Source: Fragum whitleyi
Lineage: Eukaryota > Mollusca > Bivalvia > Cardiida > Cardiidae
Assembly (NCBI GenBank): GCA_948146395.1
Contig: OX411556.1
Span: 32,455,056 to 32,519,055, forward strand
DNA length: 64,000 bases
Direction of reading: 5' to 3'
The position numbers and the translations under genes were made by a program. Positions within the stretch are counted from its first letter, which is position 1. Each line of letters starts with the position of its first letter. Of the stretch, positions 1-64,000 are shown in pieces. Below the pieces are notes generated by a model. The model searched no databases and was not told where the DNA came from. It saw only the letters and a list, made by a program, of their open reading frames with translations.

Positions 1-704
1 TTTATTGTCTAATGTAAACAGCTTGCATATAATAATCGAAGCTTATCAGTTTTATTTCATCACATAAATGTACCTTATTTATTTTTAGATATTTTGAATC
101 AGCAGGTATGGATGGAAAAGGATTTCTTCCTTACTTACCACTTGCTCGACTGTAAAAAACAACAACATAAAAATGGGAAAAATGTTAGGTTTCTCCACTT
201 TTGCTAGGTCAAGGATCAGGACTTTTTTAGGCATCCTGTGAACCAATAACAAAAAGAGTGGCCTTATGAGGTTGGTATAGGCTATAGTATTTGACGATTT
301 TTGTCAGTGAAAACATGAATTGGTCAGGGAAAAGTCAGGGAATTTTGTTTCACCAAAGTGCTGGCAACCCTGTAAACTTTTCTAGGAGTCTTAACAAAAC
401 TACATTTGCATAGGGGCAGTGGTAGTTATTTGTTAAAAGTATGTAATGTCTTTTCTCTCGTTGGACTTTTATTCGTGGTCTGTTTTATTATTAATTTGAG
501 TTTCTAGTGGAACTTACAGATGACCTGGTGCTGTGTGTTGTGTCGGTTATGCTTAAATGGTTAAACCAAGATTGAAAGATAGATATAAAGTAAAAATAGG
601 CAAAGCAAATAATTCTTTCTTCTAAATGACTCAATTAAAACAGACTTGGTCCTTGAACATTATTTCAATTCTACCTAGTGATTTGGGCCAATTGAATTTT
701 GCAG
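1..704. other. No gene recognised
   Basis: AT-rich DNA. GTCAGGGAAAAGTCAGGGAA at ~325 looks repeat-derived. No splice-bounded frame was seen apart from the acceptor at 704. Confidence 0.4.
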
Positions 705-892
705 GACACAAATAGAGATGATAGACTATATGAGCTTTGTTTTGAACATCAACTTTCAGACGAGAATCACTACCTTTTTGTTTTTGGTTATTTTGAGGAT
801 CTCAGGCGTTTGTGCATCCTTAGAGGCCTTGGCGACACCCTAGTACTTTTCAACAATGATAATGATCTGATTGATAACGGCAATATATTAAG
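705..892 (+). CDS. Candidate internal exon of an unidentified gene
   Basis: Acceptor ATTTTGCAG, 62 codons plus two bases, then AG/GTTTGT. Encodes NRDDRLYELCFEHQLSDENH and FGYFEDLRRLCILRGLGDTL, a well-mixed, protein-like composition unlike the surrounding noise. No family was recognised and no partner exon was found. A coding relic of a mobile element is possible. Confidence 0.4.
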
Positions 893-2299
893 GTTTGTTT
901 GTTTGTTTTAACTAAGTGAATTTCGTAAAGAAAAAAAAGAGAACTTTTAAGGTCATTTATAACCGCTAACCTGTAAAAAATGAATTTGGTAAAGTGTTTT
1001 AACTCAACTCCATTTCGGTGAACCAGCACATGATTTGCGCACAGTGGCCTGCAGACCGACAATTTCTATAAAATGTTATACTAGAAATCCTGAATGGTTT
1101 AACTTAGACCACAAATCATTATTATTCACACCCCCCCCCCCGAATTCTGGTCTGATGCCGTGTGGATTCGTGGAAGCACGGCGTTTCTCGGCTTTTACGG
1201 GGGTATGTGGTGTAAACCTTTTTTTAAAAAGTAGCCACTTTCATTTGATAAACATAGTTAAACTTAATATCCTCTCCCAAGCAAGATTTAACTGGGCGAA
1301 GACAAGCACTTAATTCATTTTATTTTTCAAGCGAATATAAATACCATTGCCATGTGCAGTTTACTGAAAGCATGGGTTATAAAGAAATCCTTCCTTCGGA
1401 TCAATTTAGATATCTTCTTTTTTTATCAACTGTGGGGAACATTATTTGCAGTCCTTTTATTCATTCTTCGTCATATCAAAATTGTCGTTAGTTATAACTT
1501 GTCAGCTTCATTTGGAGCTTTCATCAAACTTTTCACATGTTTAAGTTGTAAATTGTGTTTGTCACGATGTACACTCTAGTAAGGGGTCCTGGTCTTTGAA
1601 TAAAAACCTTGAAACCTTGAAAAAAGATAACATTAACAATAACAATAATTTTCAGTCCCCCAGTCGACTCTATGGACAGTGGCTGACTTTTTTCAAATGT
1701 CACACACTCATTAAATGGTTATATGAGTATAAAATGCAAACTAATCATGATAACTTCAAAGTTTGGCTATAGGACATAAGTCGCCAAACAATAACTTCTC
1801 TTTTCAATTACGAAATTTCAGCCTCACATTTAAAAATAGTGTTAAACCGCTTGGGGTAACCATTGATTTTTGAATCATGAAATTTCTAACCACAGATAAC
1901 CCCTTTATGCAAGAAAGCATTCCAACGATAAAATATTTTGAAACGCATCGGTAAATATATATGTTAACTTGGAAAACATAACATTTATCATTCTTTTATA
2001 TTATCTGACTTTGATGTCTGTCATTTCTTAAACCTGTCATTTCTGAGGCGAAATAGACCCAAAAAGGATTGAAAATATAATAAAGAGCACTCAGATTCAT
2101 CCATGACAACTTAACTATATGAAAGCCTGCTTTTTGAAATTTACACGACCTCTTTTGAAAGTAAGATGACTAAAAAAACATGATCATAGAAGCGTTTAAA
2201 TTAATCCCTGAATAAAGACTCCCAAGTTTATTTACATGGTTTGGTTAACATAGAAGAAATTTTCTTACTCCTTCAAATACTCGAATAAAGCGGATATCC
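893..2299. other. No gene recognised
   Basis: Only a C-run (1130-1142) and a possible poly-A signal (1599). Open frames of 70-92 codons here are short, AT-driven and have no family features. Confidence 0.4.
1599..1622 (+). promoter_or_regulatory. AATAAA with direct repeat CCTTGAAA
   Basis: AATAAA is followed by two copies of CCTTGAAA and an A-run. This looks like the 3' end of a transcript, either a host gene or a LINE-type tail of short direct repeats. Confidence 0.3.
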
Positions 2300-2440
2300 C
2301 ACAGGTAAGAACAACAACCTATCGTCTCAAATTTTTACGTTCTGCTTCCCAAAGACTCTGGAATTCACTCAGTCTACAGGATTTCAGAGAAATCACTAGC
2401 CTGAGCAATTTTCCGAGTCGGTTTGGTTCGTGAGGCGGAG
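2300..2440 (+). mobile_element. LINE reverse-transcriptase C-terminal remnant
   Basis: One frame reads RTTTYRLKFLRSASQRLWNS then L-S-L-Q-D-F-R-E-I-T-S-L-S-N-F. This matches the common end of non-LTR RT proteins (R-x-x-x-Y...LWNSLP...SLxxFKxxL). The rest of the element is not recognisable. Confidence 0.55.
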
Positions 2441-2740
2441 ATACCTGATACCAAATGCCCTTGCTGTTCCAGCCTCGGTAACCTTACGCTCCATTCCGTA
2501 CACTGCATTTTTTAACTTTTTGACAACTTGCTGATAGTTTCTTTCCATTGAATAATTCATGAAGCATTTCGATTCGTAATCTCAAGGTTTTTGTGACAAA
2601 ATTTTATCTATTTTTAGTATGCATTACACGCCATTTCTATCTTTAAATACCGGTATATCAAAAATTCCAATTGCCATTTCGAAGCTTCCTATTTTTACAA
2701 GATAGCCAAACTTAGTCACAGTTGACACAGCAGTGCCGCG

Positions 2741-3140
2741 GGCAACAATAATTTGGTGAAATTTACATGATCAAGGGGAGATAATTCATCAGTTATTGAG
2801 AGTAGGGGCCCCAAAATTGCAGATGCACAACTTCAAAAACAGATACATATTATGTATAAATTCCAAGTCAATACATGCACAAGTGTAGGAGAAATACTCC
2901 GACAACAATGATTTAGTGAAAGTTACATGTTCAAGGGGAAATAATTCAGCAACCAATGAGAGAAGGGGCTTCAAAATTGCAGTTGCACAACTTAATATAC
3001 AGATACACAAACCTGTATCTATAATAGTCTGTGAGGTGATGAGGACACAAAATTTTGCCTATGGACGGACATATGGACAGGCGGACAACCTGATTCCAGT
3101 TTTCTCCCTTTAACTTCGTTGTGGCGGATATAATAATACA
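2741..3140 (+). mobile_element. Pearl-like element, two tandem units
   Basis: Two diverged ~155-bp units (2745-2890 and 2897-3010; shared AAGGGGA-ATAATTCA and TTGCAG-TGCACAACTT blocks) lead into a GGACGGACATATGGACAG stretch and a TTCGTTGTGGCGGATATAAT end. Confidence 0.6.
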
Positions 3141-3904
3141 ATAAAAGTTCGATCAGCGAGAGACTCCGACATCATTTTCAATTGCGGTCCTTCGAACTTT
3201 CGTCTTTATATTATCAATTACACCTAATTGTATAGAATCCTCCCCCCTAAACACACACACACACAATTTTCAAGTTGCCTGGCTGATACAGGTCTTTTTA
3301 AAATGTGAATTAAACATAAGTGGGGACTACTTTTTCGAAATTCTAGTAACATCTGACTGAATTGTTTAAACTTATCGAAACTGTTGGACGTAGAAAATAA
3401 ACCAAAGATGATATCGACTGAAATGAGTATTTGGGGGACATTTTCCTTTGGGATGCAATCCTAAGTTCTCGGGCGGAACTAGCCTCTTCACTCTATATTA
3501 GCTATAATTTTAGCTCATCCAGAATAAATGGGACTCCTATCGGATGATAATGAGGCGCCTTCTGCATGTGTAAAATCTGAATTATATTCACGCCACTGAA
3601 TGCATTCTTCCTGTAGCCGGACTGGTAACGCCCCCTGGGCCTAAACTTTAATGCATATCAAGAGCATTCTAAAAGCTCTCCACATGATTGCCCATTTGAA
3701 CTATCACTGCAACACCATCATGACATTCGTATCATGAGATTTGAAATTGCATTGTTTGACACTTAAACTCATAATTTTCATAAACGCATCGTTTTGTGTG
3801 CAAACAAAATTAAAGTTAAACATACAACCGCAGCTTTTCAAAGCCGTGTAACTCCCGATGCTTTGTTCTTCCATAAACCTTATGCATGACAAAGTTTTCT
3901 GTTA
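3141..3904. other. Nothing seen
   Basis: AT-rich, a short CA run at ~3250, no supported feature. Confidence 0.4.
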
Positions 3905-4136
3905 TTGACATCATAGTTCTTTGAAAAAGAGATTGTGTTCAGAATAGGTCAGCTAGTTGTCGCATTTCAAAAATTCTTCCACAAGAAGGCAGATTGTCCA
4001 TTCAAGATTAAGAAAATAGGCAAAGTGCGAAAAGTTTCTACCCTAGGCAGTCTGCGCAATCCGCGCAGTCTGACTAGGGTCGACACTTTACGCACTACCG
4101 AGATAGTTCCTATTCGCGTGTCGGGTCACATATATA
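3905..4136. mobile_element. MITE copy with CGCGCAGTCTGAC core
   Basis: Matches the element at 56195-56460: shared GCATTTCAAAAATTCTT, then CAGTCTGCGCAATCCGCGCA and GTCTGAC. The inner core CAGTCTGCGC/GCGCAGTCTG is repeated around it. Terminal repeats have decayed. A 138-codon open frame crosses it but is judged chance. Confidence 0.5.
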
Positions 4137-5406
4137 CTTGTACACAAGTTGAACCACGACTGACATTTCATCGGAGCCACAAGCTACTCCCCCCATTTAA
4201 GCGAACTACTTATCGTTCTCCCATTTTTGTACACAAATGGTTGAAAACAAATGATTCGTATCACGATGATTTTTGGCAAATGCCTGATGAGAGTTGGCCG
4301 AGCCAGCAAATCTATTTAAGGAACATTAATTTTTGTGCATGGATGCTATGAGGAAATTGACTGTAAACATTTAGAAAATGAAGATGCCTTTGTTGATTTC
4401 ATTGAAGTATGAAATTAAAAACCTAGAATCACACTGTATGAATACGCGAAAATGATTCATACATGAGTGTGAGGTTTTTAGTTTCATACCTCTATAGAAT
4501 AAACAAATATTATCTTCATTTCTTATAATTTAATATCATGAAGACAAAACGTAAACATTCAACGGTTAGTACAGAAACGGATTTCTTACGGGTCTAATTT
4601 TTACAGAAACTTACAAAACAGATGTGTTCTCAAAATTGTTTTTATTTGGGGAATAAACCCAATTTTTAGCCGATCAGAAATCACAAATATTGATAGACCC
4701 AACTTGAATTAAGCTTTCTTTAAAGAAAGAAAGATAGATAGATTTCATTGACTTATACAATAACATGTATCTCGTCATACAAATATATTAACAATATACA
4801 GTTTTCTTTCGGTAGAAATAATAGGTGATATTAATATTGATTTTGTACGTTTGTTTCGCAATAGCTTTTCTAAACGTTACAATTTTAAAAGTGTATTCTA
4901 TGGAGTGTCATTTGAAAATTCCATTGTTCCAAAATGAAACATTTACTTTTTCAAACATAGTAAGAGAAAAAAGAAGTATATATCACGGAGAGTAACTGAT
5001 TAGAGTTGTATTGTTTACTCAATACTTGTCTATTGCTTTCAAACGGTCAAGATCAAGATCGAAATTATACATCAATTTAAAACAAAAAGACAAAAGTAAT
5101 GAGCATAAAAATGTATTTAAATACATGTACAAACGAGCGGAACAACAAGCGCATATACATCTAATTGTTATCGTGACAAACACATGCATACAAGCAGCAA
5201 GATCGACAAAAACACAACCAGTTTTATCTTTTTTTTTTTTTGAGAAAAAAATATTCTTTCTGTTTTTCTGGAATTATATTGAAATTTATGAATTGAAAAA
5301 TTAGATATTTTAATCACTTTAAGTTTTATTGTTCATACATTGTTTCGTGTCTCCAAGAAATAAAATAAATCTCTTCGACTCTCATTTGAGAAATGAAATT
5401 CTTTCA
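4137..5406. other. Nothing seen; likely downstream of the SLC23 gene
   Basis: AT-rich, with AAAGAAAGAAAGATAGATAG at ~4720. The poly-A site of the SLC23 gene may lie at the right side, but no clear choice could be made. Confidence 0.35.
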
Positions 5407-5505
5407 TCAAACTGTTTTTTCTTCGCGTCAGGCATTTTATAAATATGATAAGAATGTCATATATTTAGTAATTTTCCAGTGCAACATCCCTCTTGGTAGT
5501 TGCGA
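5407..5505 (-). pseudogene. Decayed second copy of the SLC23 terminal exon
   Basis: About 110 bp beyond the real stop, the minus strand repeats the end of exon 12. In the matching frame it reads P-R-G-M-L-H-W-K-I-T-K-Y-M-T-F-L-S-Y, against the real PTRVLYWKIVKYMPFLPY. An in-frame TAA follows, and then a diverged match to the final Lys/Glu codons and TGA. This looks like a local tandem duplication that decayed. An alternative last exon is less likely, because no clear acceptor or intact upstream part is visible. It would lie inside the SLC23 3' UTR. Confidence 0.65.
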
Positions 5506-5612
5506 TATTGAGAAATTATTTTTTCAATCATAAAATTCATGACCGACCTTTTGCCCTTTAATGGTGCACTTTAACTGTAAGGATTTTTAAAAACTGAAGG
5601 TTTATCATATAA

Positions 5613-5818
5613 TCAAACAGTTTCTTTCTTCGTGTGAAGCCGCTTGTATGGTAGGAACGGCATATATTTGACAATTTTCCAGTATAGCACCCGTGTTGGT
5701 ATTAGCGGGTCATACACCTCATATCCCTCGTCGTAGAGTTCAGGATCGAGCTTAGCCAGACCACCATCTGCGTCTTTCTTCTCTTGCCAGGCGGCTAGAC
5801 CGCGCTTTTCTAATGTTC
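5613..5818 (-). CDS. SLC23A1-like: SLC23 exon 12 (C-terminal tail, stop)
   Basis: Begins G-TLEKRGLAAW (mammalian GSPEERGLIQW) and contains YWKIVKYMPFLPYKR (mammalian KRITFLKYIPICPVF), ending KKETV and TGA. The short tail ends T-V; a PDZ ligand is possible but not shown. The acceptor (CCGAACAG) has a weak pyrimidine tract. Confidence 0.93.
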
Positions 5819-7480
5819 CTGTTCGGTAAGATAAGTTTGTTATCTCAATCAAGAGCTGTCCCAAATATTCCTTGTTATTTGTAATTACAGTGACCAATAA
5901 AAGCTACACGAAATTTACATGGAAATAGATCCACATGAATAAAAAGAATACATGTATTAATAATCAAATTTTATAAAAATTAACTTAATCTTACTCTTGC
6001 CAAATGAAAATATGAAAATTACATTAATAAAATCATATTTGTTCTCGATGTAAATAAACAAGTAGCATGCAATTTTGAAAATAAACAATTGAGTATTTTC
6101 TTGTATGAATCTTTTTTAAAAAAAAATAATTCAAATTAACGACATCCTTGCTTTACACCCAATATCAAAAATCAAATAATATTCATGGACAGGCGAATAA
6201 GCGTGCTATCAAAAGATGTAGTAACATAAAAGTGATACCTGGGACTGTGTTATCGAGGAAACAACCAAGTATCATTCCAGTAAGGTTTGGGTTTCTTAGC
6301 AGCATTGACATGATACGATCAAATGCTCCATAACCTGGTAAATAAACAGGTAGATCATGAAGCCAAAAACTAAGTAAGCTAATGAATATTAATTCACACA
6401 AGTATTGAAATTATAAAGTCAAATTATCCATGGTCTGATGACTATAAGTACATGTACAGTGTTTATGAAACAATCGAATCAATTACAAAAATACACAATT
6501 TCTCAAGTTATTGGAGCACAGACGTTTAGATATCTAATTTAAGAGCTGATTCACAAAAGTTCCATGTTCTTCAAAATTATTTTTTCAAAGAGTATCTTTA
6601 AAAAAAAAGAAAAAAGAAAACTTTCTTAACCCAGAATGTAACTTCTAAATGATATGTCTTTTCACTTAGACGGACTCGGACAAATTTTAGATGTTCAAAT
6701 CAACGTCTAGCCTAAAGATATGAACTCATTGATAAGCAGTTTCGATTATGCAAACTGTGTTTATGTTACAAATTTTTCACAATAGAAGATGAATATCGCT
6801 TCCTTCTTTTTTGCCTCATTGATAAGCAGTTTCGATTATGCAAACTGTGTTTATGTTACAAATTTTTCTCAATAGAAGATGAATATCGCTTCCTTCTTTT
6901 TTGTCCTTATGTAAAATATTTTTTTCGACAGTGTTGTTGAATACATTTCTTACTAATGAAATATGTTTTATGTTATTAGACAATGTCGCAATAACGATTT
7001 CCTACTACGTTTATCAAAGTATCTATTATCAGCGTTTTTAGTTCACATAACCATACATGTACCTGTGTTGACTGGGTTGGCAACTTTATTTGCCCATGTT
7101 GGAATAACTAATCCTAAAAACGTTGATAGCCCTAAAATAGCCATGTTTCGAGGAGATGACATTTGGGTAACCTGAAATATCCGTGGAATTTACACAATTA
7201 TCTTTAGTCCATGAGCCAGAATGGGTTTTGTTCCCCCCCCCCCAATATGGAATTTTGTAGACCATATTTTTCTGAAAGTTCATGGTATGTAGAACATTTT
7301 GAGACATGTTAGCACTCTGGCGAGTGGGGCTTTTGTAAGATACTTACTTTAAAGTAGCACACCCCACAAAATTTTGAAAATGAATCTTAAAAAGAGTACA
7401 AAAAAATGAAGCCAAAATGACAAAAAGTTGACTTCTTATACATATATGTGTGTTGCTGATTAACTGTATGGTCCACATAT

Positions 7481-7519
<39 letters not shown>

Positions 7520-10500
7520 TGGTCATCTTAAGAGTCGTGATATTGCAGTAAATTACGTTATCCTTAAATTTCATAGAAAACTATGAATATAGAAATAAAT
7601 TGTCTATCCCTATCTCACTGGGACTTTTGTAAACAGTGTCTGTTTGATAGCCCATGGTATATAGAATATTTTGAGACTTGTTAGCACTCTTACAAGTGGG
7701 GCTTTAGTGAGATACGTTACCTCAAAGTAAATTACCCATCAAATTTTTAAGACAAGATTTTAGGTTTGTATAGTGAAAAGATAAGACAAAATGACCAGAA
7801 GTGATCTTTTAATACCAAAGTTTATGTTGCTGAATGTATGTAGAGCAAATTCATGGTAATACTTTGTAAATAACCCCCCCCCCCCCTTGAAGACAAGATA
7901 TGGAAGTAAAATACGTTACTTTTGAATTTCAAAGAAAGGTACATAGAAAGAAATGATTTTTCCATATCTGCCCCGAAGCTTTTCTAGAAGCCTATGCAAT
8001 ATTGAACATTTTGAAACTTGTTAGCAGTCTGGCCGCTAGGGCAAATGCGAGATACGTTTCTTTAAAGAAACCAAGCCATATATTTTACATATAACAATTT
8101 TAGTTGTATGTTTTATTATAGAAATTACCTGTAATTTAGTAAAAAATTAAATGACATTGTGTTTTGTTAATGATATTTGTGATTCTGAAGATATTTGAAG
8201 CCCATTTATACTATGACTTGAAAAATATAACCCTTACAACCAATGCATGGGAGTAAAATACGTTACATTTAAATTTCAATTTAATGTATTCAAAAGAAAT
8301 GTTATATTCATCAATCCTCCACTGAATGTTTTGTTACAGTGTTTTTGTTTAAGCTTCTGGGCTTTGGGAGATTTTTTTATGCATCTGGCCATCAACCTTT
8401 TGCAAAATACGTCACTCTAAAGTAACCAATTTACCCATAAATTATCATAGGCTTATTCATATCACATCTGATTGCAATTGTTGTAAAATCCCTCATTGTA
8501 TGAAACAACTATAAACCATAACTGTTTAAAGTATTTTTAAGGTATCAATATAAATTTTAATCATTTCAAGAATCATTGTGGTTTTAAAAGCGTGGAAAAT
8601 ACGTTACCACTTATTTATAGGTATAATTATTTTTGAGCCGCAATCATAGTTTAAGAAAATGCACCAAACAAAATGTTGAGGCAGCTTCCAAATACAATAT
8701 TGAGGCAGTTTATGGTTTCTGCTATGTTTGAGATTTTTTTCACATTTATAAAGAAAACACAAGTTATATACGTTACTTCTGATGATAAGAGACAGTTTTA
8801 ATTGTGAAAAATGATAACCAAATAGATGAAAAAAGCTGTTCCTACAATATTTTAAGCAATATTGTTATGCATTTAGTACAGAAAAGTTAAAAATATTTTT
8901 TAAGAGTTGATCATGATCGTATCCCAGTTGATAGCACAATGAATTTGGTAGCACATTTGACTCCATATCATAGGCACTAGGTTTCATCAGCCAGTACAAA
9001 CGAGTTGATAATCATTCATCTTCGTTGTATAAGCAGCTAGAGGCTTTAAAAGGATGGTGTGATGAATGGAATGATGTGTATGATAAATAAAAGGAATTCA
9101 GGGTTAGGTGGATAAGCCACCTTGATAAGAGTGTTATTCTGTTAAAATGGCCTGAAAATTCCTTGAAGTATTTAGCTCTCTATTGTTTCCAATTGAATGC
9201 AAAGTACATTGCATGAAATCCTTGTTTTGCCAAGAAACTGCGCAATTCAGTTCAATACTGGAAATTTACATGAGTATGACCATATTATGTTCAAATGAAA
9301 AGAACACTGCCATATACATTTTGATTTAGCTATCAAAGAGAGTAATATGTGGTACATTTAAAAGACCCTTTTTTTAGAAAATCAAACATAATTGCTACTT
9401 CCAAAGGACAATTAGATGCACATCAATTGTAATTCTTTTGAACATGATTAGTTCTTACAAAAGAAAAGAAAAGATTTTAGTAAAACATGTATGCTTAAAA
9501 ATGATTTAACTTTGAACGAGATACAAACTAAAAGTACTTTTTATGCAGAAAGAAACATATCTTAGATAGAATTAGTGCTCCTTTTATTACTTACATTCTA
9601 AAACAATAAGAGATTTATGATAAATTGCTGAAGCAAAAGGATTTCATCAATATCAAGCCCTCATTCAAATACAACCAAAGACTTGATTCATAAGAATAAG
9701 AAAATTGCATGATGGGTCTGTAAGTCACATGCATATAAGGGCTTTATAGGTGTTTATGTGTAAATGGCTGGTGATTTAACATTCTATTTGCATTCCCGTG
9801 TGACATTGCTGGATGACATTCAATTTGCAATTTGTGTTAAAGTAGAGGAAAGAATTGAAGAGTGCCTATTCTAATCAATATACTCCTGTTTCTTGGGCAT
9901 AACTCTCATATTTTTCTCATGTGCTTAAGTACAAGACTCTTCTCCTAACCATTAAGTTTAATTCTTACCACTTGGCCAACATTCCTAACAAACAATTGGA
10001 AAAACATGCAGTAAAACCAAAAAATCCATCTTAATCAAAGAAAAAACAATGATTTTGATTTAATTGGCTACAGTATTGACACTGAAGTGCATTTAAGATA
10101 ATTGAGACTTGTTTCATACAAATGGTAATATACGTTACTAGATAATGACCAACGGTATTCTGCTTCAAAACATTTATAGGCAACAAATTAACCAATGCAC
10201 GAAATTAGAGATAAACTAGAACTGTCGCAGAGCGGACTAATACCCCCCACAAACGCTTTGTCAGAATGTAAGTGCTATTAGTGCAGGATGTGTTTGTAAC
10301 AAATATTGAGGTCATATGTAGCATTTGCTTGAAGTTTCATGATTCTAGGTTCTTCATGCTTGGTTTTTTGGTTTAAGAGTCCAGAAATGAAAATTGAACA
10401 AAAATTCACTGTGACCTTGACCTTTGACCTATATGACCCAAAAACGAAAGGGCACTTCCTTAGATCATAAGCAATATTTGCGTAATGTTTCATGCATGTA

Positions 10501-13500
10501 GGTCACTTGGTTCTCGAGTTAGAGTCCGGAACGAAAATTGAACAAAAATTTACTGTGACCTTGACCTTTGACCTATGTAACCCAAAAACAATAGGTCACT
10601 TCCTTGGGTCATAAGGAACATTTGTATAAAGTTTCATGATTGTAGGCCACTTGGTTCTTGAGTTAGAGTCCGGAAACGAAAATTGAACAAAGGCTGACTG
10701 TGACCTTGACCTTTGATCTATATGACCCAAAATCAATAGGGCAGTTCCTTGGGTCATAAGGAACATTTGTAAAAGTTTCACGATTGTATGTCATTTGGTT
10801 CTTGATTAAGAGTCCGGAAACGAAAAGGTCTACGGACGGACGGATGGACTGACGGACGGACGGATGGACGGACGGATGGACAGACAGACAGACATGGTGA
10901 AACCAATATACCCCCCTCTACTTCGTAGGTGGGGGGTATAATGATATACATGCTTTAGTAACTTAGTATTTTTGAAAAAAGTTTCAATTAATTAAATTCT
11001 TTTAGCGTTCATGCTGCATTGTGTGATTGATAGATATGTAATTGCTCTGAACAGATATATCCATATGATGAAATTAAACAATAGGTATAGTAGAACACAA
11101 AGTACATATCCATATCTATCAAAAAGCCAGTATTTTTATTGAATATTTCAAATATTTGTAATTTCTAATTTAAAATGATTATCAAGATCTGTGCTGAACT
11201 AGAAGGGTGTTCATATTTCGATTTCAGCTATTGGATATACATGTATGAATGATTTGGCTATTTCAAAATTATGATCTCAAATCTTGGTATAAAATTTTTA
11301 ACTTTGTGAGATGGGATACTACAAATGATACTAACTTCAATTTCTATGATTTACCACTTTACACTAAAAGACAACATGTAAAAACTAGCATTTAATAAGA
11401 ATTTACTTCTTGGCTGTTCAAAGATATAAAATTGACCTCTCAATCAAGGTCTAAATTTTAATACCATTAGTGTTAGGGGATCTTTGTTTTTTTGTTGGTC
11501 ACGCATTAGCCTTCACTACCGATGCATTTTCTAAGAAACAAAACTAAGGGCTATAATTTCAAAGAATTGTAACCCTTAATGATGAAAAATAAAACTGTTT
11601 TAGCGGGTTTTCGTAAAACATTTTGAGGTAACGTATGTTACAACATCCCACCAGAGACATAAAGCATTTGTTGTTATAAGGATGTCAGTTATAAATGATA
11701 TTCTTATTTTATTATGCATGATCAGAGTAGTAAATTGCAGCTGCCATTCTCCTTTTTTCTGTTTATGAACGGCATATGAAATTACATCGTATAAATGGTT
11801 TAAAGGACATGTGCTCAAATCTTTCATTTCTACGTATACAACACGTTATATGCAGGCCAAAATAAAATATTTAAATTTGAATTGATCATATTTTTTGTGA
11901 ATTTTGCCAACAAGTGTTGACTTTGAATATTTTTGGCACCCAAATGCCAATATCTTTTTATAGGCGAATATTGAGAAGCAATTTTGTAATTGTAACGTAT
12001 ATTTAACGTATTTTCTTGAATCATACAGGATTCTGTGGATGTTTCATCACTCATTCTAAGAATCGTGTATGAGATAGTACCAAAAATCGCAATCTGCCGA
12101 AAGAATTTCACAAAATGGGAGCAAAATGTAGCATTTAATAAGGATCTAGGGTGGGTGATTTCAAAGTAACACATCTTACAAAAGTCCCACTCGCCAGAGT
12201 GCTAACATGTCTTAAAATGTTGCTTATACATGTACCTTTCAGAAAATCATAGTGTACAAAATTCCCTCGGGGGGGGGGGGGGGGGGGGCGGGGGTCCCAA
12301 TCGCCCATAGTCTACTTGTACACTTAGAAACATCGTGAAATTGATAAGTTAAATAATCATTTATCATTTCGAATGATTTTGAATCAAAATGCAGAGCGGG
12401 TTTTAAATGAAATTTAAGGGAAGTAATATACTATCTCCGACTTCGTACAAATTGAACGCGATTGTCGATATTCTATTGCCGCTCATTAAAAAGAATGACA
12501 AACATTTCTATAAGAGGTATTTGTGTCTTCGCAGAAGATTCCAAACCATCACCAGCTTATATAAGAAGAAGAATTATTTGTTCGTTTAGAAACTTAGTTT
12601 TGAAGCATTATGAACGATTATTTTGTGTCTCATTTCGGGTGATTTTAGAGTGTTTATGAATAGTCTGATTGAGTGTTTGGTATGGATAAAAGGAGCGTTG
12701 AAATAACAATTTACAACAGTTTAGAATGGGATAAGTGTCATTTTCATGGTGTTTCTAACTGTAATAATTTATCAATGTTTAGCGTAGTTAAATACTGAAA
12801 TCTTTTGGCAGTAAAATATATGAATCTGAAAAACATCAATCTTTGGTATCATAAAAATACTTTGATATTGCATCAGGCTATCACGTGACAAGGATTACTA
12901 AGTTGTTCATATACATGTTCTTTGATAATCGATGCTAAAACTGAAAAAAAAATAAAAAAAAAAACATGAAAAAAAAATTCTGTTGTTTTTGAGTGCGGTT
13001 TTTCATTTCAAAGCTTCATGCGGTCAAAAGTCAACTCATATATACCTGTAGATGGGAGATGACGACACCAACAAACAGACCAAACATTACCAAGATGGCA
13101 CCGCCCAACACCGGATATGGTATACAAACAAATATGGCGGATATTTTAGCGAATATTCCAAATATGACATACACGATACCAGCACACACAAACACGCTTC
13201 GACTAGCTACCTGTAATGAAAAAAAAAATGTTCAAGGCTTAGATGTAGTGGGGTTTAAAATAAAGCGCACATTTTGTAGAAAATAATATATCACTCAACA
13301 ACTTTAAGTTATATCGGTCAATGTACGCGCTTCTTTGTTTCAAATCATTAATCCCTGGGGTGCGTTCGGTAGAATTAAGATTTTTTAAAAATCTTAAGAT
13401 TTCCAATCAGGATATTTCGCGCAACTCAGTTTATATTCTACGATGCGGCGCGGTACATGTTTGTTCACCTCGAAACTTTGGTAATGACGGTTTAAATATG

Positions 13501-16500
13501 ATGCCTAGCAACCGTACCAAAGCACCATTGGCAGGAACAGAAAAAGAACATAAAACGAAACGGTCTGTTCTGCACATATCAGCGTATTCAACTTCTTTTT
13601 TAAACCGTTTCATGTTTTCTTTGACGTTAAATACAATAGCTGTAAAGTTGAAAATTACCTTTGTAATCGCTATTGCACCAGCGTTGATTCCGTACGAGGA
13701 AGTTGCGTGTCCGCAACCAACAACACCCGAAAAGAATGTACAGATGCCCTCAGTGAGGATGCCCCTATTCACTGCGTGGGCGGGACCGACTGGAACACGA
13801 CACACCCTCGCGCATGCGTAGTAGTCACCAATGGAGTCCAAGATTGACAAAAGTGTCGCAATGAGAAATGCCACGAAAGCTCGATCACTGAAACCTATTG
13901 GTCCGAATTGACCTGAAATTTAAAGGAAAATTAAACTACAATAAAAGTTAAGTAGTGGATCCTTTATACCAGGGCATCTTTCTCTTGAACACACTGACCT
14001 GTCAATATAAACACTTATATTATTCCATTTGTTACATTTCAACCCTACATGCACGTACGATTTAAATACAATAAATGTGGATATGAGACAACACATCTTC
14101 TTGCTTGTCGAATGTATGTCATTAATTTCCGTTTTAAGCTAAATACTTACAAATTGATTGGTACATATTGGACAGAAACAGTTCTAAATAAAAATTGTCC
14201 AATCTTATTTTTAAACAAGCCAAATAAGTCCATAAGTTTCGTCGTCCAGAAAAGCGAACAGGATTTTCATTTCTAACAATAAACATACCCGGATAGGGTA
14301 TATTGAACCATTTCATATCGGAGACGATTTGAATTCGTGCGTCTGTCCGAGCTCTATAACCAACATCGTCCGGATTATCCGTGAAGGCTCCAACGTAAGT
14401 CAACAGTCCACAAAGCAGCCAGTTGAATATTATGGCAATGAGGACCTAGATGATAGAAAAAATAAGTCGTTGTCAAAAAGGCTTACAATGTTTGACAGTC
14501 TGACAGAAAACAACATGACCCGCGAGGCTTAAAAGGAACATCTTGGAATACAGTTAGATACATCGTGAAATTGTCATTCATCTCAATAAGTTGACATTCT
14601 ATTGTAATGACTCACTCGGTGCTCCATTCATTCATTCCAAGCACTCACTCCAACAAATCAAAAACGCTCCAAAATCATTCAGAAAGATATGAGCAACAAC
14701 TATATTCAGAATGAATATAGCTAGAAATAAACGTGATTTACCTGAACAAAATGAAATCAAACGCGTCTGATTTGTTCTTGAAGAAATAGGAAGCAATTTA
14801 TTGAACTTGAATACGCAGCATATCTAATGAAAGGGGTGGGTTAATAAATATCGCTATTATTATTCATTTAGAACAAATTAGCGATATCGGATTACCTTCC
14901 TCTAAATTCATTCAAAACTCACTCCTCCCATTCATTCTATTTCATGCCGAAATAACCCAAAACTCATTCACCTTGTCAACTTCACGATGTTGTTATCTGT
15001 ACCATAAAACATTTATTTAAAAAGGCTGTATTAAGTAGAGGTCTATCGGAGGAAGTATTTCAAAGATATTCCACAAAAAGGTGATAATATCATTCTAGAG
15101 TCAGAAAATATGCCAGGAGCGAATAGTTTTGCGGGGTCTAGCTAGGGTCTACATTTTACACAATCCCTAGTGGTCCATTTAGCCAGACGGATGACATTAT
15201 TTTCAATATTACTTCGTGAAAAGGTGAATTGGTCGTACAAATAATTTAAAGCATTCATTTGAAAAAAAGGATTTTAGGGCTAAACTGATGTGCAAACCCC
15301 TCACCCCACCCCACCCGGTTTCTCATAATATTTTTTTCGTGTCTCACCGCAAATATCTTATGAACTGGAAATCTCTTGATTCGGAATCCCTTAGACGGTG
15401 ACCATAATGGCACAGGCATATCGTGGTTGGCAAGGTACAGAGACAAAACGATGGACACGATGATCGTGCTGAAATAAAAGATTTTCACGAAAATAGCCAG
15501 TTTTTCCGAATGACAAATTACTTTTGCTATTCACGTTCTTTCCGGAATCATACGGGTTATGTCAATTTGTATTAGAAAGCACTAGTATTGCTATTATTCT
15601 TAAATAAATCAAAGGTCTTTATATAAAACCCTGCACCTATTTTCATACTTATTCAGCGGATCCATTGTTACTGTAACCACATTTAGAATTTAGCAATTCA
15701 TTCCTTATTAGGAACTAGCTGTTTTACGTAAAATTAATGGGCCTTTAGAAAAATAGCAGCTTCTGCTTTATTGCTTCTAAGCTATTGACAATTTTTGGAT
15801 GTAAATAATAGGTTTTTTTCCAATAAGAAATAAATAAGGTCAAACATTTCACCTAAGGCATATCTCTCTCCGTTCGTTCTTTAAGCACAGTAAAACTTGA
15901 ATTAAACGACCATCACCACCAAAATGCGGTCGTTACAGAAAATGGTCGCTTAATACACATTTTGTTTACAAAAAAGAAACATATTTTTTTTTTATTGAAT
16001 TTGAATATTTTTGCGAAATTCTCAATAACCCTATGCTGAAAAAAAGATTCTGATGAGTTTTTACATCATGCGATTCATTTACAATAATTATGCCACCCCT
16101 TCAAAGAAGAGGGAGTATTATGCTTTGGCAGTTTGCACTTGTCGGTCGGTCGGTGGGTCGATCCGTCCGTAGACCGTTCTTGTCCGGAGCATATCTCAAG
16201 CTATGGTCATGAAACTTCATAGGTAGATGGATAACATCAAGGAAAATAGCAGTGTATAAGAACCGTTACTATACCTTGATTATTTTTTAGCTCACCTGAC
16301 CTGCATAAGAGTAATTGTCCTTAAAAATACCGGTCAGCGTAATAAGGTGATAGCAACACTGTATTGAAAGATATTTTTTTCCTTAAATCAAAATGTTGTT
16401 CTTGGATCACCGTTAGAAATTGATTATTATTTTCATAGACATAGTATAATTGAAGATACACTTACGAAAACGTAATTCCCCAGTTAGACTCGACGTATTT

Positions 16501-19500
16501 CACTGCAGGTTTGGCGTAAAAGATAAACGACAATATCTTGGTTGGCACGATAGTTAAAGGTCCAATAAACCGAAGCAAGACACCAAGCAGACCACTAAAA
16601 CCGAACAGCGCGTGGACAATACCCACGGCCATCAAGCTGCCTTGAAGCTGAAAGTACACGAGCATGTGCATGAAATGTTCAACAATTGCATAATTGCTCA
16701 AAGCAAAGCTTCTGGACAGTCTGTGCATCCGTACAGTCTGACCAGGGGTTTCAATATACGCTTTGTAAACTGCTTAGGCCTTTACTTCTCTTTATCCAGT
16801 CAGCGAATATTCTTGTTGCATTGTGTGGCTGTCTAACCTGTTCAATTCTTGTTCTTGTGAAATTGTTGAAAAATTAACCCATACTCATACAATATTACCT
16901 GATGATTTTGATCCGGTATGATTTCGCTTAATCGAAATGTATTTAAGAGAGAAAACTTTTTAAACAATTGGTATTTGTCCAGTCTGAGAAGTTATCTATA
17001 TATAAAACAACAGGAAACAAAAGTAAGACGAGAAAAAAATAAGTTTAAAGGTGAAAGATTTATACATGTTTTAAATTCAAAGATATACACTCCTCAAAAC
17101 TTCTAAGCAGCCACTTACTTTTTTGGTCGTAAGTAATAAATGCAACATGTATTTTCAACCGCTTTTACTTGAAACATGCAGCAAAATCATCCATAAAGTA
17201 AGCACGAAAATAGCAGCAAAGAAATTCACCAAGAAATGGTTAAAAATATAGCAAACATAGGAGAACCCAAAATGTCAAAGTTAACATTTTTTTTTTGTTT
17301 GTTTGATTTTTTGGGTTTTTTTACATTTCTTGTTATTATTCGTTATGCGTACAGATTTGTGGCATTTCTTTCGGTTTTTAAAAGTCCGCAAGGGTTTTAC
17401 TCTTTCACTCTTACTAAAACCGTTGAATTGATAAGATTTGCCTTTTTCATTGGCGGAAAATATCAATTTTTCTCTAAAAATTGCCAATTTTGTGAATTTA
17501 GAAACTGAGGGTACCGGCCTTTGATTCCTTCCTGGACATTCCCTTATGCTTCATTTTACAAAAGAATATAACAAGATGATGGCTAGATGTTCAATTTTTT
17601 ATTTCAATTCGAGACTGTGCGTGAGATTTCCAACAATTTCAAATATGCTCAAAACAAAGACTCTCACCAGCCTGTGCATTTGCACAGTCTGGTCAGTGTC
17701 TTCACTATGCTCTTAATAGATAGATAAGGTCTCAAAGTATTTGTAGACCATCAGGTAACTTTATATTTAGGCTACAGTTTGTGGCCGACCGGTCCTCTCA
17801 ATATTTACATGTCACGAACATTTCAAAGCGTTGGAAATGTCACGCACAGGCTCATTATTAGCACCTTATGTACGAAAAGAGGTGAAATGTGCGGTGACCG
17901 CTAAGCACTTTCGAATGACGTATTGGTGCAGACTGAAATAATAATGACCTATACATACAATTTTCAATTTCTGTTATATAAACATATACATGTTACCCTT
18001 TGAATATTCGAAAGTATTTTGTCTTCCAAAAGAGAATCTACCGTATTCATCGAGCCATTCACAGATGTAGAATTCATCATTTGTTCTGAAATAGAATTTG
18101 GGTACAATTCAACGAGTAGTCACCATCAAAAGAGCAACCTATACTATCAAGGGGGACAACTCTAAGTGTATTTTGTGCAAATTATTCCCTTTTCGGCTTT
18201 GATTTCTAACTACAGTGTACCATCCATGCACTCAACGGCCGAACGTAGGCTTCTTTAGACGCTGCTCTTGTTTAGGTAATTCGGCGTCTTGTGGTACTTC
18301 GGTTATTTTATGCGCTTGAAGAAAATCACATTCTGTTGATTTATTCCGATCATTTGTGCAGATCTTTTGGGCATAATAAGATTTGATCACAAAACGCAGT
18401 AAAACACTGCGTTTTGTTATCAAAATATAATGTGCCATCTTTTATTCTATCGTTGACTTTGTTTAATGCAACATCATCCTAAGCGGAGTGGATGATAATT
18501 GTATCGTCATGCAAACCCATGTGCAGAATGACGAGCTTATATGGCTACGCCCATATTATCCCCAAGGTACATTTATAAAAAAAAATATTCCGAAGAATCG
18601 CCGAGGGTTTCCGATTGCGATTTTGATTATTAACTGTGGCGTCATTTCGAACGTGTTATTTCAAAAGTAAAAATAATAAAATGTTAATTTACATAGGCTT
18701 ATTCAAGGCGTAATTACAACGCTTACGTAGCCCAGCGTCATTTGCTTTTTTTCTTTATGTCCACGACAACATATTGTGCAAACAAATGACGGTTTCAAAT
18801 TTTGGACGGACTCGCATGTTGCAGGCCAGGAAACCTGACCTGTGCTCAGGGTGAAAAACCGGTGCAATCTGTTTCAAATTACACCCGCCGTAACCGAAAC
18901 TGCGTGCAATGAGGGTTTGATTTGCAAATAGCGTGCACCACTTTGCCATCCTGACGCTGGGCTACGAAATATCTTAATATTCGTTTTAAGCCGTAGTCAC
19001 ACTTTAGCGATCTAGACATCGCTTTCATGAAAAGCTGGTAACCGCCAATTGTAGTTACCCTAACGCAAGCCACAGTAGAACGTTGTGTGAACGCTACTAA
19101 ATGTAACGTCGGTACTCTCCGCAAATTGTCGGAGAACGCTGACATTAACGTTCCTCGAGCGCAAGTGACACGTAAAGGCCCCATCTGTGTTCGTGAACAT
19201 TTCTAAATCGCAAGACGACTATGTACACAAGAACTAGACAATTATTCTCAAATATAAGCTTGAATCTGTCATTCCAAAATTCGGTAATGCAAATGATTGT
19301 GACTGGATGATCTTATTGTAGACCTGATTTGATGAATATTTAAGACCCGCATCATTTCGGGCTCAAATTTGAAAACCGCTCTTGCACGTTGGCGTATTTC
19401 TAGTGACAAAAATCTCATTTACATATTTTACTTTATACGACGGATTATGCGTTTCACGGAAAATCCGTTGGTCGATAGATTTGTATTTTTATGTAACTCA

Positions 19501-22500
19501 TCTTTCATAAGACCATACCAAGAAAAAAATATTCAAAGAATATCCACGAAAGGGCGATTTTTCTGTACTCTTATCGGAGACTGGGACTTTAACAACCGTT
19601 TATAAAATTTTCTTGCTTTATCGGAATATATAGGTAGCTGTTATACGGTTCTTGCGCGTTACACATACGCTGATCACGCGCAAGCATTTCTAGAATGCCA
19701 AAAACAACGAATGAAATTTTCTTAGTACATTGACAACAACACTGTACTTTCGGTCTATTTGAATCATTCAGTGGTCAATTAGGCCTTCAGTAATTGACAG
19801 CAGTGATCCATTTATTCATCTTACTTATAGCTTTTATTTCTCCATCTTCCCCGGAACAAAACGAATCGTCCTGGTTCGACATCAGTAGTAATGGGATAAT
19901 GTACACAGAGGTGGCGCCTTGAAATATCGGTATTCTGAAAGGTAAATGGTGGTGGCGAAAGAGCGTTTTATTTAGGTTTCTTACGGTTGTTTGCTGTTGT
20001 TTTTTAATCACGGCCTTGTCGCTTAACCTGGACATTCATACACATGAATTTGGTACCAGTAAAAAATGTTAAAAATCGAAAACTATGTGTAACTTTTACT
20101 AAACCGAACAGCCAATTGCTTTTAGAAAAAACTCCACAATCGATAACCGACTCCTTACAACAGTTTATCATAAGATTACGTCATGTAATATGAGAAAACA
20201 AAATCGCTATTCTTAAAAAAGCTTATAAAAAAATAATGTGATTCGAATCAATTCCAAACAGCGCCACATTATAATATGGCTATTGGCGGGTCACAAAAAC
20301 CTATTTATGTGGCTATTGTCGTAACACAAACATTATTCCCAAATAGTGTCATTGCTATTGCCAAAAACACAAATCTTATTCCAGAAAATGTGATGCCTAT
20401 TTTCATTACCTCAACCTTATTCCAAAGTAGATTATTGCTGTCGTCGTTAAATTAATCATTTTCTAAAAAAAAAAAGCGTCAAGAGTTGTATCGTGATATC
20501 GACCTTATTCCAAACAGAGTCATGGCTATTGTCGTAACAACAACCTCATTCATCATGTGACAAGCGCCATGGCTATTATTGTCGTAAACTTCACCTTCAA
20601 TCCAAACAGATTGGTGACTTTTGTCGCGACACAAACAATATTCCGACAAACGCCATGGCTATTGACCAAACACAATACTTATTCACACAAGCGCTTGACT
20701 ATTGCCTTAGCATGAAACTTATTCCAACAATCCCCATGACTATTGTCGTGACACCAACCTTAATATACTTAGCGCGACGGCTAATGTCGAAACACAAACA
20801 AAACTCCAAACAGAGTCATTGCACTTGTCTTAAAATCAACCTTATTTCAAACTATTGCCGTTACACCAACCTCATTCCAACAAACGGCAATACTATTGCC
20901 GTAACACATTCCTTCTTCCACCAAAAGTCTTGGCTATTGTCTCAACAATCTTCATTAATATTGTCGTGACACCAACCTTATTCCAACAAGCGTCATTGCT
21001 ATTGTCGAAACATCGGCCTTATTCCAACAAGCACCATGTCTAATGTAGACGTGTATCACCGTCAACTATCAATGAAGGCTCTGTTCATGTAGACGATGGA
21101 ACCAGTCTATGTCTTAGATAACACTAACCTTATTCCAAAAAGCGTCATGGCTATTGTCGTAACACCACTCATCATCAATGTAGAGCTTAGAAGTCGTGAC
21201 TTGATATTGTCGTTATCAGAGGCACACACGACGTCAGCAACCATAAGGGAGATAACTATCTGCGAACTCAGTGCCATTAACCCATGCTAAATGATAAATA
21301 AGACTACGTCTGGTCACAAATTAAAAGTAAATGCACATGCTTAACTTTAAATACTCATTTTTTTGAAATTAGAATTCGAAAATGGACTTTCGAGAACTAG
21401 ATACAAAGAATTGCAAATATCAATTTAAACATTGACGGACAAGATAAAGGAAGATGCATTTGCTGTTTGTTTGTTTAACCGTGTGAATAAAGAAAATTTA
21501 GGAAATTGAGCGCACTCGATACGTATGTTTTCCAGGAAAAATCTCCGTAGAAAAACAACTTTAAGACAAATTTAATCGAGAGAAAACAAGACAACAGCCG
21601 CTCGAGCGGTTAATTCGTCCCACATAGATGAATCTACTGAGATTATTAGACGAAAATTTAATTTTTTAATGGTTTCCCCCTTTCTTTTTTTTCAAAAAAA
21701 AAAAAAAAAAAAAAAAGAAAAAAAGATAAGTAACATGCTGAAATATTTCTGAAAAGAAATAACATGGTCGATGAATAACATGTAGAAAATTGACCTCAAC
21801 CCGTAAAACACATACTTTTCACACAACTAATAATTTTGAGCAGGCAAACAAATGGTTTCCAAATGAACATTCCAGTGAACATAGAGAAATGACATCCATC
21901 CATAAAAGCCATATTTTTCAACTGATCACAACATTTTGGAGGCTGTTAAAGGGTCACTAAAGGACGATTCCAGTGAAATTTGGTTGAAAACCACTTGTTA
22001 GATTCCTAGAACAGTCATATATTATACCATATATGGAAATTAAACATGCCATTAAAGCCTTGATTTCATGGAATCAAGAGTCCTTATACAATTTTGAAAG
22101 ACGGTCATACAGGCATCATTTAAGTAAAGTTTGGTTAAAATTCATTCGGTAGTTTTTGAGAAGTTTATGACCGGACGCACGACGGACACAGCGCAATGGC
22201 AATACACCCAGTAGCCTTCGGCAAGTGGAGCTAAAAAGCGAAATTTTTCAGTCTATGACTAAGATTTACAACTTTTTACAACACTTATCAAAGCCCCAAC
22301 CCTTCCAGCTGAACCCAATGATCTCCTTGATATACATCGTACCTGAATTCCACAAAATATGACGATGTAAAACGGCGGTGTTTCGTTTATGCCGTAAATC
22401 ATATCTTTACGAGGCATTTTCTCAATGATGACGTCGGCATCTTTCTTGGCGTCAGAATCAAACGTGTCCTTGCCATTTTCAAGAAGCTCCTGATTCGTCG

Positions 22501-22540
22501 TTTCTTGGATTCCATTTCTCTTCTTAAGCGAATCCGTCAT
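5613..22540 (-). CDS. SLC23A1-like: SLC23-family nucleobase/ascorbate transporter, complete, 12 coding exons
   Basis: Exons (minus strand, 5' to 3'): 22540-22343, 21286-21129, 19934-19825, 18085-17997, 16647-16466, 15468-15348, 14445-14289, 13912-13659, 13210-13046, 7171-7063, 6334-6239, 5818-5613. Every junction is GT-AG and all phases agree, giving about 614 residues; human SLC23A1 is about 600. Family hallmarks seen: Q66-H67 of the TM1 QH motif, a glycosylated loop (residues 156-185), SIGDYYACAR (365-374), NRGIxTEG with E393, the transporter signature ending T422-K423, and LDNTVPG near the last membrane segment. The family are multi-pass plasma-membrane carriers: vertebrate members co-transport Na+ and L-ascorbate, others carry nucleobases. 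The first signature position is Ile (I414) instead of Gln/Glu/Pro, so the substrate is uncertain. The start is the first Met of exon 1, before a hydrophilic N-tail. Confidence 0.93.
6239..6334 (-). CDS. SLC23A1-like: SLC23 exon 11 (residues 515-546)
   Basis: Acceptor ACCAG completes Gly515, then YGAFDRIMSMLLRNPNLTGM and CFLDNTVP. The LDNTVPG motif is shared with vertebrate SVCTs. Donor GTATCA leaves one base. Confidence 0.92.
6726..6905. repeat. Recent 90-bp tandem duplication
   Basis: Two copies of a 90-bp unit starting TCATTGATAAGCAGTTTCGA (6726 and 6816) differ at about two positions. It lies in SLC23 intron 10 with no gene content. Confidence 0.9.
7063..7171 (-). CDS. SLC23A1-like: SLC23 exon 10 (residues 479-514)
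   Basis: Acceptor TTTCAG, then VTQMSSPRNMAILGLSTFLG (mammalian FVDMNSSRNLF...). It ends NPVNT plus one base before donor GTACAT. It is separated from exon 9 by a ~5.9 kb intron holding a large inverted-repeat element. Confidence 0.92.
7484..7514. repeat. Poly-T run (31 nt)
   Basis: Uninterrupted T run inside the large element; length is likely variable or an assembly compromise. Confidence 0.9.
10216..10941 (+). mobile_element. Pearl-like element with TGACCTTGACCTTTGACC units
   Basis: Three ~150-bp units each hold GTGACCTTGACCTTTGACC (10411, 10555, and a variant at 10700). They are followed by a GGACGGACGG microsatellite (10830-10890) and a terminal hairpin CCCCCCTC-TACTTCGTAGGTGGGGGG. The same family lies at 45320-45786. 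Confidence 0.8.
12296..13045. other. SLC23 intron 9, remainder
   Basis: A solo CATCGTGAAATTGATAAG end near 12333 and an A-rich run at ~12944-12985. Otherwise nothing. Confidence 0.4.
13046..13210 (-). CDS. SLC23A1-like: SLC23 exon 9 (residues 424-478)
   Basis: Acceptor TTACAG, then VASRSVFVCAG (after the signature), PYPVLGGAILVMFG and VISHLQ before donor GTATAT. The conserved P-x-P-[VI]-L-G-G turn between membrane helices is intact. Confidence 0.94.
13659..13912 (-). CDS. SLC23A1-like: SLC23 exon 8 (TM7-TM10, substrate-site exon, residues 339-423)
   Basis: Contains SIGDYYACAR, HAVNRGILTEG (E393) and the family signature. The signature reads I-N-A-G-A-I-A-I-T-K, against the usual [Q/E/P]-N-x-G-x4-T-[R/K/G]. 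Every position fits except the first, which is Ile. Donor GTAATT after AAG, phase 0. Bases around 13735 confirm ATC AAC GCT GGT. Confidence 0.95.
14289..14445 (-). CDS. SLC23A1-like: SLC23 exon 7 (residues 287-338)
   Basis: Acceptor ATCTAG, then TM segment FNWLLCGLLTYVGAFTDNP and GYRARTDAR, near-identical to the mammalian FQARTDAR. It ends IPYP plus one base before donor GTATGT. Confidence 0.93.
14550..15001. mobile_element. MITE with CATCGTGAAATTG terminal repeats (copy 1)
   Basis: The left end TACAGTTAGATACATCGTGA and the right end CAACTTCACGATGTTGTTAT are inverted. The interior is rich in CATTCATTC/ACTCACTC. About 450 bp, in SLC23 intron 6. It shares both ends with 23941-25797; a solo end occurs near 12333. 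Confidence 0.65.
15348..15468 (-). CDS. SLC23A1-like: SLC23 exon 6 (residues 246-286)
   Basis: Acceptor TTTCAG. The first base completes Ser246, followed by a hydrophobic TM segment and a basic loop ending FPVHKIFA; donor GTGAGA, phase 0. The mammalian counterpart is the segment ending QIFKMFP. Confidence 0.9.
16085..16300 (-). mobile_element. Pearl-like 3' end fragment (reverse orientation)
   Basis: CACCCCTTCAAAGAAGAGGG, then GGTCGGTCGGTGGGTCG and CCGTCCGTAGACC, then GAGCATATCTCAAGCTATGG: a hairpin end, microsatellite and start of a tandem unit, in reverse. Confidence 0.5.
16466..16647 (-). CDS. SLC23A1-like: SLC23 exon 5 (residues 186-245)
   Basis: Starts LQGSLMAVG (mammalian EVQGAIM) and includes RFIGPLTIVPTK, ending in WGITF plus two bases before donor GTAAGT. 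The acceptor TTTCAG is only 12 nt from the terminal repeat of a MITE at 16660. Confidence 0.92.
16660..16889. mobile_element. GCCTGTGC-type MITE next to SLC23 exon 5
   Basis: The left end GAGCATGTGCATGAAATGTT and the diverged right end AAATTGTTGAAAAATTAACC match the ~29-bp inverted ends of the family. The middle has CAGTCTGTGCATCCGTACAG, which is shared by all copies. The left edge is 12 nt from exon 5. Confidence 0.7.
17611..17853. mobile_element. GCCTGTGC-type MITE (best-preserved copy)
   Basis: The ends GAGACTGTGCGTGAGATTTC and GGAAATGTCACGCACAGGCT are clear inverted repeats. The core CAGCCTGTGCATTTGCACAG is present. SLC23 intron 4. Confidence 0.75.
17997..18085 (-). CDS. SLC23A1-like: SLC23 exon 4 (extracellular loop, residues 156-185)
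   Basis: Found by phase: exon 3 leaves one base and exon 5 starts in phase 0, and this 89-bp segment (TTTCAG acceptor, GGTAAC donor) satisfies both. It encodes K-QMMNSTSVNGSMNTVDS and ends NIQR. It has two N-glycosylation sequons (N-S-T, N-G-S), as in the TM3-TM4 loop of vertebrate members. Another frame is also open, but only this frame joins both neighbours. Confidence 0.75.
18724..18966. mobile_element. Short MITE with CGTAGCCCAGCGTCA ends
   Basis: CGTAGCCCAGCGTCA (left) and its exact complement TGACGCTGGGCTACG (right) bound ~240 bp without open frames, in SLC23 intron 3. Confidence 0.6.
18967..19824. other. SLC23 intron 3, remainder
   Basis: Unique-looking DNA without motifs that could be assigned. 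A 101-codon minus frame (18879-19184) overlaps the MITE and has no family features. Confidence 0.35.
19825..19934 (-). CDS. SLC23A1-like: SLC23 exon 3 (residues 119-155, TM3)
   Basis: Acceptor TTTCAG. The first base completes Arg119, followed by IPIFQGATSVYIIPLL, equivalent to the mammalian RLPLFQASAF segment. The donor follows ATAA (GTAAG), leaving one base. The open frame runs 13 codons past this donor, but those codons do not resemble the family. Confidence 0.85.
20255..21115 (-). repeat. Degenerate ~42-bp minisatellite made of SLC23 exon-2 end plus donor
   Basis: About 20 imperfect units. The best (21000-21045) read on the minus strand TTTCGACAATAGCAATGACG then CTTGTTGGAATAAGGTTGG, against the real exon end GTTACGACAATAGCCATGAC then GCTTTTTGGAATAAGGTTAG. 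The unit is 42 bp (14 codons); in the exon frame a unit encodes VSTIAMTLVGIR, against VTTIAMTLFGIR in the exon. The array fills the exon-2-proximal half of intron 2. Plus-strand open frames here are artefacts of this array. Confidence 0.85.
21129..21286 (-). CDS. SLC23A1-like: SLC23 exon 2 (residues 67-118, TM1-TM2)
   Basis: Acceptor TTTAG precedes CAT (H67). The exon encodes the rest of TM1 and TM2 and ends GGAATAAG/GTTAGT, leaving two bases of an Arg codon. The last ~36 bases are the same sequence as the unit of the minisatellite that follows in intron 2. Confidence 0.88.
21688..21712. repeat. Poly-A run
   Basis: A-run of about 22 nt followed by GAAAAAAAG, between SLC23 exons 1 and 2. Confidence 0.8.
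21765..22236 (+). mobile_element. Pearl-like element (CCTTCGGCAAGTGGAGCT end)
   Basis: Units contain CATTCCAGTGAA... and CATATTTTTCAACTGATCAC. The end is ACCGGACGCACGACGGACAC then TAGCCTTCGGCAAGTGGAGC. Same family as 40640-42268. It ends ~100 bp from SLC23 exon 1. Confidence 0.65.
22343..22540 (-). CDS. SLC23A1-like: SLC23 exon 1 (residues 1-66, start codon)
   Basis: Encodes a charged cytoplasmic N-terminus, then the family-typical DMIYGINETPPFYIVIFCGI entering TM1. It ends in CAG followed by donor GTACG, phase 0. The final Gln is the Q of the QH motif, so that motif is split across intron 1. Confidence 0.9.
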
Positions 22541-23940
22541 AGCTTCTTAGTTTTAATATACTAACAAAAGTTTTGTCTAATTTCAACACTTTTTTATATG
22601 AATTTGGTCTTTTATACTAAAAAACAAAACTTATCCAATACGAATAAAATGCTCTTCTTTTAATGAACGTAGAGGAATAAGAAAACAAAATCCATGTATT
22701 ATTATGTACATTTAGACTCTGGCTAACAAACATGACCTCCCGTCATCAAATTAATGCATGGACATGTATTGTCAAAGCTAAATGTAAAGTTGAACTTTAA
22801 AGATAAAACGGGTATGGGGCAAGAAAACTTTAAGTCTTGTCATGCTGAACCAGCAATACTCTTGCTTTGGCAGGAGGCATAGACAAAGATCAGCCTGGCG
22901 ATGCATAAGTTCCGATCTTAGTGACACCACCTATTTTTAATTTTTAAGAAAGAAAAGTTTAAAAACGTTTTTTCCCCTAAAGAATGCTGACTTGTTTTCA
23001 TGCAGTTTTGCCAAAATCTTTTATCTGCATGATAAGGAATACATCTAGGCTGTAAAAAGGACCGGTTAGGCAGTTTTATTCGTAGAAATGCATAGGCGTT
23101 AATAGGACTTTGAAATTTATACGAACTCAGAAGGCGATCAACATAAAATATATAGGAAAATGATACGTGGACTGTGACAAAAATGAATGCGCTCCACCCG
23201 CTCCTCTTTTCTATAATTTGAGCGGTGGTGAATAATCAAAACATCGCAACTACAGCTTGAATAAGCTGTAGTTTCGATGTAAGCTGTAGTTACGATGTTA
23301 TGATCAATCACCATTGACATTTTTGGGGAGAGGATTTTATTTCTATTACGCACTTGCGTAATGGTAGTTATGCCCATGGAATAAGTAAGAATAGCAAGTT
23401 ATCGGCCCCAGTCTTTACTGTTCGAAGAGTAAGTGGGTATGGGCACAGTATTCTGAACGAATTCATACGTAAACCAAGCAATGACTCCTCCAGCGTTATC
23501 GGCTTTTTGTCACAGAACGCAAAATGGAAAGGTATTGATCCAAATCGTTTTAGGTGGCCCCTGCCGCTTGTCTTGTGATGCCACCAGCTGATCTGTCATT
23601 CAATATAGAAATAATGTTAATTTCCAAATTGTGTAATCAAAGCGGACATTTACAAAAAGGAGACCGGATACCGTATATCCTGAATTATAGGCATAGGATA
23701 AGAATAAACCCTAAAAAGCCACCGCAAGTGTTATATAATAAATTATTAAAAGATGCAATACGCTCATGTAGACAGATATATGCATGGTGTAAAAAAAAAA
23801 AATCTTATATAGAATTTGGTCGAAATGACACTGATCAGCAAAAATCACGCAATTCAAATCTGGTGAGGTTCATGCAGTTAGGTCGGTTTTCTTTTTCATT
23901 TGACGGTGTTTTAAAGATTGGTTATATCAATTAATTTAAC
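22541..23940. other. Upstream of the SLC23 start: leader/promoter region
   Basis: Should hold the SLC23 5' UTR and promoter (minus strand). No convincing TATA box was found. A 126-codon plus frame (23554-23934) lacks recognisable domains and was not called. Confidence 0.35.
23248..23300. repeat. Small hairpin with repeated AAGCTGTAGTT
   Basis: AACTACAGCTT-GAAT-AAGCTGTAGTT is a perfect 11-bp hairpin; a further AAGCTGTAGTTACGATGTT follows. No function assigned. Confidence 0.6.
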
Positions 23941-25797
23941 CACATCGTAAAATTGACACTCATCGCGATCAGAATCACTCGCTCAGTATTCCAATCATTC
24001 ATTTCAAACACTCGCTCCAATCACTCAAAAACGCTTTGAAATTGTTCAAAAACGGGTTCGAAATCGTTTAAAAAAGATCGACATTTCAAACAAATCGATA
24101 TAATACTTGCATGGTTTTATTGGCTGGCGTTTGTTTTTAAGCGTCCGACCGATTTGTCCATGAACTCAGTTAATCAGAAAAGTACGTAGATTTTATTAAG
24201 GGGGGAGGTGGGTAAATTTTTTATACCTTATTCAATTTGACGATTTAATTTTTTCCGCGTTACGCCAGTATAGCGGAAAAAGGCTGTCTTCTGGTTACGC
24301 CTCAGCTAAAGGTAAATTGTTATGAAGTTGTTTTGATATTCTGACCAATCAGAATGCACATGTAAGTCGTGGAGGGGTAGAGAATACAGGATTAAATCAG
24401 TTCTAGCGAGCACGTCAAATGATACATAAACGTTCAGTGTATAGTCCGTTTGACTTCTATATGGACCAACATTTCGCCGAAAATCTCAGAAATTAATTAA
24501 TGAAACGCATATTTTTCTTGTCATATCATTTTTTCCAGCTAATACCATGACGAATTTTGTTTTTCAGAATTTTTGAATGTAAAATAATGATTTTGTCCGT
24601 CCGTCTACATGTTAACTTTCAGCATTTCATACCTACTTGTGACTGTATTAAACGGAACAGCGAATTGTATAACAAAAATAGTACTGATTTGCATAGGGGC
24701 CGAGTCAAAAGAGTAAGATTTTAAGTGTATTGTATTACTATAAGTTCGAGTTTTTCAATATAATTTAGTTTGTCTAAGATTTTTGCTACTATTGGATATC
24801 AAATCCGTGTATATTCTCCCTTTCTTCAGAAACTGTTTGACCAGATAATTGATTATTGATTTTATTCATTCTGAGATGAACCCTATATTTACATGTTAAG
24901 ACCAATCAAAAAGCATTGTTAAACGAAGTAGTTGGGAATTTCACGAGGAAAACTTGATGAAAAGGCGAGTAATAACGGTAAAAATCACGTGCTATTTAAG
25001 TTGAAGATGACATGACCGTCGATATGCTAATTAGCATGTCCAAATAAGGAATAATGGACATTTCATCTATCAAAAGTTTAGTATAAAACCACGTGTTTTT
25101 ACTGTATATGTTGACATTTTCTTACTACTGAACAGCCTCCATCACCCCTCGTGTTTAAGAACGGACAATGCGAAAATATTAACATTAACTAGATAGACAA
25201 AATCATTATTTTGAAATCATTTTATTTTCAAAAAATATTTTTTGGAATGGTAATTAGCTGAAATTAAGATTTTACTACATACAAATCCTTTATTCAAACG
25301 CAATTTTATGCAATTGATGAAAAGGTTGGTCCATATAGAAGTCAAACGGACTATAATTGTATTTAATACCATAGATTTATGTAGAATTTTCTGTTATTTT
25401 GTATAGACTATGCGAAGTCCCACGCATGCCGCTGAGGAGGGCGCTGAACTGTTCTGGGATACAGCTTTTTTTTTCAGAGCCATCTTCTCTGTTTTTACGG
25501 CTGGACGTCGCGTTCCTTGCTATGATGCGGACCACTTGTGAATGCATTGTATTGTACCTGTTTCACTCCATCGTTGTGTATCTAGCATGCGTCGCAATCG
25601 GCAATAAAGTATAGAAAAGAGATTGTTGTAATTTCTGGTATGGAAGAAGAGAGCGAGGTTTTTAGCAAAGTATAGAGAAGACATTATCAATTATGTTTTA
25701 CCTCCATTAAAATCATTCAAAACTCCCTCGACACATTCAATTAAATTTCATTCAAAAATCATTCATCTTGTTATTTTCACGATGTGATTATCTGTAT
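23941..25797. mobile_element. CATCGTAAAATTGAC element (copy 2), carrying a nested MITE
   Basis: Left CACATCGTAAAATTGACACT and right TTATTTTCACGATGTGATTA are inverted and match copy 1 (14550-15001). The internal CTCAAAAACGCT and CATTCAAAA blocks are shared as well. The element at 24440-25355 interrupts it, so this one is older. Confidence 0.65.
24440..25355. mobile_element. Nested MITE with perfect ~30-bp inverted ends, TA-flanked
   Basis: TATAGTCCGTTTGACTTCTA (24440 on) continues to GGACCAAC, and 25325-25355 is its exact complement over 31 bp. If TA is the target duplication, the element reads TAGTCCG...CGGACTA, consistent with Tc1/mariner-type insertion. The ~850-bp interior has no transposase frame. 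Confidence 0.85.
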
Positions 25798-26384
25798 ATA
25801 TCTTATAAACGCTTCTTTTTTTAACGCAATCAATCTTATTTGACAGCAGCAGATCTAGGCCTGTAATTTCTACCAAAAAGATCAGATAGATCCAGATTTT
25901 TAAAATTTCATCAATAGAAAATCGTCATCTGCGAACACCCTCCAAATGTTGACCTATTTAAATATTTTTGCATTGTAAGAGTCCAATTTTGAATTAATTC
26001 ATTAGCTAAATTATGCAGCCAAATTTAAGAAGACTTCAACTAATTACGAGTGAATGAACTCCAAACTTTTAATCGATCACACGTAAAGCGGCCATCTGAG
26101 ATGCGCAATAAAAGCTTTCAGCCATTAGGGAATTTCAACTATTACGAGCGCTGGATGGTAACATCTAGTCAATGTCGGCATTGGAAGAAAGTCATTTAAT
26201 GGGCATCATAGTTATTAACCCTAGCATAGAGGCTGTTTCAACCAAACAATGCCCAGTCTAAAAGCTATGGCACATGTTGTAAAGGGGCTATCACGATAGA
26301 CTGCTCCGAGTTTCCATGGTGATCAAGTTGTTTTTGTTTTTTTAGATCGCACGAAAATATTCATATTTATCGTGGGAGATATAT

Positions 26385-26552
26385 AGAGGATATTGAATGA
26401 GTGGTCATAGAATACCGAGTTTATTAAACGAGTCATCTATAAACAGATAAAAACGAGGCTGCGCCGAGTTTATATCTGTTTATGGATGACGAGTTTAATA
26501 AATTCTGTATTTGATGAGCAAATCCTATATTCTATTTATAATTTGACCCGAT

Positions 26553-26586
<34 letters not shown>

Positions 26587-26810
26587 AAAAACTCGTCGAA
26601 ATTATTGAAATTCAACATTTCAATTTTCCGCGAAACTTATTCCGCCGTTTAAACTGACGTCACAATATGACGTCATTTTCGCGGTTACAAAATAGCGTTG
26701 CTATTCGTTTATAGCTCATTTGCATAGTTATTCCACTAGTGCAAAAACACCCGTGTAATATCAAAATTATTCAACGGGGTTATTTCTTTCCCGCAACGTA
26801 TGTCATATTA
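26385..26810. repeat. Dispersed ~420-bp repeat (copy 1) with two CRE palindromes
   Basis: Shares GAATGAGTGGTCAT, AACGAGGCTGCGCC, TATCTGTTTAT and TATAATTTGACCCGA with 46155-46560 and (inverted) 48275-48682. This copy has two perfect TGACGTCA sites (26655 and 26668) and a ~33-nt poly-T run at 26552-26584. Confidence 0.75.
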
Positions 26811-27358
26811 TAATCTGCGATTTTACAGCGTTTATGTCGATATCACGGCGCTCTCATCACTTTCCTATGTCGATTCATTGCGTTCCTACTGTAATCATTG
26901 ACTGCGCTCCTATGACACTTTTACTGTGCGCTGATGGAAATGCATCGGCGATTGCACCGCGCTCGCATGGCGAGTCTCCAGCTTTTTTCGCAGAGAGTAA
27001 ACTGCGATGCTCTTTAGACTGTTTGAATATTTTTTTCTCCCTGCCTTTCCTTGTTCGTTTTTGAAGTACACATAAGTCTGCTAGAGGAATAAAAGAAAAA
27101 AAAAGCCAAATGCCAAACCATAAGAGTAAAGGACCAAATAAGAATATGCATTGTATCAATTTCACTCTGAATGCCTTTCGAGGCTCAGTCATCATTTTTT
27201 TTTCTTTTTGTAATTTCTATCGAAATATGTAGGCACTTTGTGACAATTCCGAACATCGTCGTTATTTTGACGACGAAGAGTGCAGTTGGGACGAGGTAAA
27301 TCGCAGTAAAGTCGCCGTACAAGCGCTACTGCCCTTCTGAGTCGTTTTCACTTCTATA

Positions 27359-28216
27359 CTAGTCAAAACTTCTAACCGGCCACTTTAAAAACAAAGATAA
27401 TTTTTTCTGTGGTGTGTGGATTTTCAGGAAATTTGCTATGTGAAGTTTTAAGCAACTTTCCAGATGATTTTGGCGAAAAGTTATCGTTATTTCATTGAAT
27501 TTAAAGCGCAACATGAGAAAAGCTCAAAAAGCTCTAAATTTACACAGAGCTCAAAATATTGTCAATGTAGCGATTTTTGTCTCATGGGTTGTTAGCTGCA
27601 ACATAGACTAGGAAAAAAACTGAAAATGTTCGACCATTGTGCGCGGCATATGACCCTAGAAGAAAGTGATAGAGCTTATGTATGCAGAAAAACGGTTCCT
27701 AGAAACAACACCTAAAACAAGTTTTTTTCAAAAATGCATAAAACATAGACTGATAATTCCTGTTGAGATACAAAATGTAGGATAAGTGAAAAAAATCAGT
27801 TTGACGCATCGTTTTTTTCACACCAGACCATATTTAAGCATAATCGCTAGATGAAATGGTTTGCCGGTTGAATTTAAACACCACTTTACCATGCCTCCTA
27901 TTCTTTCTGTTTCTCCTGTAGTCAAAGATCAGACAAAATTGACAATGTTTTCTGATTTTTTTCTTGGTCTGGGTTTCAGCTAACGATTTGCGTACTTTGG
28001 TTTGTTGAAAGTGTAATATCCCGAGCTCAATTAAGATTTAGAGCTTTTTGAGCTTTTCCTTTATTACACATCCAAATTTGATAACTATTGGTAAATCATA
28101 ATAGAAATCCATGTACATTATGCTTAAAAATTCACACATCAAATTTCATTAAAATATTAGAACTTTTAAAAAAGTTATCGTCATTTTTAAAGTGGCCGGT
28201 TAGGACTTTTGGCCAG
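27359..28216. mobile_element. MITE with CTAACCGGCCACTTTAAAAA ends
   Basis: Left CTAGTCAAAACTTCTAACCG then GCCACTTTAAAAA; right is the inverted TTTTTAAAGTGGCCGGTTAG then GACTTTTGGCCAG. TA flanks both sides. Subterminal AGCTC-AAAAAGCTCTAAAT is also inverted near the right end, so the pairing extends inwards. Confidence 0.8.
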
Positions 28217-28754
28217 TATATAATACTGCGATACCATGGCGCTTTCACAATGTTGTTGACGATCCCCTTACGGAAGCTACCACGATCTCGCATCTCTATT
28301 ACTACGATTTTGACACGTCGCGATCACACGGCGATTGTTTTTGTGCGTGCGTTAAAGTGCGCGCAGTAAGATCGCGATGTGTCGTAAGATCGCGATGTGT
28401 CGAGCTTCGGCGTTCTATGCGATAACACGATGTTCTCAATGTCATCTCACTGCACCCTAACTGCGATTAAGGCGAGGTCACGGCGTCCTGTGATCCCAAA
28501 GCTATTTGAGAATTTTCTTTCAAGCATTAGACCTGCCCATGATAGATGACAACTGTTTCAAAGTATCTTGAAATCCATCCTCAATGTGGGGGCTGTTGCT
28601 CTTGACAAGGCCAATTTTAACATTTTGATTTGACCCGTAACATTTGACCCATCTTTCAAATAGCATATCTTCTTATGATGGATAACGATTTCACCAAGCT
28701 ACCTAGAAATCAGAAGACAGTTCTGATACTAATGAAACCATTTTCTCTCCAAGC

Positions 28755-28850
28755 CTTCAGCATCTCATCCCACATGGTTTAATGATTATCGTACCATTGG
28801 TGGGAGACGAAACAAGGGAAAGGATTGTGCCTCTACTGCCAATCAAACTC
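28755..28850 (-). mobile_element. SINE fragment
   Basis: CATCTCATCCCACATGGTTT...CCATTGGTGGGAGACGAAAC matches the body of the SINE at 34014-34287. The tRNA head and tail are missing. Confidence 0.5.
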
Positions 28851-29039
28851 AGTAGAGCTAAAATTAACAAAAAAACTTTTCCTTCCGTAGAAAATTGGGA
28901 ATCGGTTTATCACTTTAAATCTCATAACTAAAGGTACTATTATTAATTCCTTTTTAATCTTTATTGTTCATGTAAGTCCAAAACAAGAAATTTACAAAAT
29001 TCTCTCTCTCTAATAGATCCACGTACTCTGAATGTTGAA

Positions 29040-29470
29040 GCAATGAAATGATGTTGGGTCAAGGTTCGTGTTTGACCCTTAAATCAGGAATTTGACCCTC
29101 AAAAATTTGAAAAATCTTTATTTTGACCCATAATTTTCATGTCAGAGGGGGTGGCGGGGGGGGGGGGGGGGGGATTTTGACCCTTTAAATTTTCAGAAAT
29201 GCATCTCAAAACTGATGCAAATAGTAAATTATTCGAAGTAATTGTTTCCTTTATATCTTTATAAGAGAATCATATTCAAATGAATCTGTTATAAAGATAT
29301 GAAAGAAATAAGACACTCATCAGCAAAACCAAAACTTTATTTTCCTATTATATCCCCACTTTTTACGATTTTGACCCCTTCAACAGCAGGTTTGAGTTTG
29401 AGCAGATTTGTCCCCTAGAATTTAAACTGAAGGGGTCATTGACTCCTTAACTTGAAAAGCTAGCACAAGC
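29040..29470. repeat. TTTGACCCT-rich repeat with G-run
   Basis: Repeated TTTGACCCTTAAA/TTTGACCCTCAAA blocks and a long G-run near 29156-29173. The same blocks flank the pearl-like element at 33197, where the repeat is split (33140-33196 and 33459-33670). Moderate-copy repeat, class unknown. Confidence 0.5.
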
Positions 29471-30469
29471 CCTGTTAGGTGTTGATAAAACTTACAGGCA
29501 CTTGCAGTACTTAAGTGCTAGGTTGTTGATATAATGTGCATGTTTGCGCCAATTGATTATATTTCATTTTAGTCTTCAAAACACTGGTATCTTTTCTCCA
29601 AAAACAGCCAAGCCGAAAAAAGTATTTTCAAAATGAATACTGACTCACAGTAAGTGCATCCAGTGCTGTCAAAACTTTGATTTTAATGCAATTTTGCCAA
29701 TGTTTATTTATTCTAGGGATGGTACCTTTGTGATTGAGTACTCAAGTACTCATTTAGAATTGACGCATTTTTATTATTGGGTTTGAGGCATATTGAGATA
29801 GGGTTTTTACCGCATACCTTCCGTCTAACTGAAAGCCTATTTGGTTGCTTATTTATAAGGAGAAACGTTAATGTGTTGGATACATGCTAAGAGAGTGACA
29901 TTTCTCTAAAATATCTTAATGTTATTCGGCAATTTGACCATCTTGACCTTGGTAGACATTACAAGGTAAGTACAACATCGATAAGCCTGAGTTATAAGGT
30001 TTTAACATGAAGATAAAACACTCTGTTGATCCGCAGAGGGCTTGATCATTTCTATCAAAAGGAAATCTAGCGGTCGTTCAGCTAAAATGCATCTACCCTC
30101 AGCAGGTTACCAAAAAAGCTGAAGGTGCGAACATTTTATGACATTGGTTGACAGCACGAACAACAACTGTTGACACTTGTTTGCAAATTTGGAAACTAAT
30201 TGGATACGATAATTGGCACTTTATCAGTTGTTGAATTGCTAAGTTTGTACAGCATTGAAAATGAAAGATCGATATTTTGAAAATTTGAGAAAATGTTTAA
30301 AAAAAAAAGTTTAGTTATGATTTTTCTTATGATAATTTTCTTTCCAATTACTCCATTAGGGAAATAGGTAATCAATACTCAGACGTTTGATTGACTACTT
30401 AATTAATCGGGTAAACGTTCACATCATTAATTTATTCATCAAAATAAGAGTGAGCCTGTATCACAGACG
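29471..30469. other. Intergenic, nothing firm
   Basis: TCTAGGGATGGTACCTTTGT...GAGTACTCAAGTACTC at ~29713 resembles a hAT-type terminus, but no partner end was identified. Confidence 0.3.
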
Positions 30470-30560
30470 TATACCTGGTAAAGTGTAGAAAAAAGGATCC
30501 GGTGTAGAAACGAGATTGTTTCTACACCGGACACTTTTTTACTACACTGTACCAGGTATA
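30470..30560. repeat. Long inverted repeat just after the SNAPC1 stop
   Basis: Arms TATACCTGGTA...GGTGTAGAAAC and GTTTCTACACC...TACCAGGTATA flank a 6-nt loop and pair over about 40 bp with few mismatches. It starts 32 nt after the SNAPC1 stop, so an RNA hairpin would form in the 3' UTR. It could also be a small fold-back element. Confidence 0.75.
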
Positions 30561-30590
30561 AGACTTTGTGTGTCACAGTTTTGTTTAATC

Positions 30591-30596
30591 TTTATT
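30591..30596 (-). promoter_or_regulatory. AATAAA overlapping the SNAPC1 stop codon
   Basis: The last codons AAG AAA TAA A contain a perfect AATAAA that includes the stop. Another AATAAA lies at 30431-30436 (minus) and is better placed for cleavage after a normal 3' UTR. Confidence 0.4.
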
Positions 30597-31181
30597 TCTT
30601 CTTACTCTTTGGGACACTGGGTTTTTTGGATTTCTTCACAATTTTCTGGTGGAGTCTCTGTACCAGTTTCTTGTTTAGTTTTTCCTGAGCTGTTGGCTCT
30701 ACTTGATCCTCTTCAATCTCAGATTTGACGATACTTTTCTTTCCGGGCTTTTTTGGTGACTTATCTTTCTGCCGATTAACGCTTGTTTTTTGTTCTCCTG
30801 GTTCAGCCAGATCATAATCTGGCTTCTCCTCTTTAATTGCCATCTTTTTCTTCTTTTTGTCTTTCTTAGGTTGTTTAGTATCATCGATACTATCATTATC
30901 ATTCTCTAATGAAGTGTCAAATTGATTGCCGATTCGCTTCTTTTTACGGGGAGATTCACTTTTATCCGAGTCTGATCTTAAGTCGATTTCCACCTTATTT
31001 GGTCTCTTCTTGGGTGAACTGCCATCTGATGTTGAATCTTTACTAACATTACTTTGTTTATTATTTTCCGTATTTGTATCAGATTCTGTCTCTGTTCCAG
31101 ATTTTGTCTTTGAGGATTTTTTCTTAGCTTTACCTTTAACAAGTTTCTTCCCTTTATTCGATGTCCCTTCTGTTTCAGAGC
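30592..31181 (-). CDS. SNAPC1: SNAPC1 exon 10 (Lys/Ser/Glu-rich tail, stop)
   Basis: 195 residues plus TAA, dominated by Lys, Ser, Glu and Asp, with repeated basic patches (for example KKDKKKKK and SPRKKKR). This is probably disordered and nuclear. The open frame continues 30 codons upstream of the acceptor, but that part is MITE sequence. The real acceptor is TTATGCAG at 31182-31183, confirmed by the phase of exon 9. Confidence 0.88.
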
Positions 31182-34100
31182 CTGCATAAGAAATGAGCCT
31201 GTGCATAAAATTTCCAACATTTTTGAATGTGCACAAAGCAAAGACTATTGTCAGCCTGTGCATCAACACAGTCTGACTAGAGTCTTCACTATGTGCTTTG
31301 TAGATAGATGAGGTCTCATAATTTCTTTAGAAAGTCAGATAAGCTTATAAATGCTATATCTTATATCGGTGATTGCTATGCAGCATTCATGATGATGTCA
31401 CTTATTGGGCTCTGCTTTGATAACACAAGATAGGGTGAAATGAAAGAAAGTGAGGTGTAATTCTTTGATAATTTCACTGGTTAGGTGGTAAGTTTATCAA
31501 ATGCTAATCTACTGTTACTTCTCAATAATCCAATGGAAAAGCATTTAAAAAACATTATTTTCTGCTATAACATTATTATATGCTTTTTGGTAGATTATAG
31601 AGAGATATTTCATTTGATTATCACTTGATAATCTCACCACTAAATCAGTGAAATTACCTCAAATCTATACCCTGCTTTTATTTGTTACACACTTTTAAAT
31701 GTTATCTGAGCTCTGCCAAATGAGCAAATGATGCCATGATGTTGCATAATAACCCAAGGGTGTGGAAGTACAACTTTTCTCCACTTGTCCATGGATAAGA
31801 AAAAGTTGATTTAAGAGTTAGCTTGTGTCAGAGATTTACATAATCTAGGGGTGTGGCAATATATACTATCTTATCAAGTAAAAGTCAATTTCCTACTTGC
31901 CCAGGATCAAAATGAACTTGCCCACAAAAAAAGAATTGATAAATATTGAGAAAAACAATGTTTTTTTTTTAATGAAGAAAATGCTGTAATCCAGCATTTT
32001 CTTTATTAGAGACAATGTTTTCTAACCTATCTTACAAACAATAGGAAGACTTTCCTCCAAGATCTTTTTAGTTCTGTTCTAAAATTTGTTCTAGTATTAA
32101 TTTGTCCATGGACAAGTGGCCTAGAAAAATATTCTTTGCAGGAAGTGGAAAAGCCTGTGTCTGACAAGTCGGGCATAGGAATCCCACACCCCTGTAATCA
32201 CTTGCAAAATGACAAACTTAAGGCAAATTTGTTCCTAAAATTCTCTCATTTTGTGTCATTTTAGCATTTGGAAATAGAATGATCATTTGCTTTTGTGTGT
32301 AAGATTAGTGAATTTTTTCATTTCCTGAACAACAAAAGCTTTTCTTTCATTCATGGCTATGTCATCTGTGAAATTATAGATTTTGATTTTCTCTCAATGA
32401 AAGATACATTGATCTTCAAATAATTTGATTCTACTTGTGTTCTCAATATTATTGCATTCTGATTGGCTGAAAAATTGCTTTCATTGCTCAATGAAAACGA
32501 TTTGATTACACAGCTATTTTGTAAGCTGCCAAGGAATGTACTTCCATAAACAATCCATGCTTGAATAAGCTTCGATGTTACACTCATTCATTGACAACAT
32601 TTTTGCTCTATACAAAAATTAGAGGGTCATTTTTCAATTTCTGGTGTAAAAATGGTTCTGTTTTTCCTCTTATAATAGCACCCCTGGGGTCTGTTTCATC
32701 AAAACATTTAAGACATACTTTTGTCTTACTGATGACTTTCGAAACAGTAACAACAACAATCACTTAACATAGGTATTGATAGATTGGTGATATGTGATTT
32801 TTGTCCTAAATATGTTGGAAGTCATCAGTAACACAAAAATACGTCTTAAATGTTTTGATGAAACTAGCCCCTGCCTTTTTTAATAAGAAAACTTACTTCA
32901 TATGCCTAAATTTTAAGATCTTTTTGAGACTTCCTCTCTAATTTGATGTGAATTTCCTCAATTCACTGTCTTAAACTCGTTTATCTATACAAATCATCAA
33001 ACTGAATTTGGAAACAACATGATTATTCTTGTTTTATGAAAACTAAAATTTGCATTGTTGAAAATTTAACTTTTTGGTCAATCTTATTGTTAGTAAGGCA
33101 GGTTTTCTAGATAAAAAGATCATTTGCTTTAAAAGTAGTCTCAGGGCTAGTGTTTGACCAGGGTTTTGACTCCTAAAATTCAATTTTGACCCTCAACAAG
33201 ATGTGTTTGTGAAACACAAAAGCCCCCAAAATGGTCATTTCTTAGAAATTTGACCTTGAAAGTTGACCTTGACACATGACCCAGCAAGCGAATCATTTGA
33301 TCTATCATCATACCAAATATGAGTACTGTATCTTGTATAGCCTTGAAAATATTGGCAAAGTTAGGTTTTTGGGTCAAGTTTTGCAGACAGACAGATGGAT
33401 GGTCAGATGGACAACGGTAAAACAATATGCCCCCGATCTTTCAATGCGGGGGCATAAAAATTTCCTGCAGGGGGTCTCTTTGCCCAACTGAATTTTCATT
33501 GGTGCCACCTATGCAATATAAAAGATAATACAGATCAATTGTTTTTCCACCATACTACTACAAATTATCTATATAAATGAAACAACATAAACAATAAAGT
33601 GTGTCTAGAATTTTATGTTCAAGGGATCAATGACTCACAAATTTAAAAGCTAGTACAAGCCCTGAGCCTCACCAAATATTGTATAGTCAATTAAAGTTCT
33701 AATATTGGGGGACAAAAAAATTCCTGGATCCAAGAACACTTGTTTCAAAAAAGCCGATCTAAATATTGCAAACCCTTATCATGCTGATTTAAAATCCTCT
33801 TTTTATAGAATACTGAAAGCCCTAGAATCCAAGGATGTTGGGTAATTCTGAAAATTCTTTGAAAATCAATTTCATGAACAGCTCTGCCTTGAAAGGACAC
33901 AAACAGGTTGTTTAGACAAAGATCAGACTGCACAAGGGTGCAGGCTGATCTTAGTCTATAACTCCTGACAAAACAGGAATATCCCGGGTTCAACACATCA
34001 AGGGTTTAGTTTGTTTGTTTGTTTGAATGGGTTTTACGCCGCTTTCAACAATTTCGCAGTTATATCGCGGAGGCCGGAGCACCTGACAACAGATTCCTGG

Positions 34101-37100
34101 CATTTCTATCACCTGTACTACCATTTCACCCTTTCCTAGCCTCAGACTGCTATCTCACATAGGTTTACAATTATCTAACCATTGGTGAGAGACAGAAGTC
34201 GGAAAGGATATTTGCTGCCACCGGATCGAACGTGGGACTTCCAGATTGAAAGTCTTCTGCCAAACCAACTGCGCTATGGTGGCGGCCAAGGGTTTAGTAC
34301 ATGAAAGGTCTAATACCTGAACTCTCTGTAGATTTGTAGACTACAATATCTTCATCAGGAATGTTCATCACTTCTTTCATCAAATCTACACTCATCTCTG
34401 CTTTCTTGTCCAACTCTGCAATAAAAAAGAGATGTTTGTAAAGCATTTTATCTCATAACTATACAAATATCAATGTGATAACACTCCATATGATAATTTT
34501 TATGATATCTCATGGATATTTTAAGCACAATGAAATAATGAGCTATTTTTGGAAACTTGCTTTTCTGAATCATCAACAAAAATATGGCAAATAGAGGTTA
34601 TAAGATAAATAAACAAGAGCTGTCACTGTAAGATGACAATGCCCCCGACACCGCTTTGATAGTAATAAGGAAGTTATGGCCAATGTTAAAGTTTTTGGAC
34701 GGAATGACGGACGGACGGACAGACGGACTGACAGACGGACAAGTCAAATTTATTATGCCTCCCTATCGGGGGCATAAAAATGCACTTAGTGTATTGTATG
34801 AAATAAATTTCTAACTCAATTGTGAGAATTAATAAATTGCTCGGCAGAGCCTCGACACTTATCAATTCTCCCAACTTTGTTAGATTTTTTTTTTCCTACA
34901 AAACACTATGTATGTATTATATATTCCCCATAAGAGCAGGTAAATGGCATATTCTTTGTTGATCACCAAAGGGCAATAACTAAAACCAAGATGTGTTTGT
35001 GAAACATGAATGCCCCAGTAACAGCGATCTCTCGATAAGGCAAAGGTTAAGTTTGGTTAAGTTTTCGGACAGACGGACAGATGGATAGACAGACAGACAG
35101 ACGGACATGAGTAAAACAATATGCCCCCGATCTCTCGATACGAGGGCATAAAAATATGATGAGTAGAGTTATGATTCTATCCACCTGTGAAGTTTCTGAC
35201 TCTAGCTTGCATACTTTTTGAGATATGCTCCAGACCTACAAAAAAGGTCTATCAATAGACAGACCGACAATCAAGTGCAAAGCAATAAAACCCCTCTTCT
35301 TTGAGGGAGGGGGGGGGGGATAATAAGTGTGGAATTTATCATGTTTTGAGGGAGAAATAATTTGAAGAACTCCAAGTGCAAAATGGCTCTGACCTGACAC
35401 ATAAGTACTCATGGGTCTAATTTTCAAAAGTTGTCATCTAAGAAACAATCTTGTAAATTTTCAATCGGTCTTCTTGTTAAAGAGGACATACAATTTGAAT
35501 GGTTCCACTCTGCCATGTCCAGGGAGAGGAAATACGACTTTTCCCCACTAGTCTATGGACAAGTAAAAGTCGTATTTTCTACTTGTCCATGATCAAAATG
35601 AACTTGCCAACAAACAAGAGGACCATGATGGTCCTAAATCGCTCACCTGAGTCTCTTTGACCCCAGGGACATCATATTAATTAAATAGGCAGATGTCAAC
35701 AATGAGTCATTTCTACATAAGGATAATAACATGTATGTTATCAGCCAAGAGCACGGATATGCCTTTTTGCTCTTGGATTCTATGTAAAAAGGGATGCACC
35801 CAGGTGACCCAAAAGGTCTTGATATGAACAGACTTGGTGGAGATCTACTAGATGATAATACAAACCAAATATGAAAGCTGTCTGCCTCTGGGTTCAGAAG
35901 AAGATTTTTGAAGATTTTCCTTTTTTCACCCTTTTTGTTTAGGGTAAAGGGAAAGTTAAGGGTGGATTTCAATTACTCTACTTTGGAAGTTCTTGACCAA
36001 AGGAACATCCCTGTCAAGTTTCATCAAAATTGGCTCGCCAGTTTAAGAGGAGAAGATGTTTAAAGAAATTATAGACAACGGACAGCACATGACTGACATT
36101 GGATGACTTTCATTAGGAAACCTTGATCAACATTGTGAAAGTTCATGTGTTCCGAAATATTGTGGAACTATTAAGGGTCCTCTACCTTAAGTTTACAATG
36201 CACGATTCATGACATATGACTGACTCAGGGTTATCCTGAAAGCTTCCCTTGAGCACATCTTCGTATATCCTTCTAAAACCTCATAACTACAAGTTATATA
36301 AAGCTGATCCCACAGTATTCCTGCTGTGGCAATCAAAGATCCACACTAAGGGGAGTCTGTGAGTCCGAGACTGTTTGTTTGCCTGTTGGGACTCCTTTAT
36401 TTTGCATGTAAGGGGTCAGATGGACTCCCTGGATCATAAGAGAATATATCAACAAGCAAATGCACAGGACAGTTTCAACATATTCAATCATTTTCAAAAG
36501 TAAAGATCTTTTCACTTCAAAATAAAAATGTTGAAAAAAATATTTGCTTGCATCTAGCAATGGTAGAAAAGAAGCATTGTCTTTGGGGGAGAACATTGTT
36601 GAAAAGAAGAAATTGTTTGTAACAAGCAATTCCTTTTTTTCAATGAGGTACTCCCAATTTTGAAAATTTGGACTCTCTACTTTTAGCTTGGAATACTGGA
36701 CTTCATCACTTGGGAGCCCATTGGACCTCTTACTGTCAGTAGTTACTGTCAACCCCTGGAAAGAGGTAAAGAAATAAATAAAATGCACCTGTAGTTATCC
36801 CCCTTGATAGAATAGGTTGCTCTTTTGATGGTGAACGTGTGTGCCAAGTGAATGCCTTCAGTAGAACCAAGTAAACTCACCATCTTTTCTATACAGGAAC
36901 TTATGAGCACTCCGTCCTGAAGCTTGTCTCCTTTTAAACAGTATATTCATATCTGGACCTTGAAGCATCTGTAGGGCCTTATGTTTTCGATATCGTCTGC
37001 GTTTTGATTGCGACATCTTGGGATCTGCTTCACTACCTTCTTCTTTCAACCCGTACCCTTTAAAGGTTGTGAAGGCAAACGCTTTCTTCTTTAAACTTCT

Positions 37101-40100
37101 CTGTAATGACATCTGGGGATTGAAAAGAGAAATAGAGCATAATTGTTTCTTTCGGTAATAATTAGGATATTAAGGAAGTGGACCTGTTATAGTTCCGCAA
37201 CATTTTGGACCACATACTCCTTCACAATGGTAACCGAGGTTTCCTAATGAAAATCATTAGGAAACCTCAGTTAACATTGTTCAAGTTCATTACTTCTTAG
37301 ACATTTCATAACTATTACAGGTCCACTACCTTAAACAAGTGATCATTGAATACTCAATTAATTAAATAGTTAAAAATGAGGCTGCGCAGAGTTTTAACCT
37401 AGATGATGAGTTAAATGTTTTTCCTCCATGATATCTATCCACCCCTAAAGTTTCAAGTTGATAGCTAATAGACTTTAGGAGATATGCTCTGGACAAGTTT
37501 AGTGACGGAACCTCAGATTGACCGAACAATGGACGGAGACCATTACTATATCCATTTGCCGAAAAAATTGGGGGATAAAAATTTGCCCCAATCTTATGGA
37601 GGGGGAGGGGGGGGGGGGGGGGGTTGAGCATGTCTACTGTAGCTCTGTTTTCATAGGTAAGATTTTCTGACATTTTGAAATTTGGACCTACAATAACCAG
37701 CTATGTGTCCGCAGATACCTTTAATCACCTAAGCTGGGCTAATTTAACCATTGTGGTTTTTGTTTGCTTGAATGGGATTTTAAGTGATGAGTGTCGCATT
37801 TCTACTATATTTCTCCTAATAAACACTCTCTGGAGTTATACATAACATGGTCAGGGAGCTTTTTTTATAATGCATTTTTTTATTTAAAAGAATCATTAAA
37901 ATTAATGTCTTTTATGCCCTTTTCTGCTTTAATTTATCTCAAATTAAAGAAGTCTCAAAAAGTTCCTAAAATTTAGGCATTTGAAGTGGGTTTTCTTAGT
38001 TAAAAAAAAATGTAGAGGTGCTTCTATCATGGAGGGCCCTATTATTAGAGGAAATACAATATCTAACCTTTGGTTCCTCGCTTGTTCCCATCTCTTCACC
38101 ATCCGTTTCAGCCCCAGATTTGGCTTTCTTAAAAAGAAGATAACAACTTATTTCCATTAATATTTTGGCTAGCTCCAACACCAATGCCTAAACCAATAAC
38201 AATTCCAATGACATGAAGTTAAAAACAATACCAGAATAAAGATGATCTCAAAAGAGCACAGCAAACGGAAACCACACATACTGGATAATGTTATCCAAGC
38301 TCGTAGTCACAGGACTGCTGCTGTTGAACAGAATCTAAATGCATGACCTTGAGCTGAGACCTCGGCCTTGGGGCTATCATAAATGATTGATTGATTGAAT
38401 GGAGTTTAACGCCACTTTCAACATTTTTTTTCAGTTATATCGCAGTGGCTGGAGCCATAACAATTGTTTCCTGGTATTTCTCTCACCATTACAACCACCA
38501 CATCCTTTCCTAGCCTCCAGCTGCTATCTCACAGAGGTCTATAGGTTAGAAACAAATATAGGGCTATCATAAAAATATTTTCCAATAGCACATCTACAAA
38601 TGATGTAAATTAATTGTGCCAAGTTATTTTGAAATCCATCCTTAAATGTAAGGGTAATTGTCCTGACAAAAAGCGGATTGACAGACTAAACGCAATTACA
38701 TGCAAAACATCAAGCTGAAGTTGGGTCGATGTCTTCCACATCTCAAGCAGGTTCAACAAAAAGGACATAATCATAACCATCATACATTCATAGATCTATC
38801 TTCCCTGACAGTATATACAGGTCTTTTGATAGATTAACTCATTTTTATTAAGTAGTTTTTTTATCATGAAATACACTAATTCTTTCTCACTTTTGTGTTA
38901 CTCACATATTGCTGCATGAAAAACGTACTCAATTTCAAGACCAACAAAATTTTGCATCCAGAAATACAGCTTTGAAAATGGCAAAGTTTGTAAATTTACA
39001 AACTGTGCCATTTCCAATGCCGTGTCGTTTTTGTACTCCTTAACTTTCAAATAAGTTATATTTCTGAGCGTAATTGAACTATATGTGTTTAAATAAATTT
39101 GGTAGTAATAACAAGAGATTAGATATGTATTATTGTACACAGGTGAGCTAAAAAAAGGTTCATACACAATTTAAACACTTGTTAAAAGTTTCAAAAGTTT
39201 GGTGTTACAGTCTAGTTTCTTTTCATACGTATTCACCTGACTTTACACTTTAAATCATCGAATTGCAGATCAGCTGTTTACACACAGCCCCTTCAGCTTC
39301 CACAGCAATTTGATTACAAATCTCACAGTTACTCCATTTATGCACGTGGGTGGAGAGAGAAACATAGAGTAATTTCTTCGCTCAGAAAAATTCTTATGGC
39401 ATGGTCAGGATTTGATTCTGGGACCTTTCAATCCCACCATCCTAACCACTAGGCTAAGGACTCCGTACTAGTAAAATATTAAAGTGTTAATTTACACATC
39501 AGAAGTTTTGCTTCCTTTAAATAACATTTGAGCATGTGCATGAAATTTCCAACAATTTATATTGTGCCAAAAAAGTTTCTGACCAGCCTGTGCATACTCA
39601 CAGTCTGACCAGAGGCTGTACTATGCATTTTATAGATAGATAAAGTCTCAAATTATCTAGAAACCATTCAGTTTCTCTATATTTACAGTTTTGGGCTTTT
39701 TACGCTGCTCAATGTTTACACCTTGCGAACATTTCAAATTGTTGGAAATGTACATAATATTTTTCCTTTTTTGTAAATTCAGAGACAGTATTTATACCAG
39801 TACTTACATTTGATACCCCCGGTGTTATTCCTGAAGCCCTATCTTTATGCAGTTTTAAAGTTCTGAAATACATATAAATAGTTAAATGTTTTATAGTTCT
39901 ACATACAGTAAACCAACATCTTTCAACTTTTCCCATTCTGTGAGGTAGAAAATATTGTGGAAAAGGAGAAATTGCTTGTAACAAATATTTTTTCACATTA
40001 TTTACAAGAGCATATAATCACAGGGACACATTTGTTTTGTTTGAATGGGCCTTAAATCACTTTTAACAGTATTCTAGTCATAAAGTTTAGCAGACTGAAA

Positions 40101-43100
40101 GACAGGCATCAGTAAAACAATTTGCCCCAAATCATATGGAGGGGGGGGGGGCATAAAAATAGCCCCTCTAATGTAGCTCCATGACTTAATCCATATCCTC
40201 TTTGCATATCAGTATTTGTTTAACATCATCCTCCTAATTGACTGTGAAATTTTAGTTTTACGATTTCTTGCCGGGTTATATAAAGATTATTCCTGACTGG
40301 AAAATTGATGTCATATTTTCCAGCCAAGAGTAAATCTTCATATATAACCCAGCAAGAAACTGTGTTACCAATTTATCATACTGCAAAGTTATAGACTAAA
40401 TATCTACCTTTTGTCTATGAAAGGCGGTGGTATGCACTGAATTCTTCTAAACTACCAATATCCCCCAATGCGCCCCAAATGGAAAGTAAACATTTAGTGA
40501 CTTTATAGGTATTTGAGACGTCATGCAATTATATTCTGCAATGCTGTGATAGAGGCGCTTGAGTGCCTGATTCGCTCCACAGGCCTGAATATCCTGATAA
40601 TGATTATAAGAGGTTGATAAGGCTGTTTAAAAAATATCTTGATCAATGAATAACAAATTTGAAAATTGACCTCTGCCTGTTAAAAACGTATTTTTCATCC
40701 GATCACAATAATTTTCTGCAGTCCGATAATGGGTCACCCAAGGATCAATCTAGTGAAATTTGGCTTAAGTCCAAATATAAAAACTTCAACACAAACAGAA
40801 TGTTACTGCACAATATACTGGTACTTTGTCTGCAAAATTCTGCTTTTCATTAAACACTACTAAAAGGATGTTACTTCACAATAATTGTTTGTCATCAAAA
40901 CAAAATTCTATCTAATGATGATAAAAAGTTAAATATTCAGTCCAATATATTTATTTTATTCTGCCCAATGCCTTTGAGTGCAGTCATCTCAGCTCTTTCT
41001 ACCCAACTCTGAACCTCAGGAGGTCAGAATGTCATTTTACACGACTTGAACTCTTTGTGTAGAGTCACCCTGCAGTTTAGAGTGCAGTTTACTCAATTCT
41101 TTTTACCCTACTCTGAACCTTGGTAGGACAGAACAAGTTTTACACCAATTGTCCTCTTTGTGCAGTCACACCTCGTGCAACTAAACTAACCGATTCTCAG
41201 GGGGTATTCTCAGGCTACCTATTTCAACTAATGTTTCTATACATTTGGATTTCAACAAAGGTTTTGTTCTTTCTTATCTACAATCTTTACGCCTTTTTAT
41301 TTTTTTTAAGTCTAGAAAAATTCATCATTTAGGTGATACCCGAAGGGTGATCAAATATTCACTTTATATGTTGAAATGTCCTCTGCCAATAAAATACATG
41401 CTGTTCAACTAATCAAAATATTTTTAGCAGACTAATACAACTTAGCATGAATAAATTCCTATGATATTTGGTTGAAATCCATCTGTTTAAACTTTGAGAA
41501 AGTTTGTTTTCCCTATGTTGGATATTTCACTGTATAAGAATTCTGAAGAAATGACCTCTGCCAATGAACAACATATTTTTCATTTGATCACTATATTTTT
41601 TGTAGACTGATAAAGGATCACTAAATAATCATTCCAGTGAAATGTGGTTGATATCCAACAATTAGATTCTGAGAAAATAATTTTCAAAGTTTTCACTATA
41701 TAACATATAAAGTAATGACCTCCGCCCATAAAATACATATTTTTAATCTGATCAAAATACTTTTTTCTATTACTTGTAAAGGATCATTAAAGAATCACTC
41801 CAGTGTAATTTGGTTGATATCCATCAATTAGATTCTGAGAAAATGATTTTCAAAGTTTCCACTATAAAACATATAGAGAAATGACCTCCGCCCGTAAAAT
41901 ACATATTTTTCATCTGATCACAAAAATTTTTTTAGACTTATAAAGGGTCACTCAAGGAACATTCCTGTGAAATTTGGTTGATATCCATCATTAGTTTCTG
42001 AGTAAGTCACATATATCCATATAAGGAAATAAGCCACACCTACTACAGCAATGATTTTCAACTGATTTAAATTCTTTGAAGGAATCTGATAGAGGGTCAC
42101 CAAATGAACATTCAAGTGAAATTTGATTGGAATCCATCCAGTACTTTATGAGAAGAACATTTTTAAAGTAAAAGTTCACGGACATAGCGACGAACACATG
42201 GACGCACAGACGACAGACAACCGGCCATGACAATAGCCCCAATGGCCTTTCGGCTAGTGGAGCTAATAAAAGCCATTCTTGGTTGATTTTGCAATTCAAT
42301 GCTAGAGAATCATGGCTGCCATTATCTGTTCGAATTATTGCTTAAATTATTGAAATATTTTTTATCTAAAATCCAAAATACCCCGTCTATCTCCAGCTCT
42401 GTTTTTTCCACAGCAGCTGAGCTAAAAATTAACTTACTTGTAAACCCCCTGTATAAGATCTTGATGTATAATATCCAGAGAACTGTCAGGTTTAGTACTC
42501 TCCTCTCCATTTAACACAACCTTCATCTTGTGATATTGGTCATGAATTAGGGAAAGTTGCTGGAAATAGAATATTTGTAAACAAGAGTGCCCTAGTCACA
42601 ATATATGCCGCCTCTTTGCTGCTGTTTCATGAAAAAAATTGTAGACATTACTTATTTTGACAGAACCAAATTCAAAACATTTGCAGACTACCTGTTTAAT
42701 TTATCAATTCAAACTGTTCATTATGATTGATTGATTAAATGGTCACCTCTTTAAACTGCTACCAAAAATAAAAACAAGAGGGCCATAGTGGCCCTAAATC
42801 GCTCACCTAAGTGAACTGTCACAAATTGTTTAAAGTAGATTTAGAAAGGATGAAGAATTCTGACCAAATTTCAGGTTGATTGGGCAAAAAATGATGCCTC
42901 TACACTGCTTACAAGGCTTTTGTAAGATTTGATCCCATGTCCTAGTTTTTGACCCCACTTGACCCAATTTCAAACTTGACCTAAATTTCATCAAGATGAT
43001 CATTCTGAACAATTTTCAGATTAATTGAGCAAAAAATATGGCTTCCAGAGTATCTACAGGGTTTTTCTATGATTTGACCTAGTGACCTTGTTTTGGACCC

Positions 43101-46100
43101 AATGGACCAAATTTCAAACTTGACCTAGATTTCATTAAGAATATCATTCTGACCATTTTTCAGGTTGATTGAGCAAAAAATAAGGGTTTGAGAGTGTCTA
43201 TAAGGTTTTTCAAAGATTTGACCCCATTACCTCTTTTTTTACCCCATTTGACCCAATTTCGGACTTGTCTGAGATTTTATTAAGTCAATTATTCTGAACA
43301 AATTTCAGGTTGATAGGACAAAAAATATGGCTTCTAGAGTGTCTACAAGGTTTTTCTAAGATTTGACCCCATGACCTCTTTTTTGTCCCCACTTTACCCA
43401 ATTTTGAACTTGTGCGAGATTTCATCAAGACAATCATTCTGATCAAATTTCAGGTTGATCGGGCATAAAATATGGCTTCTACAGTGTCTACAAGGCTTTT
43501 CTAAGATTTGACCCCATGACCTTATTTTTGACCCTGCTTGACCCAATTTCAAACTTGTCCGTGATTTTATTAAGACAATTATTCTGATCAAATTTCAGAT
43601 TGATCAGACAAAAATGTGGCTTCTAGAGTGTCTACAAGGTTTTTCTAAGACTTGACCCCATTACCTCTTTTTTGACCCCACTTGACCCAATTTCCAACTT
43701 GTCTGAGATTATATCAAGACAATCATTCTGATCAAATTTTAGGTTGATCGGGCATAAAATATGGCTTCTAGAGTGTCTACAAGGTTTTTCTAATATTTGA
43801 CCCCCTGACCTCATTTTTGACCCCCACTTGACCAAATTTTGAATTTGTGCGAGTTTTCATCAAGACAATCATTCTGACCAAATTTCAGGTTGATCGGGCA
43901 AAAATGTGGCCTCTAGAATGTCTACAAGGTAAATGTTGACAACACGAGACACAAGACGGACGACGGACATCACCAGACCACAAAAGCTCACCTTGAGCAC
44001 TTCGTGCTCAGGTGAGCTAATAAACAAGATGAAGAATAACATTTGAAAGTATCAACCAAATAAATCCTTAAAAAGAGACGTTCACTTTCATCTCAAATGT
44101 ACAATTTGTATTATTAGAAAATTAACAATACAGCTACTTTTACCATAAAGGAGGAGTTGCATTCTCACACACTAGACATGAAGGCCCTTTTTTCCATGAT
44201 GCAGCTGAAATTCACTTAACTGCAACATCATGAACAAATTCAGGTAACAATGAACATTTCATAGAAATATCTTTAAAATAAGTCCATAAATAAAGGAGGA
44301 GTTGCATTCACATTATTACAAGAAGGCCCCTTTTTTTTCCGAGAAAAACAAGATGTGTTTGTGAAACACTAATGCCCCCGTAACAGCATTTTTTAAAAAA
44401 GTATGACCTTGACAGATGACCTTGACCTTGTCACATGACCTTGACGTTGGTACCAGCAGATGCGGATCATTGAGATCTATCATCATGCCAAATATGAGCC
44501 TTGTATCTTGAATGGGCTTGAAGATATTGGCAATGTTAAGTTTTTTGGTTAACTTTTTGTGTTATTTGATCTTGACAGATGACCTTGACCTTGTCACATG
44601 ACCTTGACTTTGGTACCAGCAGATGCGGATCATTGAGATCTATCATCATGCCAAATATGAGCCTTGTATCTTGAATAGGCTTGAAGATATTGGCAATGTT
44701 AAGTTTTTTGGTTAACTTTTTGAGTTATTTGACCTTGACAGATGACCTTGACCTTGTCACATGACCTTGACTTTGGTATCAGCAGATGCGGATCATTGAG
44801 ATCTATCATCATGCCAAATATGAGCCTTGTATCTTGAATAGCCTTGAAGATATTGGCAATGTTAAGTTTTTTGGTTAACTTTTGCAGACAGACAGACAGA
44901 AGGACAGACGGACAGACGGACAACGGTAAAACAATATGCCCCCGATCTTTCGATACGGGGGCATAAAAAATAGCTGAAGTTATACTGTCTGCATGAATGA
45001 TTTCATTGGACAATTGATTTTTTGTTTGACAGCTTTTATGTATCAATTAATCTCAACAGAAAACTGTTACATCATTCACCTTTAAAGCAAACAATCCAAC
45101 TTACATTCAGACAAGAACTAGAAAATATTTCTTCCACTGCATTACATGTTTCCTTCAGGTTTTCTGATATAAGGCTGTTCTCTTCAGTCTCTTTAAAACA
45201 TGGGTAACACTACAATCAGCAAAATAGATTCATAAATGCTTTACAAAGAGTTCAACAGCAACTTCTGAGAATGAGGAGTCAAACAGACTCTAAGCTAATA
45301 AAATCAAGGAGTGTAAGCTTAATATAGAGACATATGTGACTCAAAAACAATAGGACACTTCCTTGGGTCATTAGCAGCATTTGCATGAAGTGTCATGATT
45401 CGAGGTCTCTTGGTTCTTGAGTTGGAGTCCGTAAACAAAAATTGAACAATGATTGACAGTGACCTTGACCTTTGACATATGAGACCCAAAAAACAATAGG
45501 GCACTTCCTTGGGACATAAGCTACATTTGCATGAAGTTTCATGATTCTAGAGTCATAGTCCGGAAACAAAAATTGAACAAAGGCTGAATGTGACCTTGAC
45601 CTTTGACCTATGTGACCCAAAAAAATAGGGCACTTCCTTGGGTCATATGCAGCATTTCCATAAAGTTTCATGATTCTAGAAACAAGAGGTCTACAGACAG
45701 ACAGCCAGATGGACGGACAGATAGATGGACAGACAGACATAGTGAAACTAATATGCCCCCTCTACTTCGTAGATGGGGGGTAAAATTACCAATGCTTGCT
45801 ATACACTAGTTTTACTCTATATAGCTGAAAATAAAGGGAAGTGGGGTCAGCCCAATCTAAACGGAATAGAAATATTGAAATACATAATAATCTTTTTACA
45901 TGACCAATGCTCTATCCATTGAGCAAAAGAAGACCTTCTTTGGCTCAATGGGTAGTGCATGGATTTTGTAAACCTAAATTTTCACTATTTCTTGTCTGGG
46001 TGGGTACGAAACGGGCTTGCGTCAGTTTATTTTCATTATGCTTCAGTTGCAGACATGTTGTTGGCAAGACTCTTTGTATGCAGAATGCATAATATTCCTT

Positions 46101-49100
46101 GTGTACAAAAAACAGTTAACATACAGAACATAGAACAGTTTTCAGTCTGAAAATAGGATATTGAATGAGTGGTCATGGAATACCGAATTTATTAAACAAG
46201 TCACCTATAAACAGATAAAAACGAGGCTGCGCCTAGTTTTTATCTGTTTTAGATGACCAGTTTAATAAATTCTGTATTTCATGAGCACAAATTTTATATT
46301 CTGTTTATAATTTGACCCGAATTTTTGCGCAAAATCTTCTTGAAATTCAACATTTCAATTTTCCACAAAACGTATAACGCCGTTTAAAACTGACATCACA
46401 ATATATACATTATGACGTAATTTTCGCGATTACAAAATAGCATCGCTTTTCGCTCTGAGCTCATTTGCATATTTATTTCACTAGTGTAATAAACACCCGT
46501 ATAATTTCAAAAATACTCAACGGGTTTATTTCCCTCCCGCGACATAGGTCATATTATAAGCAAAATTAGTACCTCTGTGCCGCCAATCCAGAATTTCTAT
46601 TAGGGCTTGCCCAGTGGAAGGGTTAAACGAAGGTGGCTACAGAATTTGAGTAATTAATCCCTAAGTATCCCTATCTTTATGTATAGGCTGGGGTGTGAAA
46701 ATGGGACTTGTCTCAACTTGTCCATGGACAAGTAAAAGTCAATTTCCTACTTGTCCAGGATCAAAAAGAACTAGCCAACAATGAATGAATTGATATTTAA
46801 AAATAAAACATTGTTTTTAATGAAAAAAATGCTGTTGCCCAGAAAAAAGATAATGTTTTCTCCCCCTTGATATGAACAATATGATGACTTTTTTCCTAGA
46901 TCTTTTTAGTACTATATCAAAATTTTCTCTGGTATTTACTTGTCCACATACTAGTGGCAAAGAAAAATGCACTTGCCTGCAAATGGAAAAGCCCATGTCG
47001 GACAAGTCAGGCTTTTTCAAATTCCACACCCCTGATAAAGGGATACTATGGGACCATTCACTCAAACTATGTGCATCAGATATCCTTTCTTAGTCAGAGC
47101 TACAGATGGGGGGGGGTATTTTAGATAAAAGGTTTTTCAATAATCATAGCACAAACCATATGTTGTTGGTACTCATTGGAATCGTCTCATCAAGATGATT
47201 CCAACGAGAACAACAACATAGGGTTTCATTGAGAAATGAAACTTTTAGGCTGGCTTTACCTTCTTTTATGTGTACCTCTGATTTGTAGGATTTTAAGTTC
47301 TTTTTTTGTTAGAACACTACAAAGAGGATTCATTCTCCCTGTGTTATAAAAAATATTTTGACTATCACCACAAAAAAGAAATATTCAATATACAGAAGGG
47401 GGGGGGGGTCATTTGATCCCCAAAAACACCCTCTCTGGATCTGCCTCTTTATCAATCTTGAGTTCTGTTACAGTTAAAAGACCTTACCCACATAGGTGTA
47501 GCTGAGAACTGAAATGCCCTGTCAACTATTAGTGATGTAAAGATATAGTCCAAATCAAGATGCTGTTGTTCTCGGATTTCACTTTGAAAATTCAACAAGG
47601 TCTCCCAAATTTCTGGTGTTATCTGAATCTGAAAAGACAAGTTGCATTTTGTTAACTATTTCCAGTACAATAACACTTTATTCTTAAGGTCAGGTGTTTG
47701 AGTCCTATTAAAGGCATGTGTTTACTGTTTCTTTGAGCAAGAAACTTAATAGTAGCTACTTAAGTCAATGGGTAAAAAAAGGTTCTACTGCCTCTCGGAT
47801 TTCTCTCATGCACAATTTATAAATTTCAGAACCAGTAAATAACCAATTCATAGCTATAACTTGTACAACAAGAGCACCGCCTATGGGTGCCTACGCTCGG
47901 CTGTTGAGTCTATAGTTATCCCCCTTAATAGTTATAGTATAAGTTGCTCTTTTGATGGTGCACATGTTCGCCAAGTTTCAAGTGAATGCCTTCAGTAGAA
48001 CCAGAAATATAACAAAATGTCAAAGTTTTCGCACAACGACTACAACGACATTAAGGCTATAGCTATACCTCGGGTTTTCTCCGAAAACAGCCGAGCTAAA
48101 AATGCTTTCAGAATTATCCCCCATGATAGTCTGGATAGCTGTTGTGATGGTAAATTCACATGCCAAGTTTCATGAAGTTATCTTCAATTACAACAGCATT
48201 ACCCGGTATGACCAAGATTAAAAATTGTCATGCCAATGCCACCAAGGACACAAATGATTGAACAATACCTCAGTTTATAATATGACCTTTATTTTGGGAG
48301 TGGAATAACTGCATTGAATATTTTTTTTATTACACGGGTGTTATTACACTAGTTGAATAACTATGCAAATGAGCTAGGAATGTATATATATTTTTTATGT
48401 GAAATGATGTCATATTGCAATTGCCAACATCATTTTGCAGCACAGGGTTATATGTTTTGCAGGATTACTAGACTAGATACATTTCTTGAACTTTCTCGAT
48501 TTATCACAAAAAATCAGGTCATATACTCTTATTCTAAATAGAATATCAAATTTGTGCTCATAGAAAAACAATTGTATTAAACGCGTCATCTTTAACAGAT
48601 AAAAACTCGGCACAGCCTCGTTTTTATCTGTTTATAGATGACTTGTTTAATAAATTCAGTATTCAATCACCGCTCATTCAAAATCTTTTATTTATTTTAT
48701 TTTTTTTAAAAATGGTGTAGTTAAAAAATGCCGCACTTACCCTAACTCTAGGGCTAACCACCTGGAAATGGTAGAGCCCATACAATAAGTAAATTGCACC
48801 AACTCGCACAAGGAACGAGGACGGAGGAATACAAAACTGAACAGCTATCTTGAAGCAATCCTCCATAAACTGGAAATATAAAATAAATTGATTACCAACT
48901 TTTTTACATTGAGATCATGCATCACAATAACTGCTCATCTTAAGTTAGGTAGAAGCCATACAATGAGTGAATGAACCTAAACTTGACCCTGCCTTGTACC
49001 ATGACAGGTCCTGGCTGAAACACTGAAATTCTGACAGCGTACCCAGGACACTAACTTGACACTAACTTGACACTAACTTCTATGTGTAAGAAGTCCATTG

Positions 49101-52100
49101 GACTCCAAAGCTTTGAAATTAAAGAGTCCAAGCTCAAAGTAAGGAGTCTGAATTGCACAATGGGGAGAACTTTGTGGAAAAGAAGAAATTGCTTATAACA
49201 AGCAATTTCTTCTTTTCCACAAGTTTCTTTTCAGAAAAGATGGTTTTCTTTCAAAATACTATTGCATGCAAGCAATTTTTTAATCTTCAACACTTTAATA
49301 GTGAAAAAGATGTACAGTTTTGAAGAGGATTGAAAAAGAAACTGTCTTGAGTATTGATTAATAATTATATTTGTTGGAATAATCTTGTATTAACCAGGGA
49401 GTCCATGGGACTCCTAACTTACAAAATAAAGGAGTCCCAACAGGTAAACAAGGAGTCTTGGACTCCCGGACTCCCCTTAGTGTCGAACCCTGGTACCAGC
49501 CCTGCATTCAGGAAGGAAAAACACTTGGGAATGTTTACAAGAAACTTTCCTGCTTTCCTTTCCTGAACAGTGTGCTTTCTTTGAAGTGCTTTGATAATGG
49601 GCAAGCAACTTCATGAGGTGACTAGCATTACAAATAAAAAAGGCGGATAACTTGATTAGTAGGTATTATCAATTTTTTTACGAATTTGTTGTGAGTTTCG
49701 ATTTGTTTGGATATTTTATCATCTGAAGGTCAGAAAATGTCATGGAAAATCAAATATTTTTACTGCATTTTATAAATCTAAAAATTATTTCTGTGGGTAT
49801 TAGTGGGCTAAAGATTTAAGTCAAATGGTGTCACTTTGGTAGCATAGCAAACAGTCATTTTTGTAAAGGTCTTGTGTTGCATTCAAGATACACTGCTTGC
49901 TATAAAATTTGTTAACCTTCTCATCCTGAACACATGGCAGTTCTTGCCAGCTAACCTGTTCACAGTATAGAAAGGATATTATTTCACACCTAAACAATTT
50001 AGACCAATTACATTGTTTATTTTGCATCACTTGATAGTGAAATATCAAGATCCATATTGTACAACCAGAACAAGGCTGCTGTGCAATAAGGATTTTTTTT
50101 TCAAAATGAGACAACCTATATTGTACGATGAAAGCAAGGCTGCAGTCCCGAATATCGATATCACCAATTTTCGCAGCTCTTATAATGTATCAAACCCTCT
50201 GTTTGGAGGTATTGAAACAAGTTTGGTCTTGCTAAGATATTTGATTTCTTAATTTGTTACATTGTTTATTAAGTAAAAGAAGAATGCAGGTGACATAGGG
50301 AGTCACAGAACTGTTGTTGTTTCTTGATTTTAGAATATCATTTGTTCACATGACGGTGGGTAGTCAATCTGTTTTATTACATACATGTATTAAAATCATT
50401 AAGCCCAAACCAACTTGACACTTGAAATATACATTTCACTTGGATTCCTATTTTTAGAACAATTATTTGTTTCAATTTCATCATGTTCATAGTGACATGT
50501 ATATGACGCCCTTCCAGATCATTTTGGAACTGTTCCTTTAGTCTTTCTCTAGTGTCGTAAATTGTAAATTGTGGAACTTTTAGTGGATGGTGTGAAATAA
50601 AGATGTCATTTAACATAAGTGAGTACAATACTGAGATCCTAATGATCGAGTCCTTTGTTGATGTCAGACTTAACCTTGTTATTTCATACATAAAGGAATT
50701 TAATCTAAACATAACTTCTTACTGGGATGGGTATCTTTTCCACCTTTTCCAGCGTTATTCCTCAGGCTTTTGGGAACGGGCCGGAAACCAGGTATATTGG
50801 GAAAAATGCATTTATTTTCACCAAAATTGGGAAAAATCTAATCATAGTGGTTTTGGACAAAAACTTCAGTATTGTGTACAATTTATTGCCAGAATAAAGT
50901 TTTCTTTGCCTCTTGAGAATTTAAAATTAAGATCTAACTGAAAAACAACATGTTTGATTCTTACTTTTTGCTTCAAGAGTTTGGAAAGGTCTTGGACCTT
51001 GGTAAATTGGGAATTTTTTTCATGATTTGGGGAAAAAATGTCACTTTTTGGCATTGGGAACAGGTCCTTTTTAGGGTACCAGTCAAAGAAGGAGAAAATA
51101 GCTGTTTTCCCTAGTGTTGTAACGATAATCGGAAATAATTGATTAATTGTCGCTGAAGTCCGAGATCGGCGACAATCGATTCTTGCTTCGAAAAATCAAT
51201 GTCGTTTCTTGTTTTCCTTTTAGGTAGTTTTCATCTGTTGTGTTTATTGAAAATAAAAGGACATCACTCTTAAACTCAAATTGAAAATGGCAGTGGATGG
51301 AAATAGTGCTTCTTTGTCGGATATTTTTCAATATCCAGTCATGGCGAGTGACCGTCAGACATGGCCGAAACGAAAACCCTGGGTCGGGTCAATTTTACCA
51401 GATTGTCAGTCCGAATGTCAGTCACTATTTTCTGGGCAAAATGCTTTTTAAACTGAAAATCTTTTCTGATGTTTATGAAAACACTAAAAAGGTCAACTTT
51501 CTCACGAAAACCAAACATCAATCTTACGATTGACAATTGGTAAACAGATTTTCTACGACTTTCGGCACCGCTAGAAAAAGCAAATTATATTTTACAAATT
51601 GCATCAACTAGGAGGCATTGGAACTGATTTCAGGATCCAATTTTTAAAGAATTATTGGTAGCTAGTCTTTTAACCTGATTTTTTTGTATTTTCCAGTTTC
51701 AAAAGCACAAACACAATGATGATTTTCTGCTTATTCGTACCCGAGAATGTTTGGCCCATCAAATAATTTCTGTTATTTTTATAAAAATCTCAAGTGCCTA
51801 CAGGTATTCTTCTGAAAAGACATTTCTATTTTTCAACTCTTGTAGATCTAATTTCGGCTTTTAAATCAAAGCACTAAAAACACTGACAGATTAAGAGAAA
51901 TTTTACCACCTACCTAGGCCTGAAATGTTATTGCTTACAAAGTTTTCTCTCTCAAGTTCCATGCAAAAAGGCATACACAAACAAGGATAAGTCAACATCT
52001 GATTGTCTAACGACTTGTTAGTCGCAACAGTAGATTGTTTAGTACCGATTAGGTTCCGAATTTTTTTTACATAATGGTGTGTCAATTATAAATATATATA

Positions 52101-53987
52101 AATGATGCATGTAATTTTGGAATAATTATTGATGTCAGCAATTATATTTTTTGTTGTTGTTCTTATTTTAGACTAACAAGAAGTTAATGAGAAATGAAGG
52201 TTTAAAAAATGGTAATTATCCTTCGTTTATTTAACTATCAAAGTGCATTAATCATCATTTTCTGAAACAAAAAACACCAACTTAGAAGTAACTTGATACT
52301 TTGTTATCTCATCTTAGTATGATTGCTAAACGAGATTACATTATAGAACTTAAATTTGAAGGCTCTAATGATTTTCTGTCTCATAAATATTTCTCCCCAA
52401 TATTTTTTATCTTTATTATTTACTTGTACAGTTGATTTGAATTCCATTTTTAGCTTGAATAACACTTACTGTTGATACTTTACAACAGATGACAAACTTG
52501 AGCCTTTGGAGGTACTAAACAACTGCATCAGTCAACAAAGAAGTACTTATCTAACAAAAATGAAGTTTCGATTCTAAAATAGATAATTGAATCGAAAACA
52601 GTTTCCGATTCAATTCGATTATCGATTCTGATCTGAGTCTGATTTTACAACACTAGTTTTCCCTGAAAAAGGGTTACACAGCAAGAATTGGTTCCAGTAT
52701 ACTCCAAATTCATTTATCATGGATACCACAGGGACTCACAGACTTAACATTTGCACCATTTCTGTCATGCTGCGCCACCTAGGTCTTGTTTAAGCTGTCA
52801 AAAAATCTAGGCTGATTAAAATGCTGAATCTCAAATGAATATACCCTTTTCCTGTATCTCCGTTCTTCTTAATAAGTAATCAAAATCAAATAGCATAAAT
52901 TCAGATTAAACTTACTATTTTTGTACATGTGTGTGTAGAAAAATCATTAGTCCATCTGGGCATAGCACTTTTATTAAGTAAACTAATTCAATTGATGAGA
53001 ATCCAATTAAATTCTAAACTCTCCCTACTCAAAAATATTTGGCCGCCATTTTTCTATCAACCCGTTTTTATGATGTCATTTATCATTTGAGCTAGCTGCC
53101 TGCAGTTAATTGGGTCACAACTTCAATGCAGCAACTTAGCTGTGTGTAATGCATGTCTAAGAAAACTTTAACACAAAAAATATTTTTTTGCATGTGACTA
53201 AGTTTCAACCTCTTTTAAGACACTGCCAAAAAATAAGCAATGAATGATTAGTTGCGTAAATAAATCTTGCAGCTCACAAAAATACCCAAAATGCACCATC
53301 AAATGACCTAATTTTCCACTTTTCCCGGCTGCATGTAGTTGTAAGAACGTAACCATCCGGTTAGCATTTTGTTTGATTACGTAATGAGGTTTCACACCCT
53401 ACAATTAATACTCTAGTGCTGCGGACAGCAAAGAACGGATATATAGAAATCGGGGATAATAGCTAAAATGGCTAAAATACTTGGGATTAAAATCCTAACG
53501 TATCTTTTAACGCAATATCAAGAAATGTCACACCCACTAACTGTCAACAGTAGATAGTAATTCTTTGAACTTTTATAAATTTAATCTCCATGTTAATAAA
53601 TGAAATAAATGAGAATGCTGATTTCCTTCACAATTGCATCACAAGTCAAATGTCTAAGTCTCGCAGATCCTTTAAATTCCATGAGAACCCCAGCTCTTTG
53701 CTAATAAGAAGAAAACACGAAAAGCACGGACATTGACATATATCAACAAATAAAAGTACGAAATGTTTAGCAATAAAACGCACTTCTCTTGCTTCCCGCT
53801 GATTTTGCCTGCCGGCGCAGTAGAAATGCATCTTCATGTCTTTCCATATCTCTGCAAACCTTTCATAACGGACCGTGCAACTTTCTGCAAACCTTTCTAA
53901 GATGTTTTCAAAGTCCGTTTTAACCCCAGCATCTGGCCTGTATGGAAATCTAATGGATTTAGGCTGCCTCTGGTTGGGCATTATCAA
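30592..53987 (-). CDS. SNAPC1: SNAPC1: snRNA-activating protein complex subunit 1, complete, 10 coding exons
   Basis: Exons (minus strand): 53987-53784, 48869-48741, 47628-47488, 45188-45105, 42559-42438, 39862-39808, 38127-38068, 37112-36881, 34415-34317, 31181-30592; about 571 residues with consistent phases. SNAPC1 (SNAP43) is a nuclear subunit of SNAPc, which binds the proximal sequence element of snRNA promoters and supports RNA polymerase II and III initiation. The N-terminal ~230 residues match the family: RYERFAEIWKDMK, CAGRQNQRE, RVGAIYLLYGLYHFQV, WETLLNF, LDLDYIFTSLIVDRAFQFSA and LIHDQYHKMK. The human protein is about 370 residues; the excess here is a Lys/Ser/Glu-rich tail. Residues between exons 3 and 4 are shorter than in vertebrates, so one small exon could be missing. 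Confidence 0.92.
31195..31345. mobile_element. GCCTGTGC-type MITE next to SNAPC1 exon 10 (truncated)
   Basis: Edge GAGCCTGTGCATAAAATTTC, core CAGCCTGTGCATCAACACAG and GTAGATAGATGAGGTCTCA are present; the distal inverted end is lost. The edge is 13 nt from the exon 10 acceptor. Confidence 0.7.
31745..32195. repeat. CTTGTCCATGG-type dispersed repeat
   Basis: Blocks CCACTTGTCCATGGATAAG, TTCCTACTTGCCCAGGATCA and GGCATAGGAATCCCACACCC recur at 35510-35610 and 46690-47035. Class unknown. Confidence 0.55.
32686..32870. mobile_element. Fold-back MITE (~185 bp)
   Basis: CTGTTTCATCAAAACATTTA...TTACTGATGACTT is inverted as AAGTCATCAGTAAC...TAAATGTTTTGATGAAACTAG, giving ~45-bp arms around a short middle. 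CCCCTG occurs on both sides. Confidence 0.75.
33197..33458 (+). mobile_element. Pearl-like element (ACAAGATGTGTTTGTGAAACA type), short
   Basis: Begins AAGATGTGTTTGTGAAACAC (a hairpin), has one GACCTTGA unit and a CAGACAGACAGATGG stretch, and ends CCCCCGATCTTTCAATGCGG then GGGCATAAAAA. Confidence 0.75.
34014..34287 (-). mobile_element. tRNA-derived SINE (full length, reverse)
   Basis: On the minus strand it begins GCCGCCACCATAGCGCAGTT with a B-box-like GTTCGATCCGG, then the shared body CCTTTCCGACTTCTGTCTCT...GATATAACTGCGAAATTGTT, and a tail of CAAAC repeats. Same family as 61711-62000. Confidence 0.8.
34317..34415 (-). CDS. SNAPC1: SNAPC1 exon 9 (residues 343-375)
   Basis: Acceptor ATTGCAG, then E-LDKKAEMSVDLMKEVM and IPDEDIVVYKSTESS, one base before GTATTA. 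Phases fit exon 8 (one base) and exon 10 (two bases needed). Confidence 0.85.
34613..34781 (+). mobile_element. Pearl-like mini-element
   Basis: AACAAGAGCTGTCACTGTAA start, GACGGACGGACGGACAGACG microsatellite, and end TCCCTATCGGGGGCATAAAA. No tandem units. Confidence 0.65.
34987..35153 (+). mobile_element. Pearl-like mini-element (ACAAGATGTG type)
   Basis: CAAGATGTGTTTGTGAAACA start, GGACAGACGGACAGATGG, end CCCCCGATCTCTCGATACGA then GGGCATAAAAA. Confidence 0.7.
35611..36190 (+). mobile_element. Pearl-like element start, fused to half a fold-back element
   Basis: Begins ACAAGAGGACCATGATGGTC then CTAAATCGCTCACCTGAGTC. From ~36105 the sequence TTCATTAGGAAACCTTGATC...GGAACTATTAAGG equals one arm of the fold-back family at 37170 and 60565. 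Confidence 0.55.
36350..36755. repeat. GGAGTCC-rich dispersed repeat (copy 1)
   Basis: Ends GGGAGTCTGTGAGTCCGAGA and AACCCCTGGAA; internal GAAAAGAAGAAATTGTTTGT then AACAAGCAATTCC. The second copy lies at 49070-49495 in opposite orientation. Confidence 0.6.
36881..37112 (-). CDS. SNAPC1: SNAPC1 exon 8 (residues 266-342)
   Basis: Acceptor CCCCAG. Encodes SLKKKAFAFTTFKGYG and QSKRRRYRKHKALQ, resembling the human KSKAF...ASKSRRHRQ basic region, probably nuclear-localising. Ends with one base before GTGAGT. Confidence 0.88.
37170..37334. mobile_element. Fold-back MITE (copy 1)
   Basis: Outer arms TTAAGGAAGTGGACCTGTTA and TTACAGGTCCACTACCTTAA; inner arms GAGGTTTCCTAATGA and TCATTAGGAAACCTC around a 3-nt loop. 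Almost the whole element is self-complementary. Confidence 0.85.
37430..37625 (+). mobile_element. Pearl-like fragment with G-run
   Basis: GGAGATATGCTCTGGACAAG...GACGGA...GCCCCAATCTTATGGAGGGG, resembling the ends at 35170-35330 and 40085-40160. A ~20-nt G-run ends it. Confidence 0.5.
38068..38127 (-). CDS. SNAPC1: SNAPC1 exon 7 (residues 246-265)
   Basis: 60 bp, phase 0 on both sides: KAKSGAETDGEEMGTSEEPK between TTTTTAAG and GTTAGA. Its length (20 codons) would allow in-frame skipping. It is a low-complexity acidic linker, so family similarity is weak. Confidence 0.7.
38385..38560 (-). mobile_element. SINE, truncated (no tRNA head)
   Basis: TGATTGATTGAATGGAGTTT...AACGCCACTTTCAACA...TTATATCGCAGTGGCTGGAG...CCTTTCCTAGCCTCCAGCTG matches the 3' two thirds of the SINE at 34014-34287. 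Confidence 0.65.
39290..39470 (-). mobile_element. Possible second tRNA-related SINE
   Basis: The minus strand has TAGCCTAGTGGTTAGGATGG then GGATTGAAAGGTCCCAGAATC, which looks like degenerate A and B boxes of a tRNA-derived head. The body resembles the other SINE only loosely. Confidence 0.35.
39530..39756. mobile_element. GCCTGTGC-type MITE (copy 4)
   Basis: GAGCATGTGCATGAAATTTC to AAATTGTTGGAAATGTACAT; core CAGCCTGTGCATACTCACAG. It starts 52 nt past the donor of SNAPC1 exon 6. Confidence 0.7.
39808..39862 (-). CDS. SNAPC1: SNAPC1 exon 6 (residues 227-245)
   Basis: 55 bp, acceptor TTTCAG, completes Lys227, then TLKLHKDRASGITPGVSN (human HQQWHKDRKNP), donor GTAAGT, phase 0. Confidence 0.85.
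40255..40360. repeat. Fold-back sequence, ~43-bp arms
   Basis: ATTTCTTGCCGGGTTATATA...CTGGAAAAT is inverted as ATTTTCCAG...TATATAACCCAGCAAGAAA around TGATGTC. It lies in SNAPC1 intron 5. Confidence 0.75.
40640..42268 (+). mobile_element. Pearl-like element, long tandem array (~150-bp units)
   Basis: Repeats of ATGACCTC(C/T)GCCCATAAA, ACATATTTTTCATCTGATCA and CAGTGAAATTTGGTTGATAT recur with diverged spacing. It ends GGACATAGCGACGAACACAT then GCCTTTCGGCTAGTGGAGCT. A separate insertion-like stretch is at ~40940-41330. Confidence 0.7.
42438..42559 (-). CDS. SNAPC1: SNAPC1 exon 5 (residues 187-226)
   Basis: Acceptor TTTCCAG, then QLSLIHDQYHKMKVVLNGE (human NVHDHYQNMKHVI) and IIHQDLIQGVY. A nearer GT after CAGGGG breaks the frame. 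The strong GTAAGT donor after TACAA keeps it. Confidence 0.9.
42776..44022 (+). mobile_element. Pearl-like element, ~180-bp units (ACAAGAGGGCCATAGTGGCCC type)
   Basis: Starts AAGAGGGCCATAGTGGCCCT and GCTCACCTAAGTGAAC. About six units carry TTTGACCCCATGACCTC, TTCAGGTTGAT and GGCTTCTAGAGTGTCTACAA. It ends AGCTCACCTTGAGCACTTCG then TGCTCAGGTGAGCT, a hairpin. It begins ~215 bp upstream (in transcript sense) of SNAPC1 exon 5. Confidence 0.85.
44348..44970 (+). mobile_element. Pearl-like element, three near-identical ~175-bp units
   Basis: ACAAGATGTGTTTGTGAAAC start. The unit TGACAGATGACCTTGACCTT then GTCACATGACCTTGAC...GCAGATGCGGATCATTGAGA occurs three times with few differences, so expansion is recent. 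Microsatellite GACAGACGGACAGACGGACA; hairpin CCCCCGATCTTTCGATACGG then GGGCATAAAA. Confidence 0.85.
45105..45188 (-). CDS. SNAPC1: SNAPC1 exon 4 (residues 159-186)
   Basis: Encodes TEENSLISENLKETCNAVEE and more, roughly matching the human TEEF...ITSDVLEEML helix. The acceptor must be AAAGAG/ACT: the alternative two bases upstream puts a stop in frame. Donor GTAAGT. Confidence 0.75.
45320..45786 (+). mobile_element. Pearl-like element, TGACCTTTGACC type
   Basis: Units with GTGACCTTGACCTTTGACAT and GTGACCTTGACCTTTGACCT, a GACAGACAGCCAGATGGACG stretch, and the end CCCCCTCTACTTCGTAGATG then GGGGG. Same family as 10216-10941. Confidence 0.8.
46155..46560. repeat. Dispersed ~420-bp repeat (copy 2)
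   Basis: Matches 26385-26810 nearly throughout (ACGAGGCTGCGCCTAGTTTT, AATTTGACCCGA, TCAACGGGTTTATTTCCCTC). The CRE sites are degraded here. Confidence 0.75.
46685..47035. repeat. CTTGTCCATGG-type dispersed repeat (copy 2)
   Basis: CAACTTGTCCATGGACAAGT contains a perfect ACTTGTCCATGGACAAGT palindrome; TTCCTACTTGTCCAGGATCA and CCACACCCCTGATA blocks match 31745-32195. Confidence 0.6.
47150..47228. repeat. Imperfect hairpin, ~32-bp arms
   Basis: AAACCATATGTTGTT...CATTGGAATCGTCT and AGATGATTCCAACGAG...AACAACATAGGGTTT. It lies in SNAPC1 intron 3. Confidence 0.65.
47488..47628 (-). CDS. SNAPC1: SNAPC1 exon 3 (residues 112-158)
   Basis: Acceptor TTTTCAG, phase 0. Encodes TPEIWETLLNFQSEI and LDLDYIFTSLIVDRAFQFSA (human FDAAYIFRKLRLDRAFHFTA). 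The donor is chosen as ATG TGG/GTAAGG. Confidence 0.92.
47868..48104 (+). mobile_element. Pearl-like element (CCGAGCGTAGGCACCC type), short
   Basis: ACAAGAGCACCGCCTATGGG then TGCCTACGCTCGGCTGTTGA at the start; CGACTACAACGACATTAAGG, CTATAGCTATACCTCGGGTT and AACAGCCGAGCTAAAAA at the end. Same family as 56713-57772. Confidence 0.7.
48275..48682. repeat. Dispersed ~420-bp repeat (copy 3, inverted)
   Basis: Reverse orientation of 46155-46560: AAAACTCGGCACAGCCTCGT, TTATCTGTTTATAGATGAC, and ACACGGGTGTTATTACACTA at the other side. It ends 58 bp before the end of SNAPC1 exon 2 (in transcript sense, just inside intron 2). Confidence 0.7.
48741..48869 (-). CDS. SNAPC1: SNAPC1 exon 2 (residues 69-111)
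   Basis: Acceptor TTTCCAG region ending CCAG, then FMEDCFKIAVQFCIPPSSF and RVGAIYLLYGLYHFQV, almost identical in pattern to the human RVGALYLLYGLYNTQL. Ends AGG before GTAAGT. Confidence 0.95.
49070..49495. repeat. GGAGTCC-rich repeat (copy 2) with near-perfect hairpin
   Basis: Contains TTGTGGAAAAGAAGAAATTG-CTTATAACAAG-CAATTTCTTCTTTTCCACAA (49151-49200), ~24-bp perfect arms. CCAGGGAGTCCATGGGACTC and GGAGTCCCAACAGGTAAACA match 36350-36755 inverted. Confidence 0.7.
49511..51103. other. SNAPC1 intron 1, left part
   Basis: AT-rich DNA with several 60-112-codon chance frames; no recognisable element. Confidence 0.35.
51104..52663. mobile_element. hAT-like element with perfect 8-bp target duplication
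   Basis: GTTTTCCC at 51104-51111 and 52656-52663 flanks 51112-52655. Ends TAGTGTTGTAACGATAATCG and TCTGATTTTACAACACTA share an 11-bp inverted TAGTGTTGTAA, a typical hAT terminus. A 53-codon frame from an ATG at 51288 (MAVDGNSASLSDIF...) may be a transposase relic, but no catalytic region was recognised. It lies in SNAPC1 intron 1. Confidence 0.85.
52664..53783. other. SNAPC1 intron 1, right part
   Basis: No repeats or motifs recognised. Confidence 0.35.
53784..53987 (-). CDS. SNAPC1: SNAPC1 exon 1 (residues 1-68)
   Basis: Starts MIMPNQRQPK; Met3 is an alternative start. It then encodes DFENILERFAESCTVRYERF and IWKDMKMHFYCAGR, the signature start of the SNAPC1 domain. It ends AGA GAA before donor GTGCGT, phase 0. 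Confidence 0.92.
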
Positions 53988-54907
53988 CTTTTATTTAAAG
54001 TCGCGAAAACTCATAACATTAACAAGCAACGCTCGATTTAGCATTACTGGATACTTAGAATCGTAATACAATAATAATGTTCACAATGGTGTTGTGTGGG
54101 TGTCGGTGTGGGTGTTTTTTCACGTTTACGCATCGAAAGATCGAGGTATATCATTTTATTGCCTTTTTATTCCTTTCGTTTTTCTATCTGCAAAGGTTAT
54201 CAAAAATGGTAAAGAAATAAATTTCAAATAGATCTTATACATCTTCTTAGTATTGGTCTTTATGCATAAGAGATTCAAATAAACCTCAACCGTGGCTTTG
54301 TGTTACATGTAATCTCAATGATCAATTCCGAAGTCATTTAAAAGGTCAAGGTCATCTCTTCAGGTCAACTTAGCAAAGTCAACCAAACCATGTGTTTATC
54401 AACTAGTGCAGAAAAAGTTCACTTGACGCGGTCACTGTCAGCTAGTAGGCCTAAAGTCAAACACTGGAAAATCTTCACCAAAAACTAAACATGGCCGATT
54501 GTTTCAAGAATTTTCAATAATAATGGTAAAAATAAAATAAAAAAAAAAATAGAAAATGAATAAAAAAAGAGCCCCGGCTCATACATTCAAGGTTGGCAAT
54601 ATCCTAACAATATGCATCTAATAAATATTAATCATTAACAAGCCGAAGACCGGCAATGTCATCTAACAAAGTCAATATCAGCTTAAAAGCTCATATTTCA
54701 ACTTTTTAGCGAAACTGTTCCCAGTTGGCTATAAAATTTGCTAATTTATCAAAAAAAAAAGTTTTATTGTCAATCAGAAAATCGATTGACCAACTAAAAC
54801 AAGACCGTCGCGCGATTTACAGTCAGTTAGCCTAGTTCAAGTTCACCGAACAAGATCTTCTAATAATCAGTACCAAATAAAGATACCTACTTTTTCTGTA
54901 GGGTCAG

Positions 54908-54926
54908 GGGGGGGGGGGGGGGGGGG
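54908..54926. repeat. Poly-G run
   Basis: About 19 G in a row between the two divergent genes. Confidence 0.85.
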
Positions 54927-55094
54927 TAGGAGGAGCCAATCCAAAATGTAGTTTTCTTATGTAGTCTAGTCGTTTATGAATGGAATAGCAAAATATTGTT
55001 ACCACAACGTTTTGCTCTCCCAGTAACCAAATGATCCTTTGATTTCGAGCTTTTCCTACTTGATTACCATATTATCCACGTGAATAAGGGCCCG

Positions 55095-55161
55095 CCGGAA
55101 ATGTGTGTGTGGTGGGTGTGTGGTGGGTGTGTGTGTGTGGGGGGGGGGGGGGGAGGGGGGG
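55095..55161. repeat. GT/GGT microsatellite with long G-run
   Basis: GTGTGTGTGGTGGGTGTGTG leads into ~20 G with one A. G-quadruplex formation is plausible on this strand. Confidence 0.85.
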
Positions 55162-55236
55162 TCTACGTGAATTCTTTTGCCCATAAGTATAAAAAACAAT
55201 TAATGTATTTTTCCTCCATATATCCTGATATTTATG

Positions 55237-55428
55237 ATACCGGGCCTTTTTGGTCTTAATCATTGGGCCTTTTTGGACATATTCAATAGCGGGCCTTTTT
55301 GGTCAAAATCGATAGTGGGCCTTTTGGTACTCGGTGTCTTTCTGGTCATTTTCAATAGTGGGCCTTTTTGTACTGGGCCTTTTTGACCCGGGCATTTTTG
55401 TCATTTGGCCTTTTTGACCCGACACCTT
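55237..55428. repeat. GGGCCTTTTTGG minisatellite
   Basis: About eight imperfect 15-33-bp units built on GGGCCTTTTTGGTCA...TCAATAGC. The last ones shorten to GGGCCTTTTTGACCC. Confidence 0.85.
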
Positions 55429-56194
55429 TACATGTACAGGTAATCAAATGTTTTCATTTTGAGCACAGAACGAGCGAGTACCACAAAATGGCATCCTGCA
55501 AATTGCCTTTCTCGGCCGGAAGCGTATCTAATGCGTGCCTCAAACTTATGGCGCTCATATATACCCCGCTTTGCACTAGTGTACTTGCGTGCAAAGCAGG
55601 GTATAATTTGCAAACGGTTTACACCGTTTAGTCACCCTGAACACAAGACATGTCTGTGTTGTTAAAAGAAGTGAAGTTCAGATTTTTTAGTCCGGCCTTA
55701 ACTCGTTATTTGGTATTCCCTTAGTGAGCACATTTTGATCGCTCACAGACGATATGAGACCTTGGTTTGTATAATTTCTGAATCTAGTAACAATTTTTGT
55801 CGAAATACTAGGTCACCCCTTTTGTACTTTTGGCATGATTCTAGGCTCGAATTTCCTCTCTTGTGATTGGTTGGTGGTTGGTTTCATTTTAAAGTGAAAA
55901 CACACCTAACTTTTCCAGCAAATGACTTTTAATTTTAATTGCATTAGATATGAGCAGCGTTGAAGTTTACCTATACCGAAGACAGTGTAAATTTAGCCAA
56001 CAAAAAGTGACACCATTGTCATCATTGTGACAATACCAATCATGGTAACTGTTATTTAAATAACCATTTAAGGGCTAGAACTCTCTTATATACGTTTTTA
56101 TGCATCCAAGTTTTTCACTGAGAAGTAAAGGGATCCGATTGATATGAACGGGGTTCTTTGGTTTCGATTTGACACATTCGTGACCTTGTTTTAT

Positions 56195-56460
56195 AATTGT
56201 GATCCGTCACGCGAAAAGGGACCATCTGGAAACTTCGTGAAACATCAGAAAAAAGAGATTGGGTCTAGAACAGGCAAACCAGAGATCGCATTTCAAAAAT
56301 TCTTTCACACGAATGTAGATTGATTATTCTAGATTAGAATAAAAAAGGTAAGTGCGAAAATTTTCGACCATAGTCAGTCTGCGCAATCCGCGCAGTCTGA
56401 CAAGGGTCGACAATTCACACACTTCCCACGTGGCCCAATATTGCGTGACGAGTCACAATT
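56195..56460. mobile_element. MITE abutting the FAS1 promoter
   Basis: AATTGTGATCCGTCACGCGA (left) and TTGCGTGACGAGTCACAATT (right) are inverted, and GGGACC/GGCCC extends the pairing. The core CAGTCTGCGCAATCCGCGCA then GTCTGAC is shared with 3905-4136. It ends 7 bp before TATAAAAT. Confidence 0.8.
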
Positions 56461-56466
56461 TTGAAC

Positions 56467-56474
56467 TATAAAAT
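56467..56474 (+). promoter_or_regulatory. TATA-like box of the FAS1 gene
   Basis: TATAAAAT lies 64 bp before the ATG, placing a start site near 56497 with a ~40-nt leader. It lies only 7 bp beyond the end of an inverted-repeat MITE. Confidence 0.5.
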
Positions 56475-56537
56475 CAGAAGTCCTCGCCTCTAGAAGATAA
56501 GAACAAACACTTCGAGGAGGGAAACTCAGCCCTAAAA

Positions 56538-56697
56538 ATGAAAGGATTTCTTGTATTAGTTTTGTGTTCTTCCCTTTATGGCTTAATCTCTGCGTTTGAG
56601 GATAAGTCCATCGAGCAGTGGCTTATCGACAATAATTATCAAACATTCGCCTTTGCTATTAACTTTACGGGCCTGACTCAAGAATTAACTTCCCAAG
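56538..56697 (+). CDS. FAS1 protein exon 1 (signal peptide, start of domain 1)
   Basis: ATG in context CTAAAAATGA, 64 bp after a TATA-like box. Encodes the signal peptide, then FEDKSIEQWLIDNNYQTFAF and GLTQELTSQ, one base before donor GTAATT. The open frame runs on to 56813 into repeat DNA, which is intronic. Confidence 0.88.
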
Positions 56698-59600
56698 GTA
56701 ATTTATTTCTCATTTTTAGCTTGGCTGTTTTCGAGGAAAACTCGGGGTATTGCTATAGCCTTGGTGTGGTCGTTTTTGTCGTCGTCGATGTGCGAAACTT
56801 TGACATTTTGTGATAACTTTTGAATGGTAAGTGATAGGGCCTTAATATTTCACATGATGATTACATGAGACAAGGCCTTTCTTTTGGTTACAAGTTAAAG
56901 GTAGATAGTAAAGGTCAAGGTCATTTTTCAAGATCATTGACCCCCCCCTCACCACACACACAAACAACCAAATTTAAACATTTGCCATAACTTACTTTTG
57001 CATGGTAAGTGAATGGGCCTTCATATTTCACATGATAATTATTTGGGTCAACGCCTTTCTATTTGTACCAAGTTTAAGGTCATCAGTGAAGGTCAAGGTC
57101 ATTTTTCAAGGTCAAACTTTTGGGAAAAAAACAACAAATTTTAGTTATTGCCATAACTTACTTTTGAATGGTATGTGATAGGGTCTTCATATTTCACATG
57201 ACGATTATTTGGGATAAGGCCTTTCTGTTTGTACTAAGTTTAAGGTCATCAGTCAATGTCAAAGTCATTTTTCAAGGTTAGACTTTTGAAAAAATCCAAA
57301 TCTTAACATTGGCCTTAAATTTTGAATGGTAAGTGATAAGGCCTTCACACCCCAAATGATAATTACCTTGGACAATGCCTTTCTGCTGGGACCAATTTCA
57401 AGGTCATCAGTCAAGTTCCGGGTCATTTGTAAGGTCAATTTTTCGTAGATAAAACTGATATTAGCCGTAACTTTAAATTGTTAAGTCATAGAGCTTTGAA
57501 ATTTCACATGTGCATTGATTGTGATAAGACCGTCACATGCATAACAATGCCAAGATCATAGGTCATTTGGTGAAAGTCACTCATTTATAACTTAAACACT
57601 TCATAATTTGCTTTATATTTTTTGACTGGTAAAGACATTAACTGCTCAAAAGTGGTTTCTAGAAGCATTTTGTGCAAATAATGCCTCTTTTTGGACTCAG
57701 ATTTTTTCACCATCCAGCACTTAACAGCCGAGCGTAGGCACCCGTAGGCAGTTCTCTTGTTTATGTTTATATTAGAAGCGACAAGAGCTCATTGTTTTTT
57801 AGGGCGACTGATTTCAATAAAGATATTGCTGGATCTTTGGCGTCGTCGCTTTTGACGGCGTTTCGATCGGCTTCGTCATAATGGGAAACTTTGGCATTTT
57901 GTAAAATCCCTCAAAACTTAGAATATACGATATATATTCATAAAATTGTTTTGTAGTTAAAGGCAAAGACAATTCTTCATAATAATTCATGAATTTTCAA
58001 TCTGTGACCTTTTAGTGAAAAGTAAATTATGTCTAAAGATGCATAGAAAACGTTGTGACCTTCAACTGACATCCCATAAGCATGTACCATGGACTACCCA
58101 AAAACCAAGTTTCTCAAAAGCTTAATAAGACAACTGCAGATCGAGCAATGCTAATTGCTCGCATTGAGGACAGAGAAGAACACCAGAGAGACAATGTTAA
58201 ACAGAAAAGAGGCAAGATACAGTTTTAAACCGAGCAATAAGATGACGAATTACTGCTCGACACAAAGTTTAAAAAAAACAGCAATTGTTTGGTCAACAGA
58301 AAGCCACCATATCACTCAAAATCGGCAAGTCAAATGGTTTTGGGTCTGCAATACTTAGAAAACGACATAAAACTTACGAATTACTACAAATCATTATGCT
58401 TTGGCGTGTCGAATGGAATTTAAGGCAACGACGAAGAGTCTACTGGTACGATGAAAGCAGATTCCTTCGTGATGCTGTGGCAAAGAATTGGTGTTTTTGT
58501 GCACTTTTGGACTTTGTGTATGCACGCTCATAAACATGATTTTTATCCGTTTGTCGTATTTAGTATTGTTCTAACAAAAAGTATAGTAAGTGGATGTAAA
58601 TCGTTTTTTGGTTATGTTTATATTATACATGTATTTAAAATAGGCCCACTATCAACGAAATACTTCTATTATCAAAAGCACTACGTGTATATTTTTAGTA
58701 GACATTGTGACACTTTCTCGACAAAGAGTTTTTATCGACTATTCAGTACTCAACAGCCGAGCGCAGACACCCGCAAATAGTTCTCTTGTTTACTCAAAAG
58801 ACGTTCCTCTTGCTGCACCCAATGGCTTCCGACAATGGTTTCACTGCTTGAGCAGTGGAGTACCGCGTGGTTTAAAATACATGCATAGGACACCGGGACA
58901 GAGGAACAGATTCCAATAATGCTTTTGCTAAGCGATTGTTTTCTGCTCACAAAATTTACTCCTCTTTCGCAGATGTGTCTATCATCGAGGGTTGCATGTA
59001 AATACCAACTTGCTTTGGCTTATGTCGCCCGGACAAAATGTTAGACTGGTCAATATTCAAAGTGATCGTTGACGAAATTTCTTGTAAGAAGCTTTTTTCA
59101 AGGGGAAAGTGGGTCAAAAGTAAAACGTTTAAAGTAGTTTTAAGAGATCTTTGGACGGTTAAAAACGCTTTTTTTAAAAAAAAAAAAGGTGATCGTCTGC
59201 CGACGCCAATCCACATTGTTGTCCAATTATATGTTACAAGGAAGCACGAAGGCCATAGTTGTAAACGCATTGAAGTCGCCTTATACAGTGACTTGCCGTT
59301 GTTGTTGTTTTTCCTGTAAATCTTATTCGGTGTTCTGTACACGGTGATCTATTTGAATGATCTCACGGGCTCCGTACGGGAAACACATTTCCTTGCAATT
59401 TTTAATTGCAATTACAACTCAAGCACCCAAAAAAATCTTTATGAAAAAGGGCTCTGTGTTCTGTGACTACATTTACATTTACATATACACCATAGAAATA
59501 TGTACTACTACATTAAATCGTACGACCACCGCACGGTATCCGTTCGGGGAATCGTATGATTATGGGATTTTTTTCAATTTCCCGATTACGCCGAATTATA

Positions 59601-62404
59601 ATAGACACCGAATGGGCTCAGTGAGCCTAATGGTATTATAGAGTCCCTGTGTAAACTAAACATGGGAAAGATAAATAAAAGTATGAAAAAATAATCCCAT
59701 ATTTCGCCTGTTTAGTATAGATGGATTGCGTTGAGACTTGAATTTGCTACAACCGAACATTGATGATACTAAAAATACATATACGGACACTAACAATAGT
59801 TGCCGCTGATCTTTTGACATGTACTAGAAGACTTATGTTAAATTTTCGTACTTTAACAGTCGATTATTCAACATTATGAAATACTTTGGCCGTGACTTTT
59901 TAACATTAAACTGTTTGGTAATTGCATATTAAAGGGTGGGTGCAAAACAATCGTAAGTGCCTTTATATTATGGTCGCTTACAATAGTTATTTCGCCTCGT
60001 GTCATTTCAAATAGTCTCAGATTTACCACAAGCAAATAAAGTTGATAGACTATGAATTCGCACTGTCTGTTTTCAAAATACGCTAAGCAGATGGATAAGG
60101 TCTCTTAATGTATTTAGAGAAAAAAAGGCAATTTTCTCATTGTAGTTTGTAGTCGTCTATGCTGATCAATGTTTTCGCCTCACAAACATGCCAAAATGAT
60201 TTAATTTTAGTCGTGTCAATTGTGATTCGACAATCTTTTTTGCCTTTAAAACTGGTTTCATCCTTCAATGAAATTATTTTTTCGTAATCGACTTTTTTTT
60301 AGCTTCCTATCGAGAAAATTCCACATGATATCTGACTCATTTGAAGAAATCTTTACTTTATTCTTTATGATATTACATAATAAGGTATGAGAGATTGACT
60401 TTTTATTTGAATTTTTTAATGTTTTTAACGAAAGCGTGAACAAATCACATCCATATATGAATACTTCCCGCGTATTTATGTATTCATATAGAACGACCTT
60501 TTTTGAAGTTTCATACCGCCACAATACTATATCAACCATCACTGTTGAAAATGACACATGCTCATTAAGGTATTGGGCCCATAATAGTTCCATAACTTTT
60601 TGAAAGAAATGATCTTTCACAATGCTAACAGAGGTTTCCTAATGATTTCATTAGAAACCTTTGTTTACTCTGTTAAAGGTCATTACTTCTGCAACGTTGT
60701 AGAGCTATAATGATTTCACTAACTTAATTATGTTTACTGTTTTTGCAGGACCATATACAGTATTCTTGCCAAGTGACATCGTTTTCCTGAAACTTGGATC
60801 GGCTTCTCTACAGAGCTATATTACAGAGCCAAAGAAGATTAACTACATCATTAAGTATCATATCATTCCGAAGTTTGTGTTGAGTGCAACCATCACTCGC
60901 CCTATAAACGAAACCACACTCAACGGAGAAACACTTTTAATACAGCCTACTCAGTCGGTAAGAGCCCCGTTGCTCCGTGGTAGCATCCTTTTTGTGTGTT
61001 TTTCAATAGTAACAATCTCTTCGTGTTTTACCGTTTCGGCAGTGATTTGTTCGTACTTTTTAGGTCTGGTAGATTTCTTTTCATTTAAGCCTGTGCGTGG
61101 CATTTCCAACAATTTTAAAAGTTCGCAAGGCAAAGACTCTGGCCAGCCTGTGCATTCGCACAGTCCGACTAAAGTTTTCACTATGCGCTTGGTAGTTAGA
61201 AGTGGTCTCAAAGTATCTTTAGACAGTCAGGCAGTATTCAGATTGCACCACAGAATCGTCAAATTGTTGTAAATGTCACGCACAGGTCTACTCATTTCTT
61301 TTCCCGTTGTGTAATATATCTATTCACACCTTTTTTCTGTTGTGATAGTTACCGTAAATTCCGGGCATAAAGTCGCGGCTTATCCTTTAGAAATTTTGAA
61401 ATTTTCACGGGTGCGACTTACAAGCCGGGAACTTCTATAGGGCAAACGCTGATTTTATTTTACTAAATTGGCATTTTTGAGTAAATTAATGGACGAGTTG
61501 TCACAAATGGAAGGTAAGGGGAAACATGATCTTCTTGTCATGTATCTTCTCTATTGTGACTAGTCATGATTTACTAATGTTTGAATACGTATCCCAGTCC
61601 ATAGTTCTTAATTATAAAGCCGATTTTGTGCTGGAGGCTGAAATTGTAAACTTAGATGTCATAAATCAATAAACTTAAGTTATCATAGTACACGCCGCGG
61701 CTTATACGGGGGGCCGCGGCAATAGCGCAGTTGGTAGCGCGCCGGACTTCTAATCCAGGGGTCTATATTCGCACGGGTTCGATCCCCGGCCGCGGCACTT
61801 ATCCTTTCCGACATTTGTCTTCCACCAATGGGTAGATAATCGTAAACCTATGTGGAATAGCAACTGGAGGCTAGGAAAGGGATGTGGTGGTAGTACTGGT
61901 ATGAGAAAAACCAGGAATCCATCGTTAGGTGCTCCAGTCGTCGCGATATAACTGAGAGATTGTTGAAAGCGACGTAAAACCCCAATTCAATTCAATTCAA
62001 CTTATACGTGGGTGTGGCATGTGTGATTTTTATTTCATAGACTGCTCAAAAAGAGAGTTGCGGCTTATACGCCGGTGCGGCTCATTTTTCAGATAAGACG
62101 GTATCTCATCGAGTCTTTTTCTGTTGTGATAGTTATCTCGTTATTGACTTATTTGTACCGTGAAAATTTGACGATCCAGGCAACGGCATATTTCAGGGAA
62201 TACTGATCAATAACAAGACCCACGTGTTGCCTGGCGGCAGTGATATTGTGTGTAACAACGGCGTTATTCACCTGATAGACAACGTCCTTGAAGCCCCAAC
62301 CTTACCCGACATTACAACTACTGCTTTACTACTTACCCACGACAACGAGTTCCGGGACATGTTTATGGCTCTTCTTCTAGGAAACTTCACCCACTTGTTA
62401 GACA
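56538..62404 (+). CDS. Secreted fasciclin (FAS1)-domain protein, 5' part; gene continues past the window
   Basis: Exons 56538-56697, 60749-60957 and 62197-62404 join in phase; the protein is open at the right edge (192 residues plus one base). Residues 1-19 form a signal peptide (MKGFLVLVLCSSLYGLISA). One complete FAS1 domain follows: TVFLPSDIVF (H1-like, 57-66), the Y90-H91 motif in YHIIP, TLNGETLLI, and NNGVIHLIDNVL (H2, 143-154). A second FAS1 domain begins at about TALLLTHDNEFRDMF. N-glycosylation sequons NFT, NET, NKT and NFT are present. The family (periostin/TGFBI-like, stabilin and many invertebrate matrix proteins) acts in extracellular matrix and cell adhesion. The orthologue cannot be named from this part. 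Confidence 0.88.
56713..57772 (-). mobile_element. Pearl-like element in FAS1 intron 1
   Basis: Reverse orientation: start AACAAGAGAACTGCCTACGG (57772 downward), about six ~155-bp units (CTTTTGAATGGTAAGTGAT, AATTTCACATGAT, GGTCAAGGTCATTTTTCAAG), end CCCGAGTTTTCCTCGAAAAC then AGCC. The end is 16 nt from the exon 1 donor. Confidence 0.8.
57773..58135 (-). mobile_element. Second, decayed pearl-like fragment
   Basis: GGCGTCGTCGCTTTTGACGG, GGGAAACTTTGGCATTTTGT and a partial unit resemble the end region of 56713-57772. A matching start (CAACAGCCGAGCGCAGACAC...TCTCTTGTTT) sits at 58749-58790, with the transposase remnant between. Confidence 0.55.
58150..58560 (+). pseudogene. Decayed Tc1/mariner-type transposase fragment
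   Basis: One frame near 58405-58480 reads VEWNLRQRRRVYWYDESRFL. The DESRF block is the hallmark around the second catalytic Asp of Tc1-like DDE transposases, and W-x-x-x-Q-W-R-R-V is usual before it. Upstream and downstream frames are broken by stops and shifts. It splits the pearl-like fragment, so it is the younger insertion. Confidence 0.6.
58800..60564. other. FAS1 intron 1, right part
   Basis: No recognised element. A 120-codon minus frame (60258-60620) runs into the fold-back element and has no family features. Confidence 0.35.
60565..60727. mobile_element. Fold-back MITE (copy 2), just upstream of FAS1 exon 2
   Basis: TTAAGGTATTGGGCCCATAA and the complement-like end ATAATGATTTCACTAACTTAA; inner GAGGTTTCCTAATGATTTCA then TTAGAAACC. 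Same family as 37170-37334, more diverged. It ends 21 nt before exon 2. Confidence 0.75.
60749..60957 (+). CDS. FAS1 protein exon 2 (core of domain 1)
   Basis: Acceptor TTTTTGCAG completes Gly54, then PYTVFLPSDIVFLKLGSASL, YIIKYHIIPKFVL and TLNGETLLIQPTQS, ending phase 0 before GTAAGA. The read-through frame to 61272 is MITE sequence and was rejected. Confidence 0.92.
61088..61289. mobile_element. GCCTGTGC-type MITE (copy 5)
   Basis: AGCCTGTGCGTGGCATTTCC and TTGTAAATGTCACGCACAGG ends, core CAGCCTGTGCATTCGCACAG. FAS1 intron 2. Confidence 0.75.
61350..62103. mobile_element. ACCGTAAATT...ACGGT element interrupted by a SINE
   Basis: Left ACCGTAAATTCCGGGCATAA, internal CGCGGCTTATAC motifs (GCGGCTTATAC recurs at 61698 and 62060), right CAGATAAGACGGT. 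Both sides are flanked by TTTTTCTGTTGTGATAGTTA (61332 and 62116), a 20-bp direct repeat too long for a usual target duplication. Confidence 0.5.
61711..62000 (+). mobile_element. tRNA-derived SINE, complete with target duplication
   Basis: The tRNA-like head (61713-61797) has a 7-bp acceptor stem GCCGCGG/CCGCGGC, D arm GCGC-AGTTGGTA-GCGC, a loop CTTCTAA (Arg-TCT-like), and B box GGTTCGATCCC. The body and a CAATT-repeat tail follow. CTTATACG flanks both sides (61701 and 62001). Confidence 0.85.
62197..62404 (+). CDS. FAS1 protein exon 3 (end of domain 1, start of domain 2)
   Basis: Acceptor ATTTCAG, phase 0. Encodes GILINNKTHVLPGGSDIVCN and GVIHLIDNVLEAP, then the start of the next domain, LLLTHDNEFRDMFMALLLGN. 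Ends one base before GTAAGC. Confidence 0.92.
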
Positions 62405-62468
62405 GTAAGCCCTTTTATCTTATAACTATACAAATATCCGTGTGAAAACATCACATATGATATTTTTA

Positions 62469-63445
62469 GCTCACCTGAGCACAAAGTGCTCAAGGAGAGT
62501 TATTGTGATCACTCACCATCCTTCGTCCGTCTATCGTTCGTACGCCCGTCTGCCTGTCCGTCCGTCAACAATTGCTTTAAACATCTTCTCCTCATAAACC
62601 ACTGAGCCAATCAAACTGAAACTAGACAGGGACGTTCCTTTGGTAAGGTTCTTCAAAGCTTGTTAAAAGAATTTATTTTCTATCAAAAACCCAACTCTGG
62701 TTGCCACGGTAACAGAAAGGACGAAAATTGCCGAATATCGTAGAAAAAAATTTCTCCTCGAAAACCACTTAACCGATAAAACCGCAACTGGGCAGGGATG
62801 TCCCTTGAGCGAAGCTTTTTAAAAGATGTTAGATATTTTTATTTCATCAAAAATCCTGGTTTTCATGGTAACGGAAAGGCTGAAAATGGCCGAAAATGGC
62901 CAAAAACCTAAGAAAAAATTCTTCTCCTCCTTAACAACAAGGCTAATCAAGCTGAAACTTGACAGGGATGCTTCTTTGGTCAAGCGCTTTAAACGTTTTT
63001 AGAGAATTTAAAGAATTTAATTTCATCAAAAACTCTGGATTCCATGGTAACGGAAAGGCTGAAAATTGCTAAAAATCTCAGAAAAAAATCTTCTCCACTG
63101 GGCAAATTAAGCTGAATCTTTGTAGGGATGTTCCTTGGGTGAATCTCTACCAAAGTTGTAAAGGAATTTTATTCAATATAAACTCTGGTTTCCATTGTAA
63201 CAGAAATGTAAAAAAATGGCTAAATATCTTTTTAAAATTTAATCTTCTCCAAAACCATTTCGCCAATCAATTTTAAACTTGGCAGGGATGTTCTTTCGGT
63301 GTAGGTCTACTAAAGTTGTTAAAATAATTGAATTTCATTGATAACTTTTGTGGCCATGGTTACAGTAAGGTTAAAAATTAAAAAAAAAAAATCAAAAATC
63401 AAAAACCACCCTTTATGTACATCAAACATCGACGAAAACAAGGCA
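62469..63445 (-). mobile_element. Pearl-like element, ~170-bp units (reverse)
   Basis: AGCTCACCTGAGCACAAAGT then GCTCAAGG hairpin end, GTCCGTCTATCGTTCGTACG then CTGTCCGTCCGTC, then five units with TTCTCCTC...CCAAT(C/T)AAACTGAAAC...GACAGGGA...GTTCCTTTGG and CCATGGTAACGGAAAGG. It begins 64 bp after the FAS1 exon 3 donor. Confidence 0.8.
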
Positions 63446-64000
63446 AATGGAGTTATATGATAATTATAATACGTACTTAGGGTATTGTATAAAAATTTTT
63501 ATCTGACTCGGTTGTGGGAATTGATAATTGTCGAGGCTCTATGTTCAATTCCCCCAATGTCGTTAGATATTCTTTTCATACAAAAACCTAGTAAGTATTA
63601 TATATATGATGCTTTGTTGGAGGCAACATGTATATATATTGCTGAATTAATTTGAATATGAAAATATGTATCGCGACTTTTGTGGAACTCCGGTCCAAAC
63701 GAACTGTAATGCTAACATATTGTCCGGAATTTACGTCAGACCTATTCGTTTTTATCAATATCATCATTGGATAGTCGCTGATTTCTCTTTCTTTTCATTA
63801 TTCATTTATGTATTTATCTTTTTCTGTCAAGTTTAAGTATTATCATCTTTTCTCTCCTTTTTGGTATTTACAAACGCTTAAATGGATTTTTGTAGTTCCG
63901 GCATGCATTGGGTCTTTGTGGCGGGTTCAACGCTTGTACGTTATTCCGGGTCATTGTAGTATTTTGATGACGTCGACGTTATCTTGACGTCGTGCATAAC
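63446..64000. other. FAS1 intron 3, to the window edge
   Basis: AT-rich DNA, no further FAS1 exon seen before the edge. Confidence 0.35.

What the first reader, a model, noticed from the sequence alone, without database searches (positions are those of the whole stretch)
20255..21290. Minisatellite built from an exon end and its splice donor: an array of decoy donors
The ~42-bp units following SLC23 exon 2 are copies of that exon's own 3' end together with its GGAATAAG/GTTAGT donor (consensus ...GGAATAAGGTTGGTGT). The unit is 14 codons, and the best unit still encodes VSTIAMTLVGIR against VTTIAMTLFGIR in the exon. About 20 near-donors therefore follow the true donor in the same intron. Seen directly: the array and its match to the exon. 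Inferred: it grew out of the exon end, because the exon part is conserved in the protein family. It could change splice-site choice or supply in-frame 14-residue insertions in TM2.
Basis: partly seen in the sequence, partly recalled or inferred. Interest (0 to 1): 0.8.

Follow-up and report, generated by a model that had tools for sequence, protein, structure and literature searches.

The report
Splice-donor minisatellite in clam transporter gene
In a clam-like genome, the end of one exon of a vitamin-C-transporter-family gene, together with its splice signal, was copied about 17 times in a row into the following intron, where the copies now look like decaying, harmless decoys; such 'mirage' repeats were known from lancelets, and a younger, in-frame one turned up in a sister gene.

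Summary
On the minus strand, coding exon 2 of an apparently intact SLC23 gene (21286-21129, donor GGAATAAG|GTTAGT) is followed, after about 65 bp, by 17 degenerate copies (21059-20283) of its last 37 nt plus four intron nt. No other copy was found in the 1.22-Gb genome. The exon is the founder: its end aligns without gaps to 24 protein relatives, and the copies' consensus matches it at 39 of 41 positions.

The functional reading mostly fails. The period is 41 bp, not 42. The exon frame stops at 21109, before every decoy donor, so none gives an in-frame insertion. Seven of 17 units keep AG|GT, as expected under neutral decay.

The structure matches the 'mirages' of lancelet genes (PMC3087553). 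Follow-up gave three more donor-side exon copies among 61 loci. In the best, L057, another SLC23 exon end is followed by nine mostly near-identical copies about 105 bp apart, seven with the gene's own donor, the first four in frame. Exon copying (4 of 61) is no commoner than copying of flanking segments (45 of 366), so ordinary minisatellite birth, tolerated downstream of a donor, is the best explanation.

The parts
22343..22540 (-). coding exon 1 of the SLC23 gene (MTDSLKK...FCGIQ), donor CAG|GTACGA
   Evidence: translation and splice signals; protein relatives
21129..21286 (-). coding exon 2 (HGLMALSSQ...GVTTIAMTLFGI + AG), acceptor ATTTAG|CATGGG, donor GGAATAAG|GTTAGT, phase 2
   Evidence: GT at the same place and phase in 16 of 21 SLC23 loci scored
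21125..21165 (-). founder unit: last 37 nt of exon 2 plus intron +1 to +4
21060..21124 (-). about 65 bp between the founder and the first clear copy; holds the in-frame TAG (21109) that ends any read-through into the array
20283..21059 (-). array of 17 degenerate copies, commonest spacing 41 bp
   Evidence: TRF sees only two short stretches of it
20973..21014 (-). one of the two best-kept units (VSTIAMTLVGIR, AAG|GTTGGT)
20499..20541 (-). the other best-kept unit, which still encodes VTTIAMTLFGIR, with AAG|GTCGAT
20459..20500 (-). weak unit (score 15) with a poly-T run that makes an acceptor-like CTTTTTTTTTTTAG; a 47-nt cryptic exon from it would stop at once
19934..19936 (-). exon 3 acceptor AG (19936-19935) and first exon nt (CTTTCAG|AATACCG, RIPIFQGAT...)

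Best explanation
This is a mirage-type minisatellite: a 41-bp segment made of the last 37 nt of exon 2 and the first 4 nt of the intron was tandemly multiplied by replication slippage or unequal exchange, and the copies then decayed neutrally inside the intron. Short matching sequence on the two sides of the junction (GTGTTA starting 37 nt before the exon end and again at intron +5, 41 bp apart) is the likely seed. It was tolerated because growth on the donor side leaves the original exon, its donor and its frame upstream and untouched. The copies most likely have no role in splicing. Shown: anatomy, founder, uniqueness within the limits of the search, decay pattern, stop codon. Inferred: slippage or unequal exchange, the seed, tolerance, and normal use of the original donor.
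For: The exon end is the ancestor: in an alignment with 24 protein relatives the segment has no gap, and M105, G107, G117, R119, P121, Q124 and G125 of the conceptual protein are invariant; the consensus built from the 17 copies alone equals the exon at 39 of 41 positions, while the single copy closest to that consensus has 38 of 41. The unit was found only here in the genome. Copies match the exon about equally at codon positions 1, 2 and 3 (0.757, 0.808, 0.816), so they show no coding constraint; GT at the donor place survives in 10 of 17 units (0.59), like the mean dinucleotide (0.60), and AG|GT in 7 of 17 (0.41), like the mean four-mer (0.39). The exon frame hits TAG at 21109 before any copy. 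The genome is rich in local duplications: 45 of 366 random flank segments have a local direct copy, against 4 of 61 exon regions by the same test. In all 4 exon cases the copies lie downstream of the donor. The same structure is described in lancelet genes, where RT-PCR suggests regular splicing (PMC3087553, section 16 read in full).
Against: No transcript data, so normal splicing is unproven. The true donor is weak by U1 pairing (-6.2 kcal/mol) and four unit donors are about as good (-6.0 to -6.9), so some misuse is possible. 3.2% of sliding 846-bp windows of the strand, those over the array included, hold as many U1-competent sites as the array with the true donor (6), so the array is somewhat enriched. 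The GTGTTA after the exon could be a remnant of a first lost copy rather than a pre-existing seed. Seventeen units give little power to see weak selection, and the alignment used hides insertions.
Confidence: 0.85

Rival explanations
1. The array is a functional bank of decoy donors that tunes SLC23 expression: use of a decoy gives a premature stop, so the array sends a share of transcripts to nonsense-mediated decay.
For: 5 sites besides the true donor pair with U1 about as well as it does, against about 1.5 expected per 846 bp; every decoy lies beyond the in-frame TAG at 21109.
Against: Donor dinucleotides decay at the same rate as the rest of the unit (10 of 17 against 0.60); only 7 of 17 units keep AG|GT. 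Whether orthologous introns share the array could not be searched.
Confidence: 0.07
2. The array supplies in-frame insertions to the transporter.
For: Two units still encode the exon peptide or nearly so.
Against: Spacing 41 bp; TAG in frame before the array; a cryptic exon from the poly-T acceptor stops at once; no insertion at this place in 24 of 24 relatives.
Confidence: 0.01
3. The intron itself was born from a tandem duplication of an AGGT-bearing exon segment (Rogers model) and the array is its birth mark.
For: The unit holds AAGGT; 5 of 21 SLC23 loci lack an intron here; tandem duplication is an accepted route of intron gain (PMC4974935, passages read).
Against: 16 of 21 loci have GT at the same place and phase, so the intron very likely predates this array; by the self-comparison the array is in one of them only; no unit-like site scoring 20 or more lies between 19306 and 20282 on the minus strand, that is next to the acceptor.
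Confidence: 0.03
4. An unrelated satellite or mobile repeat landed next to the exon and resembles it by chance or by gene conversion of the exon.
For: The genome has many minisatellites.
Against: Consensus of the copies and exon agree at 39 of 41; unit found nowhere else; exon peptide aligns without gaps across bivalves.
Confidence: 0.02

Closest known systems
'Mirage' minisatellites of lancelet genes (Adh3, globins BflGb6 and BflGb9, others; PMC3087553 section 16 read; PMC3902484 one passage read; the original paper, Canestro et al. 2002, is not held and is known here only as cited)
   Same: Minisatellite-like tandem copies that span an exon-intron boundary and carry splice signals; unit lengths given there are 10-72 bp (Adh3) and about 150-160 bp (globins); the authentic boundary stands at the edge of the cluster.
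   Different: Here in a bivalve-like genome; the four cases seen are all on the donor side, whereas lancelets show both boundaries; the window array is strongly decayed; regular splicing and length variation could not be tested here.
Internal tandem repeats at exon-intron boundaries of recent human paralogues (De Grassi and Ciccarelli, PMC2812944; passages read)
   Same: Minisatellite expansion across an exon-intron boundary in members of duplicated gene families, with possible effects on splicing.
   Different: Those are recent and variable between paralogues, with RNA support; this one is decayed, in one paralogue, without RNA data.
Intron gain by tandem duplication (Rogers model; potato RdRp and, as cited there, fission yeast and ATP2A1; PMC4974935, passages read)
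   Same: Tandem copy of a segment that holds AG|GT.
   Different: Here the intron already stood at a place shared by most paralogues; the copies lie inside it and make no new intron.

Membership tests
Mirage minisatellite (lancelet type) | tandem repeat whose unit spans a real exon-intron boundary | tested here: met
   37 exon nt + 4 intron nt per unit
Mirage minisatellite (lancelet type) | many but not all units carry AG/GT splice signals | tested here: met
   7 of 17 units keep AG|GT; in L057 8 of 10 donor places, the gene's own included, are identical
Mirage minisatellite (lancelet type) | regular splicing is not disturbed | not testable with these tools
   no transcript data for this genome
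Mirage minisatellite (lancelet type) | copy number varies between haplotypes or cells | not testable with these tools
   one assembly only
Intron gain by tandem duplication (Rogers) | intron new at a place where relatives have none | tested here: not met
   16 of 21 SLC23 loci scored have GT at the same place and phase, 5 read through
Dispersed satellite or mobile repeat | same unit at many unrelated loci | tested here: not met
   with the tool's warning that counts are lower bounds
SLC23 nucleobase/ascorbate transporter gene | protein similarity over the family domain | tested here: met
   539 proteins at E <= 0.001 among 7997 scored candidates, 120 listed, with PF00860; SVCT1 structures 8jew and 7ytw

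The most novel reading that the evidence does not exclude
Exon-end-plus-donor arrays are a frequent, recurrent feature of this bivalve's genes, a standing supply of duplicate donors, and the young in-frame one in the SLC23 paralogue at C13:28839868 (L057) is used: donor choice among its first five identical, frame-keeping donors makes transporters with 0 to 4 extra 35-residue segments.
Probability: 0.2. Interest if true: 0.7.

Novelty: new member of a known kind. Interest (0 to 1): 0.42.

Why it matters
It carries a little-studied structure, which under the name 'mirage' I met only for lancelets (repeats at exon-intron boundaries are also reported for human paralogues), into a protostome gene family. 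I saw no mollusc case among the titles and abstract starts listed in the ten paper searches; several lists were capped and the library lacks most subscription journals, so absence from print is not shown. The window array shows the end of the life cycle (decay), L010 and L021 early stages (two copies; two and by eye three), L057 a middle stage (nine further copies, most with identical donors). Such a series in one gene family makes two questions testable: how the splicing machinery picks among identical donors in tandem, and how often such arrays turn into longer exons or new introns.

Tried and rejected
In-frame 14-residue insertion: rejected by the 41-bp spacing and the TAG at 21109. Array as birth mark of the intron: rejected because 16 of 21 SLC23 loci scored have GT at the same place and phase (a 22nd exon-2 locus, L016, was not scored by the script, and L002, L014 and L023 were left out as other exons or as the second copy of L010). 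Dispersed satellite: rejected. Selection for or against decoy donors, and coding constraint on units: tested, not seen. Special liability of exons or of SLC23: not supported, since exon regions (4 of 61) have local copies no more often than flank segments (45 of 366; 39 of 342 without the four loci) by the same test; the 61 loci are not independent, several being exons of one gene, and one (L061) is another exon of the window gene. By TRF, arrays of period 30 or more cover 4.0% of flank bases and 1.3% of matched coding bases. A cryptic exon from the poly-T unit: 47 nt, stops at once. A protein search with the open frame of L057 gave 5 relatives, none with a repeated segment (by eye), so there is no outside support for its in-frame use; no next exon was recognised by eye among the open frames of 1.8 kb beyond it. 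Control families: PF00083 gave 9 loci, 0 with exon copies; PF00209 could not be used because its loci were not given out. In one search I read minus-strand loci in the wrong orientation; one search put that right.

Full report
What is there. The window lies in an unnamed 1.22-Gb genome of 38 contigs. Its SLC23 protein is closest to bivalve proteins: behind a partial Pinctada protein (47%), the next 14 listed hits (P0002-P0015) are 52-57% identical and, where named, come from Mya, Mercenaria, Dreissena, Mactra and Ruditapes, so the host is a bivalve by inference. On the minus strand, coding exon 1 is 22540-22343, exon 2 21286-21129 and exon 3 starts at 19934; further exons down to about 5.6 kb were read by eye from the open frames, and the conceptual protein matches the solved ascorbate transporter SVCT1 (8jew, 7ytw) over residues 31-542 of 588. 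Exon 2 ends ...GVTTIAMTLFGI + AG with the donor GGAATAAG|GTTAGT, phase 2.

The array. A 41-nt query (37 exon nt + GTTA) finds a run of copies from 21059 to 20283, same strand, commonest spacing 41 bp. I count 17 units, chosen from the sites; the two weakest score 15 and 26, and two fragments scoring 13 were left out. Copies agree with the exon at 20 to 36 of 29 to 41 aligned positions, and the consensus of the copies agrees with it at 39 of 41. In the whole window, both strands, 15 array sites score 31 to 64; outside the array the best is 29. In the whole genome the unit was found only here, within the tool's stated limits.

Direction. The exon end is conserved in protein: in an alignment with 24 relatives, picked from the 120 listed, the segment MSGVTTIAMTLFGIRIPIFQG lines up without a gap and M105, G107, G117, R119, P121, Q124 and G125 are invariant, though other residues vary (GITS, GICT, GVR, GSR and so on). 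So the exon is the founder and the array the derived part. The intron is old: 16 of 21 SLC23 exon-2 loci scored have GT at the same place and phase; five (L004, L005, L007, L008, L012) read straight through.

Consequences for splicing. The exon frame runs into TAG at 21109, before the first copy, so any decoy donor gives a premature stop, not an insertion. The six AAG|GT sites of the array lie at offsets of all three frames. By U1 pairing (ViennaRNA duplex energy, a crude measure, with the U1 end from memory) the true donor has -6.2 kcal/mol; five other sites in the 846-bp stretch reach -6.0 or better, against about 1.5 expected from the rest of the strand; four of them are unit donors. With the true donor that makes six, a number reached by 3.2% of sliding windows of this size, those over the array included. 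A unit with a poly-T run makes an acceptor-like site, but the 47-nt exon it could open has an immediate stop.

Decay. Matches to the exon are 0.757, 0.808 and 0.816 at codon positions 1, 2 and 3; GT at the donor place is kept in 10 of 17 units, as expected from the mean dinucleotide (0.60), and AG|GT in 7 of 17, near the mean four-mer (0.39). These counts use a forced global alignment in which insertions are not shown, so they flatter identity a little. They give no sign of selection on coding or on donors.

Relatives. The same self-comparison over 61 loci (22 SLC23 exon-2 loci, 30 of the 89 SLC23 domain matches, the 9 sugar-transporter matches) found local direct copies of the exon in 4: the window gene (L003), L010, L021 and L057. 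L010 (C14:20619227) has a second copy of 96 exon nt at 95% identity, 259 bp downstream, with the donor. L021 (C13:54648718) has a 165-bp period with a second copy at 80% and, by eye, a third, more decayed one. L057 (C13:28839868) is the best: a different exon's end, spacing 105 or 106 bp between most donor places, TRF 9.0 copies at 94%. Its unit holds 79 nt that clearly match the exon end and 26 nt that begin with the donor; by eye the last 20 or so of these resemble the exon just before the 79, so that only about 6 may be intron. Ten donor places were counted, the first being the gene's own: eight read ACAAACAG|GTAATTATGTCC, one has lost GT, one differs at +6. The frame stays open to 2284, past the first four decoys, so there in-frame insertions of 35 residues per unit are possible on paper; nothing shows that they happen, and 5 protein relatives have no such repeat. 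In all four cases the copies lie downstream of the donor; four is too few for a firm statement of asymmetry.

Background. Random flank segments of the same loci have local direct copies in 45 of 366 cases (39 of 342 without the four loci), against 4 of 61 exon regions. TRF arrays of period 30 or more cover 4.0% of 183,000 flank bases and 5.3% of the window. So exons are not preferred targets; this genome makes local tandem duplications freely, and those that start in an exon and end beyond its donor can survive.

Known kind. [quoted passage not shown] it says that they do not seem to disturb regular splicing. PMC3902484 (one passage read) adds PGBD5 and troponin C. PMC2812944 (passages read) describes minisatellite changes at exon-intron boundaries of human duplicated genes. 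The present array meets the structural features; splicing and length variation could not be tested. I therefore file it as a mirage minisatellite in a bivalve-like genome. That no mollusc case is in print is not shown: the listings showed me none, but several were capped and the library lacks most subscription journals.

Verdict. A true and neat observation, with an interpretation that is right on origin and mostly wrong on function. The more promising material is the young array L057.

Noticed in passing
L057:1708-2765 (C13:28839868 region): SLC23 paralogue with nine further, mostly near-identical copies (about 105 bp apart) of an exon end plus donor; the first four decoy donors are in frame with no stop.
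   Followed up: partly
L021:1518-1956 (C13:54648718 region): SLC23 paralogue with a 165-bp tandem duplication of most of exon 2 plus about 20 intron bases, and by eye a third decayed copy.
   Followed up: partly
L010 / L023 (C14:20618971-20619400): SLC23 paralogue with a duplication (about 95% identical) of exon 2's end, its donor and some 160 bp of intron.
   Followed up: partly
L004, L005, L007, L008, L012: Five SLC23 loci lack the intron after G[IV]R that 16 other loci have: loss (or gain) of an intron within one gene family of one genome.
   Followed up: no
window 10376-10826, 41546-42002, 42857-43930, 44404-44883, 56962-57438: Several minisatellites with periods of 144-166 bp, some rich in TGACC motifs; arrays of period 30 or more cover 5.3% of the window.
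   Followed up: partly
L011:2560-2660: Sequence with tRNA-like boxes (AGTTGGTAGCGCGACGGACTG ... GGTTCGATCCC), perhaps a tRNA-derived short element; judged by eye only.
   Followed up: no
L010:1700-1800: Long imperfect palindrome (GCGCAAACAGTTTTCCAATTAT ... ATAATTGAAAAACTGTTTGCGC), like a small inverted-repeat element, upstream of the minus-strand exon; judged by eye only.
   Followed up: no
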